Shown here: positions 1 through 64,000 of the stretch, one piece after another
How positions within the stretch are numbered: the first letter of the stretch is position 1
Layout of the letters: the number at the start of each line of letters is the position of its first letter
Position numbers and translations under genes: made by a program
Origin: Actinomycetota bacterium
Lineage (GTDB): Bacteria > Actinomycetota > Thermoleophilia > Solirubrobacterales > Solirubrobacteraceae
Direction: 5' to 3'
Assembly (NCBI GenBank): GCA_009699245.1
Contig: WLOQ01000001.1
Location: forward strand, 186,001-250,000
DNA length: 64,000 bases
Notes under the pieces: model-generated
What the model was told of the DNA's origin: nothing
What the model saw: only the letters and a program-made list of their open reading frames with translations
Database searches by the model: none

Positions 1-17
1 CCGCAGAGTAGTCGCCG

Positions 18-437
18 TCAGGGGAATTCGAGCAGCACGGTGACCGGCCCGTCGTTCACGAGCTCGACCTCCATGTGCGCCCCGAAGATCCCGCGCTGCG
101 CGCCGAGACGCTCGCAGACGCGCTCGTAGAGCGGTTCGGCGACCTGCGGATCGGCGGCGTCCACGAAGCTCGGACGGTTGCCGCGGCGCGTGTCGCCGTA
201 GAGCGTGAACTGGCTGATGCAGAGGACCTCGCGGTCCCCGAGGGCGTCGTTCATCCGCCCATCCTCATCTTCGAAGATCCGCAGCGCGGCGACCTTGTCC
301 GCGAGCCGGTCGGCGGCGGCCTCATCGTCGCCGTGACCGACCCCGAGCAGGACGAGGAGGCCGGGTCCGGTCGCCCCCACGACGTGGCCGTCGACCCGGA
401 CCTCGGCACGGGAGACCCGCTGGACCAGGGCGCGCAT
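18..437 (-). CDS. dtd: D-aminoacyl-tRNA deacylase
   Basis: Hydrolyses D-amino acids mischarged onto tRNA (D-Tyr-tRNA and others), a cytosolic proofreading enzyme. The 139-residue product is the usual family size. It shows the two signatures of the DTD fold: SQFTL at residues 75-79, with the nucleophile-region Thr, and NDGPVT at 128-133, the cross-subunit GP motif. I start at the ATG of MRALVQRV rather than at an upstream in-frame codon, because the upstream stretch is Arg/Ser-rich shadow sequence and a TAGCCT hexamer lies 7 nt before this ATG. It is the last gene of a leftward cluster, 10 bp behind the AEC permease. Confidence 0.95.
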
Positions 438-444
438 CGCGGGC

Positions 445-450
445 AGGCTA
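445..450 (-). promoter_or_regulatory. Putative -10 box (TAGCCT) of dtd
   Basis: TAGCCT ends 7 nt before the dtd ATG, the geometry expected for a leaderless transcript. Its TAG is also the stop codon of the AEC permease gene. Confidence 0.45.
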
Positions 451-1383
451 CAGGCCGCCGAGGGCCGCGACGGCGACCGCCGCCGCGAGGACCACCGCTG
501 TGGTCCACGCGACCGCACCGGCGACGATCCGCAGCTCGAGCCCATAGATGTGCGCGATCGCGAGCGCCGAGATCCCCGATGGCATCGCGGCCTGGACGAG
601 GAAGGCGTCGGGCACGCCGCTCACGAGCAGCGCGAGCCCGATCATCACGGCCGGGGCGGCGACGAGCCGGATGAGGAGGGCCGCGGTGATCGGCGCGGTG
701 AGTCGCGGCGGGAAGACGCGCGCCCCGCCCTCCTGCTCCTGCATGAGAAAGACGCCGAGCGCAAAGAACCCGATCGGGGCGAGGCCGATCGCGCCGGCCT
801 TCGCGCCCTGATAGACCCAGTCCGGGCTCCAGGAATGCGGTGCGACGAGCGCGAGCGCGAACGCGACGAGCGGTGGGTTGCGCAGCAGGAACGCTCGCAG
901 GCGCTCGCGGACGGTGGTGCCCGCGCGCCGGCCGAAGGCCGCGCCGATCCCGAAGCCGATGAGGACGAAGGCCGGTGCGCTGACGGCGACGTCGTACGTC
1001 AGCGCCTCGCCGGTCGCCTGCGGGTGGCTGTCGCCCATCAGCGCCGTGATCAGCGGCACCCCGAGATACCCGGTGTTCGCGAGCGCCGCCGCGAGCATCA
1101 GCGCACCGGTCGCGGGCCGCGGGAGGCGCAAGAGGCGGGCGCCGACGAGGTAGGCGAGCAGGACGGCGACGAGGCGCTCGGCCCAGCCGAACGCGATGCC
1201 CGCGCCGACCCCGCCCGTCAGGTGGACGTGGGTCACGGTGAAGAACGTGACGACCGGCAGGATGATGTAGACCGCGCCCTGGATGAGCAACTGGGCCATG
1301 CGCAGCGCCGCCGCGGGGTGCCGACGCTCCGCCGCGATCCCGGCGGCCACGGACCCCAGCACGACGACGAGGACGAGCAGCAT
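448..1383 (-). CDS. AEC (auxin efflux carrier) family permease
   Basis: Integral membrane transporter of 311 residues with about ten hydrophobic segments spread over the whole length, matching the AEC/malonate-transporter family. The conserved small-residue region around [12 protein letters not shown] (about residues 96-110) and a second half with the same helix spacing fit the two-repeat AEC fold. The substrate cannot be told from sequence; bacterial members export or import organic acids such as malate or malonate. It lies 9 bp downstream of the GalT-like gene in the same direction, so co-transcription is likely. Confidence 0.8.
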
Positions 1384-1392
1384 CGCGGCAGA

Positions 1393-2388
1393 TCAGGCGT
1401 CGCGCAGCTCGCGGGCAGCGCGTTCGGGCGCGACCGCGTTGAGCTCGATACCGGTGCCGAGCTCCAGGCCCGCCGGGGTTCCGAACCGCGGGCGGATGTC
1501 GATGTGCCAGCAGAAGTGGTCGCTCCCCTGCGGGGCGGTGCGCACCCAGAGATTGAACGGCGGGAGCACGCCGTCGAAGTGCCGGCGCAGGCGGTCGAGG
1601 GCGGCGCGGAGCATCGCGGCGGCGGTCGGCTGGCCCTCGTCCTCCCAGCGCATCGCCGGGCGCCGCGGCGCGATCAGCAGCTGGTAGGGCGCACCCGACG
1701 CGAACGGCGTCAGCAGCACGGTGTCGTCGTCGACGTCCACGAGGCGCTGGTCGAGTCGCACCTCCTGCTGGACGAGGTCGCCGAGCAGGCTCGCGCCCCC
1801 GGTCGTGACGGCGTGCGCGCCGCAGCGCTCGCGCTCGCGCGCGATCAGGGCGGGCACGAAGGGCAGCGCGGCGAGCTGCGCGTGCGTGTGCGGCTGCGAG
1901 GCGCCGGCCTCGCGTCCGTCGTTCACGAAGAGGTGCGCGTACGCCGTGCCGTGCCGCCGGTGGTGCCGGATCCGGCGCTGCCACATCGCCATGGCGTGCT
2001 CGAGCTGCGCGACCGGGAGGTCCCCGAGCGAGCCGATGGCCAGTGGGGTGTTGACGATCACCTCATGCGCGCCGCGGGCGCCCGTGGCCGAGAAGAGGTC
2101 GATGCGCGCCTCGCGCGGCGGGTCCGGTGAATCCGCCTCGAGCGCGGGGTAGAGGTTCGGGACGACGCGCACGAGCCAGCCGGGCGTGTCGGGCGCCGAG
2201 CCGCCGGGCCGCTCGGCATCGAGCTCTGCCGGCGTGCGGTCCTCGTGGCCCTCGAGGAACGGATCGCGCTCCGGGTCGATCGCCGGGTCGGGCTCGGGGG
2301 GCCGCAGGTCGGTCCCCGGCCGGTCGGCGCGCTCGCCGGCGATGAGGACTCGCAGTCCGGTGAGCGGATCGACGCGCAGCTCAGGCAT
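1393..2388 (-). CDS. Galactose-1-phosphate uridylyltransferase-like protein (HIT superfamily)
   Basis: Nucleotidyltransferase of 331 residues related to GalT. The catalytic HIT-type motif QPHTHAQ lies at residues 165-171 and the second His-bearing element HFCWHIDIRP is near the C-terminus, as in GalT. The N-terminal zinc motif of classical GalT (CPFC) is replaced by DPFL before EGHE at 45-49, so the structural zinc site appears to be absent. This may be a GalT homologue with another sugar-1-phosphate substrate or an ADP-glucose phosphorylase-like enzyme. It begins 3 bp after the stop of the thioredoxin gene. No other Leloir gene is nearby. Confidence 0.75.
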   Translation of the reverse strand: MPELRVDPLTGLRVLIAGERADRPGTDLRPPEPDPAIDPERDPFLEGHEDRTPAELDAERPGGSAPDTPGWLVRVVPNLYPALEADSPDPPREARIDLFSATGARGAHEVIVNTPLAIGSLGDLPVAQLEHAMAMWQRRIRHHRRHGTAYAHLFVNDGREAGASQPHTHAQLAALPFVPALIARERERCGAHAVTTGGASLLGDLVQQEVRLDQRLVDVDDDTVLLTPFASGAPYQLLIAPRRPAMRWEDEGQPTAAAMLRAALDRLRRHFDGVLPPFNLWVRTAPQGSDHFCWHIDIRPRFGTPAGLELGTGIELNAVAPERAARELRDA

Positions 2389-2391
2389 GGC

Positions 2392-2991
2392 TCAGGCCCC
2401 CGCCTTCCCGACGGCGTAGCGGGCGATGTCGCTGCGCAGGTCGGCGGCCGTGAGGTACGGCCCCTGGTGGATGTACTGCTGCTCGCCGGCGGCGTCGAAG
2501 AAGATCGTCGCCGGCGCACCCGCGAGACGCAGGTGGTTGAAGATCTTCCCGTCCGGGTCCTCGTAGCTCGGGTACGAGGAGGGGAAGCGGCGCAGGAACC
2601 CCTGAGCGCCGGAGCGTGAGTCCTTGAGGTCGACGCCGATGAACGCGACCTCGCGACCGCGGTCGAGGCTCACCTCTTGCAGGACGGGCGCCTCCTGGAT
2701 GCACGGTCCACACCACGACGCCCAGACGTTCACGACCGCCGGATGGCCCGTGACGGACCGCAGGCGCGCGGTGAGCGCGGGGAGCCCGCCGGGGAGCAGC
2801 TCGTCGGCCTGGGCGTGGAGTGCCGCGAGCGCGGGTGGGGAGCCGGCGAGCCGCTCAAGCGCGGCTGCCCGCGAGGGCTGCGCCGTGGGCCGGGCCGCGG
2901 GCGCCCCATCCTCACTGGAGGCCTGGTGGAGCCCGACCGCGATCAGGGCGACGACGGCGATCGCGGCGAGGGCGATGAGCGCGGCCCGCAT
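2392..2991 (-). CDS. Membrane-anchored thioredoxin-fold protein (TlpA/ResA/CcmG-like)
   Basis: Extracytoplasmic disulfide reductase or oxidoreductase of 199 residues. Residues 1-22 form an uncleaved or signal-anchor hydrophobic helix. A thioredoxin fold follows with WCGPC at 93-97, preceded by VVNVWAS as in TlpA/CcmG proteins, and with the cis-Pro region GAPATIFF. I chose the ATG that puts the hydrophobic helix at the N-terminus; the longer in-frame reading is Arg-rich. It could reduce apocytochrome c for the CcmABC system encoded at 12.2-14.5 kb, but that link is inference. It is the first gene of the cluster through dtd. Confidence 0.8.
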   Translation of the reverse strand: MRAALIALAAIAVVALIAVGLHQASSEDGAPAARPTAQPSRAAALERLAGSPPALAALHAQADELLPGGLPALTARLRSVTGHPAVVNVWASWCGPCIQEAPVLQEVSLDRGREVAFIGVDLKDSRSGAQGFLRRFPSSYPSYEDPDGKIFNHLRLAGAPATIFFDAAGEQQYIHQGPYLTAADLRSDIARYAVGKAGA

Positions 2992-3028
2992 CCGCTGAGG
3001 ATCGCATACGGGTGCGGTATCCTCTGCG

Positions 3029-3160
3029 ATGCGCAGGTGTACCCCGAAGTCGAGGGGTCCCCGGCGTGTCGCCCGGCCGGACCGCCGGGCTCTGGATCGG
3101 CCGCATCGTCCTGCCGCAGCCTTTCCTCTCGTCCTGAGAGCTCTTAGCCACCATGGCTGA
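3029..3160 (+). other. Possible leader ORF upstream of the helicase
   Basis: A 43-codon ORF begins 5 nt after a TATCCT hexamer (3018-3023). It ends with a TGA that overlaps the first codons of the helicase gene in another frame. The peptide is Arg-rich and matches nothing I recognise. The arrangement would allow translational coupling, but chance is a real possibility in GC-rich DNA. Confidence 0.2.
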
Positions 3161-5714
3161 CCGCACGACGGCCGCTTCGGCCGCCCCCATTCCGTCCGCC
3201 GGCGAGATCGCCCGCGCGGCTGACTACGCCCGCGAGCCGTTCCTGTTCGAGGGGGAGACGGCAGCGGACGCACTCGCCTCGGGCACCCCTCGGCGGATGG
3301 CGCTCGACGCCGCCCTGGCCGAGCTCGACGCGGGCCTCGACGTGCCGTCGACCCACTGGCGGCGCGACTGGTCGCTGCTGCTCGGGCTCGAGCGCGTGCT
3401 CAGCGAGGAGGAGCCGCACCTCGCGGACGGCACGACGCTCAATCCCCATCAGGTCGATGCGCTCTCCGGGACGCTCACCGCGCTGCTGGCCGATCGCATG
3501 CGCATCGCCGCGAACGGCGACACGCAGATCGCCGCCCCGCTGCTCGCGATCGACGAGGGCGACGACGCCGAGGAGGACGAGGAGCTGGCAGCCGAGCTCG
3601 CCGCCCTCGACGAGGAGCACGAGGACGACGAGGACGACGAGCTGGAGCAGGACGACGAGCGCGAGACCGACGTCGATGAGGACGTCGACGAGGGTGCGGG
3701 CGAGGAGACGGACGAGGACATCGACGCTGCGGTCCTCAACGATCCGAACGCGCACAAGCGCTTCTGGTTCGAGCACGCGACGGGCGCCGGCAAGACGGTC
3801 GCCGCGATGGGCTTCGTCGAGGCGTCGCGCACCGGCGGCGTCCTGATCCTCACCCACCGCCGCAACCTCGTCGACCAGTTCAACGAGGAGCTGCGCACAC
3901 GCGGGTACGCGCGGCGCTCCTCCCCGCCGCTGCTCGGCGAGGACAAGGGCCACGGCGACGGCCCGGTCACGGTGGAGACGTACCAGTGGTTCGTGCGCAA
4001 CGCCGGCCAGATCTCGAGCGCCTACACGATCGTCATCTGCGACGAGGCCCACACGGCGCTCGGCGAGAAGACGAGCGCCGCGATCCGCGAATGGACCGGC
4101 CCGATCTTCATCGGCATGACCGCGACCGGCGCGCTGATCGCGCGCCACGTCACCGATCTCTTCCCGACGCAGACCTCACGCTTCGACCTCGCGCAGGCGG
4201 CGCGCCGCGGCGTGATCGCCCCGCTGCGCTGCATCCGCATTCCGCCGGGTCCGGGCGTGCGCACGATCGCCAAGGTGCCGCTGCGCAAGGGCGAGGTCGA
4301 CATCGAGTTCGACCAGGAGATGCTCGCCGAGCTCCTCGACCAGCAGCCCTTCAACCTCGCGATCGCGGACCTCTACAAGACGCGCTTCAACGGCGTACCC
4401 GGCGTCGTCTATGCGGCCGGTGTGCGTCACGCGTACAACGTCGCGGAGGCCTTCCGCGAGGTCGGCATCAAGGCGCGGGCGGTCTCCGGCGAGACGCCGA
4501 AGCGCGAGCTCGCCGAGATCCTCGCGAAGTACGAGGCCGGCGAGATCGACGTGCTCGTCAATGCCCAGCTGCTCGCGGAGGGCTGGAACTCCCCCCGCGC
4601 GACGATCTGCATGCACCTCGCCCCGACCGCGTCAAGGCGCATCTACCAGCAGCGCGTCGGCCGCGTGACCCGCCGCCATCCGGGCAAGGAGGCGGGGCTC
4701 GTCATCGACTTCGTGCACCCCGCCACGCGCCACGACGACCCGGCGATCACCCTCCACTCGCTGCTCGACCGCGACGTCTACCGCGGCGGCGCCATCGTCG
4801 TCGGCCCGGTGCGCCGCGGGCGCGGGCGGCGGATGCGCGTCGAGCGCCGCGTCGTCCCGGTGACCGCCGACGAGGCGCGTCGCCACGAGGTCTTCGAGCG
4901 CGAACTCTGGCGCATCGGGGTCGAGCACCTCGACTACGGCGAGCAGCACATGTGGGCGGCGCTCGCCGGCGCGCGCGTGCAGCCGAACGGCTGGCGCCGC
5001 GCCCGCGCCATGCTGCACTTCGACCGCACCGGGGAGCTCAAGCGCCGCTTCCTCCTCACCGCGGTCGAGCGCAACCAGCACTCCCAGCTGCGCATCCGCG
5101 CGCTCCAGGAGATCGCGGCGCTCAAGGACCCGGAGGCCTTCGACCTCGCCATCGATCAGGTCGGGACCTGGTCGCGCGACGACCGCCGCGAGGCGACGAA
5201 GATCCTGCTCCAGGCCCTCGCCGAGAAGCGCATCGGCCGCCGCGACCAGGCGAACGCCTGGATCTGGCGTCTCGCCGAATACACGCGCGAGAGCCACGAG
5301 GAGTACGCCGTCCAGCGCTGGCCCGAGACCAAGCGCCTGCTCGGACTGCTCGTGAACTCCTCGGGCGCCGCGCACGCGCGCAACGCTCGGCGGCTCGTCC
5401 AGGCGGTGCGCACGCAGGACCGCCGGATTCAGGCTGCGGTCCTCGCTGCCGCGGTTGCGCACACCCCGGAGGCCGAGGAGGTGCTGCGCGGCGCGCGCAC
5501 GCGGCTCTCACGCAACCCCGGATCGCTCTCGCGCGAACTGCTGCGCAACTTCCCGCGCGGTGGCGGCGGCAAGAACCGCCGCAACCGTCGTCGCCGGCGC
5601 AAGGGCGGCAAGCCCGGTGCGGGCGAGGACACGGTCGCCGTCGGCGAGTCGCAGGAGATCGAGGACGCGACCGTGCCGGACGACGACCCGGACGCGCAGC
5701 CCGCCGCCGTCTAG
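3153..5714 (+). CDS. DEAD/DEAH-box (SF2) helicase with acidic insertion and Arg-rich tail
   Basis: ATP-dependent nucleic-acid helicase of 853 residues. The core has a Q-like LNPHQ at 96-100, Walker A ATGAGKT at 209-215, DEAH at 297-300, TAT at 323-325 and an Arg-finger motif QQRVGRVTRR after about residue 490. Between LNPHQ and Walker A sits a run of about 60 residues (134-192) made almost wholly of Asp and Glu. After the helicase core comes a helical region with HEAT-like character, then a basic tail rich in Arg/Lys/Gly near 800-825 and an acidic end. The core resembles the restriction-enzyme Res-subunit family, but no methylase is adjacent. It is divergent from the thioredoxin gene. Confidence 0.85.
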   Translation: MADRTTAASAAPIPSAGEIARAADYAREPFLFEGETAADALASGTPRRMALDAALAELDAGLDVPSTHWRRDWSLLLGLERVLSEEEPHLADGTTLNPHQVDALSGTLTALLADRMRIAANGDTQIAAPLLAIDEGDDAEEDEELAAELAALDEEHEDDEDDELEQDDERETDVDEDVDEGAGEETDEDIDAAVLNDPNAHKRFWFEHATGAGKTVAAMGFVEASRTGGVLILTHRRNLVDQFNEELRTRGYARRSSPPLLGEDKGHGDGPVTVETYQWFVRNAGQISSAYTIVICDEAHTALGEKTSAAIREWTGPIFIGMTATGALIARHVTDLFPTQTSRFDLAQAARRGVIAPLRCIRIPPGPGVRTIAKVPLRKGEVDIEFDQEMLAELLDQQPFNLAIADLYKTRFNGVPGVVYAAGVRHAYNVAEAFREVGIKARAVSGETPKRELAEILAKYEAGEIDVLVNAQLLAEGWNSPRATICMHLAPTASRRIYQQRVGRVTRRHPGKEAGLVIDFVHPATRHDDPAITLHSLLDRDVYRGGAIVVGPVRRGRGRRMRVERRVVPVTADEARRHEVFERELWRIGVEHLDYGEQHMWAALAGARVQPNGWRRARAMLHFDRTGELKRRFLLTAVERNQHSQLRIRALQEIAALKDPEAFDLAIDQVGTWSRDDRREATKILLQALAEKRIGRRDQANAWIWRLAEYTRESHEEYAVQRWPETKRLLGLLVNSSGAAHARNARRLVQAVRTQDRRIQAAVLAAAVAHTPEAEEVLRGARTRLSRNPGSLSRELLRNFPRGGGGKNRRNRRRRRKGGKPGAGEDTVAVGESQEIEDATVPDDDPDAQPAAV

Positions 5715-5724
5715 GGCGCTCGCG

Positions 5725-6426
5725 TCAGACGCGCCCGAGGTGGACTTCGCCCGCATCGAGGGCGACGTGCCCGCCGTCCGGCAGGTCGAGCACGAGTCGC
5801 CCGCTGCCGTCGATGCCCGCGGCGACGCCCGTCCCACCGGACCACGTGATCGCGCGTCCGCGCAGCGCATCGCGCTCGCGGTAGGCCGCCAGGAGTGCGG
5901 CGGTGTCGAGCGTGATGGCGCTCTCCAGCTCGCGCAGGATTCGCTCGAGGACGATCGCGCGGTCGGCGGGCGTGAGGCCCAGCGTCGCAGCGGTGTCGTG
6001 GAGCTCGGGCGGCAGGTCCTCAAGCCGGACGGCGACGTTGACCCCGATGCCGATCACGGCCCAGCCGTCCTGTGGGCGCCCCTCGGCGAGGATGCCGGCG
6101 ACCTTGCGCCCGGGAGCCGCACCTGGGCCTGCGGGGAGGAGCACGTCGTTCGGCCACTTGATCCGCGCGCCATCCCCGATGGCGCGGGCGACGGCGAGAC
6201 CCCCGGCGAGCGGCAGGAGCTCCGGCGGGTCGCGCAGGACGATCGAACACAGCAGGGCACTCCCCGCCGGCGCCTCCCAGCGGCGGCCCTGGCGCCCGCG
6301 CCCCGCCGTCTGGACGTCGGCGGTCACGAGCGTCCCGTGTGGAGCGCCCGCCGCGGCGAGCTCCCGCGCGCGATCGCTCGTCGAGGCGAGCGTCGCGGCG
6401 TGGAGGTGCGGGCTGCCGAGGGTCAT
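5725..6426 (-). CDS. birA: Biotin--[acetyl-CoA-carboxylase] ligase, catalytic domain only
   Basis: Activates biotin to biotinyl-AMP and transfers it to the lysine of biotin carboxyl carrier proteins. The 233 residues contain GRGRQGR at 42-48, KWPND at 90-94 and KVAGIL at 108-113, all signatures of the class, followed by a small SH3-like C-terminal domain. There is no N-terminal helix-turn-helix, so this is a monofunctional ligase without repressor activity. Its start overlaps the stop of the SAM-hydrolase-family gene by 4 bp, so the two are translationally coupled. It converges on the helicase gene with a 10-bp gap. Confidence 0.93.
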   Translation of the reverse strand: MTLGSPHLHAATLASTSDRARELAAAGAPHGTLVTADVQTAGRGRQGRRWEAPAGSALLCSIVLRDPPELLPLAGGLAVARAIGDGARIKWPNDVLLPAGPGAAPGRKVAGILAEGRPQDGWAVIGIGVNVAVRLEDLPPELHDTAATLGLTPADRAIVLERILRELESAITLDTAALLAAYRERDALRGRAITWSGGTGVAAGIDGSGRLVLDLPDGGHVALDAGEVHLGRV

Positions 6427-7223
6427 GGTGCGGGCCGCAGGCGGACCTCGTCGTCGACCGCGAGGCCGAGCTGCTCGGCCACCGATCCGCGGTTGATCGC
6501 GAGCGCGAGCGTCCGGTAGGCGTCCTGGTAGACGAGCAGCGCGCCGACGGCGACGTCGGCGAACGTCGTCGCGTAGAAGCAGGAGGCGCCGTTCACGAGC
6601 AGGGGGCGACCGAGCCGCAGCCCGAACGCCGCGAGCTCCTCGTGCTCGACGTCGAGGGCGACGTTCCCGAAGTGGTCGACGGTCACGGCGCGGGCGACGA
6701 GCTCGCCGTCTTCGGGCCGCGCGAGCGGCATGTCGAGCTCGATCAGCGCATCGGGGTCGATCGGCTCGCCGACCTCCGCGAGCTGCGCGCCGCGTGCGAG
6801 CGCGGCCGCCGCCGGGGCGAAGATGTCGCGGCCGTGGAAGGTGGCGGAGGTCGGCTCGAGCCGGACCGCTGAGCGCGACAGGTCGACGGCCTCGACCGCG
6901 CCGTCGAACCGTCGGGCCGCGAGCATCAGCAGCCCGTTGTCGGGGCCGACGAGGATGCGGTCCTCATCCGCGGTGCGCAGCGCCACGGGGAGCCGGTCGC
7001 CGCCGACGTCCGGATCCACGACGGCGAGGTGGACCCCGGGCGGCATGAAGGGGAGCGCGCGCCGCAGCACGAGGGCGCCGGCGCGCACGTCATGGCGCGG
7101 GATGCCGTGGGTGAGGTCGATGATCCGCGCGTCCGGGGCGAGCGTCGCCATCACGCCGTGGCAGACGCCGACGAAGTCGTCGGCCGCGCCGTAATCGGAG
7201 AGGAAGCTGATGGGGCGCGCCAT
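6423..7223 (-). CDS. SAM hydroxide adenosyltransferase family protein (DUF62)
   Basis: Member of the fluorinase/chlorinase/SAM-hydroxide adenosyltransferase fold, 266 residues. Visible signatures are FLSDYG near the N-terminus with the ribose-binding Asp, DLTHGIP, VVDPDVGG, and TFHGRDIFAPAAA in the middle. Known members cleave S-adenosylmethionine to adenosine and methionine with water as nucleophile. Fluorinases carry an extra loop that I do not see. The physiological role is unclear. It lies 12 bp downstream of the saccharopine-dehydrogenase-like gene and overlaps birA by 4 bp. Confidence 0.85.
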   Translation of the reverse strand: MARPISFLSDYGAADDFVGVCHGVMATLAPDARIIDLTHGIPRHDVRAGALVLRRALPFMPPGVHLAVVDPDVGGDRLPVALRTADEDRILVGPDNGLLMLAARRFDGAVEAVDLSRSAVRLEPTSATFHGRDIFAPAAAALARGAQLAEVGEPIDPDALIELDMPLARPEDGELVARAVTVDHFGNVALDVEHEELAAFGLRLGRPLLVNGASCFYATTFADVAVGALLVYQDAYRTLALAINRGSVAEQLGLAVDDEVRLRPAP

Positions 7224-7235
7224 GGCCGGACTTCG

Positions 7236-8477
7236 TCAGCCGCCTGCGAGCGGGACGCGGGGATCGGCGGGGTCGCGCTCGCTGACGCCGTGCGGCGCGC
7301 CGTACGCGGCGAGCAGCTCGAGGAAGGGCGCGGCGTCGAAGGCGGCCGGGCCGACCACCCCGGCAGCGGACCACGTCCCGCTCGCGAGGAGCTCGAGGCC
7401 GATGACCGGGCTCAGCGCCGTCTGCCAGACGACCGCCTGGCATCCGTCGAGGTCCATCGTGTGAGCGTTGTCGGCGATGTGGTGGAGGTAGGTCGCCCGC
7501 GGTGCGCCGTCGATGCCCGTGCCGGTCACCAGCGTGCCCGCGCAGGTGCGTCCGCGCATCCGGTCGCCGAGCGCTGCCGGGTCGGGGAGCACGGCGGCCA
7601 CGACATCGCGCGGGCTCACCCGCTGCCCGCGCACATCGATCGGGACGGTCCCGTCGAGCCCGAGCTTGTGCAGCGTGCGCAGCACCTCGATCACCTCGTC
7701 CCCGAGGCCGTACTTGAAGGTCACGCGGCGGCAGTCCACCCAGCGCGGGATGAGCAGCACCTCCTCATGCTCGACGTTCACGCACTCGATCGGGCCGATC
7801 CCGCCGGGGAAGTCGAAGACCTCGGGGTCGGAGAACGGCTCGGTGGTGAACCAGCCCCGGTCCCGCTCCCAGATCACCGGCGGGTTGAGGCACTCCTCGA
7901 TCATCGTCCAGATCGAGAAGGTCGGTGCGAAGTCGTAGCCGTCGATGACAAGGTCGGCGCCGTCGCGCACCCCGATCTCATCGATCTCGGAGAAGAGGTG
8001 GTCGGCGGCATAGCGCGCCGCGAGATCCGAGAAGCCCGGCTCGATCCCGAGGCCGACGATCGCCAGGCGACCGGCCGACTCCCACGCGGCGTTCTGCTTG
8101 AGCTGCGCGTCGGCGAGCTTGATGCCCGTGAGCTCGTACGGGCGATCGGGGTGGGGCTCGGAGAGGGTCCCGGCCATGTCGAGGTAGTCACAGCCCGCCG
8201 CGAGCGCCGCCGCGAAGATCGGGGGGTTGAGGCGCGGGTCACAGGCGTTGAGGATCACCGAGGCGCGCTCCGCGCTCGCGAGCGCTGCGACGGCCGCGGC
8301 GTCCGCTGCGTTGACCTGCGCGGCCCCGAAGCGCGCATCCCCGAAGCGCTCGACCGCCGCGGTGGCCCGCGCGAGGTCGACGTCGGCGAGCACGAGCCGG
8401 TCGAAGAAGTCCCGCCGCCGGGCGATCGCCGCCACGGCGGTGCCGACGCCGCCAGCCCCGATGACGAGGATGCGCAT
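7236..8477 (-). CDS. Saccharopine dehydrogenase-family NAD(P)-dependent oxidoreductase
   Basis: 413 residues with an N-terminal Rossmann fold (GAGGVG at residues 7-12) and the saccharopine dehydrogenase C-terminal domain layout. The family includes lysine-6-dehydrogenase, carboxynorspermidine dehydrogenase and saccharopine reductase; the sequence alone does not separate them. The central motif CDYLDMAGT is typical of the family. The start is fixed by the MRILVIGAGG opening and by a TAGGTT hexamer 6 nt upstream, so this gene probably has its own leaderless promoter despite lying 38 bp behind cobA-hemD. Confidence 0.8.
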   Translation of the reverse strand: MRILVIGAGGVGTAVAAIARRRDFFDRLVLADVDLARATAAVERFGDARFGAAQVNAADAAAVAALASAERASVILNACDPRLNPPIFAAALAAGCDYLDMAGTLSEPHPDRPYELTGIKLADAQLKQNAAWESAGRLAIVGLGIEPGFSDLAARYAADHLFSEIDEIGVRDGADLVIDGYDFAPTFSIWTMIEECLNPPVIWERDRGWFTTEPFSDPEVFDFPGGIGPIECVNVEHEEVLLIPRWVDCRRVTFKYGLGDEVIEVLRTLHKLGLDGTVPIDVRGQRVSPRDVVAAVLPDPAALGDRMRGRTCAGTLVTGTGIDGAPRATYLHHIADNAHTMDLDGCQAVVWQTALSPVIGLELLASGTWSAAGVVGPAAFDAAPFLELLAAYGAPHGVSERDPADPRVPLAGG

Positions 8478-8483
8478 GCGCCG

Positions 8484-8489
8484 AACCTA
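8484..8489 (-). promoter_or_regulatory. Putative -10 box (TAGGTT) with 6-nt spacing to ATG
   Basis: TAGGTT followed by exactly 6 nt and the ATG of the saccharopine-dehydrogenase-like gene. This predicts transcription starting at or next to the start codon. Confidence 0.45.
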
Positions 8490-8515
8490 GCGCGCCATCC
8501 GGCCCGGCGGGCCGG

Positions 8516-9984
<1,469 letters not shown>

Positions 9985-9988
<4 letters not shown>

Positions 9989-10842
9989 CGGCCCAGGACC
10001 TCGGCGGCGCCGGCGGCGAGCAGCCGCTCGCCGACGCGGTCTCCGAGCGCCACCGGGTCCGCGCCCGGCGCGCCGGTGAGCGTGTCGCGCACCCAGGCGC
10101 TCCCATCGGCGCTCCCGGCGAAGGCCGTGACGGTCATCGCGCCGCCCACGTCGACGCTCGCGTACGCACCCATCGGCGTGGAACAGTCGGCGTCGAGGCG
10201 CAGGACCACGGCGCGCTCGGCTCGCAGGCGCGCGTGCGTCTGGGCGTCGTCGAGCGCAGCGACGCTCGCCTCGTCACCGGCGCGCACGGCGATCACGAGC
10301 GCCCCCTGCCCGGCGCAGGGCACGAGCTCGGGGAGCGGGCCGGTCGCCTCGTGCTCGAGGCCGAGGCGCTGCAGGCCGGCGTGCGCGAGGACGATCGCGT
10401 CGTACTCCCCGTCGTGGAGGCGCCGCAGGCGGGTGTCGACGTTGCCCCGGAGCTCCGTGATGCGCAGGTCCGGGCGCAGCGCGCGCAGCTGGGCGGCGCG
10501 CCGCAGCGACGCGGTGCCGACGCGCGCCCCGATGGGCAGCGCGTCGAGCGACGGGGCGCCGCAGAGCACGTCCTGCGCGGCGGCGCGCGCGGGAACGGCG
10601 CCGATCGTCATCCCGTCGGGCAGCGTCGCCGGAACGTCCTTGGCGCTGTGGACGGCCGCGTCGATGCGTCCGTCGAGGAGTGCGGCATCGAGTTCGCGCA
10701 CCCAGCGCTCCTTGTCGCCGACGCCCTCCCCGCGATCTCCGGCGGTGGTGACCGTGACGAGCTGGGCGTCCGCGCCGAGCGCCGCTGCGACCTGCCCCGC
10801 CTGGGCGAGCGCGAGCGCGCTCCCGCGGGTCCCGATGCGCAT
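9985..10842 (-). CDS. hemC: Hydroxymethylbilane synthase (porphobilinogen deaminase)
   Basis: Polymerises four porphobilinogen molecules to hydroxymethylbilane. The 285-residue protein opens with RIGTRGSALALAQ. It carries the catalytic Asp in HSAKDVP (D69) and the dipyrromethane-cofactor Cys in DADCSTPMGAY (C220). Arg-rich porphyrin-binding segments such as GTASLRR and RGNVDTRL are present. The start was set at this ATG because a longer in-frame reading runs through hemA on a shadow frame. Its ATG shares one base with the hemA TGA (TGATG), and its end overlaps cobA-hemD by 4 bp. Confidence 0.95.
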
Positions 10843-12203
10843 CAGGTCTGAGCGCCGCGCCGCAGCTCGCGGATTTCGGCGGGCGCAGGCTGCCGCTCTC
10901 CGGCCTCGGTCGCCGCCTCGGCGGCCGCCTCGTCCGAGACCTCGTCGAGTCCGAAGAGCTCGCGCAGGACGGCGAGGCGACCGTGGCCGCCGCCGTGCTC
11001 GAGCGCCTTCATGCGGATCGTCGGCTCGTGGAGGAGACGCTGCATCACCGCGCGCGCGATCGCGTCGACGCGGGCGAGGTCCTCGGCGGAGGCGCTGTCC
11101 CAGCGGCCCTCGTTCTCGGCGAGCACCTGCTCGACGATCTTCGAGCCGTGAGCGCGCAGGGCGCTGATCGTCGGTGTGGCGTCCTGCTGGGCCATCCAGC
11201 CGGAGAAGCGGTCGATCTCGTCCTCGACGATCTCCTCGCCGCGGTCGCGCTCGCCCTCGCGCACCTCGATGTTGCGGGCGATCGTCGCCTGCAGGTCGTC
11301 CATGTCGAAGAGCGTCACGCCCGGCAGCTCGCCGCACTCCGACTCGACGTCGCGCGGGACGGCGATGTCGATGAGGACGAGCGGCCGGCCGCCGCGGATC
11401 TCCATAACCGTGCGCAGCTCGTCGGCGCCGATGATCGGATGCGGGGATGACGTCGATGCGACGACGATGTCGGCGGTCGCCAGGCGCTCGGGCAGCTCGT
11501 CGAGCGAGCCGACCTCGCCGTCGAAGCGCGCCGCCAGGGCGCGCGCGCGGTCGGCGCGGCGGTTGGCGACGAACATGGTCGTCACGCCCTGCTCGTGCAT
11601 CGCCCGTGCGGTGAGCTCGGCCGTCTCGCCCGCGCCCACGATCAGGACGGAGCGGTCGGCGAGGTCGCCGACGGCGCGGCTCGCGAGGTCGACGGCGACG
11701 GAGGAGACGCTGACGCGGGTCGTGGCGACCGCCGTCTCGGTGCGCACCCGCTTGCCGGTCTGCAGGGCGGCGCGGAAGAGGCGGTTCGTGAAGGGGCCGG
11801 TCGTCCCGGCGGCGAGGGCGCTCTCATAGGAGCGGCGCACCTGGCCCTGGATCTCGCTCTCGCCGACGATCATCGAGTCGAGCCCGGCGCAGACGCGGAA
11901 GAGGTGGCGGGCCGCGTCGCAGTTGCGCGGCGAGTAGACGACGTCGACGAGCTCCGTCGGCCGGATGTGGCCGCGCTGGGCGAGACGCCCGAGCAGCTCG
12001 CCCTCGGCCTTCACCGGGTCGCTCACCACCAGGTACGTCTCGGTGCGGTTGCAGGTCGAGATCGCGACCGCCTCGCGCACGCCGTCGAGCCCGGCGAGCT
12101 CGCGCACGAAGCGCTCGGCCTCGCGCTCGGTCAGCGCGAGGCGCTCACGCATCGCGACCGGCGCGGTCTTGTGGGAGATCCCGATGGCGAGCAGCTCGCT
12201 CAC
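10842..12203 (-). CDS. hemA: Glutamyl-tRNA reductase
   Basis: First committed enzyme of C5-pathway heme synthesis, reducing Glu-tRNA to glutamate-1-semialdehyde with NADPH. The 453 residues show GISHKTAP at 8-15, the nucleophilic Cys51 in STCNRTE, the GESEIQGQVR motif and a Rossmann segment VLIVGAGE. The start codon is GTG and overlaps the stop of the upstream ccmD-like gene (GTGA). The C-terminal dimerisation domain is intact, followed by an Ala/Glu-rich tail of about 30 residues. Confidence 0.95.
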   Translation of the reverse strand: MSELLAIGISHKTAPVAMRERLALTEREAERFVRELAGLDGVREAVAISTCNRTETYLVVSDPVKAEGELLGRLAQRGHIRPTELVDVVYSPRNCDAARHLFRVCAGLDSMIVGESEIQGQVRRSYESALAAGTTGPFTNRLFRAALQTGKRVRTETAVATTRVSVSSVAVDLASRAVGDLADRSVLIVGAGETAELTARAMHEQGVTTMFVANRRADRARALAARFDGEVGSLDELPERLATADIVVASTSSPHPIIGADELRTVMEIRGGRPLVLIDIAVPRDVESECGELPGVTLFDMDDLQATIARNIEVREGERDRGEEIVEDEIDRFSGWMAQQDATPTISALRAHGSKIVEQVLAENEGRWDSASAEDLARVDAIARAVMQRLLHEPTIRMKALEHGGGHGRLAVLRELFGLDEVSDEAAAEAATEAGERQPAPAEIRELRRGAQT

Positions 12204-12394
12204 GCGGGCACCTCGGCCTCGCTCGGGTCGCTCTCCCCCTCGCGCTCGGCGAGCAGGCGGCTCAGCTCGCTGAGCTCGCGCTCGGTGCCGGCAGCACGGA
12301 CGGCCATGATCGCGACGTAGATCAGGAGCAGGGCGAGGAAGACGAGGTAGGCGGCGGCGACGTACCCGCCGTTGTCGGGAAGCTTGTCGGTCAT
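12200..12394 (-). CDS. Small single-pass membrane protein (CcmD-like)
   Basis: 64 residues: a short polar N-terminus, one hydrophobic helix at about residues 11-33 and a charged tail rich in Glu and Arg. Length, topology and position directly after ccmC match CcmD, which stabilises the CcmABC-CcmE heme-handover complex. CcmD sequences are too variable for certainty. The gene overlaps both neighbours by 4 bp, so it is tightly coupled. Confidence 0.65.
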   Translation of the reverse strand: MTDKLPDNGGYVAAAYLVFLALLLIYVAIMAVRAAGTERELSELSRLLAEREGESDPSEAEVPA

Positions 12395-13146
12395 GACGCG
12401 GTCACCGAGGGTGCGGCGCTGCGGCCACGCGGCGCATCCTGATCGAGGGCTCCGAGACGGCGCTTGAGCGCACGCACCTGCGCACGGCTGTGCTTCGCGG
12501 TCATCTCGTACTTGTAGAGGGTGATGAAGAGCAGCAGCATCCCGATGATCGCCACGTAGAACGTGAGCTTCATGTCGCCCGGCAGGTTGCCGCCGGACTT
12601 CGAGAGCACGCGCGGATGGATCAGCGGGTCGGCGAGGCGCACCGCGATGAAGTTCAGCGGGATGAAGGCGCCGGCGACGACGGCGAAGACGGCGGCGTAG
12701 CGCGCCTGGCGCTCCGGGTCCTCGATCGAGAACCGCAGCGGCTGGTAGGTCGCGTAGAGCAGGAACACGATGAGGAACGAGACGAGCGTCGGCTCGTCCC
12801 AGACCCACCATTGACCCCACGCGGCCTTCGCCCAGATCGAGCCGGTGATGAGCGCGCCGAGGCAGAAGATGAGCGACTGGTGGATCGCCGTGTACGACCG
12901 CAGGTCGTGGCGCGTGTCGCCCGACCGCAGGTACTGGACGGCGCTGACCCCGCCGAACACGAACCCGATGAGCGTCACGATCGCCAGCGGGACGTGCACG
13001 TAGAAGATCTTCTGCGAGAAGCCCTGGTCGGCCTCGATGGGTGCGTAGAACGCCGCCAGCACGAAGGCTGCGGTGAGGACGATCGCAGCGGCGATGGCCC
13101 AGGCGCTCAGGCGCGTTCCATAGAGCTTCGTGCTCGTCGGCATCAT
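12391..13146 (-). CDS. ccmC: Heme exporter / heme-handling protein CcmC
   Basis: Multi-pass membrane protein of 251 residues that presents heme at the outer face for cytochrome c maturation (System I). The tryptophan-rich heme-binding motif WGQWWVWD lies at about residues 110-117 in a periplasmic loop, flanked by the conserved His in FYVHVPLA and another in LIHPRV. About six transmembrane helices are visible. I start at the ATG that shares one base with the ccmB stop (TGATG); an ATG one codon further in is equally possible. A basic, Gln/Arg-rich tail is cytoplasmic. Confidence 0.9.
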   Translation of the reverse strand: MMPTSTKLYGTRLSAWAIAAAIVLTAAFVLAAFYAPIEADQGFSQKIFYVHVPLAIVTLIGFVFGGVSAVQYLRSGDTRHDLRSYTAIHQSLIFCLGALITGSIWAKAAWGQWWVWDEPTLVSFLIVFLLYATYQPLRFSIEDPERQARYAAVFAVVAGAFIPLNFIAVRLADPLIHPRVLSKSGGNLPGDMKLTFYVAIIGMLLLFITLYKYEMTAKHSRAQVRALKRRLGALDQDAPRGRSAAPSVTAS

Positions 13147-13838
13147 CAGTCCTCGACGAGAAAGTCGAAGAGCGCCCACGCGAGGAGGGCGAAGATCAGA
13201 TCGTACAGCGCGAGGACCGCCAGCCAGCGCCCGGGGAGCGAACCTGCACCGGCGGCGGCGAAGATCGGCGCGGTGGCGCGCGACGCCCCGATGACGACGG
13301 GGATCAGGAGCGGCAGCGCGAGGATCGAGGTGATGAGGTCGCGGCTGCGGGTGCGCACGGCGATCGCCGCGACGAGCGTCCCGACCACGGCGATGCCGAG
13401 GTCGGCGAGCACGAGGACGAGCAGCACGCCGCCCCAGTCGCCGATGCCGGGCGACGGTCCGAGCAGCAGGATGTCGAAGAGCGGGACCGCGACGATCTCG
13501 AGCGCGAGCAGGAAGGTGAAGAGCGTCAGGGTCTTGGCGAAGAGCAGCGCGGTGCGGTCGACCGGGGCGAGCAGGAAGCCATCAAGGCCGCCTTCGTCGC
13601 GGTCGGCGACGAAGAGGCGGCCGACGCCGAGCAGCGCGGCGAGCAGCACCGTGACCCAGAGGACCCCCGAGGCGAGGTTGCCCGAGACGCTGTCGCGCTG
13701 GAGGGCGAAGTGGAAAATGACGTAGGCCGTGCCGCTGAAGAGCGCCATCGCGACGAGCGTCTGGGGGGCGCGCCGCTCGAGCAGCAGCTCCTTGGCGAGC
13801 ACCGCGCGCGCGGCCGCGAAGGTTCCCGGCCCGCTCAT
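13146..13838 (-). CDS. ccmB: Heme exporter permease CcmB
   Basis: ABC-type permease of 230 residues with about six transmembrane helices, matching CcmB in length and in the DRDEGGLDGFLLAP element after the second helix. It works with CcmA and CcmC to release holo-CcmE in System I. Its start overlaps the ccmA stop by 4 bp (ATGA). The longer upstream reading is an Arg/Ala-rich shadow of ccmA and was rejected. Confidence 0.9.
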   Translation of the reverse strand: MSGPGTFAAARAVLAKELLLERRAPQTLVAMALFSGTAYVIFHFALQRDSVSGNLASGVLWVTVLLAALLGVGRLFVADRDEGGLDGFLLAPVDRTALLFAKTLTLFTFLLALEIVAVPLFDILLLGPSPGIGDWGGVLLVLVLADLGIAVVGTLVAAIAVRTRSRDLITSILALPLLIPVVIGASRATAPIFAAAGAGSLPGRWLAVLALYDLIFALLAWALFDFLVED

Positions 13839-14518
13839 CGGTAGAGCTCCCCGATCTCGGCGGCGCTCACATCGGCGGCGGGGCGCAGCAGCACCGGCCG
13901 CCCGGCCCGCAGGCCGAGCGCCACGTCCCCCTCGGCGAGGCCGCCCGCGGGGTCGTGACTCGTGACGACCCGCGTGCGCCCGCTGGCGCGCCCGAGCAGG
14001 GGCTCGAGCAGCTCGGCCGCCGCTGGGTCGAGGTTCGCGCGCGGCTCGTCGAGCAGCAGGACGGGCGGATCGTGGAGGACGGCGCGGCACGCCGCCAGCC
14101 GCTGCACCATCCCGCGCGAGTACGTGTGGACGCGGTCGTCGGCACGGGCCGTGAGCCCGACCGCCTCGAGCAGCTGCGCGATGCGCTCCCGGGCGTCGCG
14201 CAGGCCATGAAGCCGCGCCTGGTAGCTCAGATTCTCAGCCGCGGTGAGGTCGCCGTAGAGGAGCGCGTCGTGGCCGAGGAAGCCGATGCGCCCGCGCACA
14301 CGCCAACCCTCGGTGCGCACGTCGCTGCCGAAGATGCGGGCGTGGCCGGCGCTCGGCCGCAGGAGCGTGGCGAGGACGCGCAGGAGCGTCGACTTGCCCG
14401 CGCCGTTGGGTCCGAAGACGATGAGCGTGGCGCCCTCCTCAAGCGTCAGTGTGACGTCCGCGAGGGCGGTGCGGTCGCCGTAGCGGCGGGCCAGCCCGTC
14501 GAGCTCAATGGCGCTCAC
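13835..14518 (-). CDS. ccmA: Heme exporter ATP-binding protein CcmA
   Basis: ABC ATPase of 227 residues. Walker A GPNGAGKST lies at 36-44, a degenerate signature YSRGMVQRL at 133-141 and Walker B LLLDEP at 154-159, followed by a switch His in TSHD. The position directly before ccmB and ccmC fixes the assignment. It overlaps the end of moaB by 14 bp, an unusually long overlap for this operon. No ccmE, ccmF or ccmH lies in the window. Confidence 0.9.
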   Translation of the reverse strand: MSAIELDGLARRYGDRTALADVTLTLEEGATLIVFGPNGAGKSTLLRVLATLLRPSAGHARIFGSDVRTEGWRVRGRIGFLGHDALLYGDLTAAENLSYQARLHGLRDARERIAQLLEAVGLTARADDRVHTYSRGMVQRLAACRAVLHDPPVLLLDEPRANLDPAAAELLEPLLGRASGRTRVVTSHDPAGGLAEGDVALGLRAGRPVLLRPAADVSAAEIGELYR

Positions 14519-14987
14519 GAGGGTCCTCGCGGGTGAGGGTCGCGCCGGCGTGCCGCAGCGCCGGCGCCAGCACGGGGAAGGTCTGCTCGATGGCCTGCGG
14601 GTTGCCTGGGAGGTTGACGATCAGGGTGCGCCCCGCGATGCCGCTGACGCCGCGCGAGAGCAGCGCGAGCGGCTGGTGCCGCAGCCCCTCGATGAGCATC
14701 GCCTGCTGGATCGCCGGCGCCTCGCGCTCGATCACCGCGCGCGTCGCCTCCGGGGTCACGTCGTCCGGTGTGAGACCGGTGCCGCCGGTGGTGATGATGA
14801 AGCGCACGTCCTCTGCGACGAGCTCGCGCAGGCGCGCCTCGATGGCGGCGCGGTCGTCCGGAAGGACCTCGACGGCGTCGACGGCGCACCCCGCCTCGGT
14901 GAGGAGCTCTGCAAGGCGCGGGCCGGAGCGGTCCTCGCCCGCGCCTGCGGCGAGGGTCGTGGAGATCGTCAGGACCGCGGTGCGCAT
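14505..14987 (-). CDS. moaB: Molybdopterin adenylyltransferase family protein (MoaB/MogA)
   Basis: 160 residues with the MoCF-biosynthesis fold: TTGGTG at 66-71, TPDDVTPEAT after it and the LPGNPQA loop near the C-terminus. MogA-type proteins adenylylate molybdopterin before molybdate insertion; MoaB homologues may replace MogA in many bacteria. The gene shares one base with the stop of moaC upstream and overlaps ccmA downstream, so it sits inside a continuous coupled unit. Confidence 0.9.
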   Translation of the reverse strand: MRTAVLTISTTLAAGAGEDRSGPRLAELLTEAGCAVDAVEVLPDDRAAIEARLRELVAEDVRFIITTGGTGLTPDDVTPEATRAVIEREAPAIQQAMLIEGLRHQPLALLSRGVSGIAGRTLIVNLPGNPQAIEQTFPVLAPALRHAGATLTREDPRERH

Positions 14988-15463
14988 CAGGGGCGCGTCC
15001 AGTGGCCGGAGCGGCCACCCGACTTCTCGACCAACTCGACACGCTCGATCACGGCGCTGCGGTCGAGGCCCTTGACCATGTCGTAGACGGTGAGCGCGGC
15101 GATGGCAGCCGCCGTCATCGCCTCCATCTCGACGCCGGTGCGCGCCTGGACGCCGGCGGTGGCCGTCAGCGTCACGGTGCCCGCCGCGACGTCGATGACG
15201 CCGTCGACATCGACATGGTCGAGGCCGAGCGGGTGGCAGAGGGGAATGAGGTCGCCGGTGCGCTTGGCCGCCTGGATGCCGGCGATCCGCGCGACGCCGA
15301 GGACGTCACCCTTCGGCGCGTCGCCCGCTGCGACGATGCTCGCCGTGGCGGGGTCGAGCCGCACGACGGCGCGTGCGACCGCGCGGCGCTCGGTCACCGG
15401 CTTGGCGGAGATGTCGACCATCCGGGCCGCGCCATCCTCGTCGAGGTGCGTGAGCTCGCCCAT
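14987..15463 (-). CDS. moaC: Cyclic pyranopterin monophosphate synthase
   Basis: Converts 3',8-cyclo-7,8-dihydro-GTP to cyclic pyranopterin monophosphate, the first tricyclic pterin of molybdenum cofactor synthesis, with MoaA. The 158 residues include LIPLCHPL at 72-79, GVEMEAM at 110-116 and the catalytic Lys of MVKGLDR. A TACGCT hexamer 6 nt before the ATG suggests a leaderless promoter inside the cluster. moaA is not in the window. Confidence 0.95.
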   Translation of the reverse strand: MGELTHLDEDGAARMVDISAKPVTERRAVARAVVRLDPATASIVAAGDAPKGDVLGVARIAGIQAAKRTGDLIPLCHPLGLDHVDVDGVIDVAAGTVTLTATAGVQARTGVEMEAMTAAAIAALTVYDMVKGLDRSAVIERVELVEKSGGRSGHWTRP

Positions 15464-15469
15464 GCGGCG

Positions 15470-15475
15470 AGCGTA
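15470..15475 (-). promoter_or_regulatory. Putative -10 box (TACGCT) of moaC
   Basis: TACGCT, then 6 nt, then the moaC ATG. It sits in the 16-bp gap after the stop of the siroheme gene, so the downstream Moco, Ccm and heme genes may be transcribed independently of that gene. Confidence 0.45.
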
Positions 15476-15479
15476 GCCG

Positions 15480-16220
15480 TCAGGCGGGGGCGTGGGAGCG
15501 CTGCGCCGCGGCGATGATGTCGCGCACGCCGTCGGCGTTCCCGTCGCGCAGGAGGGTGATCGGATCGGGATCGCCGTTGACGATCTCCTCGAAGAACGCC
15601 TTGCGGTCCTGATAGGTCGGCAGCGTGCCCTTGGCCCAGCCGCGCGTCTCGTTGAGCATGATGGCGAGCTCTGCGTACTCCTCGCCGAAGAGCTCGCTGA
15701 TCTCGCGCTTCATGCGCTTGGCGAGTGCCGGGGATGCGCCCGCCGTCGAGATCGCGATGGCCAGCGGGCCGGAGCGCACGATGGCGGGAAGGATGAAGTT
15801 GCACAGCGGCGGCACGTCGACGACGTTGACGAGCATCGCCCGGCGCTCGGCGTCCTCGTAGATCCCGATGTTGATGGCGGTGTCATCGGTGCAGGCGATC
15901 ACCATGAACGTCGCATCGAGATCCTGCGGGCCGGCGTAGGCGCGCTGCTCCCACCGGATCGACCCCTCGGCGGCGAGCCGCTCGACCTCCGGGTGCACCT
16001 CCGGGGAGATGCAGAGGACGTCGCCGCCGCTGACGAGCAGGCCCTCGATCTTCTCAAGGCCGAGATCGCCGCCCCCGACGACGAGGCACCGCCGACCCTT
16101 GAGCTTGAGACACGCGATGTAGAACGGCGTCTCGAGCATGTCCTTCACGCAGGTCTGATCGCAGATCCCGCGGTTGAACTGGCAGACGCACTCTTTTCCG
16201 GCGTAGGCGGCGGCAGGCAT
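15480..16220 (-). CDS. Precorrin-2 dehydrogenase / sirohydrochlorin ferrochelatase (Met8/CysG-N type) with Cys-rich N-terminus
   Basis: Oxidises precorrin-2 with NAD and may insert iron to give siroheme. The 246-residue protein has the Rossmann motif [16 protein letters not shown] and the family's [18 protein letters not shown] segment. Before the usual start (an internal Met at residue 28) there is a 27-residue extension with four Cys, [14 protein letters not shown] at 11-24. The extension reads cleanly in frame, and a TACCCT hexamer 10 nt upstream of the first ATG supports it. It is the first gene of the tetrapyrrole/Ccm/Moco block and complements the SUMT domain encoded at its far end. Confidence 0.85.
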
Positions 16221-16230
16221 GGTCCTCTGG

Positions 16231-16236
16231 AGGGTA
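16231..16236 (-). promoter_or_regulatory. Putative -10 box (TACCCT) of the siroheme gene
   Basis: TACCCT 10 nt before the first ATG gives a predicted mRNA start only a few bases upstream. This favours the long, Cys-containing form of the protein. Confidence 0.35.
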
Positions 16237-16244
16237 GTCGGACG

Positions 16245-16250
16245 TAGGCT
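16245..16250 (+). promoter_or_regulatory. Putative -10 box (TAGGCT) of the MpaB-family gene
   Basis: TAGGCT 10 nt upstream of the ATG at 16261, in the 40-bp gap between divergent starts. No Shine-Dalgarno sequence is visible before this ATG. Confidence 0.35.
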
Positions 16251-16260
16251 CGATATACGC

Positions 16261-17157
16261 ATGTCGCCGCCCCGCCAGCTCACCCCGCTCCCCTTCCGCG
16301 CCGCCGCCCCCGGCGAGGGCATCTTCGCCGAGGACGCGCCGATCCGGCGGGTCAATCGCGAGCTGATCGTCGCCTTCTCCGGCGCCCGCGCCCTGCTGCT
16401 CCAGGCCGCGCACCCGCTGATGTTCGAGGGCTTCATCGATCGCACATCGGGCATGGACGATCCGCACGGGCGCCTCGCGCGCACCGCGACGGTGATGAAC
16501 ACCATCTACTTCGGCCGCCGCGAGGATGCCGAGCACCAGACCGCCCGCGTCCGGCGCGTCCACGCGCGCATCCGCGGGACGCTGCCGGAGCCCGCGGGCC
16601 GCTACCCGGCGGGGACGCCGTTCGCGGCGGATGAGCCCCGGCACCTGCTGTGGACGCTCGCGCCGCTGTTCGAGTCTGCGGAGCTCATCTACCGCCTCTA
16701 CGTCGGTGACCTCGACCGCGACGAGCGCGACGCGCTCTGGCAGGACTACCGCGTCGTCGGCGGGCTCTTCGGGCTCGCGCCCGACGAGATGCCCGCGACG
16801 ATCGAGGAGTTCGACGCGTACTACGACGGGATGCTCCACGGCGGCGACCTCTACGTCACCGACCGGGCGCGCGAGGTCGGCCGGCGCGTCGTCTTCCACC
16901 CGCCGGCGCCGCTGCACATGCGCTGGCTCGTCGAGAGCGTGAACTTCGCGATCGCCGGGTCGCTCCCGCCGCACATCCGCCGCGGTTACGGCCTCTCGTG
17001 GGATCCGCTGCGCGAAGGCCTGCGCCGCGGCGGGGCCGCGTACCTCAAGCGGGTCGTGCTGCCGCTCCTGCCGGGGGCGCTGCGCAACTCACCCGTAGCC
17101 GGCGGCCGGCTGCTGCCGGGGCCGCCGACCGCCGAGGAGCTCGAGCGGGCAGCGTGA
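16261..17157 (+). CDS. Oxygenase MpaB family protein (DUF2236)
   Basis: 298 residues matching the DUF2236/MpaB family, which includes the heme-dependent latex-clearing protein and fungal MpaB. Visible family features are [14 protein letters not shown] near residues 44-57, the central [12 protein letters not shown] and the conserved DAYYDGM segment. Actinobacteria carry many paralogues of unknown substrate. The start was placed at MSPPRQL, where the ATG follows a TAGGCT box; the longer reading starts in the divergent promoter. The gene ends 3 bp before the convergent rarA stop. Confidence 0.8.
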
Positions 17158-17160
17158 TCG

Positions 17161-18486
17161 TCAGTCGCGCTCGCGCGCGGCGCGAATGAGCTCGAGGCGG
17201 GCGGCGAACTCCGCCTCCTGCCCGTCGGGCCGATAGAACCGCTCGCCGACGAGGGCGTCAGGCATGAGCTGCTGCGGGGAGAGGTGGCCCGGGTGCGCAT
17301 GCGGATCGTCGTACCCCTCGCCGTCGGCACTCGCGCTGCGCGCGCCGGGGCGCAGGTGCGGCGGCGGCGCCAGGGCACCGCGCTCACGCACATCCCGCCG
17401 CGCGCGATTGAGCGCGTGGTAGGCCTCCTTCGACTTCGGCGCGAGGCTCAGATGGATCGCCGCCTGGGACAGCGCGTAGGCCGCCTCGGGCATGCCGACG
17501 TGGTCGACCGCGTGCGCCGCTGCGACGGCGACCGTGAGCGCCGTCGGGTCGGCGTTGCCGATGTCCTCGCTCGCGAGGATCACCATCCGGCGCGCGATGA
17601 ACCGCGGGTCCTCGCCGCCCTCGAGCATCACCGCGAGGTAGTAGAGCGACGCGTCCGGGTCGGACCCGCGCGTCGCCTTGATCCAGGCGGAGATCGTGTC
17701 GTAGTGGAGGTCGCCCGCGCGGTCGTAGCGCAGCGCCCGCCGCTGGAGCGCGTCCTCGGCGGCTTCGAGCGTGATCGGCGCGCCCTCGGGCGCCGTCGCG
17801 GCGGCGAGCTCGAGTGCCTGCAGCGCGGTGCGCGCGTCGCCGTGCGAGCGGTCGGCGAGGAAGCTGAGCGCGGCGTCCTCGACGGCGTGGCCACCGGTCG
17901 CGCCCTGATCGACCGCGCGGCGCAGCAGGACCTCGAGGTCGTCCGCGGAGAGCTCGTGGAGCTCGTACACCTGCGTGCGCGAGAGCAGCGCCGCGTTGAC
18001 CTCGAAGTAGGGGTTCTCGGTGGTCGCGCCGATCAGGACGACGAGCCCCTCCTCGACGGCGGGCAGCAGCACGTCCTGCTGGGCCTTGTTGAAGCGATGG
18101 ATCTCATCGAGGAAGAGGACCGTGCGTCCGCCATGCCCGGCCAGGCGATGCGAGGCGCGCTCGAGCACGCCGCGGACCTCGGCGCGCCCCGCCTCGACGG
18201 CGCTCAGCTCCTCGAAGGTCGCGTCGGCGCTCGCGGCGACGATGCGCGCGAGCGTCGTCTTGCCGGTGCCCGGCGGCCCATGGAGGAGCATCGAGTGCGG
18301 GCGACCCCGCTCGATCGCGATCCGCAGCGCCATGCCCTCATCGAGCAGGTGGCGCTGACCGACGACGTCCTCGAGCCGCGCGGGGCGCAGGCGGGCGGCC
18401 AGCGGCGCCTGGTCCCGGGGGACGGAGCCCGGCGCCTGCGGCCGGGCGGCGCGCTCTCCCTCCGAGGCGTCGAAGAGCTGGTCCAT
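17161..18486 (-). CDS. rarA: Replication-associated recombination protein A (AAA ATPase)
   Basis: MgsA/RarA/WRNIP1-type AAA+ ATPase of 441 residues acting at stalled forks. Walker A GPPGTGKT at 70-77, Walker B FLDEIHRFN, and sensor GATTENPYFEVN are clear. The C-terminal tetramerisation region includes ASEDIGNADP and ALSQAAIHLSLAPKSKEAY, which distinguish RarA from clamp-loader subunits. The N-terminal MDQLFD resembles the SSB-contacting end of family members. The start is an ATG with GATACT 6 nt upstream, a weak fit to the -10 pattern used elsewhere in the window. Confidence 0.95.
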   Translation of the reverse strand: MDQLFDASEGERAARPQAPGSVPRDQAPLAARLRPARLEDVVGQRHLLDEGMALRIAIERGRPHSMLLHGPPGTGKTTLARIVAASADATFEELSAVEAGRAEVRGVLERASHRLAGHGGRTVLFLDEIHRFNKAQQDVLLPAVEEGLVVLIGATTENPYFEVNAALLSRTQVYELHELSADDLEVLLRRAVDQGATGGHAVEDAALSFLADRSHGDARTALQALELAAATAPEGAPITLEAAEDALQRRALRYDRAGDLHYDTISAWIKATRGSDPDASLYYLAVMLEGGEDPRFIARRMVILASEDIGNADPTALTVAVAAAHAVDHVGMPEAAYALSQAAIHLSLAPKSKEAYHALNRARRDVRERGALAPPPHLRPGARSASADGEGYDDPHAHPGHLSPQQLMPDALVGERFYRPDGQEAEFAARLELIRAARERD

Positions 18487-18524
18487 GCATGGAGTATCCC
18501 CCCGGTGCCGGAGGCCCTCGCCGG

Positions 18525-19685
18525 TCAGGGGAGCGGCAGCCCGCCGAGGCCGGCGATGACGCCCACCGCACCGGCGCCGAGCAGCACCACCATGACGCTC
18601 CGGCGCAGGGCGAGGAGGAGCACCGCCGCGACCGCCGCGACCGCCCACTGCCACGCCTCGGTCACGCCGCCCGCGAGCGGCACGAGCGTCCCGAGGATCG
18701 CACCGATCGCCGCCGGGCCCGCCCCGTCGAGGAACGCGCGCGCGCTGCTGTTCGCCCGCAACGCGTGGAAGCGCGCGCCGCCGAGCGCGATGACGAGGAA
18801 CGAGGGGGCGAAGGCGATGGCGGCGGCGAAGAGCGCCCCGCCGAGCCCGGCCGCCGCCCAGCCGACGGCCGCGATCGTCTGCACCACCGGCCCCGGGGTG
18901 ATCTGGCCGAGCGCGACGGCGTTCAGGAACTCGGTGTTCGTCATCCAGTGGTAGGCGTCCACCGCGTCGCCCTGCATGATCGGCACGATCACGAACCCGC
19001 CGCCGTAGGAGAGCGCGCCCACCTTGAGCGCGGTCCATGCGAGCGCGGGGAGCGCCGCGGCTCCCGTGGTCGTCGCCGCGAGGATCGCGATCGCCTGCGG
19101 GATCGCGACGCTCGGCATCCCGGTCGGCGCGCCGCGACGGATCAGGAGCTCCGCCGTGCCGCAGGCGAGCAGCGCGAGCACCACGCCCGGTCCCGCGAGG
19201 ACGACGGTCACCGCGCCGATCACGAGGTACGCGGCCGCACGCCAGAGTTGGAACCCCGCGTGCGGGGCGAGACTCGCCCGCGCAAGGTCGCTGCCCACGC
19301 GCAGGATCACGGCGAGGACCGCCGCGCCGGCACCGGCGGCGAGGCCGAGCGCCCAGGCCGGCGGCGCGCTGCCGAGCGTGAGCGCCGAGAGCGCGATCAG
19401 CAGGACGAGCCCGGGGAGGATGAAGGCGAGGCCGCCGGCGAACGCGCCGGGCAGGCCGGCGACCCGGTGGGCGCAGTAGATCGCCAGCTGCGTCGACGCC
19501 GGTCCGGGCAGGAGGTTGCAGGCGGCGTTCGCGTCCTCGAACTCCTCCGCGTCGATCCACGCGCGGCGCTCGACGCAGAGGTCGCGCAGCAGCGCGACAT
19601 GCGCCGGCGGGCCGCCGAAGCCGATGACGCCGAGGCGCCCCCATTCGCGCAGCACCACGCCGAGTCCCGGCCGCTCGCCCTCCAT
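18525..19685 (-). CDS. chrA: Chromate transporter ChrA family
   Basis: Membrane protein of 386 residues made of two homologous halves, the long ChrA form. Half one has GVIGFGGPPAHVALL and NLLPGPASTQLA. Half two repeats the pattern as GALSYGGGFVIVPIMQ and GQITPGPVVQT. About ten to eleven transmembrane helices are seen. Members export chromate by exchange or proton gradient, though many environmental homologues have not been tested. It is followed by rarA 38 bp downstream in the same direction. Confidence 0.9.
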   Translation of the reverse strand: MEGERPGLGVVLREWGRLGVIGFGGPPAHVALLRDLCVERRAWIDAEEFEDANAACNLLPGPASTQLAIYCAHRVAGLPGAFAGGLAFILPGLVLLIALSALTLGSAPPAWALGLAAGAGAAVLAVILRVGSDLARASLAPHAGFQLWRAAAYLVIGAVTVVLAGPGVVLALLACGTAELLIRRGAPTGMPSVAIPQAIAILAATTTGAAALPALAWTALKVGALSYGGGFVIVPIMQGDAVDAYHWMTNTEFLNAVALGQITPGPVVQTIAAVGWAAAGLGGALFAAAIAFAPSFLVIALGGARFHALRANSSARAFLDGAGPAAIGAILGTLVPLAGGVTEAWQWAVAAVAAVLLLALRRSVMVVLLGAGAVGVIAGLGGLPLP

Positions 19686-19722
19686 CGCCGGGCATCCTCG
19701 CAGGGCGCGGCGGACGCTCGTT

Positions 19723-19728
19723 TACGAT
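19723..19728 (+). promoter_or_regulatory. Putative -10 box (TACGAT) of the M20 peptidase gene
   Basis: TACGAT ends 7 nt before the ATG at 19736, in the 50-bp gap between this gene and the divergent chrA. Confidence 0.4.
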
Positions 19729-19735
19729 CCGGTGG

Positions 19736-21046
19736 ATGCCCGACCTGCAGGCTGAGGCGGTGCGGCTGCTCACACAGCTCATCCGCCACAGGACCGTCAA
19801 TCCGCCGGGCGCCGAGCGTGCCCTCCAGGAGGAGCTCGCGAGCGAGCTCGCCGCGGCGGGCTTCGAGGTGTCCCTCGTCGGTCGCACGCCGGAGCGCCCG
19901 AACCTCGTCGCGCGCCTGCGCGGCGCCGCCGATGGCCCGGTGCTCGGGCTGCTCTCGCACGTCGACACGGTCGCCGCCGAGCCCGCCGACTGGCGCCACG
20001 ACCCCTGGTGCGGCGACGTGATCGACGGCGAGCTGTGGGGCCGCGGCGCGCTGGACATGAAGTCGCAGACCGCGGCCGAGGTGGCCGCGGCGCTCGACCT
20101 CGCCCGCTCCGGCTGGCGCCCCGCCCGCGGCGATCTGGTCCTCATCGCGGTGGTGGACGAGGAGGTCGGCGGGGCGGACGGCGCCGTCTGGATCACCGAG
20201 CAGCACCCCGACCTCGTGCGCTGCGACTGGCTCATCAACGAGGGCGCGGGCGCGGTGATGATCTCGGGCCGAGAGCGCTTCTATGGCGTCTGCGTCGCGG
20301 AGAAGGGCGTCCACCGATTCCGCATCACCGCGCACGGTGTCGCGGCCCACGCGAGCAATCCGCACCTCGGGGACAACGCGCTCGTCCGGCTCGCCCCGCT
20401 CGTCGAGCGCCTCGGTGCGGCGCGCCCGCAGCTCGACCCGACGCCGGCGCCGCTGCGACTGCTCGCCGCGCTCGGCCTCGATCCGTCAGACCCGGCGGCG
20501 GCGCTCGCCGAGCTGCGCGAGCGCGACGCCGCGCTCGCTGACCTCGTCGAGCCGGCGCTGGGCGTCACCTTCGCGCCGACCGTCATCCGCGCGTCCGAGG
20601 CGATCAACGTGATCCCGGCGCGCGCAAGCGTCGACGTCGACTGCCGCACGCCGCCGGGGATGGGCGACGCGACGGTACTCGCGCGCGTCGCGCAGGCGCT
20701 CGGGCCGCCCGAGCAGGCGGGCTACGACGTCGAGATCATCGAGCGCATCGAAGGCAACGGCTCGCCGGTCGACTCGCCGCTGATGGATGCGATCGCGCGC
20801 TGGGTGGCGGAGGCCGATCCGGGCGCGCGGGCGGTCCCCGTCGTGCTCCCGGCGTTCACCGACTCGCACACGTTCCGCGCCGCCTTCCCCGCGTGCGTCG
20901 CGTATGGGTTCTTCCCGATGCGCCACACGACGCTCGAGGCGATGTGGCCCCTGATCCACGCGGCCGACGAGCGCATCGACGTGCGCGACCTCGCCTTCGC
21001 GGCGCACGCCTATCGCGGCATCATCGTGGACCTGCTCGGCTCGTAG
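19736..21046 (+). CDS. M20 family metallopeptidase (ArgE/DapE/ACY1/CPG2-like)
   Basis: Zinc-dependent exopeptidase or deacylase of 436 residues. Metal ligands are visible as H75 and D77 in SHVDTVA, the bridging Asp in GRGALDMKS, and the catalytic Glu pair in VVDEEVGG. The lid dimerisation domain follows, with the conserved INVIPARASVDVDCR return segment and a final metal His in FPMRHTTLEAM. Substrate cannot be assigned; no arginine or lysine biosynthesis gene is adjacent. The stop codon TAG forms part of the -10 box of the epimerase gene downstream. Confidence 0.85.
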   Translation: MPDLQAEAVRLLTQLIRHRTVNPPGAERALQEELASELAAAGFEVSLVGRTPERPNLVARLRGAADGPVLGLLSHVDTVAAEPADWRHDPWCGDVIDGELWGRGALDMKSQTAAEVAAALDLARSGWRPARGDLVLIAVVDEEVGGADGAVWITEQHPDLVRCDWLINEGAGAVMISGRERFYGVCVAEKGVHRFRITAHGVAAHASNPHLGDNALVRLAPLVERLGAARPQLDPTPAPLRLLAALGLDPSDPAAALAELRERDAALADLVEPALGVTFAPTVIRASEAINVIPARASVDVDCRTPPGMGDATVLARVAQALGPPEQAGYDVEIIERIEGNGSPVDSPLMDAIARWVAEADPGARAVPVVLPAFTDSHTFRAAFPACVAYGFFPMRHTTLEAMWPLIHAADERIDVRDLAFAAHAYRGIIVDLLGS

Positions 21047-21049
21047 ACT
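21044..21049 (+). promoter_or_regulatory. Putative -10 box (TAGACT) overlapping a stop codon
   Basis: TAGACT begins with the TAG stop of the M20 peptidase gene and ends 8 nt before the epimerase ATG. Confidence 0.4.
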
Positions 21050-21057
21050 CAGCCCGC

Positions 21058-21468
21058 ATGTTCGCCCGCATCGATCACCTCGGCATCGCGGTGGAGTCCA
21101 TCGAGGACGCCCTCGCGCTCTATGAGCAGTCCTACGACATGGTCGTCGTCCACCGCGAGACGATCGAGTCGCAGGGCGTCGAGGCCGTGCTGCTCGACGT
21201 CGGCGAGGGACACATCGAGCTGCTGCGCCCGCTCGGACCGGACACGCCGGTCGGGAAGTTCCTCGAGCGCCGCGGCCCGGGCATCCACCACGTCGCCTAC
21301 CAGGTGACGGACATCGAGAGCGAGCTTGCGCGCCTGCGCGCCGCGGGCGTCCAGCTGCTGGACGAGACTCCGCGCATCGGCATCCGCGGCTCGCGCGTTG
21401 CGTTCTGCCACCCGAAGACCACGGGCGGCGTATTGACTGAGATCGTCGAACCGGCGGAGGGACACTGA
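21058..21468 (+). CDS. mce: Methylmalonyl-CoA epimerase
   Basis: Interconverts (2S)- and (2R)-methylmalonyl-CoA in propionyl-CoA metabolism. The 136-residue VOC-fold protein shows the metal ligands in RIDHLGIAV (H8), PGIHHVAYQV and the terminal TEIVEP glutamate. The catalytic segment GEGHIELL is present, and length matches the family. The MFARIDHLG start is typical. Mutase and carboxylase genes are not in the window. The small gene at 21470 starts 2 nt after its stop, so the two are co-transcribed. Confidence 0.92.
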   Translation: MFARIDHLGIAVESIEDALALYEQSYDMVVVHRETIESQGVEAVLLDVGEGHIELLRPLGPDTPVGKFLERRGPGIHHVAYQVTDIESELARLRAAGVQLLDETPRIGIRGSRVAFCHPKTTGGVLTEIVEPAEGH

Positions 21469-21469
21469 C

Positions 21470-21697
21470 ATGGCATCGGACAAGGATCAGCGACAGACCG
21501 TGACCCTGGGCTTCCAGGGAGGGGCGGGCTTGAGCCTGCGCCTCACGCAGAAGGAGGCCGGGAAGCTCCTCGAGCAGCTGGCCGACGGCGGCTGGCACGA
21601 GACGCAGGATGCGTCCGGCCCGGTGCGCATCGACCTCTCGCAGGTCGTCTTCGTGCGCGCCGAGAGCGAAGAGCACCGCGTCGGCTTCGGGGGCTGA
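21470..21697 (+). CDS. Conserved hypothetical protein, 75 residues
   Basis: Small soluble protein with no motif I can name. It alternates a beta-rich start (TVTLGFQGGAGLSLRL), a helix (QKEAGKLLEQLADG) and a second beta pair ending in SQVVFVRAE. A GGAGG Shine-Dalgarno sequence lies inside the end of mce, about 9 nt before the ATG, so it is expressed with mce. Codon use is like its neighbours, which supports a real gene. Confidence 0.7.
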   Translation: MASDKDQRQTVTLGFQGGAGLSLRLTQKEAGKLLEQLADGGWHETQDASGPVRIDLSQVVFVRAESEEHRVGFGG

Positions 21698-21710
21698 GCT
21701 TCTGGGGTGA

Positions 21711-21736
21711 GGGGCGGGCCGCAAGCGACCCGCCCC
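21711..21736 (+). terminator. GC-rich hairpin after the mce operon
   Basis: Perfect 8-bp inverted repeat GGGGCGGG / CCCGCCCC with a 10-nt loop, 14 bp after the stop. There is no T-tract, as is common for actinobacterial terminators. Confidence 0.5.
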
Positions 21737-21942
21737 ATCAGAGCCCCCGGATCACACATCCCCATCTATTTCGAAACGTCCCAGGACGAGTGTTCTTGCC
21801 TGGGTGGCTCGGACACTCACGGCCGCCGGGGCGGTCCGCCGGCACGAGGCCAGCGCGGAACCCGGATGGTGCTCTGTCGGCACCGAGGCCATGTGGGGGA
21901 TGGGCCGGACGACTCACGGTACCGGAGGGCCATATCGTGACG
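21737..21942 (+). other. Non-coding stretch with several hairpins before ychF
   Basis: Part of the longest gene-free gap (21698-21980). It holds inverted repeats at 21780-21804 (CCCAGG/CCTGGG), 21788-21818 (GAGTGT/ACACTC, mutually exclusive with the first), 21825-21843 (GCCGG/CCGGC) and 21868-21884 (GGTGC/GCACC). No known riboswitch or small RNA consensus was recognised. An in-frame extension of ychF through this area has poor composition and was not accepted. Confidence 0.3.
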
Positions 21943-21948
21943 TGCGTG
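21943..21948 (+). promoter_or_regulatory. Putative -10 box (TATCGT) of ychF
   Basis: TATCGT lies 32 nt before the ychF ATG, giving a short leader of about 25 nt that contains a CAGGA ribosome-binding-like sequence. If correct, the hairpins upstream are not in the ychF mRNA from this promoter. Confidence 0.3.
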
Positions 21949-21980
21949 ACCCGTCTCCATCGCCCCGCAGGACCCCGCTC

Positions 21981-23060
21981 ATGAAGGTCGGCATCGTCGG
22001 GATGCCGAACGCTGGCAAGTCGTCCCTCTTCAACGCCCTCACCAAGGCGGGGGCCGAGGCTGCGAACTACCCGTTCACGACGATCGAGCCGAACATCGCG
22101 GTCGTCCCGGTTGCCGACGAGCGCCTCGAGCGCGTCAGCGCGACCGTGGGTGCGTCGGACATCGTCTGGGACACGATTGCCTTCCATGACATCGCGGGGC
22201 TCGTCGCTGGCGCGCACAAGGGCGAGGGCCTCGGGAACCAGTTCCTCGCGAACATCCGCGAGACCGACGCGATCGTGCACGTCGTGCGCGCGCACACCGA
22301 CGACAACGTCATCCACAGCGAGGGCAGCGTCAATCCGGCGCGCGACATCGAGACGATCGAGACGGAGCTCATCTTCGCCGACCTCGAGGCCGCCGAGCGT
22401 CGCCACCAGCGCGTCGTGCGCGAGGCGCGCGGCGGCGACCGTCACGCCGTCTCCGAGGAGGCGTGGCTGCGCGAGGTCATCGAGGCGCTCCAGTCCGGGA
22501 AGCCCGCGCGGACGGTCCCGGTGCCCGAGGACGCGCCTGACGTCGCACGGCTCCTGCAGCCGCTGACGGCGAAGCCCGTCCTCTTCGTCGCGAACGTCGA
22601 CGAGGGCGACGATGAGGTTCCCGCCGTCGTGGCCGAGCATGCTGCAGCTCATGGCGCACACGCCGTGGCTGTCTCGTCGCGACTCGAAGCCGAGTTGTCG
22701 GAGCTCGACGACGCCGAGGCCGCATCGATGCGCGCGGAGCTCGGGGTCGGCGAGTCGGGGCTCCAGCGCGTCGTCCAGGGGGCGTTCGAGCTGCTCGAGC
22801 TCATCGCATTCTTCACCGCGGGCGAGGGTAAGCCCGCCCAGTGCTGGCACCTCGAGCGCGGCCGAACGGCGTGGCACGCCGCGGGGGAGATTCACACCGA
22901 CATCCAGAAGGGCTTCGTCCGCGCGGAGATCGTCGCGTGGGACGAGCTTGTCGACGCCGGGGGCTACGCGGGTGCGCGCGACCGTGGAACGCTGCGCGTC
23001 GAGGGCCGTGACTATGTGATGGCCGACGGAGACGTCATCACGGTGAAGTTCACGCCGTAG
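21981..23060 (+). CDS. ychF: Redox-regulated ribosome-associated ATPase/GTPase YchF
   Basis: Obg-family P-loop protein of 359 residues (OLA1/YchF prefer ATP). G1 GMPNAGKSS lies at residues 7-15, G2 YPFTTIEPN, and G3 DIAGLV follows. The YchF-specific C-terminus includes [26 protein letters not shown] and [13 protein letters not shown]. It acts on ribosomes and in the oxidative stress response. The ATG at [10 protein letters not shown] is the normal start. Confidence 0.95.
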
Positions 23061-23070
23061 GGCACCCGGC

Positions 23071-23076
23071 TAGAAT
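23071..23076 (+). promoter_or_regulatory. Putative -10 box (TAGAAT) of the VOC dioxygenase gene
   Basis: TAGAAT is the best -10 match in this gap. It lies 35 nt before the ATG, and GGAG sits 7 nt before that ATG, so this gene appears to have a short leader with a real Shine-Dalgarno sequence. Confidence 0.45.
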
Positions 23077-23111
23077 GGTTGCGCACGCAACTAGATGACC
23101 GGAGATCCCCG

Positions 23112-23984
23112 ATGCCCCACCCCGCCGCCGGCTGGCCCGGCTTCACCCGCGCCCCGCCGCCTCCGGCCGCGGGTCTCGCACTGGGCCCGGTTCACCTGAC
23201 GGTCGGCGATCTCGGCCGTGCGCTTGCCTACTGGACCGGCATCGTCGGGCTGCAGGCGCGGCCGCAGGAGGGCGCGACGGCGGCGCTCCACGCCGGGGGC
23301 CTCGACCTCGTCGTGCTCGTCGAGGAGCTGGGCGCGGTGCCCTCGCGGGGCCACGCCGGGCTCTTCCACGTCGCCCTGCTGCTGCCTTCGCGCCCGGACC
23401 TCGCGGCGTGGTTCGCGCGTGCGATGGCGCGCTACACGACGTCCGAGGGCCTGTCGGACCATCGCGTCAGCGAGGCGATCTACCTGCGCGACCCCGATGG
23501 CCACGGGATCGAGATCTATGCGGACCGGGCGTCCGCCGACTGGGACGGCGAGATGACGACGCTCCAGCTCGACGCCGCCGGGCTACTCGCGCAGCGCCCG
23601 GAGGGTCCGTCGCCGGGCACGCTGCCGGCGGGAACGGTCATCGGCCATGTCCACCTCCATGTCGGGGACCTCGAGGCCGCCGACCGGCTCTACGTCGACG
23701 CGCTCGGCCTCGACCGCACGATGGCGACCCCCGGCCAGGTCCACTTCTACTCGGCGGACGGCTACCACCACCACCTCGCCGCGAACCTCTGGGCCGGCGC
23801 GGGCGTGGCGCAGCCGCCGCCCGGGACGGCCGCGCTGCGGCGGGCGACGCTGCGGCTGCCGGATGCCGCGGAGCGCGACCGCATCGCCGCGCGCGCCGTC
23901 GGACTTGGCTTCGAGCCCGTCGCGATCGACGAGGGGATCCTGCTCGCCGACCCGTCCGGGAATCCGCTGCTGCTGACGGCCTAG
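23112..23984 (+). CDS. VOC family protein, two-domain catechol-2,3-dioxygenase-like (CatE type)
   Basis: 290 residues with two vicinal-oxygen-chelate domains. Domain one carries GPVHLTVGDLGRAL, FHVALLLP and GIEIYADR. Domain two carries IGHVHLHVGDLEAAD, the HHH-rich YHHHLAANLW, and a terminal GNPLLL where the third metal ligand should be. The layout matches Bacillus CatE-like extradiol dioxygenases. The third ligand in domain two (normally Glu) looks altered, so activity is uncertain. I start at the ATG behind GGAG; upstream TTG and ATG codons are less likely. Confidence 0.8.
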   Translation: MPHPAAGWPGFTRAPPPPAAGLALGPVHLTVGDLGRALAYWTGIVGLQARPQEGATAALHAGGLDLVVLVEELGAVPSRGHAGLFHVALLLPSRPDLAAWFARAMARYTTSEGLSDHRVSEAIYLRDPDGHGIEIYADRASADWDGEMTTLQLDAAGLLAQRPEGPSPGTLPAGTVIGHVHLHVGDLEAADRLYVDALGLDRTMATPGQVHFYSADGYHHHLAANLWAGAGVAQPPPGTAALRRATLRLPDAAERDRIAARAVGLGFEPVAIDEGILLADPSGNPLLLTA

Positions 23985-23985
23985 G

Positions 23986-24026
23986 CGCATCACGATCCGG
24001 GTGCGCTGAGCGCGGGCGGGGGGTTC
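23986..24026 (+). repeat. Relic gene end: direct repeat of the 3' end of the kelch gene
   Basis: Directly after the VOC gene stop, the frame at 23986-24009 reads R-I-T-I-R-V-R-stop, the exact C-terminus of the kelch protein (25619-25642). Similarity continues past the stop (TGAGCGCGGGCG versus TGAACGCGGGCG) and, with a gap, to about 24045. It looks like the leftover tail of a deleted paralogue. Confidence 0.65.
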
Positions 24027-24187
24027 GTTCGTTCCCGCGGCCGTCCTCACGGGGCTGTTTCGGCGGTGGTTGGGACGCGCATGGGGCGCGAGGCCTCTGG
24101 TCCTGGCGGGACGCGTGCGGCGCGCGTGCGGCTCGCGGAGTCTGCCTGTTTCGGTACGTTGCCGGTCGATCGAGCGGGAGTGCTGTG

Positions 24188-24253
24188 ATGCGGACGCTGC
24201 TGACGGGGTGTGTCGTGGCGGTGCTGGCGGGCGTGCTCGCCGGCCCGGCGTGA
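24188..24253 (+). pseudogene. Signal-peptide fragment cut off by an in-frame TGA
   Basis: The frame opens with ATG (a GTG lies one codon earlier) and encodes a 21-residue signal peptide: MRTLL, a hydrophobic core and AGPA. It then hits TGA at 24251-24253. The same frame continues without another stop into the kelch gene (AGSYFQKLDATMTTAR). A TGG-to-TGA change would explain the break. A GGGAG sequence 9 nt upstream fits a ribosome-binding site for the original gene. Confidence 0.7.
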
Positions 24254-24286
24254 GCGGGGTCGTACTTTCAGAAGCTGGACGCAACG

Positions 24287-25642
24287 ATGACCACCGCGCG
24301 GCTCAACCCGGCTGCGGCAATGTTGCCGGATGGGCGGGTCCTGATCGTCGGCGGCCAGAACGGCTCCGCTGTCCCATACCTGAACCTGAATTCGGCGGAG
24401 GTGTTCGATCCGGTCACGAACACGTTCACGAACGCGGGGGTGCCCGCGATGGGCAAAGTGCGGTTCGGCCCGGCTGCGGCGGTGTTGCCGGATGGGCGGG
24501 TGCTGATCGCCGGCGGCTGCTGCAGCGGCCAGGCGAGCGCGGAGGTGTTCGATCCGTTTGTGGGCGCGGCGGGCGTCTTCACGGGAAGCATCCCGTTGAG
24601 CCATCAGCGATGGGGGACTACGGCGGCGGCGCTTCCGGATGGGCGGGTGCTGATCGCTGGCGGCACCGACGGCGCCAGCAGCTTGGCTTCGGCAGAGGTG
24701 TTCGATCCGGTGACGAACTCCTTCTCCGCTCTGCCCGACATGACCAGCGCGCGGTACGCCCCGGCTGCGGCGGCGCTTCCGGATGGGCGGGTACTGATCG
24801 CCGGAGGCTGGGCCTTGAGTTCGGCGGAGGTGTTTGATCCGGTCACGAACACGTTCTCCAGCGTGCCCGCGACGATGACCATCGCGCGGGAGGCCCCGGC
24901 TGCGGCGGTGTTGGCGGACGGGCGCGTGCTGATCGTCGGAGGCAACGACGGCTCCGGCCCTCTGGCTTCGGCGGAGGTGTTCGTCTCGGCGCCGGTGGCG
25001 CGCGGGTCGGGCGGCGCGTTCGGGAGCGGGGTGCTGGGTGATGTTTCGGTGCGGTCGGTGACGGTGCGCAATCTGGGGGCGCAGACGCTGCGCCTATCGG
25101 CGGGCGCGTCGATCACGGGCACAAACGCCGCGGACTTCGGCATCGTCTCTGATGGCTGTCGCGGTCAGGCGCTGCGCTTTCAGCAGACGTGTGAGTTTCA
25201 GGTGAGCTTCTCGCCCTCAGCGGCGGGCGCGCGTTCGGGAAGCTTGCAGCTGGTCAGCAACGAGGACAGCGCGTTGCAGCTGGTCAGCAACGAGGACAGC
25301 GCGAGCAGCGTCGAGTTGTCCGGTACGGGTGTGGCGCCGGGCGCGGGGCCGCAGGGCCCGGCCGGCCCGAAGGGCGCCAGCGGCGCGCAGGGCGCGGCGG
25401 GGCGTGACGCGAAGGTCACCTGCAAGGTGACCTACTCAAAGAAGACCAAGAAGACAACGGTCACCTGCAAGGTCGCCCGGGCCAAGGGCGCCAGCGCGCG
25501 CCTGAGCCGCAACGGGCGCACCCTCGCGCGCGGGCACGTCACGCGCTCAGGACGCCTGACCCTCACCGGCAACCGCCGCCTAACCCGCGGCACCTACCGC
25601 CTGAGCATCGGCTCGACGCGCATCACAATTCGCGTGCGCTGA
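24287..25642 (+). CDS. Kelch-repeat protein with Hydin-like and collagen-like segments (probably detached from its signal peptide)
   Basis: 451 residues from the first usable ATG. Residues 1 to about 225 hold five kelch/galactose-oxidase-type blades, each with LPDGRVLI(V/A)GG and SAEVFDPVTN. About 230-345 form an ASPM-SPD2-Hydin-like Ig domain (NLGAQTLRL, CEFQVSFSPSAAGARSG, VELSGTG). A short collagen-like GPQGPAGPKG stretch and a Lys-rich VTCKVTYSKKTKKTTVTCKV domain ending in RITIRVR follow. Such architecture belongs to secreted proteins, but the matching signal peptide at 24188 lies behind an in-frame TGA. No clear ribosome-binding site precedes this ATG. Likely a recent pseudogene; sequencing error is the alternative. 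Confidence 0.7.
   Translation: MTTARLNPAAAMLPDGRVLIVGGQNGSAVPYLNLNSAEVFDPVTNTFTNAGVPAMGKVRFGPAAAVLPDGRVLIAGGCCSGQASAEVFDPFVGAAGVFTGSIPLSHQRWGTTAAALPDGRVLIAGGTDGASSLASAEVFDPVTNSFSALPDMTSARYAPAAAALPDGRVLIAGGWALSSAEVFDPVTNTFSSVPATMTIAREAPAAAVLADGRVLIVGGNDGSGPLASAEVFVSAPVARGSGGAFGSGVLGDVSVRSVTVRNLGAQTLRLSAGASITGTNAADFGIVSDGCRGQALRFQQTCEFQVSFSPSAAGARSGSLQLVSNEDSALQLVSNEDSASSVELSGTGVAPGAGPQGPAGPKGASGAQGAAGRDAKVTCKVTYSKKTKKTTVTCKVARAKGASARLSRNGRTLARGHVTRSGRLTLTGNRRLTRGTYRLSIGSTRITIRVR
24323..24985 (+). repeat. Five kelch-blade DNA repeats, period about 140-160 bp
   Basis: Near-identical blocks recur: a GATGGGCGGGT core followed by CTGATCG, and GCGGAGGTGTTCGATCCG. The period is roughly 140-160 bp. 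DNA-level identity is higher than folding alone requires, which suggests recent blade duplication or gene conversion. Confidence 0.6.
25244..25303 (+). repeat. Exact 30-bp tandem duplication in the kelch gene
   Basis: Two identical 30-bp copies (25244-25273 and 25274-25303) encode LQLVSNEDSA twice in frame within the Ig-like domain. The perfect match points to a very recent event. Confidence 0.9.
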
Positions 25643-25659
25643 ACGCGGGCGTGGGGTGC
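25619..25659 (+). repeat. Second copy of the gene-end direct repeat
   Basis: This is the authentic end of the kelch gene, paired with the relic at 23986. The two copies are about 1.63 kb apart and about 80-85 percent identical over some 40 bp by eye. Confidence 0.65.
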
Positions 25660-25666
25660 AGTTCCC

Positions 25667-26527
25667 CTAGCCGCGCAGCCTGCCCGCCAGCCGCGCCATC
25701 CCCAGGCGCTCTGCGGCCGCGGCCCCGCGCGCACGGTCGAGCGCGCCATCGGGCGGCGGCGCGAGGTCGGGCGCGCGCAGCGTCGCGATCTCTAGGAAGG
25801 CGCGCAGCATGTCGGGATCGGCGAGCAGCGCGGCGCGCGTGCGCGGCGTCAGGGTCGTGGAGTCGTCCTGCGCGGCGGCGAGGACGCCCTCGAGGTCGCC
25901 GAAGCGCCTGAGCAGGTCCGCGGCCCCCTTCGCCCCGATCCCCTTCGCGCCTGGCAGCCCGTCGGACGGGTCGCCGCGCAGCGCGATCAGGTCGGGGATC
26001 CGCTCCGGCGCCACGCCGTGCCGCGCGCGCACCTCGTCCGGTCCGATCCGCTCAACCCCACCCTTCACCGGATAGAGGACCGCCACCCGCTCCGCGGCGC
26101 ACTGGAAGAGGTCACGGTCGCCGGTCAAGAGCAGCGCCGAGCCGCCGGCGCGCAGCTCGGCCTGCGCGAGCCCGCCGAGCAGGTCGTCGGCTTCGAGCGC
26201 ATCCGCCGATCCGTCAAGGACCGTCCACCCGAAGGCCGCCAGCAGGCCGGGAGCGAGCTCCCACTGCGCGGCGAGCTCGTCCGGCATCGGCGGCCGCGCG
26301 GCGTGGTACCCGGGGTAGAGGGCCACCCGATAGGCCGCGGCCTCGGCGCCGAAGCAGATCGCCACGGCGCGCGGTGCGTGGTCGGTGACCGCCTGGAGCA
26401 CCATGTTCGCGGTGCCGAGCAGCGCGTTGACCGGGGCGCCGTCCGCGCCGGTGATCGACTTCGGCAGGGCGAAGAACGCGCGGTAGAGGATCGACGGGGC
26501 GTCGACGGCGAGCAGGGGCGCGGGCAC
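25667..26527 (-). CDS. 5'-3' exonuclease (DNA polymerase I N-terminal-like / flap endonuclease)
   Basis: Stand-alone FEN-type nuclease of 286 residues. The start region LLAVDAPSILYRAFFALP matches the N-terminus of Pol I 5' nuclease domains. Metal-binding acidic clusters appear as DALEADDLLGG and TGDRDLFQ, and the helix-hairpin-helix as GDPSDGLPGAKGIGAKGAADLL. I choose the GTG of VPAPLLAVDAP, which follows TACGCT by exactly 6 nt, over a GTG six codons earlier. A much longer in-frame reading is a shadow of the ABC1 kinase gene. Confidence 0.88.
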   Translation of the reverse strand: MPAPLLAVDAPSILYRAFFALPKSITGADGAPVNALLGTANMVLQAVTDHAPRAVAICFGAEAAAYRVALYPGYHAARPPMPDELAAQWELAPGLLAAFGWTVLDGSADALEADDLLGGLAQAELRAGGSALLLTGDRDLFQCAAERVAVLYPVKGGVERIGPDEVRARHGVAPERIPDLIALRGDPSDGLPGAKGIGAKGAADLLRRFGDLEGVLAAAQDDSTTLTPRTRAALLADPDMLRAFLEIATLRAPDLAPPPDGALDRARGAAAAERLGMARLAGRLRG

Positions 26528-26533
26528 CGCGTC

Positions 26534-26539
26534 AGCGTA
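26534..26539 (-). promoter_or_regulatory. Putative -10 box (TACGCT) of the 5'-3' exonuclease gene
   Basis: TACGCT, 6-nt spacer, GTG start. It decides between two candidate starts. Confidence 0.4.
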
Positions 26540-26551
26540 GATCACGGCCGC

Positions 26552-26557
26552 TAGCGT
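26552..26557 (+). promoter_or_regulatory. Putative -10 box (TAGCGT) of the ABC1 kinase gene
   Basis: The best TANNNT match in the 72-bp divergent gap. It lies 42 nt before the ATG, implying a leader of about 35 nt. Confidence 0.3.
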
Positions 26558-26599
26558 GATACCGACCGCGGGCCGCAGCCGTATGCCCGTGCGAGCACC

Positions 26600-28006
26600 A
26601 TGCCGACGACGACTCCCGACGACGACGAAGCGACCACCAAGGTCCCGACCGGCAGGATCGCGCGCACCGCGCGGTTTGGCTCGCTCGTCGGCGGTCAGGG
26701 CGTGAAGTGGGCCTCGACGTCCGCGGTCAACCGGCTGCGCTCTGACGAGAAGGCGCAGGCCGCCAACGAGGCCCGGGCGCTCGATTTCGCCGACCAGCTC
26801 GTCAAGCAGCTCGGGCAGATGAAGGGCGCGGCGATGAAGATCGGCCAGGTCCTCTCCACGGTCGACTTCGAGCTGATCCCGGAGAGCCGCCGCGAGGAGT
26901 TCAAGGAGCGCCTCGCCGAGCTGCGCGACAACGCGCCCAAGGTCGCCTTCAAGGACATGCGGCGCGTCGCCGAGCAGGATTTCGGCGAGCCGCTCTCCAA
27001 GGTCTTCGCGCAGTTCGAGGAGCGCCCGATCGCCGCCGCCTCGATCGGGCAGGTCTACCGCGCGACGACCCACGACGGCGACGACGTCGCGGTCAAGATC
27101 CAGTACCCCGGCGTCGCCGAGGCCGTCGAGACCGACCTGCGCAACGTCCAGATGCTCACGCCGCTCCTCAAGCGGATGGCGCCCGGCATGGACATCAAGG
27201 CGCTGCTCGCCGAGCTGCGCGAGCGCATCGCGGAGGAGCTCGACTACGAGATTGAGGCGCAGAGCCACCGACGCGTCGCGCGCGCCTTCCGTGGACACCC
27301 GTTCGTCCGTGTCCCCGTGGTGCATACGTCGCTGTCGAGCCGCCGCGTCCTCGTCACCGAATTCGTCGAGGGCATGAGCTTCGATGAGATCAAGCAGTTG
27401 CCGGAGGCCGAGCGTGACCGCTTCGGCGAGATCGCCTTCCGCTTCTTCTACGGGCTCCTCGACCGCGAGCGCATCGCCGCCGGAGACCCGCACCCGGGCA
27501 ACTACCTCCTCTGCGCCGACGGGCGAGTCTGCTTCCTCGACTTCGGGCTCGTCCGACACGTCGAGGCGGACTACCTCGCAGGCGAGCAGGAGCTCGCCCA
27601 CGCCGTGATCCGGGGCGACGCCGAGGGCGTGCATCGTGGGCTCGCGGAGCTCGGCTACCTGCCGGACCCGGACGACTTCCACCCCGAGCGCGTCCTCGAG
27701 CAGCTCCAGACCGCGGGTGAGTGGTACTTCACGACCGGCTTCCGCCGCCTCGATCCGGACTACGTGCGGATGTCGATGGAGGCCGGGTCCTCGCCGCGCT
27801 CTGAGTACTTCGACTACATGCGCAAACAGACGCTCCCGCCGCAGGCGCTCCTCATCCGCCGGATGGAAGGCCTGCTCTTCGGCGTGCTCGGCGAGCTGCG
27901 CGCTGGCGGTGACTGGGGTCGCCTCGCGCTCGAGTACATCGCGGGCGAGCCGCCGTCGACGCCGATCGGCGAGACCGAAGCGGCGTTCCTCGCAGCCGCC
28001 GCCTAG
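26600..28006 (+). CDS. ABC1/UbiB/AarF family atypical kinase
   Basis: 468 residues. The family's KxGQ element appears as MKGAAMKIGQVLS, the Ala-rich nucleotide loop as AAASIGQVY, the VAVKIQYP lysine, ELDYEIEAQ, the catalytic GDPHPGNYLL and the LDFGLVR metal motif. UbiB-type proteins support quinone or lipid biosynthesis; actinobacterial copies are of unknown role. No C-terminal transmembrane pair is obvious, unlike UbiB. The N-terminal 15 residues are acidic and disordered. Its TAG stop contributes to the -10 box of the MaoC gene. Confidence 0.9.
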   Translation: MPTTTPDDDEATTKVPTGRIARTARFGSLVGGQGVKWASTSAVNRLRSDEKAQAANEARALDFADQLVKQLGQMKGAAMKIGQVLSTVDFELIPESRREEFKERLAELRDNAPKVAFKDMRRVAEQDFGEPLSKVFAQFEERPIAAASIGQVYRATTHDGDDVAVKIQYPGVAEAVETDLRNVQMLTPLLKRMAPGMDIKALLAELRERIAEELDYEIEAQSHRRVARAFRGHPFVRVPVVHTSLSSRRVLVTEFVEGMSFDEIKQLPEAERDRFGEIAFRFFYGLLDRERIAAGDPHPGNYLLCADGRVCFLDFGLVRHVEADYLAGEQELAHAVIRGDAEGVHRGLAELGYLPDPDDFHPERVLEQLQTAGEWYFTTGFRRLDPDYVRMSMEAGSSPRSEYFDYMRKQTLPPQALLIRRMEGLLFGVLGELRAGGDWGRLALEYIAGEPPSTPIGETEAAFLAAAA

Positions 28007-28009
28007 GCT
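28004..28009 (+). promoter_or_regulatory. Putative -10 box (TAGGCT) overlapping a stop codon
   Basis: The TAG stop of the ABC1 gene starts TAGGCT, which ends exactly 6 nt before the MaoC ATG. Confidence 0.45.
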
Positions 28010-28015
28010 GCGCCG

Positions 28016-28474
28016 ATGGCCACCATCCTCAACGGCCCGGAGGCGGTTCGCGCGGCCGTGGGCACGGAAATCGGCGTCAGCTCGTGGCACACGGTGACGC
28101 AGGACGACATCGACCGCTTCGCGCAGGTGACGGGCGACGACCAGTGGATCCACGTCGACGCCGAGCGCGCAGCAGCGACGCCGTTCGGCGGCACGATCGC
28201 GCATGGGCTCTTCACGCTCGGGCTGGGGCCGAAGTTCGCGTACGAGCTCTTCGACCTCCAGGGGTTCGCCTTCGGCCTCAACTACGGCTACGACCGTGTG
28301 CGCTTCCCCGCACCGCTGCCGGTCGGGTCGCGTGTGCGCATGCGCGCGCTGCTCGCCCGCGTCGAGGATGTCCCGGGCGGCATTCAGCTCACCGTCACGC
28401 AGACGTTCGAGCGCGAGGGGCACGAGAAGCCGGTCTGCGTCGCCGACTTCCTGATGCGCCTCTACAGCGCCTGA
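28016..28474 (+). CDS. MaoC family dehydratase ((R)-specific enoyl-CoA hydratase-like)
   Basis: Hot-dog fold protein of 152 residues. The hydratase-2 catalytic segment TGDDQWIHVDAERAAATPFGG gives the Asp/His pair, followed by TIAHGLFTLGL. Such proteins hydrate (R)-enoyl-CoA intermediates in fatty-acid or polyester metabolism. No CoA ligase or dehydrogenase of beta-oxidation is adjacent, so the pathway is open. Start supported by the TAGGCT box and correct N-terminal length. Confidence 0.87.
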   Translation: MATILNGPEAVRAAVGTEIGVSSWHTVTQDDIDRFAQVTGDDQWIHVDAERAAATPFGGTIAHGLFTLGLGPKFAYELFDLQGFAFGLNYGYDRVRFPAPLPVGSRVRMRALLARVEDVPGGIQLTVTQTFEREGHEKPVCVADFLMRLYSA

Positions 28475-28486
28475 CGCGCTCGTCGG

Positions 28487-28492
28487 TAGCAT
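28487..28492 (+). promoter_or_regulatory. Putative -10 box (TAGCAT) of the aldehyde dehydrogenase gene
   Basis: TAGCAT ends 7 nt before the ATG at 28500, in a 25-bp gap. Confidence 0.4.
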
Positions 28493-28499
28493 CGGCCGC

Positions 28500-29966
28500 A
28501 TGACGGCTGACGACGAACGGGCCGTGCTGGACGCGGTCCCGACGGGTCTCTTCATCGGGGGCGCGTGGCGCGAGGCGACCGGCGGCGCACGGCTGCCGGT
28601 CGAGGACCCGGCGACCGGGGCGGTGCTCGCGCACGTCGCCGACGCGACGCCCGAGGACGGCCTTGCGGCGCTCGACGCCGCCGACACCGCATTCCAGACG
28701 TTCCGCACGATCGCGCCCCGCGAACGGGGGGAGATTCTGCGCCGCGTCTACGAGCTGATGGTCGCCCGCATCGACGACCTCGCCCTGCTGATGACGCTCG
28801 AGATGGGCAAGCCGCTCGCCGAGTCGCGCGGTGAGGTCGCGTACGCCGCGTCCTTCATTCGCTGGTATGCCGAGGAGGCGGTGCGGATCAACGGGCGCTT
28901 CCAGGTCGCGGAGAACGGCGCCTTCCGCGTCCTCACGATGCAGCAGCCGGTTGGGCCGTGCATCTTCATCACGCCGTGGAACTTTCCCCTCGCGATGGGT
29001 GCGCGCAAGATCGGCCCGGCGATCGCTGCCGGCTGCACATGTGTCGTGAAGCCCGCCGGTCAGACCCCCCTCTCGATGCTCGCGCTCGCGGGTCTCTTCG
29101 AGGAGGCGGGGCTTCCCGGCGGCGTGCTCAACGTCATCACCGCCTCACGCTCGGGCGCAGTGATGGAGCCGCTGATCGCCGATCCACGCTCGCGCAAGCT
29201 CTCCTTCACGGGCTCGACCTCGGTCGGCCGGCGGCTCGCCGCGCTCGGCGCGCAGCATCTGATGCGGGTCTCGATGGAGCTCGGCGGGAACGCGCCCTTC
29301 ATCGTCTTCGCGGACGCGGACCTCGACGCGGCCGTCGAGGGCGCGATGGTCGCGAAGATGCGCAACATGGGTGAGGCGTGCACGAGCGCCAATCGCTTCA
29401 TCGTCGAGGCGCCGATCGCCGCCGACTTCGGCGCGCGGCTCGCGGCGCGCATGGGCGCGATGCGGCTCGCCCGCGGCACCGAGGCCACGTCGGAGGTCGG
29501 CCCGCTGATCGACGCTCGTGCGCTGGCGGGCGTTCACGAACTCGTCGAGGACGCGGTCGCACGCGGCGCGACGCTGCTCACGGGCGGAGCGCCGGCAGAC
29601 GGCGCGGGCCACTTCTATCCGCCGACCGTCATCGCCGACGTCCCCGCCGATGCGCGGCTGCTCGACGAGGAGATCTTCGGGCCGGTCGCGCCGATCGTCA
29701 CCTTCACGGGGGAGGACGAGGCGGTCGCGCGCGCCAACGCCACGCCGTACGGGCTCGCGAGCTACCTCTACACGCGCGACCTCGGCCGCGCCTTCCGCAT
29801 GATGGAGCGCCTGGAAGCCGGGATGGTCGGCGTCAACCAGGGACTCGTCTCGAACGCGTCGGCCCCGTTCGGGGGCGTGAAGGACTCCGGCTTCGGGCGC
29901 GAGGGCGGCCCGGAGGGGCTTCAGGAATACCTCGAGACGACGTATGTCGCGCTGAACGTGGACTGA
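28500..29966 (+). CDS. gabD: Succinate-semialdehyde dehydrogenase-type aldehyde dehydrogenase
   Basis: NAD(P)-dependent ALDH of 488 residues. The catalytic Cys294 lies in GEACTSANR, the form seen in succinate-semialdehyde dehydrogenases, and the general-base Glu in MELGGNAP. Cofactor segment FTGSTSVG and the Ser-binding loop KDSGFGREGG near the end are present. The QPVGPCIFITPWNFPLAM segment is also typical. A gabT partner is not nearby. The gene converges on fumC with a shared hairpin between. Confidence 0.87.
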   Translation: MTADDERAVLDAVPTGLFIGGAWREATGGARLPVEDPATGAVLAHVADATPEDGLAALDAADTAFQTFRTIAPRERGEILRRVYELMVARIDDLALLMTLEMGKPLAESRGEVAYAASFIRWYAEEAVRINGRFQVAENGAFRVLTMQQPVGPCIFITPWNFPLAMGARKIGPAIAAGCTCVVKPAGQTPLSMLALAGLFEEAGLPGGVLNVITASRSGAVMEPLIADPRSRKLSFTGSTSVGRRLAALGAQHLMRVSMELGGNAPFIVFADADLDAAVEGAMVAKMRNMGEACTSANRFIVEAPIAADFGARLAARMGAMRLARGTEATSEVGPLIDARALAGVHELVEDAVARGATLLTGGAPADGAGHFYPPTVIADVPADARLLDEEIFGPVAPIVTFTGEDEAVARANATPYGLASYLYTRDLGRAFRMMERLEAGMVGVNQGLVSNASAPFGGVKDSGFGREGGPEGLQEYLETTYVALNVD

Positions 29967-30001
29967 CGCCGGGCCGGCGCGCGGCCGACCCGGCAGCAGT
30001 C
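29961..30001. terminator. Imperfect hairpin between convergent gabD and fumC
   Basis: Nested inverted repeats GACTG/CAGTC and GCCGGG/CCCGGC enclose a GC-rich loop, starting at the last codons of gabD. The placement suits a bidirectional terminator without T-tracts. Confidence 0.45.
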
Positions 30002-30009
30002 CGGCCGAG

Positions 30010-31329
30010 CTAGGCCTCGTTGCCTGCAGCGATCCGGCGCAGGTCGATGGTCTCGTCGTAGAGCTTCGCGTCGACGCCCTCTTCGAGCGCGACATCGCGC
30101 AGCGGACGCCCGGACGCCGTGGCCTTCTTCACGATGACCGTCGCCTTGTCGTAGCCGATCGCGCTGTTGAGCGCGGTCGCCGTGGCGAGCGTCGCCTCGG
30201 CCGAGCGCTTCGCGCCCGCCTTGTTGGCCGTGATGCCGTCGACGCACTTCTCGCGCAGGGCGTCCGACGTCGTCGCGAGCAGGTGCAGCGACTGGAGGAC
30301 GTTGCGGGCGATGAGCGGCACGCGCACGTTGAGCTCGAACTGGCCCTGCATGCCGCCGATCGTCACGGCGGTGTCGTTGCCGATGACCTGGGCGGCCACC
30401 TGCAGGACGACCTCCGGGATCACAGGGTTGACCTTGCCCGGCATGATCGATGAGCCCTTCTGGAGCTCGGGCAGGAAGATCTCGCCGATGCCGGCACGCG
30501 GTCCGGAGCCGAGCAGCGCGAGGTCGTTGCCGATCTTCGTGAGCGACACGGCGACGACCTTCAGCGCGCCGGAGAGCTCGACGAGCGCGTCGCGGTTCGC
30601 CTGGGCCTCGAAGCGGTCGAGCGGTGCGTCGATCTGCTTCAGGCGGGTCTGCTTCTTGAGCTTCGCGCGCACGCCCGCGGCGAGCTTCGGGTGGGCGTTG
30701 AGACCGGTGCCGGTCGCGGTGCCGCCGAGCGGGATCTGGCCGACGTGGACGAGGGCGGCCTCGATGCGCTCCTGGCTCAGGCGGATCTGCGCGGCGTAGC
30801 CGGCGAACTCCTGGCCGAGGGTGACCGGGACGGCGTCCATGAGATGCGTGCGACCGGACTTCACGACGTCCTTGAACTGGCCGGCCTTCTTCGTGAAGGA
30901 CCTCTCGAGCGCCTTGAGCGCCGGCAGCGTCAGATTCACCGCGACGTCGAGCGACGCGAGGTGGACGGCGGAGGGGAAGACGTCGTTCGACGACTGGCCC
31001 ATGTTCACGTGGTCGTTCGGGTGCGCACCCTCGCCGGCGAGCGCCGCGATGACCTCGTTCGCGTTCATGTTCGACGAGGTGCCCGAGCCGGTCTGGAAGA
31101 CGTCGATCGGGAACTGCGCGTCGTGCTTGCCCGCGGCGACCTCGGCGGCTGCGGCGGAGATGCGCTGCGCGAGCTTCGCGTCGAGGAGCCCGAGGTCGGC
31201 GTTGACCTCGGCGGCTGCGCCCTTGATGCGGCCGAGCCAGTGGATGACCTCGGCCGGGACGGGCTCGCCGGAGATCTTGAAGTTTGAGACGGCCTTCGCC
31301 GTCTCGCCGCCGTACAGCTTCTTCGCCAT
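30010..31329 (-). CDS. fumC: Class II fumarate hydratase
   Basis: Interconverts fumarate and malate in the TCA cycle; iron-independent. The 439 residues contain the superfamily signature GSSIMPGKVNP, TGSGTSSNMNANEV in the first conserved region and SGRTHLMDAVPVTLGQE in the second. The protein is a little shorter at the N-terminus than E. coli FumC. A GGAG sequence lies about 11 nt before the ATG and a TACGAT box further up, so this gene has a conventional leader. Confidence 0.92.
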   Translation of the reverse strand: MAKKLYGGETAKAVSNFKISGEPVPAEVIHWLGRIKGAAAEVNADLGLLDAKLAQRISAAAAEVAAGKHDAQFPIDVFQTGSGTSSNMNANEVIAALAGEGAHPNDHVNMGQSSNDVFPSAVHLASLDVAVNLTLPALKALERSFTKKAGQFKDVVKSGRTHLMDAVPVTLGQEFAGYAAQIRLSQERIEAALVHVGQIPLGGTATGTGLNAHPKLAAGVRAKLKKQTRLKQIDAPLDRFEAQANRDALVELSGALKVVAVSLTKIGNDLALLGSGPRAGIGEIFLPELQKGSSIMPGKVNPVIPEVVLQVAAQVIGNDTAVTIGGMQGQFELNVRVPLIARNVLQSLHLLATTSDALREKCVDGITANKAGAKRSAEATLATATALNSAIGYDKATVIVKKATASGRPLRDVALEEGVDAKLYDETIDLRRIAAGNEA

Positions 31330-31368
31330 GTGATGTGTTCTCCGTTACGGATGACTGTGAGGACGGTC

Positions 31369-31374
31369 ATCGTA
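31369..31374 (-). promoter_or_regulatory. Putative -10 box (TACGAT) of fumC
   Basis: TACGAT lies 39 nt before the fumC ATG. The implied leader of about 33 nt carries GGAG as ribosome-binding site. Confidence 0.35.
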
Positions 31375-31395
31375 GGCGCACACGCGCCGCGGACG

Positions 31396-32232
31396 TCAGC
31401 CGCAGAAGGCCGTGATCTCGCGAGCGACGCAGACGGGATCGTCGTACGCCATGAGGAATCCGGTCCCCGGGACGATGCGCAGGAGCCCGTTGGGCAGCAG
31501 GTCGAGCGCCTCCTCGGCGATCGCCTGCGGGTGCTGGGCGTCCATGTCGGCCCAGAGCAGCAGGGTCGGCATCGCCATGCCCGGGTATGCGTCGAGCAGC
31601 TCGCGGCGCGGCCCGGGAGGCAGGCGCCGCACGAGTCGCGACCACGAGCGCGCCAGGTTCACATTGCCGCCGGCGCCGGCGAGCGCGTGGCGCACGAGGT
31701 CCCCCGCCGCCGGGTCGGCGCGGGCGCTGAGGCGCACCCCGGCGCTGGGGGGCAGCGCGGCGCGCGCGCCGTGCATGAGCAGGCGATCGAGCCCGGGGAC
31801 GGCGCCGAGCCGCGCGGCCATCCGCCAGCGCCGCCAGCGGGGGTCGCGCTCGGCGCGGTGCATCGCACTCGGCATGAGGATGAGGCGGCTCGGCGCCATG
31901 CGTCGCTGGGTCACGGCGCGCAGGACGAGCTCGGCGCCGAGGCCATGCCCGCCCACGAGCGGGCGGGGGCCGGCGACGTCGGTGCAGAACCCCGCGACGA
32001 CCTCGGCGAGCCAGTCGAGCGTGTATGGGTGGCGGGGTCGGTCCTCGGAGTCCCCGTGCAGGGGGAGGTCCGGCAGCACGACGCGGTGGCGGTGTTCGAG
32101 CTCCTCGACGAGCGGCGCGAACTCGCGGTGGCTCAGCAGCGCCGAGTGCCACAGCACGAGTCGCGGCCCGGTGCCCTGCTCGCGGTACGCGATCCGGGCG
32201 CCGTCGGGATGGTGGTAGAGGCGAAGCTTCAT
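31396..32232 (-). CDS. Alpha/beta-hydrolase-fold protein lacking catalytic Ser and His
   Basis: 278 residues with the fold's landmarks: LVLWHSALLSHREF as the oxyanion strand, VVLPDLPLHGDSEDRP, a nucleophile elbow and an acid turn LLLWADMDAQHP. The elbow reads GGHGLGAE, so the usual GxSxG serine is Gly. The base position reads VPGTGFLMAYDDP, where His is normally found after GTG but Phe stands here. Both changes were checked at codon level. It is probably a non-catalytic member or uses another chemistry. It follows the PPK2 gene by 28 bp in the same direction. Confidence 0.8.
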   Translation of the reverse strand: MKLRLYHHPDGARIAYREQGTGPRLVLWHSALLSHREFAPLVEELEHRHRVVLPDLPLHGDSEDRPRHPYTLDWLAEVVAGFCTDVAGPRPLVGGHGLGAELVLRAVTQRRMAPSRLILMPSAMHRAERDPRWRRWRMAARLGAVPGLDRLLMHGARAALPPSAGVRLSARADPAAGDLVRHALAGAGGNVNLARSWSRLVRRLPPGPRRELLDAYPGMAMPTLLLWADMDAQHPQAIAEEALDLLPNGLLRIVPGTGFLMAYDDPVCVAREITAFCG

Positions 32233-32260
32233 GGCGCAGGCCGCCGCACCGCGTCGCGCG

Positions 32261-33034
32261 TCAGTGCTTGGTCGGGGCGGGTGCCGGGAGCGGGAAGGTG
32301 CGGCTGGCGCAGATGCGCTCGATCTCGCCGATGACGGCATCCATCACGGCGATCCGCGCGAACTTCTTGTCGTTCCCGGGGACGATGTGCCAGGGCGCCC
32401 ACTGCGTGTCGGTGCGCTGGACCATCTCCTCGACGGCGGCCGCGTACTCGCCCCAGCGCTCACGGTTGCGCCAGTCCTCGTCGGTGAGCTTCCAGCGCTT
32501 GAGCGGGTCCTTCTCGCGCGACTTGAAGCGGCGCAGCTGCTCATCGGCGGAGAGATGGAGCCAGAACTTCACCACGATCGTGCCCTCGAGGTGGAGCGAC
32601 CGCTCGAAGTCGACGATCTCCGCGTAGGCTCGCTGCCACTGCTCCGTGCTTGCGAAACCCTCGACCCGCTCGACGAGGACGCGGCCGTACCAGGTGCGAT
32701 CGAAGACGGTCATGCCGCCGTGGCCTGGGAGCTGCGCGGTGAAGCGCTGGAGATAGAAGTGCCGCTTCTCGTCGGGCGTCGGTGCCGCGTACTGCACGAC
32801 GCGCGCATGGCGAGCGTCGAGCGGCGAGACGAGACGCTTGATGGCGCCGCCCTTGCCCGAGGCGTCCCAGCCCTCGAAGAGCACGAGCAGCCCGGGGCCG
32901 AGGCCTGCATCGCCGAGCTTGCCGCCGAGCGCGAGCCGCAGCTCGGCGAGGCGGTAGCTGCGCTCGGTGAGGAGCCGCTCGTAGTCCTTCGTCGATAGCG
33001 ACTGCGAGAGATCGATCTCGTCGAGGCGTCCCAT
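32261..33034 (-). CDS. ppk2: Polyphosphate kinase 2 family protein
   Basis: Transfers phosphate between polyphosphate and nucleotides. The 257 residues contain the PPK2 Walker A segment FEGWDASGKGGAIKRL and Walker B/lid FDRTWYGRVLVERVEGF, with WKLTDEDWRNRERW and TQWAPWHIVPGNDKKFAR later. It resembles class I/III enzymes by length; nucleotide preference (AMP, ADP or GDP) is not predictable here. A TAGGCT box lies 8 nt upstream of the ATG. It is divergent from a MarR regulator, which may control it. Confidence 0.92.
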   Translation of the reverse strand: MGRLDEIDLSQSLSTKDYERLLTERSYRLAELRLALGGKLGDAGLGPGLLVLFEGWDASGKGGAIKRLVSPLDARHARVVQYAAPTPDEKRHFYLQRFTAQLPGHGGMTVFDRTWYGRVLVERVEGFASTEQWQRAYAEIVDFERSLHLEGTIVVKFWLHLSADEQLRRFKSREKDPLKRWKLTDEDWRNRERWGEYAAAVEEMVQRTDTQWAPWHIVPGNDKKFARIAVMDAVIGEIERICASRTFPLPAPAPTKH

Positions 33035-33042
33035 CCTCGCGC

Positions 33043-33048
33043 AGCCTA
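33043..33048 (-). promoter_or_regulatory. Putative -10 box (TAGGCT) of ppk2
   Basis: TAGGCT with an 8-nt spacer to the ATG, in the 72-bp gap between ppk2 and the divergent MarR gene. Confidence 0.4.
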
Positions 33049-33106
33049 CCCGCAGCGCTCAGGCGCGTCCTGGGTGTCCGGGGCGGCCGCGATGCTTCGG
33101 ACACGC

Positions 33107-33538
33107 ATGACGCTCATCCCCGGTGACCCGCTGGCACATCGCGCGCTCGAGTCGCTCCTGCGCGCCGAGGCGAATGTGCGCCGCCGCCTCGCCGCCGACC
33201 TTGAGCGAGAGGGGCTCTCCCCGAGCGGCTTCTTCGTGCTCGTCCTGCTCACGAGCGCCGGGGGCGAGCTCGAGCTGCGCGCGCTGCGGCACCGGATGCA
33301 GACGTCCAAGGCGAACGCCACCGAGGTCGTCAACACCCTGGTCGTGCGCGGGCTGGCGCAGCGCCGCCGCCTGCCGGAGGATCGGCGCGCCGTCGCCGTG
33401 TGCCTGACGCCGACGGGGACCGAGCTCGTCGACCGGATCTTCCCTGAGCACACGGCCCAGGTGGAGGCCGTGTTCGCGGCGCTCGACGAGGACGAGAAGC
33501 GCTCGCTCGCCGCGATCTGCAGCAAGCTCGCCGCCTAG
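33107..33538 (+). CDS. MarR family transcriptional regulator
   Basis: 143 residues with a winged helix-turn-helix: the recognition region reads LRHRMQTSKANATEVVNTLVVRGL and the wing QRRRLPEDRRAVAVCLT, both close to MarR consensus, flanked by N- and C-terminal dimerisation helices. The ligand is unknown. I use the ATG of MTLIPGDPLA; another ATG five codons earlier is possible. Divergent placement suggests it may act on the ppk2/alpha-beta-fold unit or on itself. Confidence 0.85.
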   Translation: MTLIPGDPLAHRALESLLRAEANVRRRLAADLEREGLSPSGFFVLVLLTSAGGELELRALRHRMQTSKANATEVVNTLVVRGLAQRRRLPEDRRAVAVCLTPTGTELVDRIFPEHTAQVEAVFAALDEDEKRSLAAICSKLAA

Positions 33539-33557
33539 CTGTCGCGCGATTGCGAGA

Positions 33558-36500
33558 ATGGCCGAGCCGATGGTGCCGAAGCCGGTCGACCCGAACCAGT
33601 CCTTTCCCGAGCTTGAGGAGCGCATCCTCGAGCGTTGGCGCGAGCGCGATGTCTTCCAGGAGTCGCTGCGGCGCCGCAAGGGCGCGGAGCCGTGGGTCTT
33701 CTACGAGGGGCCGCCGACCGCCAACGGGCGCCCCGGGTCCCATCACGTGCTCGCGCGCGTCTTCAAGGACATCTTCCCCCGCTACCAGACGATGCGCGGA
33801 CGCTACGTCGAGCGCAAGGCGGGCTGGGACACACACGGGCTGCCGGTCGAGATCGCGGTCGAGCAGGAGCTCGGCATCTCCTCGAAGGATGAGATCGAGG
33901 CCTTCGGGATCGCCGAGTTCAACCAGCGCTGCCGGGACTCCGTCTTCACCTACCTCGAGGACTGGAAGCGGCTGACGGAGCGGATCGGTTTCTGGATCGA
34001 CACGGACGACGCGTACCGCACGCTCGACGCGAGCTACGTCGAGTCGGTGTGGTGGGCGCTGCGCCAGATCTGGGACAAGGACCTCCTCTACGAGGGCCAC
34101 AAGGTCGTCCCGTACTGCCCGCGCTGCGGCACCGCGCTGTCGAGCCATGAGGTCGCGCAGGGGTACCGCGACGTCGTCGACCCGAGCGTCTACGTGCGCT
34201 TTCCGGCCCTCGAAGCAGCGCAGGACTCCCCGGTCGTCCCCGGCGACGCGCTCGTCGTCTGGACGACGACGCCGTGGACCCTCGTCTCGAATGCCGCCGT
34301 CGCCGTCGACGCCGACCTCACGTACGTGCGCGCCCGTGTCGCCGGGAGCGACGAGGTGCTCGTCGTCGCCGAGGCGCTCGTCGGCAAGGTCCTCGGCGAG
34401 GACGCCGAGATCCTCGACCGCTTCCCGGGCCGCGCGCTCGAGGGGCTGCGCTACGACCCGCCGTTCGACTACATCGCGTCGAGCGAGTACGGGCCGCGCG
34501 GGCACACCGTCCTGCTCGCCGACTTCGTCACGGCGCAGGACGGCTCCGGCCTCGTCCACACCGCCGTCGCATTCGGCGAGGACGACTTCCGCCTCGGACA
34601 GCAGGCCGGCCTCCTCGTCGTTAACCCCGTCAAGGCCGACGGCACGTACGACGAGCGGATCGGGGAGTACGCCGGGCGGTTCGTGAAGGACGCCGATCAG
34701 GACCTCGTCGGCGCGCTGCGCGAGCGCGGCCGACTGCTGCGCTCCGAGGACTACGAGCACGCCTACCCGCACTGCTGGCGCTGCAGCACGCCGCTGCTCT
34801 ATTACGCGAAGCCCTCCTGGTACATCGCCACCTCGACGATCCGCGACGACCTGCTCGCCGCCAACGACGCCATCACCTGGCACCCGCCCCACATCAAGGA
34901 GGGGCGCTTCGGGGACTGGCTGCGCGGCAACGTCGATTGGGCGCTCTCACGCGAGCGCTACTGGGGCACGCCGCTGCCGCTCTGGCGCTGCGCCGAGGGC
35001 CACGTCCACTGCATCGGGTCGTTCGAGGAGCTCGAGCAGCTCAGCGGCGTCCTGCTCGAGGACCCGCATCGCCCGTACTGCGATGACGTCACCTTCTTCT
35101 GCGCTGACTGCGGCGGCGAGATGCGCCGCGTGCCGGAGGTCGTCGACGTCTGGTTCGACTCGGGGTGCATGCCCTTCGCGCAGTACCACGCGCCCTTCAC
35201 CGGGGAGGAGACCTTCCGCTCGCGCTTCCCCGCGGACTACATCTGCGAGGCGATCGACCAGACGCGCGGCTGGTTCTACTCGCTGCTCGCCGTCTCCACG
35301 CTGCTCTTCGGCCGCTCCTCGTTCGAGACGGTCGTCTGCCTCGGTCACATCCGTGACGAGCAGGACCGCAAGATGAGCAAGTCGCTCGGCAACATCGTCG
35401 TTCCGTGGGATGTGCTCGACGCGTACGGCGCCGACGCATTCCGCTGGTACTTCTTCACGAGCAAGCAGCCATGGGACGGCTACCGCTTCTCCGTCGAGGC
35501 GGTCGGCGAGGGCGTGCGCCTCTTCCTCAAGCAGCTCTGGAACACGTACTCATTCCTTGCGCTGTACGAGAACGCCGCGGCGGGCACCGACGTCGCCGAC
35601 GGCGGCGAGACCGACCTGGACCGCTGGATTCGCTCGCGCCTGGCGGGGACCGTCGAGGAGGTCACCGCTCGCCTCGACGACTACGACGCGACGATGGCCG
35701 GTCGCGCCATCGGCGAGTTCGTCGACGATCTCTCCAACTGGTACGTGCGCCGCTCACGGCGGCGCTTCTGGGAGGGCGACCCGGCGGCCTTCGCGACGCT
35801 GCGCGAGTGCCTGCTCACGACGGCGAAGCTCCTCGCGCCGTTCACGCCGTTCGTCGCCGATGAGATCTACGAGAACCTCGACGGGTCTGAGCCGTCGGTG
35901 CACCTCTGCGACTGGCCGCTCGCCGGTCCGCGCGACCTCGGCCTCGAGGTTGCGATGGCGACGGCGCGCGAGACCGTGCGCCTCGGGCTCGCCGCCCGCG
36001 GGCAGGCGAAGGTCAAGATCCGCCAGCCGCTGCGCGAGGCCGTCATCGTCGCCGCCGGCCGCGAGCGCGAGGCCATCGAGCGCCTCGCCGACGTCGTGCG
36101 CGACGAGCTCAACGTCGAGGCGCTGCGGTTCGTCGAGCAGGCCGATGAGCTCGGGTCCTACGAGGTCAAGGCGAACTACCGCACGCTCGGCCCGCGCTTC
36201 GGCCCGCGCATGCCGCAGGCCGCCGCCGCCGTTGCGGCGCTCGACCCCGCCCATGTCGCTGCGACGCTGCGCGAGGGCGGCAGTGTCGGCATCGTCGTGG
36301 ACGGCAGCGAGCATCCGCTCGGCGAGGAGGATCTCCAGCTCGCCATGCAGCCGCTCGACGGCTACCAGCTCGAGCACGAGGGGTCGCACGCCGTCGCGCT
36401 CGATCTCAACCTCGACGAGGGCCTCGTGCGCCGTGGCCTCGCCCGCGAGATCGCGCACGCCGTCCAGAACGCGCGCAAGGCCGCGGGCCTCGCGGTCGAG

Positions 36501-36686
36501 GACCGCATCGCGCTCACGCTCGCCGGTGACGCCGAGCTGCTCGACGTCGTGCGTGAGCACGAGGCCTGGATCGCATCGGAGACGCTCGCCGCGACGCTCG
36601 TGATCGCGGCTGCGGGCGACCTGCCCGATGCCGACACTGCAACGCTCGACGGACGCGACCTGCGGATCGCGGCCGTGCGGGTCTGA
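33558..36686 (+). CDS. ileS: Isoleucyl-tRNA synthetase, long (eukaryote-like, type 2) form
   Basis: Class I aminoacyl-tRNA synthetase of 1042 residues. The HIGH-type motif is GRPGSHHVLAR at about 57-67 and KMSKS lies at about 605-609. The CP1 editing domain is present with WTTTPWTLVSNAAVAV. A CxxC zinc pair occurs in CPRCGTALSSHE. The length, the HIGH region and the lack of a C-terminal zinc finger match IleRS2, a clade often less sensitive to mupirocin. The C-terminal region beyond 800 is long and ends with the DLRIAAVRV segment. Initiation could also be at Met5. Confidence 0.95.
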   Translation: MAEPMVPKPVDPNQSFPELEERILERWRERDVFQESLRRRKGAEPWVFYEGPPTANGRPGSHHVLARVFKDIFPRYQTMRGRYVERKAGWDTHGLPVEIAVEQELGISSKDEIEAFGIAEFNQRCRDSVFTYLEDWKRLTERIGFWIDTDDAYRTLDASYVESVWWALRQIWDKDLLYEGHKVVPYCPRCGTALSSHEVAQGYRDVVDPSVYVRFPALEAAQDSPVVPGDALVVWTTTPWTLVSNAAVAVDADLTYVRARVAGSDEVLVVAEALVGKVLGEDAEILDRFPGRALEGLRYDPPFDYIASSEYGPRGHTVLLADFVTAQDGSGLVHTAVAFGEDDFRLGQQAGLLVVNPVKADGTYDERIGEYAGRFVKDADQDLVGALRERGRLLRSEDYEHAYPHCWRCSTPLLYYAKPSWYIATSTIRDDLLAANDAITWHPPHIKEGRFGDWLRGNVDWALSRERYWGTPLPLWRCAEGHVHCIGSFEELEQLSGVLLEDPHRPYCDDVTFFCADCGGEMRRVPEVVDVWFDSGCMPFAQYHAPFTGEETFRSRFPADYICEAIDQTRGWFYSLLAVSTLLFGRSSFETVVCLGHIRDEQDRKMSKSLGNIVVPWDVLDAYGADAFRWYFFTSKQPWDGYRFSVEAVGEGVRLFLKQLWNTYSFLALYENAAAGTDVADGGETDLDRWIRSRLAGTVEEVTARLDDYDATMAGRAIGEFVDDLSNWYVRRSRRRFWEGDPAAFATLRECLLTTAKLLAPFTPFVADEIYENLDGSEPSVHLCDWPLAGPRDLGLEVAMATARETVRLGLAARGQAKVKIRQPLREAVIVAAGREREAIERLADVVRDELNVEALRFVEQADELGSYEVKANYRTLGPRFGPRMPQAAAAVAALDPAHVAATLREGGSVGIVVDGSEHPLGEEDLQLAMQPLDGYQLEHEGSHAVALDLNLDEGLVRRGLAREIAHAVQNARKAAGLAVEDRIALTLAGDAELLDVVREHEAWIASETLAATLVIAAAGDLPDADTATLDGRDLRIAAVRV

Positions 36687-36699
36687 GACGGAGCAGACG

Positions 36700-37404
36700 A
36701 TGGGCCACGATCACGGTGGACACGGTCACAGCCACGGGCTCGTCGACCGCTCGATCATGCGCTCGCGCGCCGGGCTGCGCGCCGTCGGACTGTCGCTGCT
36801 CGTCCTCGCGCTGACGGCAGGCGGGCAGGCGGTGATCTACGCGATCACCGGAAGCGTCGCGCTCCTCGCCGACCTCATCCACAACATCGGCGACGCCGCG
36901 ACGGCCATCCCGATCGGCGTCGCCTTCCTGCTGCGCAGCGAGCGCGCCGAACGCTGGGCGGGCCTCTTCGTCGTCGTCGCGATCTTCATCTCCGCGTGCG
37001 CCGCGGGGTACGCCGCGATCGCGCGCATCATCGACCCGAGTCAGCCCGACCATCTGCTCGCACTGGCGTTCGGCGGCCTGCTCGGGATCGCCGGCAACTT
37101 CCTCGCCGCGATCATCCGCACGCGCGCCGGGCATCGCCTGCAGAGCCCGGCGCTGATCGCCGACGGCAACCATGCCCGCGCAGACGCCTACGTGAGCATC
37201 GCCGTGATCGCGTCCGCGGTGGCGGTGGCGATCGGCCTCGACCTCGCCGACCCGATCATCGGTCTCGGCATCACCGCCGTGATCCTCAAGATCACGTGGG
37301 ACTCCTGGATCACGATCCGTGACGGGCATGGCGACCACCATGACCACGCGCACCCGCACGACCACGCGCACCCGCACGACCACGCCGGGCCTGCGGGCGC
37401 CTGA
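36700..37404 (+). CDS. Cation diffusion facilitator, short form with His-rich ends
   Basis: Metal/proton antiporter of 234 residues. The N-terminus MGHDHGGHGHSHG is His-rich. Six transmembrane helices follow, with zinc-site motifs LADLIHNIGD in helix 2 and ADGNHARADAYVS in helix 5. Family members normally carry an 80-90-residue cytoplasmic domain after helix 6; here the protein ends in a tail with HDHAHPHDHAHP, encoded by 18-bp repeats. A GGAG site 7 nt before the ATG fixes the start, 13 bp after ileS. Confidence 0.88.
   Translation: MGHDHGGHGHSHGLVDRSIMRSRAGLRAVGLSLLVLALTAGGQAVIYAITGSVALLADLIHNIGDAATAIPIGVAFLLRSERAERWAGLFVVVAIFISACAAGYAAIARIIDPSQPDHLLALAFGGLLGIAGNFLAAIIRTRAGHRLQSPALIADGNHARADAYVSIAVIASAVAVAIGLDLADPIIGLGITAVILKITWDSWITIRDGHGDHHDHAHPHDHAHPHDHAGPAGA
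37342..37385 (+). repeat. 18-bp tandem repeat encoding the His-rich tail
   Basis: Two perfect copies of an 18-bp unit (37342-37359, 37360-37377) and a partial third encode DHAHPH repeats. The array is prone to length change. Confidence 0.85.
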
Positions 37405-37419
37405 ACCTGCGCGGCGCGC

Positions 37420-37743
37420 TTAGGCGCCGAGCGCTGCGTCGAGCTCCTTCTCGATCTTCGGCTTCGGCATCGCGCCGACGAACTGGCCGATCGGCTGGCC
37501 GTTGCGGAAGAGGATCATCGTCGGGATCGACATGACGCCGAACTGCGCGGCCGTCTGCTGGTTGTCGTCGACGTTGAGCTTCACGATGCGCACGTCCTCA
37601 CGCTCGGCGTCGATCTGCTCGAGGATCGGAGCGACCATCCGGCACGGGCCGCACCAAGGGGCCCAGAAGTCGACGAGGGTCGGCGTCGCCGACTCGATGA
37701 CCTCGGCCTGGAAGTTGTTGTCGGTGATCTCGGGAAGGCCCAT
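37420..37743 (-). CDS. trxA: Thioredoxin
   Basis: Cytosolic disulfide reductase of 107 residues with the canonical FWAPWCGPCRM active site and the cis-Pro in SIPTMILF. Helical and strand lengths match classical TrxA. A perfect AAGGAG ribosome-binding site lies 4 nt before the ATG, one of the best in the window, consistent with high expression. The gene is monocistronic and converges on the CDF gene with a 15-bp gap. Confidence 0.95.
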   Translation of the reverse strand: MGLPEITDNNFQAEVIESATPTLVDFWAPWCGPCRMVAPILEQIDAEREDVRIVKLNVDDNQQTAAQFGVMSIPTMILFRNGQPIGQFVGAMPKPKIEKELDAALGA

Positions 37744-37782
37744 GGTGCTCCTTGGAGGGTGGGGTGCGACGCGTTGGCAGCC

Positions 37783-37788
37783 ACTATA
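37783..37788 (-). promoter_or_regulatory. Putative -10 box (TATAGT) of trxA
   Basis: TATAGT, the closest match to the bacterial consensus in the window, lies 39 nt before the trxA ATG in an unusually AT-rich patch. No clear -35 element was seen. Confidence 0.5.
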
Positions 37789-37813
37789 CAAACGAAAGTG
37801 ACCCGGGCGGTGG

Positions 37814-38518
37814 TCAGGTCAGGGGTGACGCGAGGCGCAGCAGGTCGGGCCAGACGTAGACCTCGATCAGGGCCGCGGTGACGAGCACCGGGACCGCGAT
37901 CGCGACCGTCACGAAGGTCGCGGCGAGCAGGTCCTCCCACTCGCCCCGCCGGCTCGCCACGAGCCACGCGGCGAGCGGCAGGAACAGCGCGGTGAGCTCC
38001 GGGAGCGCATGCGGGAGCAGCGTCAGCAGGAGGGCGCCCACCGAGACGTCGAGCTGCCCGGCGAGGTCGCCGGCGATCGTGCCGAGGATCCACGCCTGCG
38101 TGCAGAGCGAGAAGAGCGTCGCCGCGCCGACGAAGGCGATCGCGAGCGGCCCCGCGTGCTGGTGGAGGCGCCGGGAGAACCCGGTGCGGTGCTGGACCTG
38201 CAGCGGCAGCGAGGCGCCCGCGATGAAGCCCGCGACGCACGCCAGCGCGTGGAGCAGCAGGACGAGCGAGTTGCGAAAGAGGATGTGACCGATCGCATCG
38301 AGCCCAGCCGGCTCGTTAAGGCCGGGGATCAGGAGCGTCGTCGGGTCGGGTGTCGAGAGCGACGCGATGACGCCGACCGCGAGGAGGAGGAACGCCCCCG
38401 TCGCGAACGAGACCGCGAGCCACGGGCCGAGCACCTGCCAGGGGCGGGCGTTCCAGCGCGCGAAGGCCCCGCGGGTGTCGCGCAGGCCCTGTGTCAGCGC
38501 GAGCCGCTCGGGGTCCAT
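37814..38518 (-). CDS. SpoIIM-like (stage II sporulation M / DUF95) membrane protein
   Basis: 234 residues with about five transmembrane helices. The conserved SpoIIM-type segment with ILFRNSLVLLLHALACVAG and the late motif LLPHALPELTALFLPLAAW, with its PH-x(4)-E pattern, are present. In sporulators SpoIIM supports peptidoglycan hydrolysis at the septum; non-sporulating actinobacteria carry homologues of unknown function. It shares one base with the glycosyltransferase stop upstream (TGATG). Confidence 0.75.
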   Translation of the reverse strand: MDPERLALTQGLRDTRGAFARWNARPWQVLGPWLAVSFATGAFLLLAVGVIASLSTPDPTTLLIPGLNEPAGLDAIGHILFRNSLVLLLHALACVAGFIAGASLPLQVQHRTGFSRRLHQHAGPLAIAFVGAATLFSLCTQAWILGTIAGDLAGQLDVSVGALLLTLLPHALPELTALFLPLAAWLVASRRGEWEDLLAATFVTVAIAVPVLVTAALIEVYVWPDLLRLASPLT

Positions 38519-39255
38519 CAGCCCACCCCGCGGCGCAGGCGCATCGCCGGGATCAGGCGCACCGCCTCCGCGGCGATCCGCCACGACATCTTCGAGGTCC
38601 CGTGCGTGCGGTCGCGGAAGATGATGGGCACCTCCACGACGCGGAAGCCCTGCCGGACCGCGCGGTAGGTGAGCTCGACCTGGAAGGCGTAGCCGCGCGA
38701 GCGCACGCTGGGCAGGTCGATCGCCTCGAGCACCGCCGCCCGGATGCACTTGAACCCACCGGTGAGGTCGCCCACGGGGATGCCGAGGACGCTGCGCGCG
38801 TAGCGGCACCCCGCACGGCTGACGATGCGCCGCAGGGCGGGCCAGTCGGCGACGCCGCCACCGTCGACGTAGCGCGATCCGAGCGCCACGTCGGCATCGC
38901 CGTCGCGAACTGCGGCGAGCAGCCGCGGGAGGTCGGTCGGATCGTGGGAGAAGTCGCTGTCCATCTCCAGCACCCAGCCGGCGCCGCCGTCCAGCGCGCG
39001 CCTGAACCCCGCGAGATACGCGGGCCCGAGACCCTCGCGGACCGTGCGGTGCAGCACCTCGACCTCCTCGGGGTGCGCCGCGGCGAGGCGGTCCGCGATC
39101 GTGCCGGTCCCGTCCGGGGAGGAGTCATCGACGACGAGGATGCGAAAGCCCCCTGGGCACGCGGGGGCTAGGGCGGCGCGTGCGGCCGCGACGATGCGCT
39201 CGAGATTCTCGGCTTCGTTGAAGGTGGGGAGGACGAGCCAGGGCTGCTCGGGCAT
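38518..39255 (-). CDS. Polyprenol-phosphate mannosyltransferase (Dpm1/Ppm1-type, GT2)
   Basis: Family-2 glycosyltransferase of 245 residues that loads a sugar, usually mannose from GDP-mannose, onto polyprenol phosphate. Features are VLPTFNEAENL at the start, VVDDSSPDGTG, the metal-binding EMDSDFSHDPTDLPRLL and GSRYVDGG. RTHGTSKMSW near the end matches Dpm1-like enzymes. It has no C-terminal transmembrane domain. Downstream SpoIIM-like protein is translationally coupled. Substrate sugar is inferred from family resemblance only. Confidence 0.88.
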   Translation of the reverse strand: MPEQPWLVLPTFNEAENLERIVAAARAALAPACPGGFRILVVDDSSPDGTGTIADRLAAAHPEEVEVLHRTVREGLGPAYLAGFRRALDGGAGWVLEMDSDFSHDPTDLPRLLAAVRDGDADVALGSRYVDGGGVADWPALRRIVSRAGCRYARSVLGIPVGDLTGGFKCIRAAVLEAIDLPSVRSRGYAFQVELTYRAVRQGFRVVEVPIIFRDRTHGTSKMSWRIAAEAVRLIPAMRLRRGVG

Positions 39256-39266
39256 GGCGACGACCT

Positions 39267-39272
39267 AGGCTA
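39267..39272 (-). promoter_or_regulatory. Putative -10 box (TAGCCT) of the mannosyltransferase gene
   Basis: TAGCCT lies 11 nt before the ATG in the 35-bp gap after the preceding glycosyltransferase gene. Confidence 0.3.
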
Positions 39273-39290
39273 TCCCGCGCCCCGCGACGC

Positions 39291-40289
39291 TCACCCGAGC
39301 AGCCGCGGGACGAGGTCGCGTGCGACGAGCGTGTCGATGGACGCCCGGGTCAGCGGTGCGAGGAGCTCGATGGCCCGTTCCTGGTAGCCGGGCGCCGGGT
39401 CGTCGAGCGCGGTGCGGATCGCTGGAGCGAGGTCGTCCGTGACGAGCCGCGGGTCCAGGTCGCGCGCATGAGCGAGCGCCACATACGGCCCGGGCGCGGG
39501 CGTCGTCACGAGGACGCAGCCGTCGGCGAGCGCCTCGAGCTGGGCGATGCCGTGGTCCTCGCGGCGCGGTGCCGTGACATACACCCGCGCGCGCAGCAGC
39601 AGCTCGCGATACGCCGAGGGGCTGAGCGCTCCGGTCAGCTCGACGCCGGGCGGCAGCGAGACGGGTGCACTGGCCGGGTCCAGTCCGGCGACGACGAGCA
39701 GCTCCCCTGGGCGGCGCGCGAGGGCCCAGGCCGCGAGCACGCGGTCGAGCCCCTTCTTCTGCGGGTTGCCGGCGTACGTGACCGCCGCGATCTCGCGCGC
39801 GGCCCAGGGCGCTCCGACCCCCGCGGGCTCGACGGGCACCGGCACGACGAGCGCCGGCGCGTGCGGCGGCGGGACCTCGGCGAGCGCCTGGTCCGACCAC
39901 GGCAGCAGCAGGGGGGCCTCGCGCAGCCGCCGCCGCTCGACCGGACGCTGCCAGATGCCGTCCCGCCCGAGGCGCGTCGTCGCGGCGGGGGCGTCGAACC
40001 GGATGGCGCCCGGACGCGGCCACAGCAGCGCCGCCGTCGTCGTGCTGTAGAGGACGGTCCGGGGACGGTGGCGCTCGATGCCCTCGACGGCCGCTGCGCG
40101 TGCCGCGCGCGCCCACGCGAGGTCGGTCAGCGCGAAGGTGCGCACCGGCCGGGGCGCCGCGGCCGCGGCGACGGCGACGGTGGCGCCGGCGCGCTCGAGG
40201 GCGCCGGCGAGCTCGCGGTCGGCGGCGCGCAGGCCCGGCGTCGAGCCGAGCGAGACGAGGAGGACGTCGACGGCGGACACGCCCTCCAT
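39291..40289 (-). CDS. Glycosyltransferase, GT-B fold (GT4-like)
   Basis: 332 residues. The N-terminal domain starts with VDVLLVSLGSTPGLRAADREL. The C-terminal donor-binding domain contains TYAGNPQKKGLDRVLAAWALA, YRELLLRARVYVTAPRREDHG and AQLEALADGCVLVTT, the E-x7-E-like region of GT4 enzymes. Acceptor and donor are unknown. It follows the small membrane protein by 19 bp and sits with other glycan genes, suggesting envelope polysaccharide work. A GTG three codons in is an alternative start. Confidence 0.75.
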   Translation of the reverse strand: MEGVSAVDVLLVSLGSTPGLRAADRELAGALERAGATVAVAAAAAPRPVRTFALTDLAWARAARAAAVEGIERHRPRTVLYSTTTAALLWPRPGAIRFDAPAATTRLGRDGIWQRPVERRRLREAPLLLPWSDQALAEVPPPHAPALVVPVPVEPAGVGAPWAAREIAAVTYAGNPQKKGLDRVLAAWALARRPGELLVVAGLDPASAPVSLPPGVELTGALSPSAYRELLLRARVYVTAPRREDHGIAQLEALADGCVLVTTPAPGPYVALAHARDLDPRLVTDDLAPAIRTALDDPAPGYQERAIELLAPLTRASIDTLVARDLVPRLLG

Positions 40290-40308
40290 CCTGCCATGCG
40301 CACCCGGC

Positions 40309-40830
40309 TCAGTGGCTGTGCGCGGGCGGCAGATCACGCCGCAGGCCTGGCGTGCGGACCAGCCGGATGGTCCCGAAGGCGGTCGTGCTGTCGACGAAGA
40401 AGGTCACGCCGTCGCGCTCCTCGACGGCCGTGACGGCCAGCTCCTGGTGGCGCATCGAGAGCGCCCACAGGAGCCCGAAGCCGGCGGCGACCGCTGCCAC
40501 CTGCGGGATTGCGAGCGACGTGGCCGCTGCGACGACGGTCACGACGAGGAGCGGCCAGAGGCGGTTGAGGAGGATCCTCGCGGGCGCGATCTCGGGGAGC
40601 ATCGTGCTCGCCCGCGCTTCGCGCAGCGCGCGCTGGATGGCGGGTGACGCTTGCGTGCGGCGGCCGAGCCAGCCGCCGATCAGCGTCGCGACGACCCACC
40701 AGCCCGCGGCGACGAGCACGAGCACCGCGTCGTCATCGAGGTTCGCGGTGATCACCGCGACCACGCCGAGCATCGTCGCGGCTCCGGCGCTCAGGAGGAC
40801 CGTGCTGCGCAGGAGGTCGACGAAGCGCAT
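40309..40830 (-). CDS. Hypothetical membrane protein, 173 residues
   Basis: No named family recognised. Four hydrophobic segments lie as two pairs (about residues 10-30, 36-55, 92-110 and 113-127), separated by an Arg-rich cytoplasmic stretch (GRRTQASPAIQRALREARAS). The last 50 residues look like a soluble beta-rich domain (AVEERDGVTFFVDSTTAFGTIRLV). It lies 6 bp after otsB and 19 bp before the glycosyltransferase gene, so it is probably co-expressed with them. Confidence 0.7.
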   Translation of the reverse strand: MRFVDLLRSTVLLSAGAATMLGVVAVITANLDDDAVLVLVAAGWWVVATLIGGWLGRRTQASPAIQRALREARASTMLPEIAPARILLNRLWPLLVVTVVAAATSLAIPQVAAVAAGFGLLWALSMRHQELAVTAVEERDGVTFFVDSTTAFGTIRLVRTPGLRRDLPPAHSH

Positions 40831-40836
40831 GCGACC

Positions 40837-41640
40837 TCAGAGGGCGAGGGCCGTCAGCAGTCGACGTACGCCGAGCGGCCCGTCAACCATCGCGTCGGCT
40901 GCGCTCACGAGCTCCGGCGGGGTCTCGTCGGATGTCACGCCGAGGCACACCGCCCGCTCAAGGCGCCCGTCGCTCACGAGCGCGCGCAGCGCCGTGAAGC
41001 CATCGACGTCGGTCCGGTCATCGCCGAGGTAGAGCGCGCAGCCGATGTCTAGCCGCGCGAGCAGTCGCCGCACCGCCCCGTCCTTCCCGATCGGGACGGG
41101 TGGCCGCAGCTCGATCACGCGCCGTCCGCGATGGATGGCGAGCCCGGCGGCGAGCGCGTCGTGGCCGATGGTCTCGGCGAGCTCGACGGCGGCCGCCTCG
41201 TCGTCCGCGCCGCGCCAGTGCAGCGCCACGATCGGACCCTTGTCCTCGCGCCGCACACCGGCGGCGCGCAGCGCGTCCTCGTCGACGGCGTCGGCCGCGG
41301 CGGCCACGCGCGCACCCCAGCGCTCGACCTCCGGGTCGAGGACGGCCTTCGGGGCACCGCGGACGAGCAGTTCGGCGCCGTGGAGCCCGGCGTAGGGGAT
41401 CGTGCCGATGCCGACGATCCGCCGCGCGTCGGACGCCTGGCGCCCCGTGATGCAGCCCACGAGCGCATAGCGCTCGGTGAGGTCCTGGACCGCGCGGCGC
41501 GTCAGCTCAGGGACGCTGGCGGTATCCGGGTCGCGCACGATCGGCGCGAGCGTCCCGTCGAGGTCCAGCAGGATCGCCGACCGCTCCGGCTGCGCCCGCA
41601 GCGGGGCGAGCAACTCGTCGAGGGCGGTGGCCGGTGACAC
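40837..41640 (-). CDS. otsB: Trehalose-6-phosphate phosphatase
   Basis: HAD-superfamily phosphatase of 267 residues. Motif I LDLDGTLAPI supplies the nucleophile Asp; GLHGAELL, the Lys of the KGPIVALHWR region and GDDRTDVDGF (motif IV) fit OtsB. A cap domain lies between. The start codon is GTG, only 18 bp from the divergent ATG at 41659. The partner synthase otsA is not in the window. Confidence 0.88.
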   Translation of the reverse strand: MSPATALDELLAPLRAQPERSAILLDLDGTLAPIVRDPDTASVPELTRRAVQDLTERYALVGCITGRQASDARRIVGIGTIPYAGLHGAELLVRGAPKAVLDPEVERWGARVAAAADAVDEDALRAAGVRREDKGPIVALHWRGADDEAAAVELAETIGHDALAAGLAIHRGRRVIELRPPVPIGKDGAVRRLLARLDIGCALYLGDDRTDVDGFTALRALVSDGRLERAVCLGVTSDETPPELVSAADAMVDGPLGVRRLLTALAL

Positions 41641-41646
41641 GCGACC

Positions 41647-41652
41647 TAGTAT
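41647..41652. promoter_or_regulatory. Overlapping divergent -10 boxes of otsB and the TauE half-gene
   Basis: On the + strand TAGTAT ends 6 nt before the ATG at 41659. On the - strand CATACT or ATACTA, from the same bases, ends 6-7 nt before the otsB GTG. Only 18 bp separate the two start codons. Confidence 0.4.
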
Positions 41653-41658
41653 GGCGGG

Positions 41659-42027
41659 ATGCGGCACGAGCGCCTCTTTCAGCTCGGGGCGATCGGCCTG
41701 GCGGCGGGGCTCTTCAGCGGCCTCTTCGGTGTCGGCGGCGGGACGATCGTCGTGCCGCTGCTGATCCTCTGGCTGAAGTTCGGCGAACGCGAGGCGACGG
41801 GGACCTCGCTGGCCGCGATCGTCATCGGCGCGACGGCCGCGGTGATCCTCCAGGCGTTCTACGGGAACGTCCGCGTCGAGGAGGGGCTGCTCGTCGGCAT
41901 TCCGGCGCTCGTCGGCGTGCTCGGCGGCACCTGGCTGCAGCAGCGGGTGCCGGGCGAGGTCGTGCGGCTGCTCTTCTCACTCGTCCTCTTCGCGGCCGCC
42001 GTGATCCTCGTGGTGCGCGCATCATGA
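41659..42027 (+). CDS. TauE/SafE family half-transporter, N-terminal half
   Basis: Membrane protein of 122 residues with four helices. It opens with GLAAGLFSGLFGVGGGTIVVPLL, the first internal repeat of TauE/SafE (sulfite/anion exporters), and continues ATGTSLAAIVIGATAA. Family members are normally about 250 residues with two such repeats in one chain. The product here ends after one repeat, and the next gene encodes the other. The pair probably forms a heterodimer. Confidence 0.82.
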   Translation: MRHERLFQLGAIGLAAGLFSGLFGVGGGTIVVPLLILWLKFGEREATGTSLAAIVIGATAAVILQAFYGNVRVEEGLLVGIPALVGVLGGTWLQQRVPGEVVRLLFSLVLFAAAVILVVRAS

Positions 42028-42398
42028 TCGCCGAGGCCATCCTCATCGGCGTCGCCGCGGGCGTGCTCTCCGGGCTGCTCGGGATCGGCGGCGGAGCGCT
42101 CTTCGTCCCCGGTCTCGTCCTGATCCTCGGGCTCAGCCAGGTCGAGGCGGAGGCCACGTCGCTGCTCGCGATCGTCCCCGTCGCACTGCTCGGCGCCTGG
42201 CGCCAGCACGGCTACGGCAACCTGCGCGTGCGCCACGGCGCGATCATCGGCGTCGCGTCGATCCCCGGCGCGCTCGTCGGCGTCGTGCTCGTGAACGTCC
42301 TCCCCGAGCGCGCCATCGAATACGGGTTCGCGCTCCTGCTCGTCGTCCTCTCGTGGCAGATGTTCCGCGGCGCGCTCGCGCAGCTGCGCCGGTCCTGA
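42024..42398 (+). CDS. TauE/SafE family half-transporter, C-terminal half
   Basis: 124 residues and four helices. It starts with GVAAGVLSGLLGIGGGALFVPGL, nearly the same as the motif of the preceding gene, followed by ATSLLAIVPVALLGAWRQ. The ATG overlaps the previous stop by 4 bp (ATGA), so stoichiometric translation is expected. Each half has its own proper start and stop; a frameshift artefact is unlikely because both have an N-terminal start motif. Confidence 0.82.
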   Translation: MIAEAILIGVAAGVLSGLLGIGGGALFVPGLVLILGLSQVEAEATSLLAIVPVALLGAWRQHGYGNLRVRHGAIIGVASIPGALVGVVLVNVLPERAIEYGFALLLVVLSWQMFRGALAQLRRS

Positions 42399-42425
42399 CG
42401 CGCCCGGTCTGGCAGATTGTCGGAC

Positions 42426-44405
42426 GTGTCCTCGCCCCCGATCCTCTGGCAGCCGACCGCGCAGCAGCGCGCGCAGACGAATCTCGCCCGGTTCGTCGCG
42501 CGGCTGAACGCCGACCGCGGCCTCGCGCACAGCGTCGAGGACTATGAGGCGCTCTGGCGCTGGTCGGTCGAGGATCTCGAAGGCTTCTGGTCCGCGATCT
42601 GGGAGCAGTTCGGCGTGCTCGCCGACGGGGACGCGTCAACCGTCCTCGCCTCGCACGAGATGCCTGGGACGCAGTGGTTCCCCGGGACGCGCCTGAACCT
42701 CGCGGAGCATGTGTTCCACGGGAAGGCCGACGACGCGGTGGCGATCGTCGAATCCGGGGAGCTGCGGGAGCTGCGGGAGATCACGTGGGGCGAGCTGCGT
42801 GAGCTGACCGCGCGTCTGGCCGCGGGGCTGCGCGCGCTGGGCGTCGGCGAGGGCGACCGCGTCGTCGCCTACCTCCCCAACATCCTCGAGGCGATGGCGG
42901 GCTTCCTGGCGACGGCGAGCCTCGGCGCGGTCTGGTCGAGCTGCTCCCCGGACTTCGGGTCGGGCAGCGTCGTCGACCGCTTCGCGCAGATCGAGCCCAA
43001 GGTCCTCCTCGCCGTCGACGGGTACCGCTACGGCGGCCGCGACTTCAATCGCCTCGACGTCGTCGCGGAGCTCGAGGCGGCCATGCCGACGCTCGAGTAC
43101 ACCGTCCTGCTCGGGTATCTCGATGCGCAGGCGAGCCCGGCGGGGCTGCGCTGCGGCCTGCGGTGGGACGAGCTGCTCGAGCGCGGGACGGGGGCCGAGC
43201 TCACCTTCACGCGCGTGCCCTTCGACCACCCGCTCTGGGTGCTCTATTCGTCGGGCACGACCGGGCTGCCGAAGGCGATCGTGCAGGGCCACGGCGGCAT
43301 CCTCCTCGAGCACCTGAAGACGATGTGGCTCCAGGTCGACGCCCGCGCCGGCGACCGCGTCTTCTGGTTCACGACGACCGGGTGGATGATGTGGAACTTC
43401 CTCGCCGGCATCCTGCTCACCGAGGCGGCGATCGTCCTCTATGACGGCAACCCCGGGACGCCGACGCTCGATCGCCTGTGGGATCTCGCAGCCGACGCGG
43501 GCGTGACGACTTTCGGGACGAGCGCGAGCTTCATCGCCTCGTGCCAGAAGGCGGGCGTCCGGCTCGGTGAGGGACGCGACCTCTCGCGGCTGCGCGCACT
43601 CGGCTCGACCGGCTCGCCGCTGTCGCCGGAGAGCTTCCGGTGGGTCTATGACGAGCTCGGCAGCGACGTGTGGCTCTTCTCGACGAGCGGCGGCACCGAC
43701 GTGTGCACCGCCTTCGTTGGCGGCGCACCCGTCGTCCCCGTGCGCGAGGGCGAGCTCCAGTGCCGGGCGCTCGGGGCGAAGGTCGAGGCCTTCGACGAGG
43801 CCGGCCGCTCGGTGATCGAGGAGGTCGGCGAACTCGTCCTCACCGAGCCGCTCCCGTCGATGCCGCTCTATCTCTGGAACGACCCGGACGGCGCCCGGCT
43901 GCGCGACAGCTACTTCGACATGTACCCCGGTGTCTGGCGCCACGGTGACTGGATCCGCATCACCGAGCGCGGCAGCGCAGTGATCTATGGGCGCTCCGAC
44001 TCGACGATCAACCGCGGCGGGGTGCGGATGGGCACCGCGGAGATCTACCGCGTGGTGCTCGCGCTCGACGAGATCGCCGACGCGCTGGTGGTCGACGTCC
44101 CGCAGGAGGAGGGCGACAGCTGGATGCCGCTCTTCGTCGTGCTCGCGGACGGTCACGAGCTCGATGATGCGCTGGTGGCCGAGCTGCGGCGGGGCATCCG
44201 CGAGCAGTGTTCGCCGCGGCACGTGCCGAGCGAGATCTTCGCGGTGGCGCAGGTGCCGCGCACGATCTCCGGAAAGGTCGTCGAGGTCCCGGTCAAGCGG
44301 ATCCTCATGGGCGAGCCGGCCGACCGGGTCGCCAGTCGCGACTCGCTCGCCGACCCGGCCGCGCTCGACTGGTTCGAGCAGCTCGCGCGCGAGCGCGCCG
44401 CCTGA
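42426..44405 (+). CDS. Acetoacetyl-CoA synthetase (acetoacetate--CoA ligase)
   Basis: ANL-superfamily ligase of 659 residues activating acetoacetate. The AMP-binding P-loop LYSSGTTGLPKAIV, the FSTSGGTDVC segment, GDWIRITERGSAVIYGRSDSTINR compressed around the hinge, and a C-terminal Lys region ISGKVVEVPVK are clear. The long N-terminal ACAS_N domain (LARFVARLNADRGL) and GSTGSPLSPE are specific for acetoacetyl-CoA synthetases. A GTG start is used; a TTG three codons earlier is possible. It could supply ketone-body or polyester metabolism together with distant genes. Confidence 0.9.
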   Translation: MSSPPILWQPTAQQRAQTNLARFVARLNADRGLAHSVEDYEALWRWSVEDLEGFWSAIWEQFGVLADGDASTVLASHEMPGTQWFPGTRLNLAEHVFHGKADDAVAIVESGELRELREITWGELRELTARLAAGLRALGVGEGDRVVAYLPNILEAMAGFLATASLGAVWSSCSPDFGSGSVVDRFAQIEPKVLLAVDGYRYGGRDFNRLDVVAELEAAMPTLEYTVLLGYLDAQASPAGLRCGLRWDELLERGTGAELTFTRVPFDHPLWVLYSSGTTGLPKAIVQGHGGILLEHLKTMWLQVDARAGDRVFWFTTTGWMMWNFLAGILLTEAAIVLYDGNPGTPTLDRLWDLAADAGVTTFGTSASFIASCQKAGVRLGEGRDLSRLRALGSTGSPLSPESFRWVYDELGSDVWLFSTSGGTDVCTAFVGGAPVVPVREGELQCRALGAKVEAFDEAGRSVIEEVGELVLTEPLPSMPLYLWNDPDGARLRDSYFDMYPGVWRHGDWIRITERGSAVIYGRSDSTINRGGVRMGTAEIYRVVLALDEIADALVVDVPQEEGDSWMPLFVVLADGHELDDALVAELRRGIREQCSPRHVPSEIFAVAQVPRTISGKVVEVPVKRILMGEPADRVASRDSLADPAALDWFEQLARERAA

Positions 44406-44483
44406 GCCGGTCGCGCTGGGATTTTCCGCCCGCCGGGAGGCGTGGGGCACGAGAGGGCGAACCTGAGCGAGAAGGAGCCCACC

Positions 44484-45695
44484 ATGCCCGATTCCACGCC
44501 CGCCCCCGCAAACCCGGCCGAGCGCCTCTTCGAGCTCGCCCTCGACCCGATGGTTGTCTGCTGCTTCGACGGCACCGTGCGCGCCGCCAATCGCGCCGCG
44601 GGCGACCTTGCGGGCTGCGCCCCGCAGGACCTCATCGGCCGCGGGCTGCCCGCGCTCGTCGCCCCACGCGACCGGCGCCGCGTGCGCGCGCTGCTCGCGG
44701 GCCTGGCGGATGGGCGCTCGCCGGACTCCGGGACCGTGCGCGTGCGTGCCCGTCACCACGGCGGCGACCACTGCTGGATCGAGGTGCGGATCAACGTCGA
44801 CCGCGAGGCCGGGCTCTGTCATCTCGTCGCGCGTGAGGTCGAGACGACGGTCGTCGCCGAGGAGCAGCTGCTCGCCGCGCGGGCTCGGCTGGCCGAGGTC
44901 GAGCAGCTCGCCGCGCTCGGCAGCTGGGAGTGGGTCGTCCATGAGGACCGCGTGAGCTGGTCCGACGAGCTTGCGCGCCTCCACGGGCGCCGCCCGGAGC
45001 CGGGCCACCGCAGCTGGGATCTGCATCTCGAGGGCGTCCACCCCGAGGATCGCGAGCGCCTTGGGCGCACCGTCGGCGAGGTGCTCTGCGCCGGCGACGC
45101 CGCCAATCTCGAGCACCGCATCGTGCGCCCTGATGGGGAGGTGCGGATCGTCATCGCGCGCATCGAGGTGGTCGCCGATGCCGGCGGGCATCCGATCGTC
45201 GTGCGCGGAAGCTGCCGCGACGTGACCGAGACGCGCCGCGTCGCCGAAGCCCAGCGCGCCGCCGAGCAGCTCTTCCGTCGTGCGTTCGACGATGCCCCGA
45301 TCGGTATGGCCCTCATCGACCTCGAAGGCCGCTGGCTGCGTCTCAACCGCGCCCTCACGACGATGACCGGCCGCAGCGAGACCGAACTGCGCGCCACGAC
45401 GCTCGCCGGGCTCGCCCACCCAGAAGATGCAGGGCTCGCGGAGCCCTTCGAGCGCGAGCTCGCGGCGGGTCGCCGACGCAGCTACGCGGTCGAGCAGCGC
45501 TGGCTGGGCGCCGATGGGGGCGTCATGCGCGTCCTCGTCCACGCATCACTGCTGCACGGCGACGGTGATCGGCCGCTCAACGTCCTCATCCAGGCGATCG
45601 ACCTCGGCGGCGCACCACACATCGAGATTCGCCGCGGCAGCGGGCGTCCCGGCCGCTCCGGTCGGGCGCTGCGCGTCGTCGAGCCCGCCGGCTAA
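44484..45695 (+). CDS. PAS-domain protein without a visible output domain
   Basis: 403 residues with three consecutive PAS/PAC modules: about 15-130, 140-265 and 270-395. The second and third show PEDRERLGRT and RAFDDAPIGMALIDLEGRWLRLN, followed by PAC-like GSCRDVTETR. No histidine kinase, GGDEF, EAL, HTH or phosphatase domain follows. It may be an adaptor or sensor that binds another protein, or a remnant of a longer signalling protein. AAGGAG 6 nt before the ATG fixes the start. Its TAA stop overlaps the convergent TAG of the next gene. Confidence 0.78.
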   Translation: MPDSTPAPANPAERLFELALDPMVVCCFDGTVRAANRAAGDLAGCAPQDLIGRGLPALVAPRDRRRVRALLAGLADGRSPDSGTVRVRARHHGGDHCWIEVRINVDREAGLCHLVAREVETTVVAEEQLLAARARLAEVEQLAALGSWEWVVHEDRVSWSDELARLHGRRPEPGHRSWDLHLEGVHPEDRERLGRTVGEVLCAGDAANLEHRIVRPDGEVRIVIARIEVVADAGGHPIVVRGSCRDVTETRRVAEAQRAAEQLFRRAFDDAPIGMALIDLEGRWLRLNRALTTMTGRSETELRATTLAGLAHPEDAGLAEPFERELAAGRRRSYAVEQRWLGADGGVMRVLVHASLLHGDGDRPLNVLIQAIDLGGAPHIEIRRGSGRPGRSGRALRVVEPAG

Positions 45696-46660
45696 CCGGC
45701 CGGGGGGACGGCGTCGAGCCCGAGCCCGTGCTCGATGGCGCCCTTGACCGCGGCGTCGAGCGCGTTGAGGCGCTGGAGCGCGAGCGCCTCGGGCAGCACG
45801 AACCCGCCGCGGCCGCCGCGCGCTGCGGCGTCGGCCCCGTGGTGCGTGAGGACGCAATGGGAGACCGCGAGCGCGCGGGCGTCGTCCAGGCCGGTGCGGG
45901 CGCACCACCCGGCGAGCATCTGCAGGCCGAGCTCGACATGCCCGAGCATCCGCCCCTCCTCGCTGAGCGAGATCTCCGCGCCGAGCTGGAGCTCGCGCGT
46001 GCGGCCGAGGTCATGGACGATTGCGGCGGTGAGCAGCAGGTCCTGATCGAGTCGCGGGTGGATCGCACACGTCTCCAACGCGAGCTGCGTGACGGCGACG
46101 GTGTGCTCGAGCAGACCGCCGAGGTACGCGTGATGGGCACTGCGCGTCGCGGGCGAGCGCCGTAGGGCGGCGCGCAGCTCGTCGTCCCCGAGCACATGGT
46201 CGAGCAGGGCGCGCAGCCCGGGCTGCCGGACTTCGCCGGCCAGCGACTCAAGGAAGCCCTCGAGCTCGTCGAGGTCGCGGTAGGCGACGGGGAGGAACGC
46301 GACCGGGTCGGCCTCGCCGTCCTCGACGCGCCGTGCGGCGGTGAGCTCCGCCTGAAGCTCGCCGCGGAAGAGACCGACGCGGCCCGCCACCCGCACGAGG
46401 TCGCCGCGCTCGAAGCGCGCACCGTGCAGGTCGGCGTCGCGGAAGAGTCGCGCCTGGATCGTCCCGGTGCGATCGCGCAGCTCGAGCGCGAGGTACGGCG
46501 TCCCCGTCCGCGCCATCAGGCGGTCCTTGCGCGTGCAGGCGTAGATCCCGTCGACGACGCCCCCATCGCGCAGCGAGGCCACCGCACCGGGGCGGGCGGA
46601 CGCCTGCGCCACCGCGCTGGCGGCGGGCTGCAGGCCGGGGGCTGAACCGGGGGCGGCCAC
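45692..46660 (-). CDS. OB-fold and HD-domain protein, YhaM-like 3'-5' exoribonuclease
   Basis: 322 residues. The N-terminal half has an OB-fold nucleic-acid-binding domain (YLALELRDRTGTIQARLF, GDLVRVAGRVGLF). The C-terminal half is an HD hydrolase with HHAYLGGLLEHTVAV, the AIVHDLGRT motif and HCVLTHHG. This pairing matches YhaM/CBF1-type exoribonucleases. I start at GTG (VAAPGSAPG), because longer readings run through the divergent promoter; the exact start is uncertain. The divergent PAC2 gene starts 25 bp away. Confidence 0.8.
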   Translation of the reverse strand: MAAPGSAPGLQPAASAVAQASARPGAVASLRDGGVVDGIYACTRKDRLMARTGTPYLALELRDRTGTIQARLFRDADLHGARFERGDLVRVAGRVGLFRGELQAELTAARRVEDGEADPVAFLPVAYRDLDELEGFLESLAGEVRQPGLRALLDHVLGDDELRAALRRSPATRSAHHAYLGGLLEHTVAVTQLALETCAIHPRLDQDLLLTAAIVHDLGRTRELQLGAEISLSEEGRMLGHVELGLQMLAGWCARTGLDDARALAVSHCVLTHHGADAAARGGRGGFVLPEALALQRLNALDAAVKGAIEHGLGLDAVPPAG

Positions 46661-46672
46661 GCGGCCATGATG

Positions 46673-46678
46673 TACCGT
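46673..46678 (+). promoter_or_regulatory. Putative -10 box (TACCGT) of the PAC2 gene
   Basis: TACCGT ends 7 nt before the ATG at 46686. The opposite strand reads TACATC (46669-46674), 8 nt before the GTG of the OB-HD gene, sharing the central TA. Confidence 0.4.
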
Positions 46679-46685
46679 GGAGCGG

Positions 46686-47573
46686 ATGCCGCCCCTGATC
46701 TGGGAGAGCCGTCCCGATGGTCTGCGGGCCCCGGCGTTGCTCTGCTCCTTCTCCGGCTGGAACGACGCCGGCGAGGCGGCCTCCTCGGCCCTGCGGTTTC
46801 TCGGCTCCCAGTTCGGCGCCACCCGATTCGCCAAGCTCGACCCGGACGAGTTCTTCGACTTCCAGGAGACGCGTCCGACGATCCGCCTCGTCGACGGCCG
46901 CACCCGCGAGGTCGAGTGGCCGACCGTCGAGATCTGGGCGGCCCGCGTCCCGCGCGCGCCGCGCGACCTCATCATCGTCTCGGGCCCGGAGCCGTCGATG
47001 CGCTGGCGGGGCTTCTGCTCGTCGCTCCTTGAGCTGTCCGAGGCGCTGGGCGTGCAGATGTCGATCACCGTCGGCGCGCTGCTCGCCGACGTGCCGCACA
47101 CGCGCCCCGTGCCGCTGGTCGGCCTTGCCAGCGACGACTCCCTGATCGATCCGGCGTCGCTCAGCCCCACGTCCTACGAGGGGCCGACCGGCATCACCGG
47201 TGTCGTCTACAGCGCCTTCCAGGACGCCGGGATCCCGTCCGTTTCGCTCTGGGCGAGCGTCCCGCACTACGTCGCCGCGGCTCCGAATCCGAAGGCGTCG
47301 CTCGCGCTCGTGCGCAAGATCGAGTCGCTCGTCGGTATCGCCGTCGACGCCTCTGAGCTCGAGCGCGCGGCGCTCGACTACGAGCGCCGTGTGTCGGCGG
47401 CGGTGTCCGGGGACGACGGCGTGCGGCGCTTCGTCGAGCGTCTCGAGCAGGCGGCCGACGCCGAGCTGCCCGAGCTCGATGAGGAGGACGTGCCCTCGGG
47501 CGACGTGATCGCCCGTGACTTCCAGCGCTTCCTCAACCAGCGCGGCGACACGCCCTCGGGCGGCGCCGGCTGA
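46686..47573 (+). CDS. PAC2 family protein (proteasome assembly chaperone-like)
   Basis: 295 residues matching the actinobacterial PAC2 family. Typical elements are ALLCSFSGWNDAGEAAS near the start, FDFQETRPTIRLVDG, the VSGPEPSMRW segment and GALLADVPHTRPVPL, followed by GPTGITGVV. Eukaryotic relatives assemble proteasomes; the bacterial role is not established, and no proteasome gene is in view. The C-terminus is acidic (ELPELDEEDVPSGD). I start at the ATG behind the TACCGT box rather than at a GTG three codons earlier. Confidence 0.87.
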   Translation: MPPLIWESRPDGLRAPALLCSFSGWNDAGEAASSALRFLGSQFGATRFAKLDPDEFFDFQETRPTIRLVDGRTREVEWPTVEIWAARVPRAPRDLIIVSGPEPSMRWRGFCSSLLELSEALGVQMSITVGALLADVPHTRPVPLVGLASDDSLIDPASLSPTSYEGPTGITGVVYSAFQDAGIPSVSLWASVPHYVAAAPNPKASLALVRKIESLVGIAVDASELERAALDYERRVSAAVSGDDGVRRFVERLEQAADAELPELDEEDVPSGDVIARDFQRFLNQRGDTPSGGAG

Positions 47574-47588
47574 CCCGCCCCGCGGAGC

Positions 47589-50500
47589 TCAGCGCTCCGC
47601 GGCAGGGCAGGCGATGCGGTAGTCGCAGATCGCGCACGCCGAGTAGCTCGGGGTCGGCTCGAAGCCCTGTCCCTGAATCCCCTCGGCGACCTCCATCACG
47701 GTCTCGCCGATCCAGTCGCGGTCGATGTCGCCGGCGGGCAGCGGCACCTTCTCGTCGTCGAGGACGTAGAGGTAGCTCTGGCGGTCGGCCTCGACCTCCC
47801 AGGCCTCGCGCGCGGCGAGCGCGTAGAGCGTGAGCTGCACGTCCTCGCGCAGCTGCGCGACGCTGCGCGGACGGCCCGTCTTGTAGTCGATCAGCTCGTA
47901 GCCGCCGCCGGGCAGGCGATCGACGCGATCGACGCGGCCGCGCAGCGTGTGCGGGCCCATCCGGAACTGGAACGACCGCTCGAACCACACCGGCTCGGCC
48001 GTGTCGGTGCGGCAGCGCTCCTCGTAGCGCCGCAGCGCCGTATCGGCCTTCTCGCGCAGCTGCCGCTCCTGGTCGCTCTGGCCGAACCCGCTGCGCCGCC
48101 AGCCGGCGTCGAGCAGCCCGAGCAGTTCGTCGACGGAGCGCCCGCCGGACTGGTGGTAACGCTCGAGAACCTGATGGATGACGATGCCGAAGCGCTGGTT
48201 GAGCGTCGGCTCGCTGGGGATCCGGAAGACGCGCGCGAACTTGTACTTCAGCGGGCAGGTCCGGTACGAGTCGATGTCCGACGCGCTGAGGACGAGGCCG
48301 TCGCCGCGCCGCGGCAGGAACGGCTCGAGCGATGGTTCGGCCCGCCGCGCGATCCCAGCGGAGCGGGCGCGTGCATCGCGCTCGGCGGTCCGGATGAGCT
48401 CGTCGAGCGGGCTGGAGTGGAGGATCTCGCGCTGCTGGGCGGTCGCCGCGGGGAGCAGCACCGCGTTGACCTGGCTGAGCGCGTCGTCGACCGACTGGCC
48501 GTCCGGGCGGCTCAGGAGCGCCGCGAGCTTCACGAGCTCGAGGTAGCGCGCGACGCCGAGCGTCACCTCGAGGTCGGTGTCCAGGCGCAGCTCGCCGAGC
48601 GTGCCGGCGACGCGCGGCACGTCGCGCAGCAGCTCGTCGCGCAGCTCGGTGAAGGCCGCGTGGAGCGCCTCGTCAGGGCCGAAGAGCTCCTCCGCGCGAT
48701 CAATCCATGTCCCCCCGACCGCAGCGAGCGCCTCCTCGGCGAAGGGCGATGGCGGCTGCAGCGCGCCGCGCTCGCTGCGCGCGACGTACGCGAGCACCAG
48801 CCCCTCCGCGGCGCGGGTCATCGCCAGGTGGAGGAGGCGGCGCATCTCGTCGACATGGGCCTCGCGGGTATCGGGCGGCAGCTCCTCGTGCAGCAGCGCG
48901 TCAGGGATCGGATCGACCGCCGAGCGACGGGCGCCCGGCATGCGCGCCGACTGGAGACCGAGGACGAGGACGTAGCGGAACTCGCGGCCCTTCGCGAGGT
49001 GCATCGCGAGGACCTGGACGCCGCCCGTTCGGCCTGACGCCCGGGGGCCGTCGTCGTCATCCTCCTCGTCCCAGCCGCCACCGACCTCGGCGACCGCCGC
49101 GAGGTGCCGGGCGAACTCGCGGCCGCTCGCCTGAGGGAACCGCCGCGCCTCTTGGGCGGCGAGCTCCTCGAGCCGTGAGAGACTCACGAGCCGCTCGACG
49201 ACATCCGCCTGGGCGCTGAAGACCTGCTGGCGCCGCAGCCCGAGTCGATCGATGAGCCGGTGGAGGAAGAGGTCGGGCCGCGTGTCGAGCTGGGCCGCGA
49301 TCTGGCGATGGAGCTTGAGGAACCCGAGGATGCGCTCGCGCGCCTCCGGCGGGAGCTGCGGGCTTTCGGTCGCCGCGATCATGCCCGCGACCATGTCGAG
49401 CTTGCGCCGGCGCGTGATCTGGACGACGCGCGCGATGTCGATGGCGCGCAGCTCGATCGGCGGCCGCGCGAGCGCGCGCACGACGGCACCCGCATCGCTC
49501 GGGTCGATGAGCAGCCGCAGCCATGCGAGGACGTCTTTCACCTCGGCGCGGTCGAAGAGCGCCGCCGCGCCGGTCATCCGGTACGGGACGGCGCGCTCCT
49601 CGAGTGCGGCGGCAATCGCCTGGCCCTCGCGCCGCACGGAGCGCACGAGGACGGCGATCTCCTCAGCTGGGACCCCATCGCGCACGAGCCGCTCGGCCTC
49701 CGCGGCCGCGGCCTGGGCCTGGGCGCGCTCGCTGTCGCAGCGCCAGAAGGCGACGGTGCCGCCGTTCGGGGCCTCGGCGGGGACGTCGAGTCGGTCCGGG
49801 ACCTCGGCGACGACCGCCTGCGCCGCGGTGATGAGCGCCCGCGGCGCTCGCAGTGAGCGGTCGAGCCGCAGCGTCGTCGTGCCAGGGAGCTCGGCGGCGA
49901 GGTCGCGCAGGTTCTTCCCGGCCGCGCCGCGCGCACGGTGGATCGCCTGGTCGGGGTCGCCCGCGGCGGTGAGGCCGCGGTGCTCGGCGCACAGCGCCAC
50001 GATCACGCGCAGGTGGGCGTGCGCGAGGTCCGGTGCGTCATCGACGAGGACGTGGCGGTAGCGCTCAGAGACGCGAGCGCGGATGTGGGGGCGCCGCAGG
50101 AGCTCGAGGGCGAAGAGGGCGAGGTCGCCGTCGTCGAGCGCTCCCTGCTCGCGCAGCATGCGGTCGTGCGCGCGATAGACCTCGGCGAACTCGCGCTCGC
50201 GCTCGGCGCGCTCATCACCACCGGGTAGCTCGTGCGCCCAGGCGGCGACCTGGTCGGGCGTGACGAGCTCCTCCTTGAGCCGGTCGATCCGTGCGACGAC
50301 CCGGCTGAGCATCGCGGCGGCGTCGCCGCTGAAGTCGTGCTTGCGCAGGGTCAGCTCGCCGACCCGCTCGAGCAGCATCGCGAGCCGGTCGGCGCGCGAG
50401 AGGACGACGGCGAACGGGTCGAGCCCGGTCTCGTCGGGCTCCTCGCGCAGCAGGCGTGCGCAGAAGCCAGGGACGGTGCGCACGTGGAGCTCGGCGAAGC

Positions 50501-50735
50501 CGCGATCGAGGTCGCCTTCGATCAGCGTGCGCAGCTCGTCGACGGCGGCGACCGAATGCGTGAGCGACAGCACCTGCTCGGGCTCGAGGTCGCCCGGACC
50601 GGCCAGCCAGGCGTGACGCGCGGCGAGGGCGCGGGTCTTGCCGGTCCCGGCAGCGCCGAGGACGACGAGCGGCGCCCCCGAGTGCGTCACGATCTCGCGC
50701 TGCCGGTCGGTGAGCTCCTCGAGCAGCGCGGCCAC
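47589..50735 (-). CDS. UvrD/AddA-type helicase fused to PD-(D/E)XK nuclease (AdnA-like)
   Basis: SF1A helicase-nuclease of 1048 residues for DNA end resection. Walker A GAAGTGKTRAL lies near 28-38, motif III AAGDPDQAIHRARGA, motif V LAMHLAKGREF and motif VI LAMTRAAEGL. Motif II reads LVDDAPDLA, with Asp in place of the usual Glu. The C-terminal nuclease has ELIDYKTGR, and Fe-S ligands are suggested by TCPLKYKF and CAICDYRIACP. This matches actinobacterial AdnA; an AdnB partner is not adjacent. The start is GTG with TATCCT 6 nt upstream. Confidence 0.9.
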   Translation of the reverse strand: MAALLEELTDRQREIVTHSGAPLVVLGAAGTGKTRALAARHAWLAGPGDLEPEQVLSLTHSVAAVDELRTLIEGDLDRGFAELHVRTVPGFCARLLREEPDETGLDPFAVVLSRADRLAMLLERVGELTLRKHDFSGDAAAMLSRVVARIDRLKEELVTPDQVAAWAHELPGGDERAEREREFAEVYRAHDRMLREQGALDDGDLALFALELLRRPHIRARVSERYRHVLVDDAPDLAHAHLRVIVALCAEHRGLTAAGDPDQAIHRARGAAGKNLRDLAAELPGTTTLRLDRSLRAPRALITAAQAVVAEVPDRLDVPAEAPNGGTVAFWRCDSERAQAQAAAAEAERLVRDGVPAEEIAVLVRSVRREGQAIAAALEERAVPYRMTGAAALFDRAEVKDVLAWLRLLIDPSDAGAVVRALARPPIELRAIDIARVVQITRRRKLDMVAGMIAATESPQLPPEARERILGFLKLHRQIAAQLDTRPDLFLHRLIDRLGLRRQQVFSAQADVVERLVSLSRLEELAAQEARRFPQASGREFARHLAAVAEVGGGWDEEDDDDGPRASGRTGGVQVLAMHLAKGREFRYVLVLGLQSARMPGARRSAVDPIPDALLHEELPPDTREAHVDEMRRLLHLAMTRAAEGLVLAYVARSERGALQPPSPFAEEALAAVGGTWIDRAEELFGPDEALHAAFTELRDELLRDVPRVAGTLGELRLDTDLEVTLGVARYLELVKLAALLSRPDGQSVDDALSQVNAVLLPAATAQQREILHSSPLDELIRTAERDARARSAGIARRAEPSLEPFLPRRGDGLVLSASDIDSYRTCPLKYKFARVFRIPSEPTLNQRFGIVIHQVLERYHQSGGRSVDELLGLLDAGWRRSGFGQSDQERQLREKADTALRRYEERCRTDTAEPVWFERSFQFRMGPHTLRGRVDRVDRLPGGGYELIDYKTGRPRSVAQLREDVQLTLYALAAREAWEVEADRQSYLYVLDDEKVPLPAGDIDRDWIGETVMEVAEGIQGQGFEPTPSYSACAICDYRIACPAAER

Positions 50736-50740
50736 GACCC

Positions 50741-50747
50741 TAGGATA
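50741..50747. promoter_or_regulatory. Overlapping divergent -10 boxes (TAGGAT / TATCCT)
   Basis: Plus-strand TAGGAT (50741-50746) ends 9 nt before the ATG at 50756. Minus-strand TATCCT (50742-50747) ends 6 nt before the GTG at 50735. Start codons are 20 bp apart, so both promoters cannot be occupied at once. Confidence 0.45.
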
Positions 50748-50755
50748 CGGCGGGA

Positions 50756-51607
50756 ATGACGCCCGCTACAGCGCTCCTCGAGCACGACTGGCTCAGCGCC
50801 TGCCGCCGGGCCGCCGAGGGGGTGCGCGGCGTTCTCGCCGCCGCGCCGACGAGCCGCGAGCGCCTCGTGGAGACGGGGACCGTCGGTGAGGGCGGCGACC
50901 GCACGTTGCAGATCGACCGCGACGCCGAGGATGCGGTCTTCGCCCAGCTCGATGCGCTGTACGCGGCGGGCGCCAGGTTCACGGCGGTCTCCGAGGAGCG
51001 GGGGCGCGTCGACTTCGGCGACCCCAGCCTGCTCGTGATCGTCGACCCGATCGACGGGTCACTCAACGCCAAGCGCGGGCTCACCCACCATGCGCTCTCG
51101 ATCGCCGTGGCCGACGGTCCGACGATGGCGGACGTCGCCTTCGGCTTCGTCTGGGACGCGGGCCCGAACGAGGAGTGGCGCGCGGTCCGTGGGGGCGGCG
51201 CGTGGCTCGACGACGTGCCGCTCGTCGACGTCCCGCCGGAACGCCGCCTCGCCGACGGTCGGCTGGAGCTCGTCGCGGTCGAGTCGGCGAAGCCCCACCT
51301 CCTGGCCGCACAGGCGCAGGCGCTCGAGGCCGCAACGGGCCGCGTGCGTGCGATCGGCGCGATCGCGATCTCGCTCTGTCAGGTCGCCGCGGGCCGGGTG
51401 GACGCGATGGCGTCGCTCGGGCCGTGCCGCTCGGTCGACGCCGCCGCCGCCCAGCTCATCGTGCGCGAGAGCGGGGGCCTCGTCGCCTTCCCGACCTTCA
51501 CGGACCCGCTCGGAGCGCCGTTGCTCGACCTCGGCGCGCTCTCGCCGGTCGTCGCGGCACGCACGCCCGAGGCGCTGCGCCTCGCGGCGACCCTGCCGGC
51601 CGCCTGA
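50756..51607 (+). CDS. Inositol monophosphatase family protein
   Basis: Mg-dependent phosphatase fold of 283 residues. The first metal site is FTAVSEERG, the second VDPIDGSLNAKRGL, and the C-terminal motif reads SVDAAAAQLIVRESGG, where the usual Trp before Asp is Val. Substrates of the family include inositol phosphate, fructose-1,6-bisphosphate and 3'-phosphoadenosine phosphate; none can be chosen here. Divergent from the helicase-nuclease gene. Confidence 0.85.
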   Translation: MTPATALLEHDWLSACRRAAEGVRGVLAAAPTSRERLVETGTVGEGGDRTLQIDRDAEDAVFAQLDALYAAGARFTAVSEERGRVDFGDPSLLVIVDPIDGSLNAKRGLTHHALSIAVADGPTMADVAFGFVWDAGPNEEWRAVRGGGAWLDDVPLVDVPPERRLADGRLELVAVESAKPHLLAAQAQALEAATGRVRAIGAIAISLCQVAAGRVDAMASLGPCRSVDAAAAQLIVRESGGLVAFPTFTDPLGAPLLDLGALSPVVAARTPEALRLAATLPAA

Positions 51608-51636
51608 CGCGAGCGGCAGGAATCGGCGGGAAAGGG

Positions 51637-51652
51637 TCGAACGTCTGTTCGC
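51637..51652. promoter_or_regulatory. LexA-type SOS box
   Basis: CGAACGTCTGTTCG (51638-51651) matches the Gram-positive/actinobacterial LexA consensus CGAAC-N4-GTTCG. It lies where the -35 region of the downstream promoter should be, so LexA binding would block that promoter. Binding itself is inferred. Confidence 0.6.
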
Positions 51653-51659
51653 ATCCTGC

Positions 51660-51665
51660 TACCGT
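51660..51665 (+). promoter_or_regulatory. Putative -10 box (TACCGT) downstream of the SOS box
   Basis: TACCGT lies 8 bp after the LexA-type palindrome and 40 nt before the ATG at 51706. The leader includes a strong GGAGGTG ribosome-binding site. Confidence 0.4.
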
Positions 51666-51705
51666 CGGATGCATCCATCAAGCCGTCACCACGGAGGTGA
51701 ACCGC

Positions 51706-52188
51706 ATGCCCACCACGTCCAAGACGTCCTCCGCCAAGACGACCTCCTCGGCGAAGCGCACGACCGCCAAGCCGAAGGCCGCCGCGAAGGCCGCCCCCAA
51801 GGCCGCCGCCAAGACGACGGCGCCGCCGGCGCCCGAGCCGCGCAAGGCCGCCGCTGAGCGCGCACTGCTCGTCCCCGTCGGCGTCGCCGTCGCCGCGCGC
51901 GACTCGCTCACCGGCGTCGCCCGCGGCCTGCACGACCGCTACGGCAGCCGCGACGCGGTTCGCGAGCAGCTCCACCGCTTCGAGTCACGCGGCGCGGACG
52001 TCCGCGGCCGCGCCGGCGACGAGGCGCGCCGCGCCCGCACCGACGTCGAGGGCCGGCTGCGCGCCGTGCGCAGTGATGTCGAGGGTCGCACGCGCGCCGT
52101 GCGCGCCGATGTGACGACGCATGCAGACCGTGCAGTGGCACGTGTGCGTGACGTCGCGAAGCCTGTGACGGACCGCTTCGCCGCCTGA
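51706..52188 (+). CDS. Lys/Ala/Thr-rich protein with amphipathic C-terminal helices (histone H1-like tail)
   Basis: 160 residues. Residues 1-50 are almost only Lys, Ala, Thr, Ser and Pro with AAKAAPKAAAK-type repeats, like histone H1 or mycobacterial HupB tails. Residues 52-72 are mildly hydrophobic. The rest is a long Arg/Asp/Ala helix with 11-residue repeats (DVEGRLRAVRS, DVEGRTRAVRA) resembling apolipoprotein or phasin-like coiled coils. It may coat DNA or granules. GGAGGTG 7 nt before the ATG is an excellent ribosome-binding site. A LexA-type box lies upstream. Confidence 0.75.
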   Translation: MPTTSKTSSAKTTSSAKRTTAKPKAAAKAAPKAAAKTTAPPAPEPRKAAAERALLVPVGVAVAARDSLTGVARGLHDRYGSRDAVREQLHRFESRGADVRGRAGDEARRARTDVEGRLRAVRSDVEGRTRAVRADVTTHADRAVARVRDVAKPVTDRFAA

Positions 52189-52204
52189 CGGCGGTGCCTG
52201 GCCC

Positions 52205-52234
52205 GGCGGCGCCCGCGATGGTGCGGGCGCCGCC
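52205..52234 (+). terminator. 12-bp stem hairpin after the Lys-rich protein gene
   Basis: Perfect inverted repeat GGCGGCGCCCGC / GCGGGCGCCGCC with a 6-nt loop, 17 bp after the stop. No T-tract follows. Confidence 0.6.
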
Positions 52235-52264
52235 CCTGCGGGCGCGGCGCGCGGCTTTGCCACA

Positions 52265-53431
52265 ATGGGCGATATGCCGACGAACGAGCAGATCCTCCAG
52301 GCCCTTGAGGTCGTCATCGATCCCGAGCTGCGCAAGTCGATCGTCGAGCTCGGCATGGTGCGGTCGATCGACCAGCAGCCGGACGGCGGCGTCGACGTCA
52401 TCGTCTCGCTGACGACCGCCGGCTGCCCGATCCGCAATCACTTCGAGACCGCCGTCGCGGACGCGGTCCGGAGCCTCGAGGGCATCACGCGCGTCGGCGT
52501 GACCTTCGACGTCCTCTCGCCGGAGGAGAAGTCGGAGCTCCAGCGCAAGCTCGGCCGTGGCTCGCTCCCCGAGGGTGCCCTCGCCCGGGTCGCCAACGTC
52601 ATCTGCGTCGGCTCGGGCAAGGGCGGCGTCGGCAAGTCGACGATCACCGCCAACCTCGCTGCGGCGCTCGCCGGCGAAGGCCGCAAGGTCGGCGTCCTCG
52701 ATGCCGACGTCTGGGGCTACTCGATCCCGCGCATGTTCGGCGTCGGCGGCCGCCCGCCGGTCTCCGCCGACCGCAAGATCATGCCGCTCGAGGCCGCCGG
52801 CGGCGTCAAGATCATGTCGATCGGCTTCTTCGTCGAGGAGGACGCCGCCGTCGTCTGGCGCGGGCCGATGCTCCATAAGGCCCTCACCCAGTTCCTCGAG
52901 GACGTCGACTGGGGCGAGCTCGACTTCCTGCTCGTCGACCTGCCGCCGGGTACCGGCGACGTGTCGATGACGCTCGCGCAGCTCCTGCCGCAGGCGAAGT
53001 TCGTGATCGTCACCACGCCGCAGCCGACCGCGCAGAAGGTCGCGCGCCGCTCTGCCGAGATGGCCCACAAGGTCGACATGGAGGTGGCCGGCGTCATCGA
53101 GAACATGGCCGGCTTCGTGACGCCCTCCGGGGAGCGCTTCGCCATCTTCGGCGAGGGCGGCGGTCAGGACCTCGCCGACGAGCTCGCCGTGCCGCTGATC
53201 GGGCGTGTGCCGCTCACGATGCCGCTGCGTGAACAGGCGGACGCGGGCGAGCCGCTCGTCGTCAGCGACCCCGACGATCCGGCTGCGCAGGCCATCCGCC
53301 AGGCGGCCCGTGGCCTCGTGGCGATGTTCCCGGTGGAACTCCCGATCCTCCAGGTGGCCGCTGCAGGCGGTCCGGGGAGCGGGGCACCCGACGGGCCGGA
53401 GCCCGCGGGGATGAGCCTGCCGATGGCGTGA
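52265..53431 (+). CDS. mrp: Mrp/NBP35 family Fe-S carrier ATPase
   Basis: ApbC-type P-loop protein of 388 residues that carries Fe-S clusters to apoproteins. An N-terminal DUF59/MIP18 domain (about 1-95; VIDPELRKSIVELGMV) precedes the deviant Walker A SGKGGVGKST, DADVWGYSIPRMFG and LLVDLPPGTGD. The CxxC typical of cluster-binding ApbC is replaced (IENMAGFVTPSG carries no Cys pair), so cluster binding may differ. The ATG at 52274 (MPTNEQ) is an alternative start. Confidence 0.9.
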   Translation: MGDMPTNEQILQALEVVIDPELRKSIVELGMVRSIDQQPDGGVDVIVSLTTAGCPIRNHFETAVADAVRSLEGITRVGVTFDVLSPEEKSELQRKLGRGSLPEGALARVANVICVGSGKGGVGKSTITANLAAALAGEGRKVGVLDADVWGYSIPRMFGVGGRPPVSADRKIMPLEAAGGVKIMSIGFFVEEDAAVVWRGPMLHKALTQFLEDVDWGELDFLLVDLPPGTGDVSMTLAQLLPQAKFVIVTTPQPTAQKVARRSAEMAHKVDMEVAGVIENMAGFVTPSGERFAIFGEGGGQDLADELAVPLIGRVPLTMPLREQADAGEPLVVSDPDDPAAQAIRQAARGLVAMFPVELPILQVAAAGGPGSGAPDGPEPAGMSLPMA

Positions 53432-53432
53432 G

Positions 53433-53458
53433 GCGGAGGCCGCAGGCGCGGCCTCCGC
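53433..53458. terminator. Bidirectional terminator between mrp and ferredoxin
   Basis: Perfect 11-bp stem GCGGAGGCCGC / GCGGCCTCCGC with a 4-nt loop, 2 bp after the mrp stop and 20 bp before the end of the convergent ferredoxin gene. Confidence 0.65.
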
Positions 53459-53477
53459 TGCTCAACGCCGCAAAGGC

Positions 53478-53741
53478 TCAGCGGTTGGCGAAGTAGTCCG
53501 CGTTGATCTGGGCGAACTTCTGCCACTCGCCGGGGAGCTGGTCCTCGGCGAAGCAGGCGTCGACCGGGCAGGCCTCGACGCACGCGTCGCAGTCGATGCA
53601 CTCTTCCGGGTCGATGTAGAGCATGTCGACCTTGTCGTAGTCCGGCTCATCAGGAGTCGGATGGATGCAGTCGACCGGGCACACCTCGACGCAGGAGTTG
53701 TCCTTGGTGCCGATGCAGGGCTCGGCGATCACATAGGCCAT
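53478..53741 (-). CDS. fdxA: Ferredoxin, 3Fe-4S/4Fe-4S type
   Basis: Electron carrier of 87 residues. The first half has CIGTKDNSCVEVCPVDC, with the spacing of 7Fe ferredoxins. The second has CIDCDACVEACPVDAC, a full 4Fe-4S motif. Length and the GEWQKFAQINADYF tail match actinobacterial FdxA. Predicted partners are cytochrome P450s, oxidoreductases or, next door, Fe-S assembly through Mrp. A leader with AAGGAC precedes the ATG. Confidence 0.93.
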   Translation of the reverse strand: MAYVIAEPCIGTKDNSCVEVCPVDCIHPTPDEPDYDKVDMLYIDPEECIDCDACVEACPVDACFAEDQLPGEWQKFAQINADYFANR

Positions 53742-53780
53742 TGGGTCAATCGTCCTTGTTGCAGGTTGATCGGGCGTCCA

Positions 53781-53786
53781 ACGATA
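53781..53786 (-). promoter_or_regulatory. Putative -10 box (TATCGT) of fdxA
   Basis: TATCGT lies 39 nt upstream of the fdxA ATG, giving a leader with AAGGAC as likely ribosome-binding site. Confidence 0.35.
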
Positions 53787-53836
53787 CCGGGACGCCCACG
53801 TGAACGACCCTTACGCGATCGGCGGCCCGGCTCCTG

Positions 53837-55276
53837 CTAGCGCAGGTCGGTGGGATGCCGTGCCGCCCAGGGTCGGGCAGCCTCCATCTGGGCGGTCAGC
53901 GCGAGCAGGGCGCCCTCGCCTTCGGGCTGGCCGATGAGCTGGACGGCGACGGGCAGCCCGCTCGCGGCGTCGTGGTCGAGTGGGACGCTGATCGCCGCTG
54001 ACCCGGTGAGATTCGACATGGCCGTGAACGGGGTGAAGGCCGCCGAGCGCGCGAACGTCGCCATCGGGTCGCCGGCGTCGCAGGCATCCATCGTGCCGAG
54101 CGCCACGGGGAGCTCGGCGAGCGACGGGCAGAGGATCGCGTCGTACTGCGCGGTCCACTCGACCAGCGTGCGCCCGAAGCCCTGAAGCAGCGCTTCGGCG
54201 CCGAGGTACGTGACAGCGTCGATCGCGCGGCCGGCCTCCCAGAGGGCCATCGAGAGCGGCTCGATGTCGTCGGGCCCCGGCTCACGGCCCGCAAGCAGCG
54301 CGCCGAACGCGGTCTGCGTGGAGATCATCGGCGCCCACAGGACCTTGAAGCGGTCGAGCATCCCGGGCATCTGCCACGGCGGGTCGACCTCGATCACGTG
54401 GTGGCCGAGGTCCTCGAGCAGCGCGGCGGCGGCGTGGACGGCGTCGATCACGCGCGGGTCGATGAGGGTCTCGACCAGCGGCGGGAGCGTCGTCACGGCA
54501 ATGCGCAGACCGCGCGGCTCCCCACCCATCTGGTCGACGAAGGGCGTGGCGGGCGGCGTGGCCCAGGCGACGTCGCCCAGCGCGGGGCCCTGCAGGACGT
54601 CGAGCGCGAGCGCGCTGTCACGCGTGGTGCGCGCGAGGACACCGTCGACGGCGAGGAACGAGTAGCCAGCGAGCGGTGCCGCGGAGATGCGGCCGCGCGC
54701 GGGCTTGAGCCCGACGAGCCCGCAGCATGCGGCCGGGATGCGGATCGAGCCGCCGCCGTCGTTGCCGTGCGCCAGCGGGACGAGGCCGGCTGCGACGGCC
54801 GCGGCCGAGCCGCCCGATGACCCGCCCACCGTGCGCCCCATGTCCCACGGGTTGCGGGTGGGTCCGAAGCGGCGCGGCTCGGTCGTCGGGAGGATCCCGA
54901 ACTCGGGGAGGTTCGTCGCGCCGACGACGATCGCGCCCGCAGCGCGCAGCCGCTCGACCCCGATCCATTCGATCTGCGCGCGGAAGTCGCCGAAGAGCGA
55001 CGACCCGAAGGTCAGCAGCTTGCCGCGGACCGGCCGGTTGTTCTTGATCGCCACCGGCACGCCTGCGAGCGGCCGGGTGTCCCCGGGCGCCACGGTGTCG
55101 GCAGCCGCGAGCGCGTCGTCGTGGAAGACCTCGATGAACGCCCCGAGCTGCGGGTTGCGCTCGTCGATGCGTCGCAGCGATGCCTCGACCAGCTCACGCG
55201 CCGTCACCTCGCCGGCGCGCACCAGGCCGGCGAGCTCGCTCGCGGGCCGTAGGAGGAGATCGCCTGAGTCCGGCAT
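53837..55276 (-). CDS. Amidase signature family enzyme
   Basis: Amide hydrolase of 479 residues with the Ser-cisSer-Lys triad: Lys in VPVAIKNN, the Gly/Ser-rich core [14 protein letters not shown] and [16 protein letters not shown] carrying the nucleophile Ser. The C-terminal [12 protein letters not shown] segment is typical. It is unlikely to be GatA, since no gatB or gatC is adjacent and the VAIKNN loop differs. The substrate is not predictable. Confidence 0.88.
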
Positions 55277-55320
55277 CGTGCGGCGCAGTATCGCGCCGCG
55301 AGCCTGCCGCGGGAAGCGGG

Positions 55321-55326
55321 TACGGT
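55321..55326 (+). promoter_or_regulatory. Putative -10 box (TACGGT) of the ABC exporter operon
   Basis: TACGGT ends 7 nt before the ATG at 55334 and would drive the three-gene exporter operon as a leaderless mRNA. Confidence 0.4.
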
Positions 55327-55333
55327 GAGGGCC

Positions 55334-56320
55334 ATGGGAGCTGAGGGCATCCGTGTCGAAGGTCTCGAGCGGGAGTTCAAGGGAGGGATCCGCGCCGTCG
55401 ACGGCATCGACCTCGAGGTCGCGCCGGGCGAGATCTATGGGTTCCTGGGGCCGAACGGCGCCGGGAAGTCGACGACCGTCCTCATGCTCGTCACGCTGCT
55501 GCCGCCCACGGGCGGGCGCGCGACCGTCGCTGGGTTCGACGTCGTGAAGCAGGGACCCCAGGTGCGGCGCATGATCGGCGCCGCGCTCCAGGAGGCCGCG
55601 CTCGACGACTTCCTCACCGGGTGGGAGCACATGGATCTCCAGGGCGGCCTGCACGGGCTCTCGCGCAAGGAGTCGCGCGCGCGGGGCGGCGAGCTGCTCG
55701 AGCGCGTCGGGCTCGTCGACGCGGCCGACCGTAAGGTCGGCGGCTACTCCGGCGGCATGAAGCGCCGGCTCGACCTCGCGCTCGCCCTGATCCACCGTCC
55801 CCGCGTCCTCTTCCTCGACGAGCCGACGACCGGCCTTGATCCGCAGAGCCGCAGCGCCCTCTGGGGCGAGGTCGAGCGGCTCGCGCGCGAGGAGGGCGTG
55901 ACTGTCTTCCTGACGACGCAGTACCTCGAGGAGGCCGACGTCCTGGCGGGGCGCGTCGGCATCATCGACCGCGGCCGGATCGTCGCGGAGGGCACGCCGT
56001 CGGCGCTCAAGGCGGAGATCGGCCGCGTCTCACTCGAGGCGATCCCGTCGCGCTCCGAGGACCGCGAGCGGCTGCGCGCGGCGCTCGCGCCCTTCGGGAA
56101 GCCCGCGGCGCACTCGCCCCGCGGCGAGGCAGTGCGGCTGAGCGGTGGCGCCGAGCAGCTCGCCGACGTGGTGCGCGCGCTCGACGCCGCACGGATCGAG
56201 GTCGCGGAGCTTCAGCTCCACCAGCCATCGCTCGACGATGTCTTCCTCGAGAAGACCGGCCGCTCGCTCGAGGGCAGCGACGACAGCGACGCCGAGGCGC
56301 CCGAGCCCGCCGCCGCGTGA
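55334..56320 (+). CDS. ABC-2 type exporter ATP-binding protein (DrrA family)
   Basis: 328 residues. Walker A GPNGAGKST, signature YSGGMKRRL and Walker B VLFLDEPTTGLD are intact, followed by the TQYLEEADVLAGRVGIIDRG segment typical of DrrA/daunorubicin-resistance ATPases. The C-terminal extension (about 230-328) ends in an acidic Ala/Glu tail. It powers the two permeases encoded next. Natural substrates of such exporters include drugs, lipids or glycans. Confidence 0.92.
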   Translation: MGAEGIRVEGLEREFKGGIRAVDGIDLEVAPGEIYGFLGPNGAGKSTTVLMLVTLLPPTGGRATVAGFDVVKQGPQVRRMIGAALQEAALDDFLTGWEHMDLQGGLHGLSRKESRARGGELLERVGLVDAADRKVGGYSGGMKRRLDLALALIHRPRVLFLDEPTTGLDPQSRSALWGEVERLAREEGVTVFLTTQYLEEADVLAGRVGIIDRGRIVAEGTPSALKAEIGRVSLEAIPSRSEDRERLRAALAPFGKPAAHSPRGEAVRLSGGAEQLADVVRALDAARIEVAELQLHQPSLDDVFLEKTGRSLEGSDDSDAEAPEPAAA

Positions 56321-57120
56321 GCGCCACAACCGACATGCCAGGCGAGCCGCATCTCGCGCGGCAGATCGCGCTCATCGCCGGGCGCTCGGTCAGCCGCACG
56401 TTCCGACAGCCGGAGCTCATCATCCCGGTGATCCTGTTCCCGCTGATCCTCCTCGCCGTGAACGCCGCCGGACTCTCGTCGGTGACGCAGCTCCCGGGCT
56501 TCCCGACCGACCGCTACATCAACTTCGCGATCGTCGTGTGCTTCATCCAGGGGGCGCTCTTCGCCTCGATCACGGCGGGGACCGAGCTCGCCTCCGACAT
56601 CCAGAAGGGCTTCCTCGACCGTCTCGCCCTGACGCCCGCGCGGCGCTGGGCGGTGCTCGTCGGAGCGACCTTCGGCGGGACGTCGGTGGCGATCGTGGGG
56701 ACCGTCATCTACCTCGCGATCGGCCTCATCTTCGGCGTGACGATCTCCACGGGCATCCCAGGAGCGGTCCTCCTCGTCGCCCTGTCGATCTACGTCGCGC
56801 TCGCCTTCGCCGGCATCGGCTCGTGGCTCGCCGTGCGCACCGGCTCACCGGCGGCGGTCCAGGGGATGTTCCCGTTGATCTTCGTCCTCTTCTTCCTCTC
56901 GACGATGAACCTGCCGGCCGAGTTCATCGAGAAGGACTGGTTTCGCACCATCGCGCAGATCAACCCGATCAGCTTCCTCATCGACGGGATGCGCTCGCTG
57001 ATCATCACCGGCTGGGATCTCGGTGAGCTGCTGCCGTGCATCGGCGTGGCGACGGCGATGATCGTCCTCTTCTACGGACTCGCTGCGCGCGCGATGCGCC
57101 AGCGGGTGCAGCGCACATGA
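56317..57120 (+). CDS. ABC-2 type exporter permease 1
   Basis: 267 residues with six helices and the ABC-2 pattern FLDRLALTPARRWAVLVG after helix 2 and INPISFLIDGMRSLI before the last helix. The GTG start overlaps the ATPase stop by 4 bp (GTGA). It resembles DrrB-like permeases. Confidence 0.9.
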   Translation: MSATTDMPGEPHLARQIALIAGRSVSRTFRQPELIIPVILFPLILLAVNAAGLSSVTQLPGFPTDRYINFAIVVCFIQGALFASITAGTELASDIQKGFLDRLALTPARRWAVLVGATFGGTSVAIVGTVIYLAIGLIFGVTISTGIPGAVLLVALSIYVALAFAGIGSWLAVRTGSPAAVQGMFPLIFVLFFLSTMNLPAEFIEKDWFRTIAQINPISFLIDGMRSLIITGWDLGELLPCIGVATAMIVLFYGLAARAMRQRVQRT

Positions 57121-57893
57121 GCGGCTCGACCGCCCAGGTCGCGCGCGCCGTCCTGCGGCGCACGACGATCCACACGTACAAGAACCCGGCGATCATCGTG
57201 CCGGCGCTCGCCTTCCCGCTCGTCTTCCTCGTGGCGTTCGCCGGTGGGCTCTCCGCCGTCTCGAGTGTGCCGGGCTTCGACTTCGCGGCGGGCTACACGG
57301 CCTTCCAGTTCGTCTTCGTCTTCCTCCAGATGTCCGCGTTCGGCGGCATCTTCAGCGGCTACCGCCTGGCTGAGGATTTCGAGAGCGGCTTCGCGCGGCG
57401 CCTGATGGTCGCAGCGCCGCAGCGCCTCGGGCTGATCATCGGCTACACGCTCGCGGGGCTCGTGCGCTTCGCGCTCATCGGGGTCATCCTCTGGGTGCTG
57501 GCGCTGGCCACCGGGATGCAGGTTCTCGGCGGCGTCCTCGACGTCCTCGGGATCGTCGCGCTCGGGGCGCTCGTCAGCGCCGCCTGCGCGCTCTGGAGCA
57601 TCGGGCTGGCGCTGCGCTATCGGACCGTCGATATCGGCTCGTTCATGCAGACGCCGATCTTCGTCCTGCTCTTCATCGCACCGGTGTACGTGCCGCTCGT
57701 CCTGCTCAGTGGCTGGATCCACAGCGCCGCGTCGATCAATCCCTTCACGCTGCTGCTCGACGCCGCGCGCGGGTTCATCACGGGTGAGCCGGTGAAGGTC
57801 ATCGCCGCATTTGCTGCGGCGCTCGGCATCCTCGCGCTGATGTGGGTCTGGGCGACGAGCCAGCTCCGCCGCGCCGAACGCGCGGTGGGCTAG
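57117..57893 (+). CDS. ABC-2 type exporter permease 2
   Basis: 258 residues, paralogous to the preceding permease (GLSAVSSVPGFDFAAGYTAF matches GLSSVTQLPGFPTDRYINF in position). Six helices, with INPFTLLLDAARGFITGEP as the conserved C-terminal segment. The ATG overlaps the previous stop by 4 bp. The two permeases probably form a heterodimer with the upstream ATPase. Confidence 0.9.
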   Translation: MSGSTAQVARAVLRRTTIHTYKNPAIIVPALAFPLVFLVAFAGGLSAVSSVPGFDFAAGYTAFQFVFVFLQMSAFGGIFSGYRLAEDFESGFARRLMVAAPQRLGLIIGYTLAGLVRFALIGVILWVLALATGMQVLGGVLDVLGIVALGALVSAACALWSIGLALRYRTVDIGSFMQTPIFVLLFIAPVYVPLVLLSGWIHSAASINPFTLLLDAARGFITGEPVKVIAAFAAALGILALMWVWATSQLRRAERAVG

Positions 57894-57906
57894 CCCGTAG
57901 AACGAC

Positions 57907-57932
57907 GAAGGCCCGGCGGGTGCCGGGCCTTC
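57907..57932. terminator. Bidirectional terminator between the ABC operon and groEL
   Basis: Perfect 11-bp stem GAAGGCCCGGC / GCCGGGCCTTC with a GGGT loop, between two convergent genes. Confidence 0.7.
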
Positions 57933-57962
57933 GGGACTGCGGTCGGAGCGTGGGCTCCGTCC

Positions 57963-59591
57963 TTACATCATGCCGCCCATACCGCCCATGTCGGGCATGC
58001 CGCCGGAGCCGGCGGGGTCGGGGATCTCAGCGATGATGGCCTCGGTGGTGAGGATGTTCTTCGCGATCGATGCGGCGTTCTGCAGCGCCGAGCGCGTCAC
58101 CATCGCCGGGTCGATGACGCCGTCCTCGAAGAGGTCGACGATCTGGCCGGTTGCGGCGTTGAGGCCGAAGCCCTTCTTCGCCTTCATGACGTCCGCGACG
58201 ACGACCGAGCCCTCGAGCCCGGCGTTTTCCGCGATCTGACGGAGCGGCTCCTCGACGGCGCGCAGGACGATCCGGGCGCCGGTGCGCTCATCCTCGTCAG
58301 CGATGCCGTCGACGTCCACGCCCTTCGATGCCTGGAGCAGCGTGACGCCGCCACCGGGAACGATGCCCTCTTCGAGAGCTGCGCGGGTCGCCTGCAGCGC
58401 GTCCTCGACGCGGTGCTTCTTCTCCTTCATCTCCGTCTCGGTGGCCGCGCCGACCTTCACGACGGCAACGCCGCCGGAGAGCTTGGCGAGACGCTCCTGG
58501 AGCTTCTCACGGTCGAAGTCCGAGTCGGTGTTCTCGATCTCGGCCTTGAGCTGGTTGATGCGACCGCGGATGGCGGCTGCGTCACCGGCACCGTCGACGA
58601 TCGTCGTGGCATCCTTCGCGACGACGACGCGGCGTGCACGCCCGAGCTGCGAGACCTGCGTGTTCTCGAGCTTCAGGCCCATCTCCTCGGTGATGACCTC
58701 GCCACCGGTGAGGATGGCGATGTCCTCGAGCATGCGCTTGCGGCGGTCGCCGAAGCCCGGGGCCTTCACGGCGACGCCGGTGAAGGTGCCGCGGAGCTTG
58801 TTCACGACGAGCGTCGCAAGGGCCTCGCCCTCGAGATCCTCAGCGATGATGAGCAGCGGCTTGCCGGACTGGATGACCTGCTCGAGCACCGGCAGCACGT
58901 CGCGGACGGAGCCGATCTTCTGGTTCGCGATGAGGATGTACGGATCCTCGAGGCTGGCCTCCATGCGGTCCTGGTCCGTGACCATGTACGGCGAGATGTA
59001 GCCCTTGTCGAACTGCATGCCCTCGGTGAACTCGAGGTCCATGCCGAACGTCTGGCCCTCCTCGACGTTCACGACGCCGTCCTTGCCGACCTTCTCGATG
59101 GCGTCGGCGATGACGTCGCCGATCTCGTCGTCGCCGGCGGAGATCGTCGCGACGCGAGCGATCTGGTCCTTGCCGGTGACGTCCTTGGCCTGCTTCTCGA
59201 TGCCCTCGACGATCTGGTTGACGGCAATCTCGATCCCGCGCTTGAGCGCGAGCGGGTTGGCGCCAGCCGTGACGTTCTTCAGGCCCTGACGGACGATCGC
59301 CTGGGCGAGCACGGTCGCGGTCGTCGTGCCGTCACCGGCGACGTCGTTGGTCGCCGTGGCGACCTCGCGGACGAGCTGCGCGCCCTGGTTCTCGAACGGA
59401 TCCTCGACCTCGATCTCACGGGCGATGGTGACACCGTCGTTCGTGATGGTCGGGGCGCCGAACTTCTTGTCGATGACGACGTAGCGGCCGCGGGGGCCGA
59501 GTGTCACCTTGACGGCGTTGGCGACTGCGTCAACGCCGGACTCGAGCGCCTTACGCGCCTCCGAGCCGAACTTGAGTTCCTTGTGTGCCAT
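57963..59591 (-). CDS. groEL: Chaperonin GroEL (Hsp60)
   Basis: 542-residue chaperonin with the full-length family layout: [15 protein letters not shown] at the start, [14 protein letters not shown] as nucleotide-binding loop, [12 protein letters not shown]-like element seen as [15 protein letters not shown], and a GGM-rich C-terminus ([13 protein letters not shown]), as in folding-competent groEL copies. AGGAG lies about 13 nt before the ATG. It follows groES by 33 bp and shares its CIRCE-controlled promoter. Confidence 0.98.
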
Positions 59592-59624
59592 GTGTGTTCT
59601 GTGTCTCCTGAAGTGGGGGTGGGG

Positions 59625-59918
59625 CTAGGACTGGACGACCGCGAGGACGTCCGACTCGCGCAGGACGAGGAGTTCCTCGCCGTCGACCTTGATCTCGGTG
59701 CCGCCGTACTTGCTGTACAGCACGATGTCGCCGGCGACGACGTCGAGCGGAATGCGCTTCTCGCCGTCCTCGTCCCAGCGTCCGTCGCCAGCGGCGATGA
59801 CTTCGCCCTTCTGGGGCTTTTCCTTTGCAGTGTCGGGGAGGACCAGGCCGCTGGCCGTGGTCTCCTCCTCATCGACTGCCCGCACGATCAGGCGATCGCC
59901 AAGGGGCTTGAGCTTCAT
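59625..59918 (-). CDS. groES: Co-chaperonin GroES (Hsp10)
   Basis: 97 residues with [20 protein letters not shown] at the start and the mobile-loop region, then [19 protein letters not shown] near the end. Caps GroEL. A GGAGG ribosome-binding site lies 9 nt before the ATG. Upstream are two CIRCE elements, so heat-shock regulation through HrcA is expected; hrcA is not in the window. Confidence 0.97.
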
Positions 59919-59976
59919 GCTGTCGAACCTCCGGATGGGGTCGTTTCGGTGTGTATCGGACTGCCACGTCGCCGGT

Positions 59977-60003
59977 TTGGCACTCTTGGGTGAGGAGTGC
60001 CAG
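59977..60003. promoter_or_regulatory. CIRCE element (HrcA operator), proximal
   Basis: TTGGCACTC-N9-GAGTGCCAG, differing from the classical TTAGCACTC-N9-GAGTGCTAA in a few outer bases, with arms matching at 8 of 9 positions. It lies in the groES leader just downstream of the putative -10. Confidence 0.85.
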
Positions 60004-60019
60004 ACCCGCTCGAGTCGAG

Positions 60020-60025
60020 ATGATA
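60020..60025 (-). promoter_or_regulatory. Putative -10 box (TATCAT) of groES-groEL
   Basis: TATCAT lies between the two CIRCE elements, so that the proximal operator would cover about +10 to +36. No clear -35 was recognised. Confidence 0.4.
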
Positions 60026-60054
60026 GCGCCGACCCCGTGGCGAAATGGTGAAAA

Positions 60055-60081
60055 TCGGCACTCTCGGCACGAAAGTGCCAA
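60055..60081. promoter_or_regulatory. Second, imperfect CIRCE element (distal)
   Basis: TCGGCACTC-N9-AAGTGCCAA keeps the GGCACT/AGTGCC core and the 9-nt spacer. It sits upstream of the putative groES -10. Two operators suggest tighter or cooperative HrcA control. Confidence 0.6.
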
Positions 60082-60117
60082 GGCGCAGCCGGTCAACCGT
60101 GCGCCGCTGACGAGCGG

Positions 60118-60516
60118 TCAGTTCTGGGAGCCACCGATGCCCATGCGGGCGTCGGTGAGGCTCTGGGGGTTCTCGATGATCTGAGAGAACCGCACGACCG
60201 TGACGATGTCATCCATGTCGACCGGACGGCCATAGATCTGCTCGAGGAAGTGGATGAGCTCCTCGTGGCGTCGGAATTCCGGGTTGTCGTGCTCGATGTC
60301 GCGCGGCGAGAGCTCGCGCACACGCTTGACCTCGACGGCGTCGACGACGGCGTCGAAGATCTTCTCCCGCGGCGAGAACTGGTACCCGATCGTTACGAGG
60401 ACCGCCTGATTCTTGCGGTACTTGTGCGACTTGTCACCGAGGCGGATCGTCGCAGTCTTCCGACCGCGGCGCAGCTGATCGGCGAAGATCGTCGAGTAGA
60501 AGTTGAGCACCTGCAT
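60118..60516 (-). CDS. ASCH-domain protein
   Basis: 132 residues. The ASCH (PUA-like) signature is seen as LRRGRKTATIRLGDKSHKY at about 15-33, followed by beta strands ending in DAVEVKRVRELS. ASCH proteins are thought to bind RNA; none nearby gives a function. The C-terminal third (HEELIHFLEQIYGRPV) is helical. I start at MQVLNFYSTIF rather than at a TTG four codons earlier, since a TAGGGT box would place the mRNA start between them. Confidence 0.75.
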   Translation of the reverse strand: MQVLNFYSTIFADQLRRGRKTATIRLGDKSHKYRKNQAVLVTIGYQFSPREKIFDAVVDAVEVKRVRELSPRDIEHDNPEFRRHEELIHFLEQIYGRPVDMDDIVTVVRFSQIIENPQSLTDARMGIGGSQN

Positions 60517-60527
60517 GGGCGGTGACA

Positions 60528-60533
60528 ACCCTA
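60528..60533 (-). promoter_or_regulatory. Putative -10 box (TAGGGT) overlapping a stop codon
   Basis: TAG is the stop codon of the Nudix gene. TAGGGT ends 11 nt before the ASCH ATG. Confidence 0.35.
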
Positions 60534-60995
60534 GCGTGCGGTGCCGTCGAGTTTCGACGCGGCCAGGCGGACCATCTCGCGGTCACCGGGGTACGTCAGC
60601 GCGCCGGCAGCCTCGTCGAGCCCCATCCAGCGGGCCTGATCGATCTCGTGGTCGCGGTGCTCATCGGGGTTGCCCTCGAGATGGCGCAGGAGGAAGAAGT
60701 CGACCTTCTTGCGGATCCGGCGCCCTTCACGTTGGTACCAGTACCCCACGGTTCCGAGCGGCTCGACGACCTCGGCCTGGACGCCGGTCTCCTCGCGCAC
60801 CTCGCGCAGCGCCGCCTGCTCGGCGGTCTCGTCGCCGTCCGGGTGGCCCTTCGGCAGCGCGAGGACCTGGCGCCCGCCGGCGGCGCGGCGCGAGGGGATG
60901 ATGACGACGCATTCCGGGCCGCTCTCGACGACGCGGATGACCACGCCCCCGGCGGAGAACTCGAGCTCGGTGCGGGGACCGCGGCGGCGCGCCAT
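60531..60995 (-). CDS. Nudix hydrolase
   Basis: 154 residues with a complete Nudix box, GHPDGDETAEQAALREVREE followed by TG (G-x5-E-x7-REVREETG). The opening SAGGVVIRVVESG and the GYWYQREGRRIRKKVDFFLL strand resemble the MutT/diadenosine-polyphosphate-hydrolase type. Substrate uncertain: nucleoside triphosphates, Ap4A or capped RNA. It shares one base with the Crp gene stop (TGATG), so the two are coupled. Confidence 0.88.
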   Translation of the reverse strand: MARRRGPRTELEFSAGGVVIRVVESGPECVVIIPSRRAAGGRQVLALPKGHPDGDETAEQAALREVREETGVQAEVVEPLGTVGYWYQREGRRIRKKVDFFLLRHLEGNPDEHRDHEIDQARWMGLDEAAGALTYPGDREMVRLAASKLDGTAR

Positions 60996-61690
60996 CAGTA
61001 CACGTACCCCTGCAGCGCCGACGGGTCGTGGATCACGAGGCGCCCGCGGCCCTGGCTGAGGACGCCCGCCCGCTGGAGGGTCTCGATGAAGCGGCTCGCG
61101 GACTCGCGCGAGGAGCCTGCGAGCTGCGCGATGTCGGCCTGCGTGATCCGGATCGGGACATCGACCGGCGCGGCCCCGGCCTTGACGGCCTCGCGCGCGA
61201 GCTCCGCGAGCGCGATGGCCACCCGGCTCTGGACGGTCTGGAACGACTGGCGTGCGAGGCGTTCATTGGCGAGCCGCAGCCGACGGCCGAGCGACACGAC
61301 GAGCTTCGTCGCGATGTCGGGATGGCGGCTCATGAGCCGTCGCATGTCGGGGCCGAGGATCGCGATCGTCTCGGACTCCTCGAGCGTGTCGACGGTGGCC
61401 GAGCGCTTCTCGTCGTCGAACATGGCGAGCTCGCCGAAGATGTCCCCAGGCCCGAAGTGGGCGAGCGTGATGATCCGGCCGTCGGGATGCTCGCGGATCG
61501 CGCGGGCCTGCCCGGTGCGCACGATGTAACACGTGTCGCTGTCATCGCCCTTGCGGAAGATCACCTCGTGGCGTGCGAAGTGTCGGCGCAGGGCCACCTC
61601 GGCGACGTGGAGCAGATCCTCGGCGCCCAGGGTCTCGAAGACCGGGACGCGGCGCAGGAGCTCAGCGGTATCGGTGGTCGTCGTCTGCAT
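60995..61690 (-). CDS. Crp/Fnr family transcriptional regulator
   Basis: 231 residues. The N-terminal cyclic-nucleotide-binding-type barrel has VIFRKGDDSDTCYIV, then HFGPGDIFGELAMFDDEKRSATV, similar to cAMP-binding Crp (GELA). The C-terminal winged helix contains TQADIAQLAGSSRESASRFIETL as recognition region. The Cys set of oxygen-sensing Fnr is absent, so a nucleotide ligand is more likely. TAGGCT lies 12 nt before the ATG, and GGAG is in between. Confidence 0.9.
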   Translation of the reverse strand: MQTTTTDTAELLRRVPVFETLGAEDLLHVAEVALRRHFARHEVIFRKGDDSDTCYIVRTGQARAIREHPDGRIITLAHFGPGDIFGELAMFDDEKRSATVDTLEESETIAILGPDMRRLMSRHPDIATKLVVSLGRRLRLANERLARQSFQTVQSRVAIALAELAREAVKAGAAPVDVPIRITQADIAQLAGSSRESASRFIETLQRAGVLSQGRGRLVIHDPSALQGYVY

Positions 61691-61702
61691 CGCTCCGACA
61701 CC

Positions 61703-61708
61703 AGCCTA
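61703..61708 (-). promoter_or_regulatory. Putative -10 box (TAGGCT) of the Crp/Fnr gene
   Basis: TAGGCT sits in the 20-bp gap after the glycerophosphodiesterase stop and 12 nt before the ATG. Confidence 0.3.
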
Positions 61709-61710
61709 GA

Positions 61711-62445
61711 TCACGGCATCCGCGGCGCAAAGAGGCGCGGGTCGTTCGTGATAATCCCCGTCACGCCGAGGCGTTCCAATGCGGCGATCCGCTTCGCATC
61801 ATCGACGGTCCAGACGTAGAGCTCCCCGCCCGCTGCGGTGACGGCGCGCTGGAGGCGCTCGTTCACGAAGGCCCAGTGACACATGAGCGCGTCCACCTCG
61901 CCGGCGGCGAGCTGCCGAGCGATCACGGTCGGGAGGTGCCGTCGCCACCAGGCGATCAGCGCGTAGGCCGGCCACCGCTTGAAGGGGTGATTGCGCGGGT
62001 CCGACCGCACGCGGGGGAAGGACCGCCCAAGGCGCACCCCGGGCGCGAGCGCACGCACGCGCTTCAGCGACGCGGGCTCCATCGTCGAGATCAGCGCCCG
62101 GTCCGCGAGCCCGTGCTCGAGCAGGAGGTCGAGGACGCGCTCCTCGTAGCCCGGCAGCTTCAGGTCGACGTTGAGCTCGATGGCCGCGAAGTCCGATCCC
62201 GCGAAGTGCCGCAGCGCGGCGTCGAGCCGCAGCGGCGTGCGGTGTGATGCGTCCGTGTAGTCGTGCGCGAGCAGCAGCTCGCCCGAGCCGTCGAGGCGTT
62301 CCGGGAGCACGTCGAACTCGATCATGTCGACCTCGTGCGCGAGCGCAGCGGCGAACGCCTCGATGGTGTTGCCCGGCGCGAGATGCGCCGCCCCCTTGTG
62401 GCCGACCCGCCGGACCCGGCCGTCGTTGTCGTCGCGCTCGCCCAT
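61711..62445 (-). CDS. Glycerophosphodiester phosphodiesterase family protein
   Basis: GDPD TIM-barrel enzyme of 244 residues that splits glycerophosphodiesters to glycerol-3-phosphate and an alcohol. The His/Glu pairs appear as RVGHKGAAHLAPGNTIEAF and DMIEFDVLP; HDYTDASH is close to the usual HD motif. The C-terminal VYVWTVDDAKRIAALERLGVTG IITNDP region is the family's last conserved strand. No signal peptide, so it is cytosolic like UgpQ. The start is 31 bp from the divergent oxidase gene. Confidence 0.88.
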   Translation of the reverse strand: MGERDDNDGRVRRVGHKGAAHLAPGNTIEAFAAALAHEVDMIEFDVLPERLDGSGELLLAHDYTDASHRTPLRLDAALRHFAGSDFAAIELNVDLKLPGYEERVLDLLLEHGLADRALISTMEPASLKRVRALAPGVRLGRSFPRVRSDPRNHPFKRWPAYALIAWWRRHLPTVIARQLAAGEVDALMCHWAFVNERLQRAVTAAGGELYVWTVDDAKRIAALERLGVTGIITNDPRLFAPRMP

Positions 62446-62460
62446 GATCTCCCTGTCGCC

Positions 62461-62470
62461 AGGGTACGGT
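62461..62470. promoter_or_regulatory. Shared palindromic -10 region (ANNNTANNNT) for two divergent genes
   Basis: AGGGTACGGT reads TACGGT on the + strand, 6 nt before the GTG at 62477, and TACCCT on the - strand, 15 nt before the glycerophosphodiesterase ATG. The two hexamers share the central TA. Confidence 0.4.
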
Positions 62471-62476
62471 CTACAG

Positions 62477-63820
62477 GTGCGCGCGGACCTCGCCCGGATC
62501 GTCGGAGAGCGCCATGTGCTGCCCGGGGACGACCCGCGGTACACGGCCGACGCCACGGTGTTCAGCGGCGTCGAGGGGCGTGCCGACGCAGTCGTCCTCC
62601 CCGCATCGGTCGACGAGGTCGCGGCCGTGGTCAGGTGGTGTGCGGCGCGCGGCATCCCGGTGATCCCGCGCGGGGGTGGCACCGGGTGGGCCGGCGGTGC
62701 GGTGCCGCTCGGCAGCGGCGTGGTGATCGCCCTCGAGCGCCTCACCGCGGTGCGCAGCTTCGACCCCCTCCAGTGGCGCATGGAGGTCGAGGCGGGCGTG
62801 ACGACGGCCACGGTGCGCCGGCTCGCGCGTGAGCACGGCCTCTGCTTCCCCCCGGACCCGGGCGCCGCCGAGGAGTCGCAGATCGGCGGCAATGTCGCCA
62901 CCAATGCCGGCGGCCCGCACTGCTTCAAGTACGGCGTCACCGGCGCCTGGGTGACGGGCGTCGAGGCGGTGCTCGCAACCGGCGAGATCGTGCGCGTGGG
63001 CGGTCCCGTGCGCAAGGACGTCGCGGGGTACGACCTCGCGGCGCTCCTCACCGGGTCGGAGGGCACGCTGGGGATCATCACCGCCGTCTGGCTGCGGCTG
63101 ATCCCCGCGCCGGCGGGCTCGTGGCCGGTGGCGGCGTGGTACCCCGACGCCGCAGCGGGCGCGGAGGCCGTGCTGCGCTGTATGGCCGCGGGGCCGGTGC
63201 CTGCCGTGCTCGAGTACCTCGACGGTGCGACGCTCGCGCTCGTCGGCGGCGGGTTTCCCGGGCCCCGCGTGGCGGAGGCGGGCTTCCTTCTGATCGCGGA
63301 GAGCGACACGGGCAGCGCGGACCGCGACCTGCTCGCGCAGGCCCTCGCGGAGGGTGCCCTGACGGCACCCTGTGTGCCGCAGGATCCCGCGGCGCTCTGG
63401 CGCTGGCGCGATGGCGTCAGCAGTGTGGTCGCGTCGGCGCGCGGGGGCAAGCTCGCCGAGGATGTCGCCGTTCCCGTGGAGCGGCTCGCCGAGGCGGTCG
63501 ACGAGACCGTGCGCATCGGCGCTCGCCATGGGCTTGAGGCCTGCTCGTGGGGCCACGCCGGGGACGGCAATCTCCACGCGAATCTGCTGCTCGATCGCCA
63601 CGACGAGGACGCGGTGCTGCGCGCCCGGGCGGCCGCCGATGACGTCCTCGAGATGGCGGTGCGCCTCGGCGGGACGATCACCGGCGAGCACGGCGTGGGG
63701 CTGCTGAAGAACGGCCGGCTGAGCCGGCAATGGGGCCCCGGTGCGGTTGGCGCACACCGCGCGATCAAGGCGGCCCTCGATCCCGCCAATCTCATGAATC
63801 CGGGCAAGAAGCTCGCGTAG
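62477..63820 (+). CDS. FAD-linked oxidase, GlcD/D-lactate dehydrogenase family
   Basis: 447 residues. The FAD-binding PCMH domain shows VIPRGGGTGWAGGAVPLGSG, the PPDPGAAEESQIGGNVATNAGG loop spanning about 130-150, and GSEGTLGIITAVWLRLIP. The C-terminal domain has GHAGDGNLHANLL and the GEHGVGLLK motif with metal/substrate His. It oxidises a D-2-hydroxyacid such as glycolate or D-lactate; partner glcE/glcF are not in view. A GTG start is chosen since TACGGT plus 6 nt precedes it; the longer reading is a shadow of the divergent gene. Confidence 0.88.
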   Translation: MRADLARIVGERHVLPGDDPRYTADATVFSGVEGRADAVVLPASVDEVAAVVRWCAARGIPVIPRGGGTGWAGGAVPLGSGVVIALERLTAVRSFDPLQWRMEVEAGVTTATVRRLAREHGLCFPPDPGAAEESQIGGNVATNAGGPHCFKYGVTGAWVTGVEAVLATGEIVRVGGPVRKDVAGYDLAALLTGSEGTLGIITAVWLRLIPAPAGSWPVAAWYPDAAAGAEAVLRCMAAGPVPAVLEYLDGATLALVGGGFPGPRVAEAGFLLIAESDTGSADRDLLAQALAEGALTAPCVPQDPAALWRWRDGVSSVVASARGGKLAEDVAVPVERLAEAVDETVRIGARHGLEACSWGHAGDGNLHANLLLDRHDEDAVLRARAAADDVLEMAVRLGGTITGEHGVGLLKNGRLSRQWGPGAVGAHRAIKAALDPANLMNPGKKLA

Positions 63821-63823
63821 ACT
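63818..63823 (+). promoter_or_regulatory. Putative -10 box (TAGACT) overlapping a stop codon
   Basis: The TAG stop of the oxidase gene begins TAGACT, which ends exactly 6 nt before the next ATG. Confidence 0.4.
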
Positions 63824-63829
63824 CGCGCC

Positions 63830-64000
63830 ATGATGACGCTCTACACCTGCGGCCAGCGCGAGAGCGCCGCCGCACTCGGACACCCCTGTGGCCGCGCCGC
63901 CCGCGCCCTGCGCGCCGCCGGACACGAGTTCTCCATCGAGGAGGTCGGCGGCTACCGGATGCTGCCCTGGACCCGTCGCGGTGACGTGCGCGCCGCGGTC
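63830..64000 (+). CDS. Glutaredoxin / GST N-terminal-like protein (partial, runs off the window)
   Basis: 57 codons are visible and the frame stays open at the window edge. MMTLYTCGQRESAAALGHPCGRAARALRAAGHEF has the shape of a glutaredoxin-type first strand, active-site turn and helix, with Cys at 7 and 20. The following EVGGYRMLPW would be the second strand. The usual CPxC is not intact, so the enzyme class is uncertain. A second in-frame ATG follows the first. Confidence 0.6.
   Translation, partial: MMTLYTCGQRESAAALGHPCGRAARALRAAGHEFSIEEVGGYRMLPWTRRGDVRAAV

What the first reader, a model, noticed from the sequence alone, without database searches (positions are those of the whole stretch)
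41659..42398. TauE/SafE transporter encoded as two overlapping half-genes
The family is normally one ~250-residue chain with two inverted repeats. Here each repeat, GLFSGLFGVGGG and GVLSGLLGIGGG, starts its own four-helix protein of about 123 residues, with a 4-bp ATGA overlap. This resembles the presumed ancestral state before gene fusion, or a stable fission, and gives a natural model for the evolution of two-repeat transporters.
Basis: partly seen in the sequence, partly recalled or inferred. Interest (0 to 1): 0.55.

Follow-up and report, generated by a model that had tools for sequence, protein, structure and literature searches.

The report
TauE/SafE transporter made of two genes
A membrane transporter family usually encoded by one gene is here encoded by two overlapping half-genes whose products probably sit upside-down to each other in the membrane, a long-lived two-gene stage of transporter evolution rather than a broken gene.

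Summary
ORFs 41659-42027 (122 aa) and 42024-42398 (124 aa) overlap by ATGA and both match Pfam TauE. The split is no error: I examined adjacent pairs in 84 of 101 related genomes, and 82 of 86 pairs are two ORFs, 79 of 86 next to a divergent otsB gene. Four are fused.

This predicts opposite membrane orientation, with the order reversed relative to ordinary one-chain TauE. A naturally fused same-genus relative folds confidently (pLDDT 92.9) as two halves, each a re-entrant helix pair plus three longer helices, resembling BacA/UppP, a known interdigitated inverted repeat. Other phyla carry lone half-genes with nearly balanced charges, as expected of dual-topology homodimers. TauE/SafE thus shows lone half-genes, oppositely oriented pairs and repeated fusions.

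The pair is best read as a stable antiparallel heterodimer from a duplication separate from that of ordinary TauE. Circular permutation is not excluded, because deep trees are unresolved. The pair is probably ancestral to its own fusions but not to ordinary TauE/SafE. Substrate unknown.

The parts
41659..42027 (+). first half-gene (up-half, 122 aa): predicted N-in/C-out half-transporter
   Evidence: charge bias +2 without the N-terminus
42024..42398 (+). second half-gene (down-half, 124 aa): predicted N-out/C-in half-transporter
   Evidence: charge bias -4
42024..42027 (+). ATGA overlap of stop and start; candidate translational coupling
   Evidence: -4 overlap in 41 and -1 in 18 of 82 split pairs; SD-like site before the second gene in only 7 of 82
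41707..41742 (+). GLFSGLFGVGGG motif, around the turn between the first two helices of half 1
   Evidence: sequence; helix boundaries by analogy with the model of the fused relative L007
42060..42095 (+). GVLSGLLGIGGG motif, around the turn between the first two helices of half 2
   Evidence: sequence; model of the fused relative L007
41647..41652 (+). TAGTAT box 6 nt before the first start codon; candidate leaderless -10 element
   Evidence: TANNNT 4-9 nt upstream in 66 of 82 split pairs, 0.5% at random positions
40837..41667 (-). otsB (trehalose-phosphatase), conserved divergent neighbour; its true start may lie at the GTG near 41640
   Evidence: PF02358; upstream and divergent in 79 of 86 pairs

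Best explanation
The two genes encode the two halves of one TauE/SafE-type transporter that works as an antiparallel heterodimer. Shown: two conserved ORFs, conserved adjacency, opposite positive-charge bias of the halves, and a confident model of a naturally fused close relative whose two halves have the same helix plan and which resembles BacA, a known inverted repeat. Inferred: the second gene is translated by coupling at the ATGA overlap; the first protein inserts N-in/C-out and the second N-out/C-in; they interdigitate as the BacA repeats do, so that the glycine-rich tips of the two helix pairs meet near mid-membrane and form the substrate site, and transport proceeds by the two halves exchanging conformations. 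The substrate is unknown; sulfur oxyanions or organic anions are only a guess from the family name. Evolution (inferred): a half-size gene like the lone ones still found in other phyla duplicated; the copies fixed opposite orientations (the N-in copy first) and stayed as two genes, with later fusions in several lineages. This duplication was probably separate from the one behind ordinary one-chain TauE, where the N-out half comes first.
For: 82 of 86 pairs split, in 80 of 84 genomes, some of them single-contig; otsB synteny in 79 of 86. Charge bias (loop1+loop3)-(loop2+C-term): first genes >0 in 104/105, second genes <0 in 104/105, ordinary first repeats <0 in 57/59, ordinary second repeats >0 in 58/59. 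Lone half-genes nearly balanced: 20 of the 22 scored with the N-terminus lie within +-2, mean -0.55, against +4.0 for first genes (91 scored) and -3.2 for second genes (46 scored). AF2 of the natural fusion L007: pLDDT 92.9, pTM 0.89, helices of 21, 10, 27, 22, 21 residues in the first half and 21, 10, 25, 22, 32 in the second; best PDB match BacA 5oon Z 14.3 over 233 residues, next non-BacA 6.1; ordinary TauE model: BacA Z 14.7, next non-BacA 5.6. BacA repeats are a re-entrant pair plus three TM helices in opposite orientation (passages of PMC5852022 and PMC5861054). Fused forms lie among split pairs. Identity: halves with each other 33.2%, lone genes with halves 33.0/32.1%, halves with ordinary repeats 25.2-27.1%.
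Against: Opposite orientation rests on charge counts and a model of a relative, not on experiment or on a two-chain prediction. Many of the 105 pairs are close relatives and not independent. Deep trees conflict: one puts the two halves together (63/70), another puts first halves with 8 of 11 ordinary second repeats (93/86); AU tests reject none of the groupings tried. A weak N/C signal remains without charged residues (67 of 74 pairs), which separate duplication does not predict. Lone genes lean slightly to one side (12 of 22 below zero, 4 above). Helical-bundle Z scores of 14 have been seen without proven kinship (tool note).
Confidence: 0.75

Rival explanations
1. Circular permutation by duplication: two tandem ordinary TauE genes (N-C)(N-C) lost their outer halves, leaving C | N as two genes split at the old gene boundary; the pair is a permuted relic of ordinary TauE.
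For: hmmscan aligns the first gene best to TauE profile 129-235 and the second to 2-111; first halves score better with the ordinary C model in 81/82, second halves with the N model in 81/81, with 66/66 correct leave-one-out controls; the second half is more N-like than the first in 67/74 pairs without charged residues; the tree groups first halves with 8 of 11 ordinary C repeats (93/86). Tandem ordinary TauE genes exist (adjacent hits in G111 and G141).
Against: In the six-frame searches both window halves aligned to the front of the profile (2-124 and 2-114). Most of the signal is Lys/Arg placement, which orientation alone would produce; the window's own halves show none without charged residues (-0.2 and -1.1), and without Lys/Arg alone both look N-like (5.4 and 4.4). 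The halves are nearer to each other and to lone genes than to ordinary repeats, and joins the two halves (63/70, weak).
Confidence: 0.3
2. Simple fission of an ordinary one-chain TauE gene, order kept.
For: Ordinary TauE is widespread, including a fused copy in this genome.
Against: The order of charge orientation and of profile match is reversed; the three fused relatives at the otsB locus have the reversed order too.
Confidence: 0.05
3. Sequencing error, pseudogene, or a programmed frameshift that really makes one chain.
For: In the window the second frame is open far upstream, so a shift could read through.
Against: 82 split pairs in 80 genomes with junctions from a 4-nt overlap to a 173-nt gap, including second frames that open only at or after the first stop (L026, L034, L056); coding-type substitution in both halves. 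Slippery sites were not specifically searched.
Confidence: 0.02

Closest known systems
Ordinary TauE/SafE (TSUP, PF01925) one-chain transporters
   Same: Pfam family, glycine-rich motif twice, same BacA-like fold in the models
   Different: One chain; its first repeat has the charge pattern of this pair's second gene, so the order is reversed
UPF0016 and DUF606 families (single genes, pairs and fusions of opposite orientation; PMC4067407, passages read)
   Same: Lone half-genes with balanced Arg+Lys, adjacent pairs with opposite bias, and fusions; the first gene of the pair N-in as in UPF0016 pairs
   Different: Other families; PMC4067407 calls DUF606 and UPF0016 the only examples known to its authors (2014)
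YdgE/YdgF antiparallel heterodimer (PMC3962082, passages read)
   Same: Overlapping genes for two homologous membrane proteins of opposite orientation
   Different: Four-TM proteins of the SMR family (family name recalled); no re-entrant pair is described in the passages read
BacA/UppP undecaprenyl-pyrophosphate phosphatase (5oon)
   Same: Best structural match for both TauE forms; each repeat a re-entrant helix pair plus three TM helices
   Different: An enzyme and one chain; catalytic residues not compared

Membership tests
TauE/SafE (PF01925) | Profile match over the curated cut-off | tested here: met
   79.6 and 82.5 bits against 32.6, each half covering about half the profile
TauE/SafE (PF01925) | Single chain with both repeats | tested here: not met
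   Two ORFs here and in 82 of 86 pairs; filed as a two-gene variant of the family, not as an ordinary member
TauE/SafE (PF01925) | Same fold as ordinary members | tested here: met
   Models of fused relative L007 and of ordinary L117 both match BacA best (Z 14.3 and 14.7); the window pair itself was not modelled as a complex
TauE/SafE (PF01925) | Sulfite or organosulfonate transport | not testable with these tools
   No assay; neighbours (otsB, AMP-binding enzyme) give no clear sulfur link
Antiparallel paired half-transporters (as in UPF0016, DUF606) | Adjacent paired genes | tested here: met
   Pairs with overlaps or short gaps
Antiparallel paired half-transporters (as in UPF0016, DUF606) | Opposite Arg+Lys bias of the partners | tested here: met
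   104/105 and 104/105
Antiparallel paired half-transporters (as in UPF0016, DUF606) | Lone genes with balanced bias and two-domain fusions also exist | tested here: met
   20 of 22 scored lone genes within +-2; fusions
Antiparallel paired half-transporters (as in UPF0016, DUF606) | Both partners needed for function | not testable with these tools
   Needs co-expression tests
BacA/UppP | Interdigitated inverted-topology repeat fold | tested here: inconclusive
   Z 14.3 with next rows near 6, on a model of a relative; catalytic residues not tested and no membership claimed

The most novel reading that the evidence does not exclude
TauE/SafE kept every stage of inverted-repeat transporter evolution alive (dual-topology single gene, oppositely oriented pair, fusion), and half-genes were duplicated and joined at least twice, in opposite orders: N-out half first in ordinary TauE, N-in half first in this lineage. 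The family would be a natural replicate experiment on whether the order of inverted repeats matters.
Probability: 0.55. Interest if true: 0.72.

Novelty: new variant of a known kind. Interest (0 to 1): 0.6.

Why it matters
Inverted-repeat transporters are thought to arise from dual-topology proteins by duplication, orientation fixing and fusion, but families that retain all stages are few; a 2014 paper knew two (PMC4067407). TauE/SafE is widespread: it was found in all 14 control genomes, bacteria and archaea. A series of lone genes, pairs and fusions in several places of the tree (five label changes), with two opposite orders, makes the route testable by swapping, fusing and splitting halves in harmless laboratory strains. 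It also suggests that TauE/SafE repeats are a re-entrant pair plus three TM helices, as in BacA, rather than the 4+4 membrane helices tabulated for TSUP in PMC7176098.

Tried and rejected
Plain fission: disfavoured by the reversed order. Circular permutation: at first my favoured reading; lowered after I saw that the diagnostic columns are mostly Lys/Arg, that the window's own halves lose the signal without charged residues, and after the identity comparison. Deep phylogeny: three repeat trees disagree and have few columns; not used as proof. Solved structures by sequence: no hit for the second half or the ordinary alignment, and only weak unrelated ones for the other two queries (E 0.91 and 0.21). 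NCBIfam: only a MamO match far below its cut-off for the first half.

Papers: ten searches counted. None of the titles and abstracts listed was a report of half-size or paired TauE/SafE genes; two searches listed only 20 of 318 and 12 of 42 papers. The 2012 TSUP family paper that I recalled is not held, so it is unread and may mention them. PMC7176098 passages (12 of 43 places) list TSUP as 4+4 or 3+4 TMS and mention no half-size TSUP.

Rows dropped before counts: pairs were examined in 84 of 101 genomes; 16 genomes with only weak or no match were not fetched, and G022 holds a single half. One search used 43 of 105 split pairs, all 91 fused pairs and 33 of 39 lone units. One search used all 105 split pairs, 91 fused and 27 of 39 lone units (12 partial, Actinomycetota or off-locus ones left out by name in the script). 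One search used 48 of 105 split pairs. One search scored 91 of 105 first genes, 46 of 105 second genes and 22 of 27 lone genes, those where a start codon was found by my rule. 'Ordinary' versus 'swapped' labels of fused proteins come from the profile sign, so their charge counts are partly circular; those of split pairs are not. One split pair, L181, came out in ordinary order by 3.5 bits on each half. In one search the fused swapped second repeats were not uniform: 29 of 32 below zero.

Full report
Observation. Two ORFs, 41659-42027 (122 aa) and 42024-42398 (124 aa), overlap by ATGA. Each matches Pfam TauE well over its cut-off. The genome (1.95 Mb, 19 contigs, 99.4% complete) also has an ordinary fused TauE elsewhere. 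The window's genus is Solirubrobacterales by inference: same-genus contigs G003:C48 and G002:C313 have the lengths of records titled Solirubrobacteraceae and Solirubrobacterales MAGs.

Is the split real? The second half was searched in 101 genomes (own plus 100 relatives) and matched in 100. I took 87 loci from 85 genomes. In 86 of these loci, from 84 genomes, two adjacent repeats were found: 82 pairs are in separate ORFs and 4 in one ORF (L007 same genus; L018, L019, L079 same family). Junctions vary: 41 overlap by 4 nt, 18 by 1 nt, and the rest have gaps of 0 to 173 nt. A trehalose-phosphatase gene (otsB) lies divergently upstream in 79 of 86, including three of the four fused cases, so these are very probably the same locus by descent. 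Against the nearest relative, L006, differences fall mostly at third codon positions in both halves.

Other forms. They hold split pairs in Actinomycetota and Chloroflexota, fused pairs of the same order in Bifidobacteriaceae, Microbacteriaceae, Ilumatobacteraceae and others, ordinary fused proteins, and lone half-genes without a partner in the fetched stretch in Clostridium, Bacteroidota, Chlorobi, Verrucomicrobia, Deltaproteobacteria and others. In one genome of unknown completeness (G183) the lone half is the only TauE match, which suggests that it works as a homo-oligomer.

Order. Against this, in the six-frame searches both window halves aligned to the front of the profile. Column by column the difference is mainly Lys/Arg: ordinary first repeats and second genes are positive in loop 2 and the C-terminus; ordinary second repeats and first genes in the N-terminus, loop 1 and loop 3.

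Orientation. Counting K+R, first genes are biased one way in 104 of 105 pairs and second genes the other way in 104 of 105; ordinary first repeats (57 of 59) and second repeats (58 of 59) follow the reverse order. Many of these pairs are close relatives. With the N-terminus counted, first genes average +4.0 (91 scored), second -3.2 (46 scored) and lone genes -0.55, 20 of the 22 scored lying within two charges of balance. That N-terminus and loop 1 are charged alike implies that the first hydrophobic stretch, broken at GGG, returns to its own side. By the positive-inside rule the first protein is N-in/C-out and the second N-out/C-in.

Structure. AlphaFold2 of the natural fusion L007, from 30 natural swapped fusions, is confident (pLDDT 92.9, pTM 0.89): helices of 21 and 10 residues around GGG, then 27, 22 and 21 in the first half, and 21 and 10, then 25, 22 and 32 in the second. 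Foldseek's top two hits are BacA (E about 5e-4); VIA-align gives Z 14.3 over 233 residues, the next non-BacA row 6.1. An ordinary TauE model gives BacA Z 14.7, the next non-BacA row 5.6. [quoted passage not shown] also PMC5861054 passages). This agrees with the charge-derived topology, obtained before the fold search. I did not see coordinates; that the first helix pair is re-entrant in TauE is inferred from the charges and from BacA.

History. In a concatenated tree of 48 split pairs, 32 swapped fusions and 8 ordinary proteins, the fused label needs five changes; one fused clade of 27 (100/97) and smaller ones lie among split pairs. The root uses ordinary TauE, two of whose eight rows fell inside, so direction is likely, not proven. 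Whether the pair shares the ordinary TauE duplication is unresolved: joins the two halves (63/70), joins first halves with 8 of 11 ordinary second repeats (93/86), and AU tests reject none of the groupings tried. Mean identities favour separate duplication: halves 33.2% to each other, 33.0 and 32.1% to lone genes, 25.2-27.1% to ordinary repeats; but sampling by similarity to second halves may inflate this, and a small non-charge signal for permutation remains (67 of 74 pairs).

Comparison. The single, pair and fusion series is known from DUF606 and UPF0016, called in 2014 the only examples known to those authors (PMC4067407 passages), and overlapping genes for an antiparallel pair from YdgE/YdgF (PMC3962082 passages). 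In UPF0016 too, the first gene of a pair is N-in while fusions have a cytosolic central loop, as ordinary TauE would by its charges. I found no paper on half-size or paired TauE/SafE in the listings of my ten searches (named in Tried and rejected). The paper that I recalled on the TSUP family is not held.

Verdict. Transport itself and its substrate are not shown.

Noticed in passing
window 41640-41659: A TANNNT box, mostly CTAGTATG in the rows I saw, lies 4-9 nt before the first half-gene's start in 66 of 82 split pairs (0.5% at random positions) within the very short otsB/half-gene divergent gap; candidate leaderless, possibly shared, promoter.
   Followed up: partly
window 40309-40830 and 39291-40337 (-): A 173-aa protein without a Pfam match follows otsB and was detected at 81 of the 108 loci searched (flanks often short), beside a glycosyltransferase in the window; conserved otsB neighbourhood of unknown function.
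   Followed up: partly
L033 (G022): At the otsB locus only about 25 residues of the first half's start are clearly recognisable next to the second half: a deletion, or an assembly collapse of the repeats, leaving one half-gene.
   Followed up: partly
L141, L207: Contigs titled Bifidobacterium breve MAGs: L141 has the contig length of a genome in the window's own genus (G012), and L207's protein is nearly identical to an Ilumatobacteraceae one (L199); the titles look wrong.
   Followed up: no
models of L007 and L117: Both swapped and ordinary TauE models match BacA/UppP far above all other rows; this disagrees with the 4+4 TMS description of TSUP in the TOG superfamily (PMC7176098) and may point to a shared origin of TauE and BacA.
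   Followed up: partly
L154 (WOR-3 contig JAFGSK010000043.1): Two divergent ORFs with two or more TauE-like repeats each directly precede a lone half-gene: at least five repeats in a row in three ORFs.
   Followed up: no
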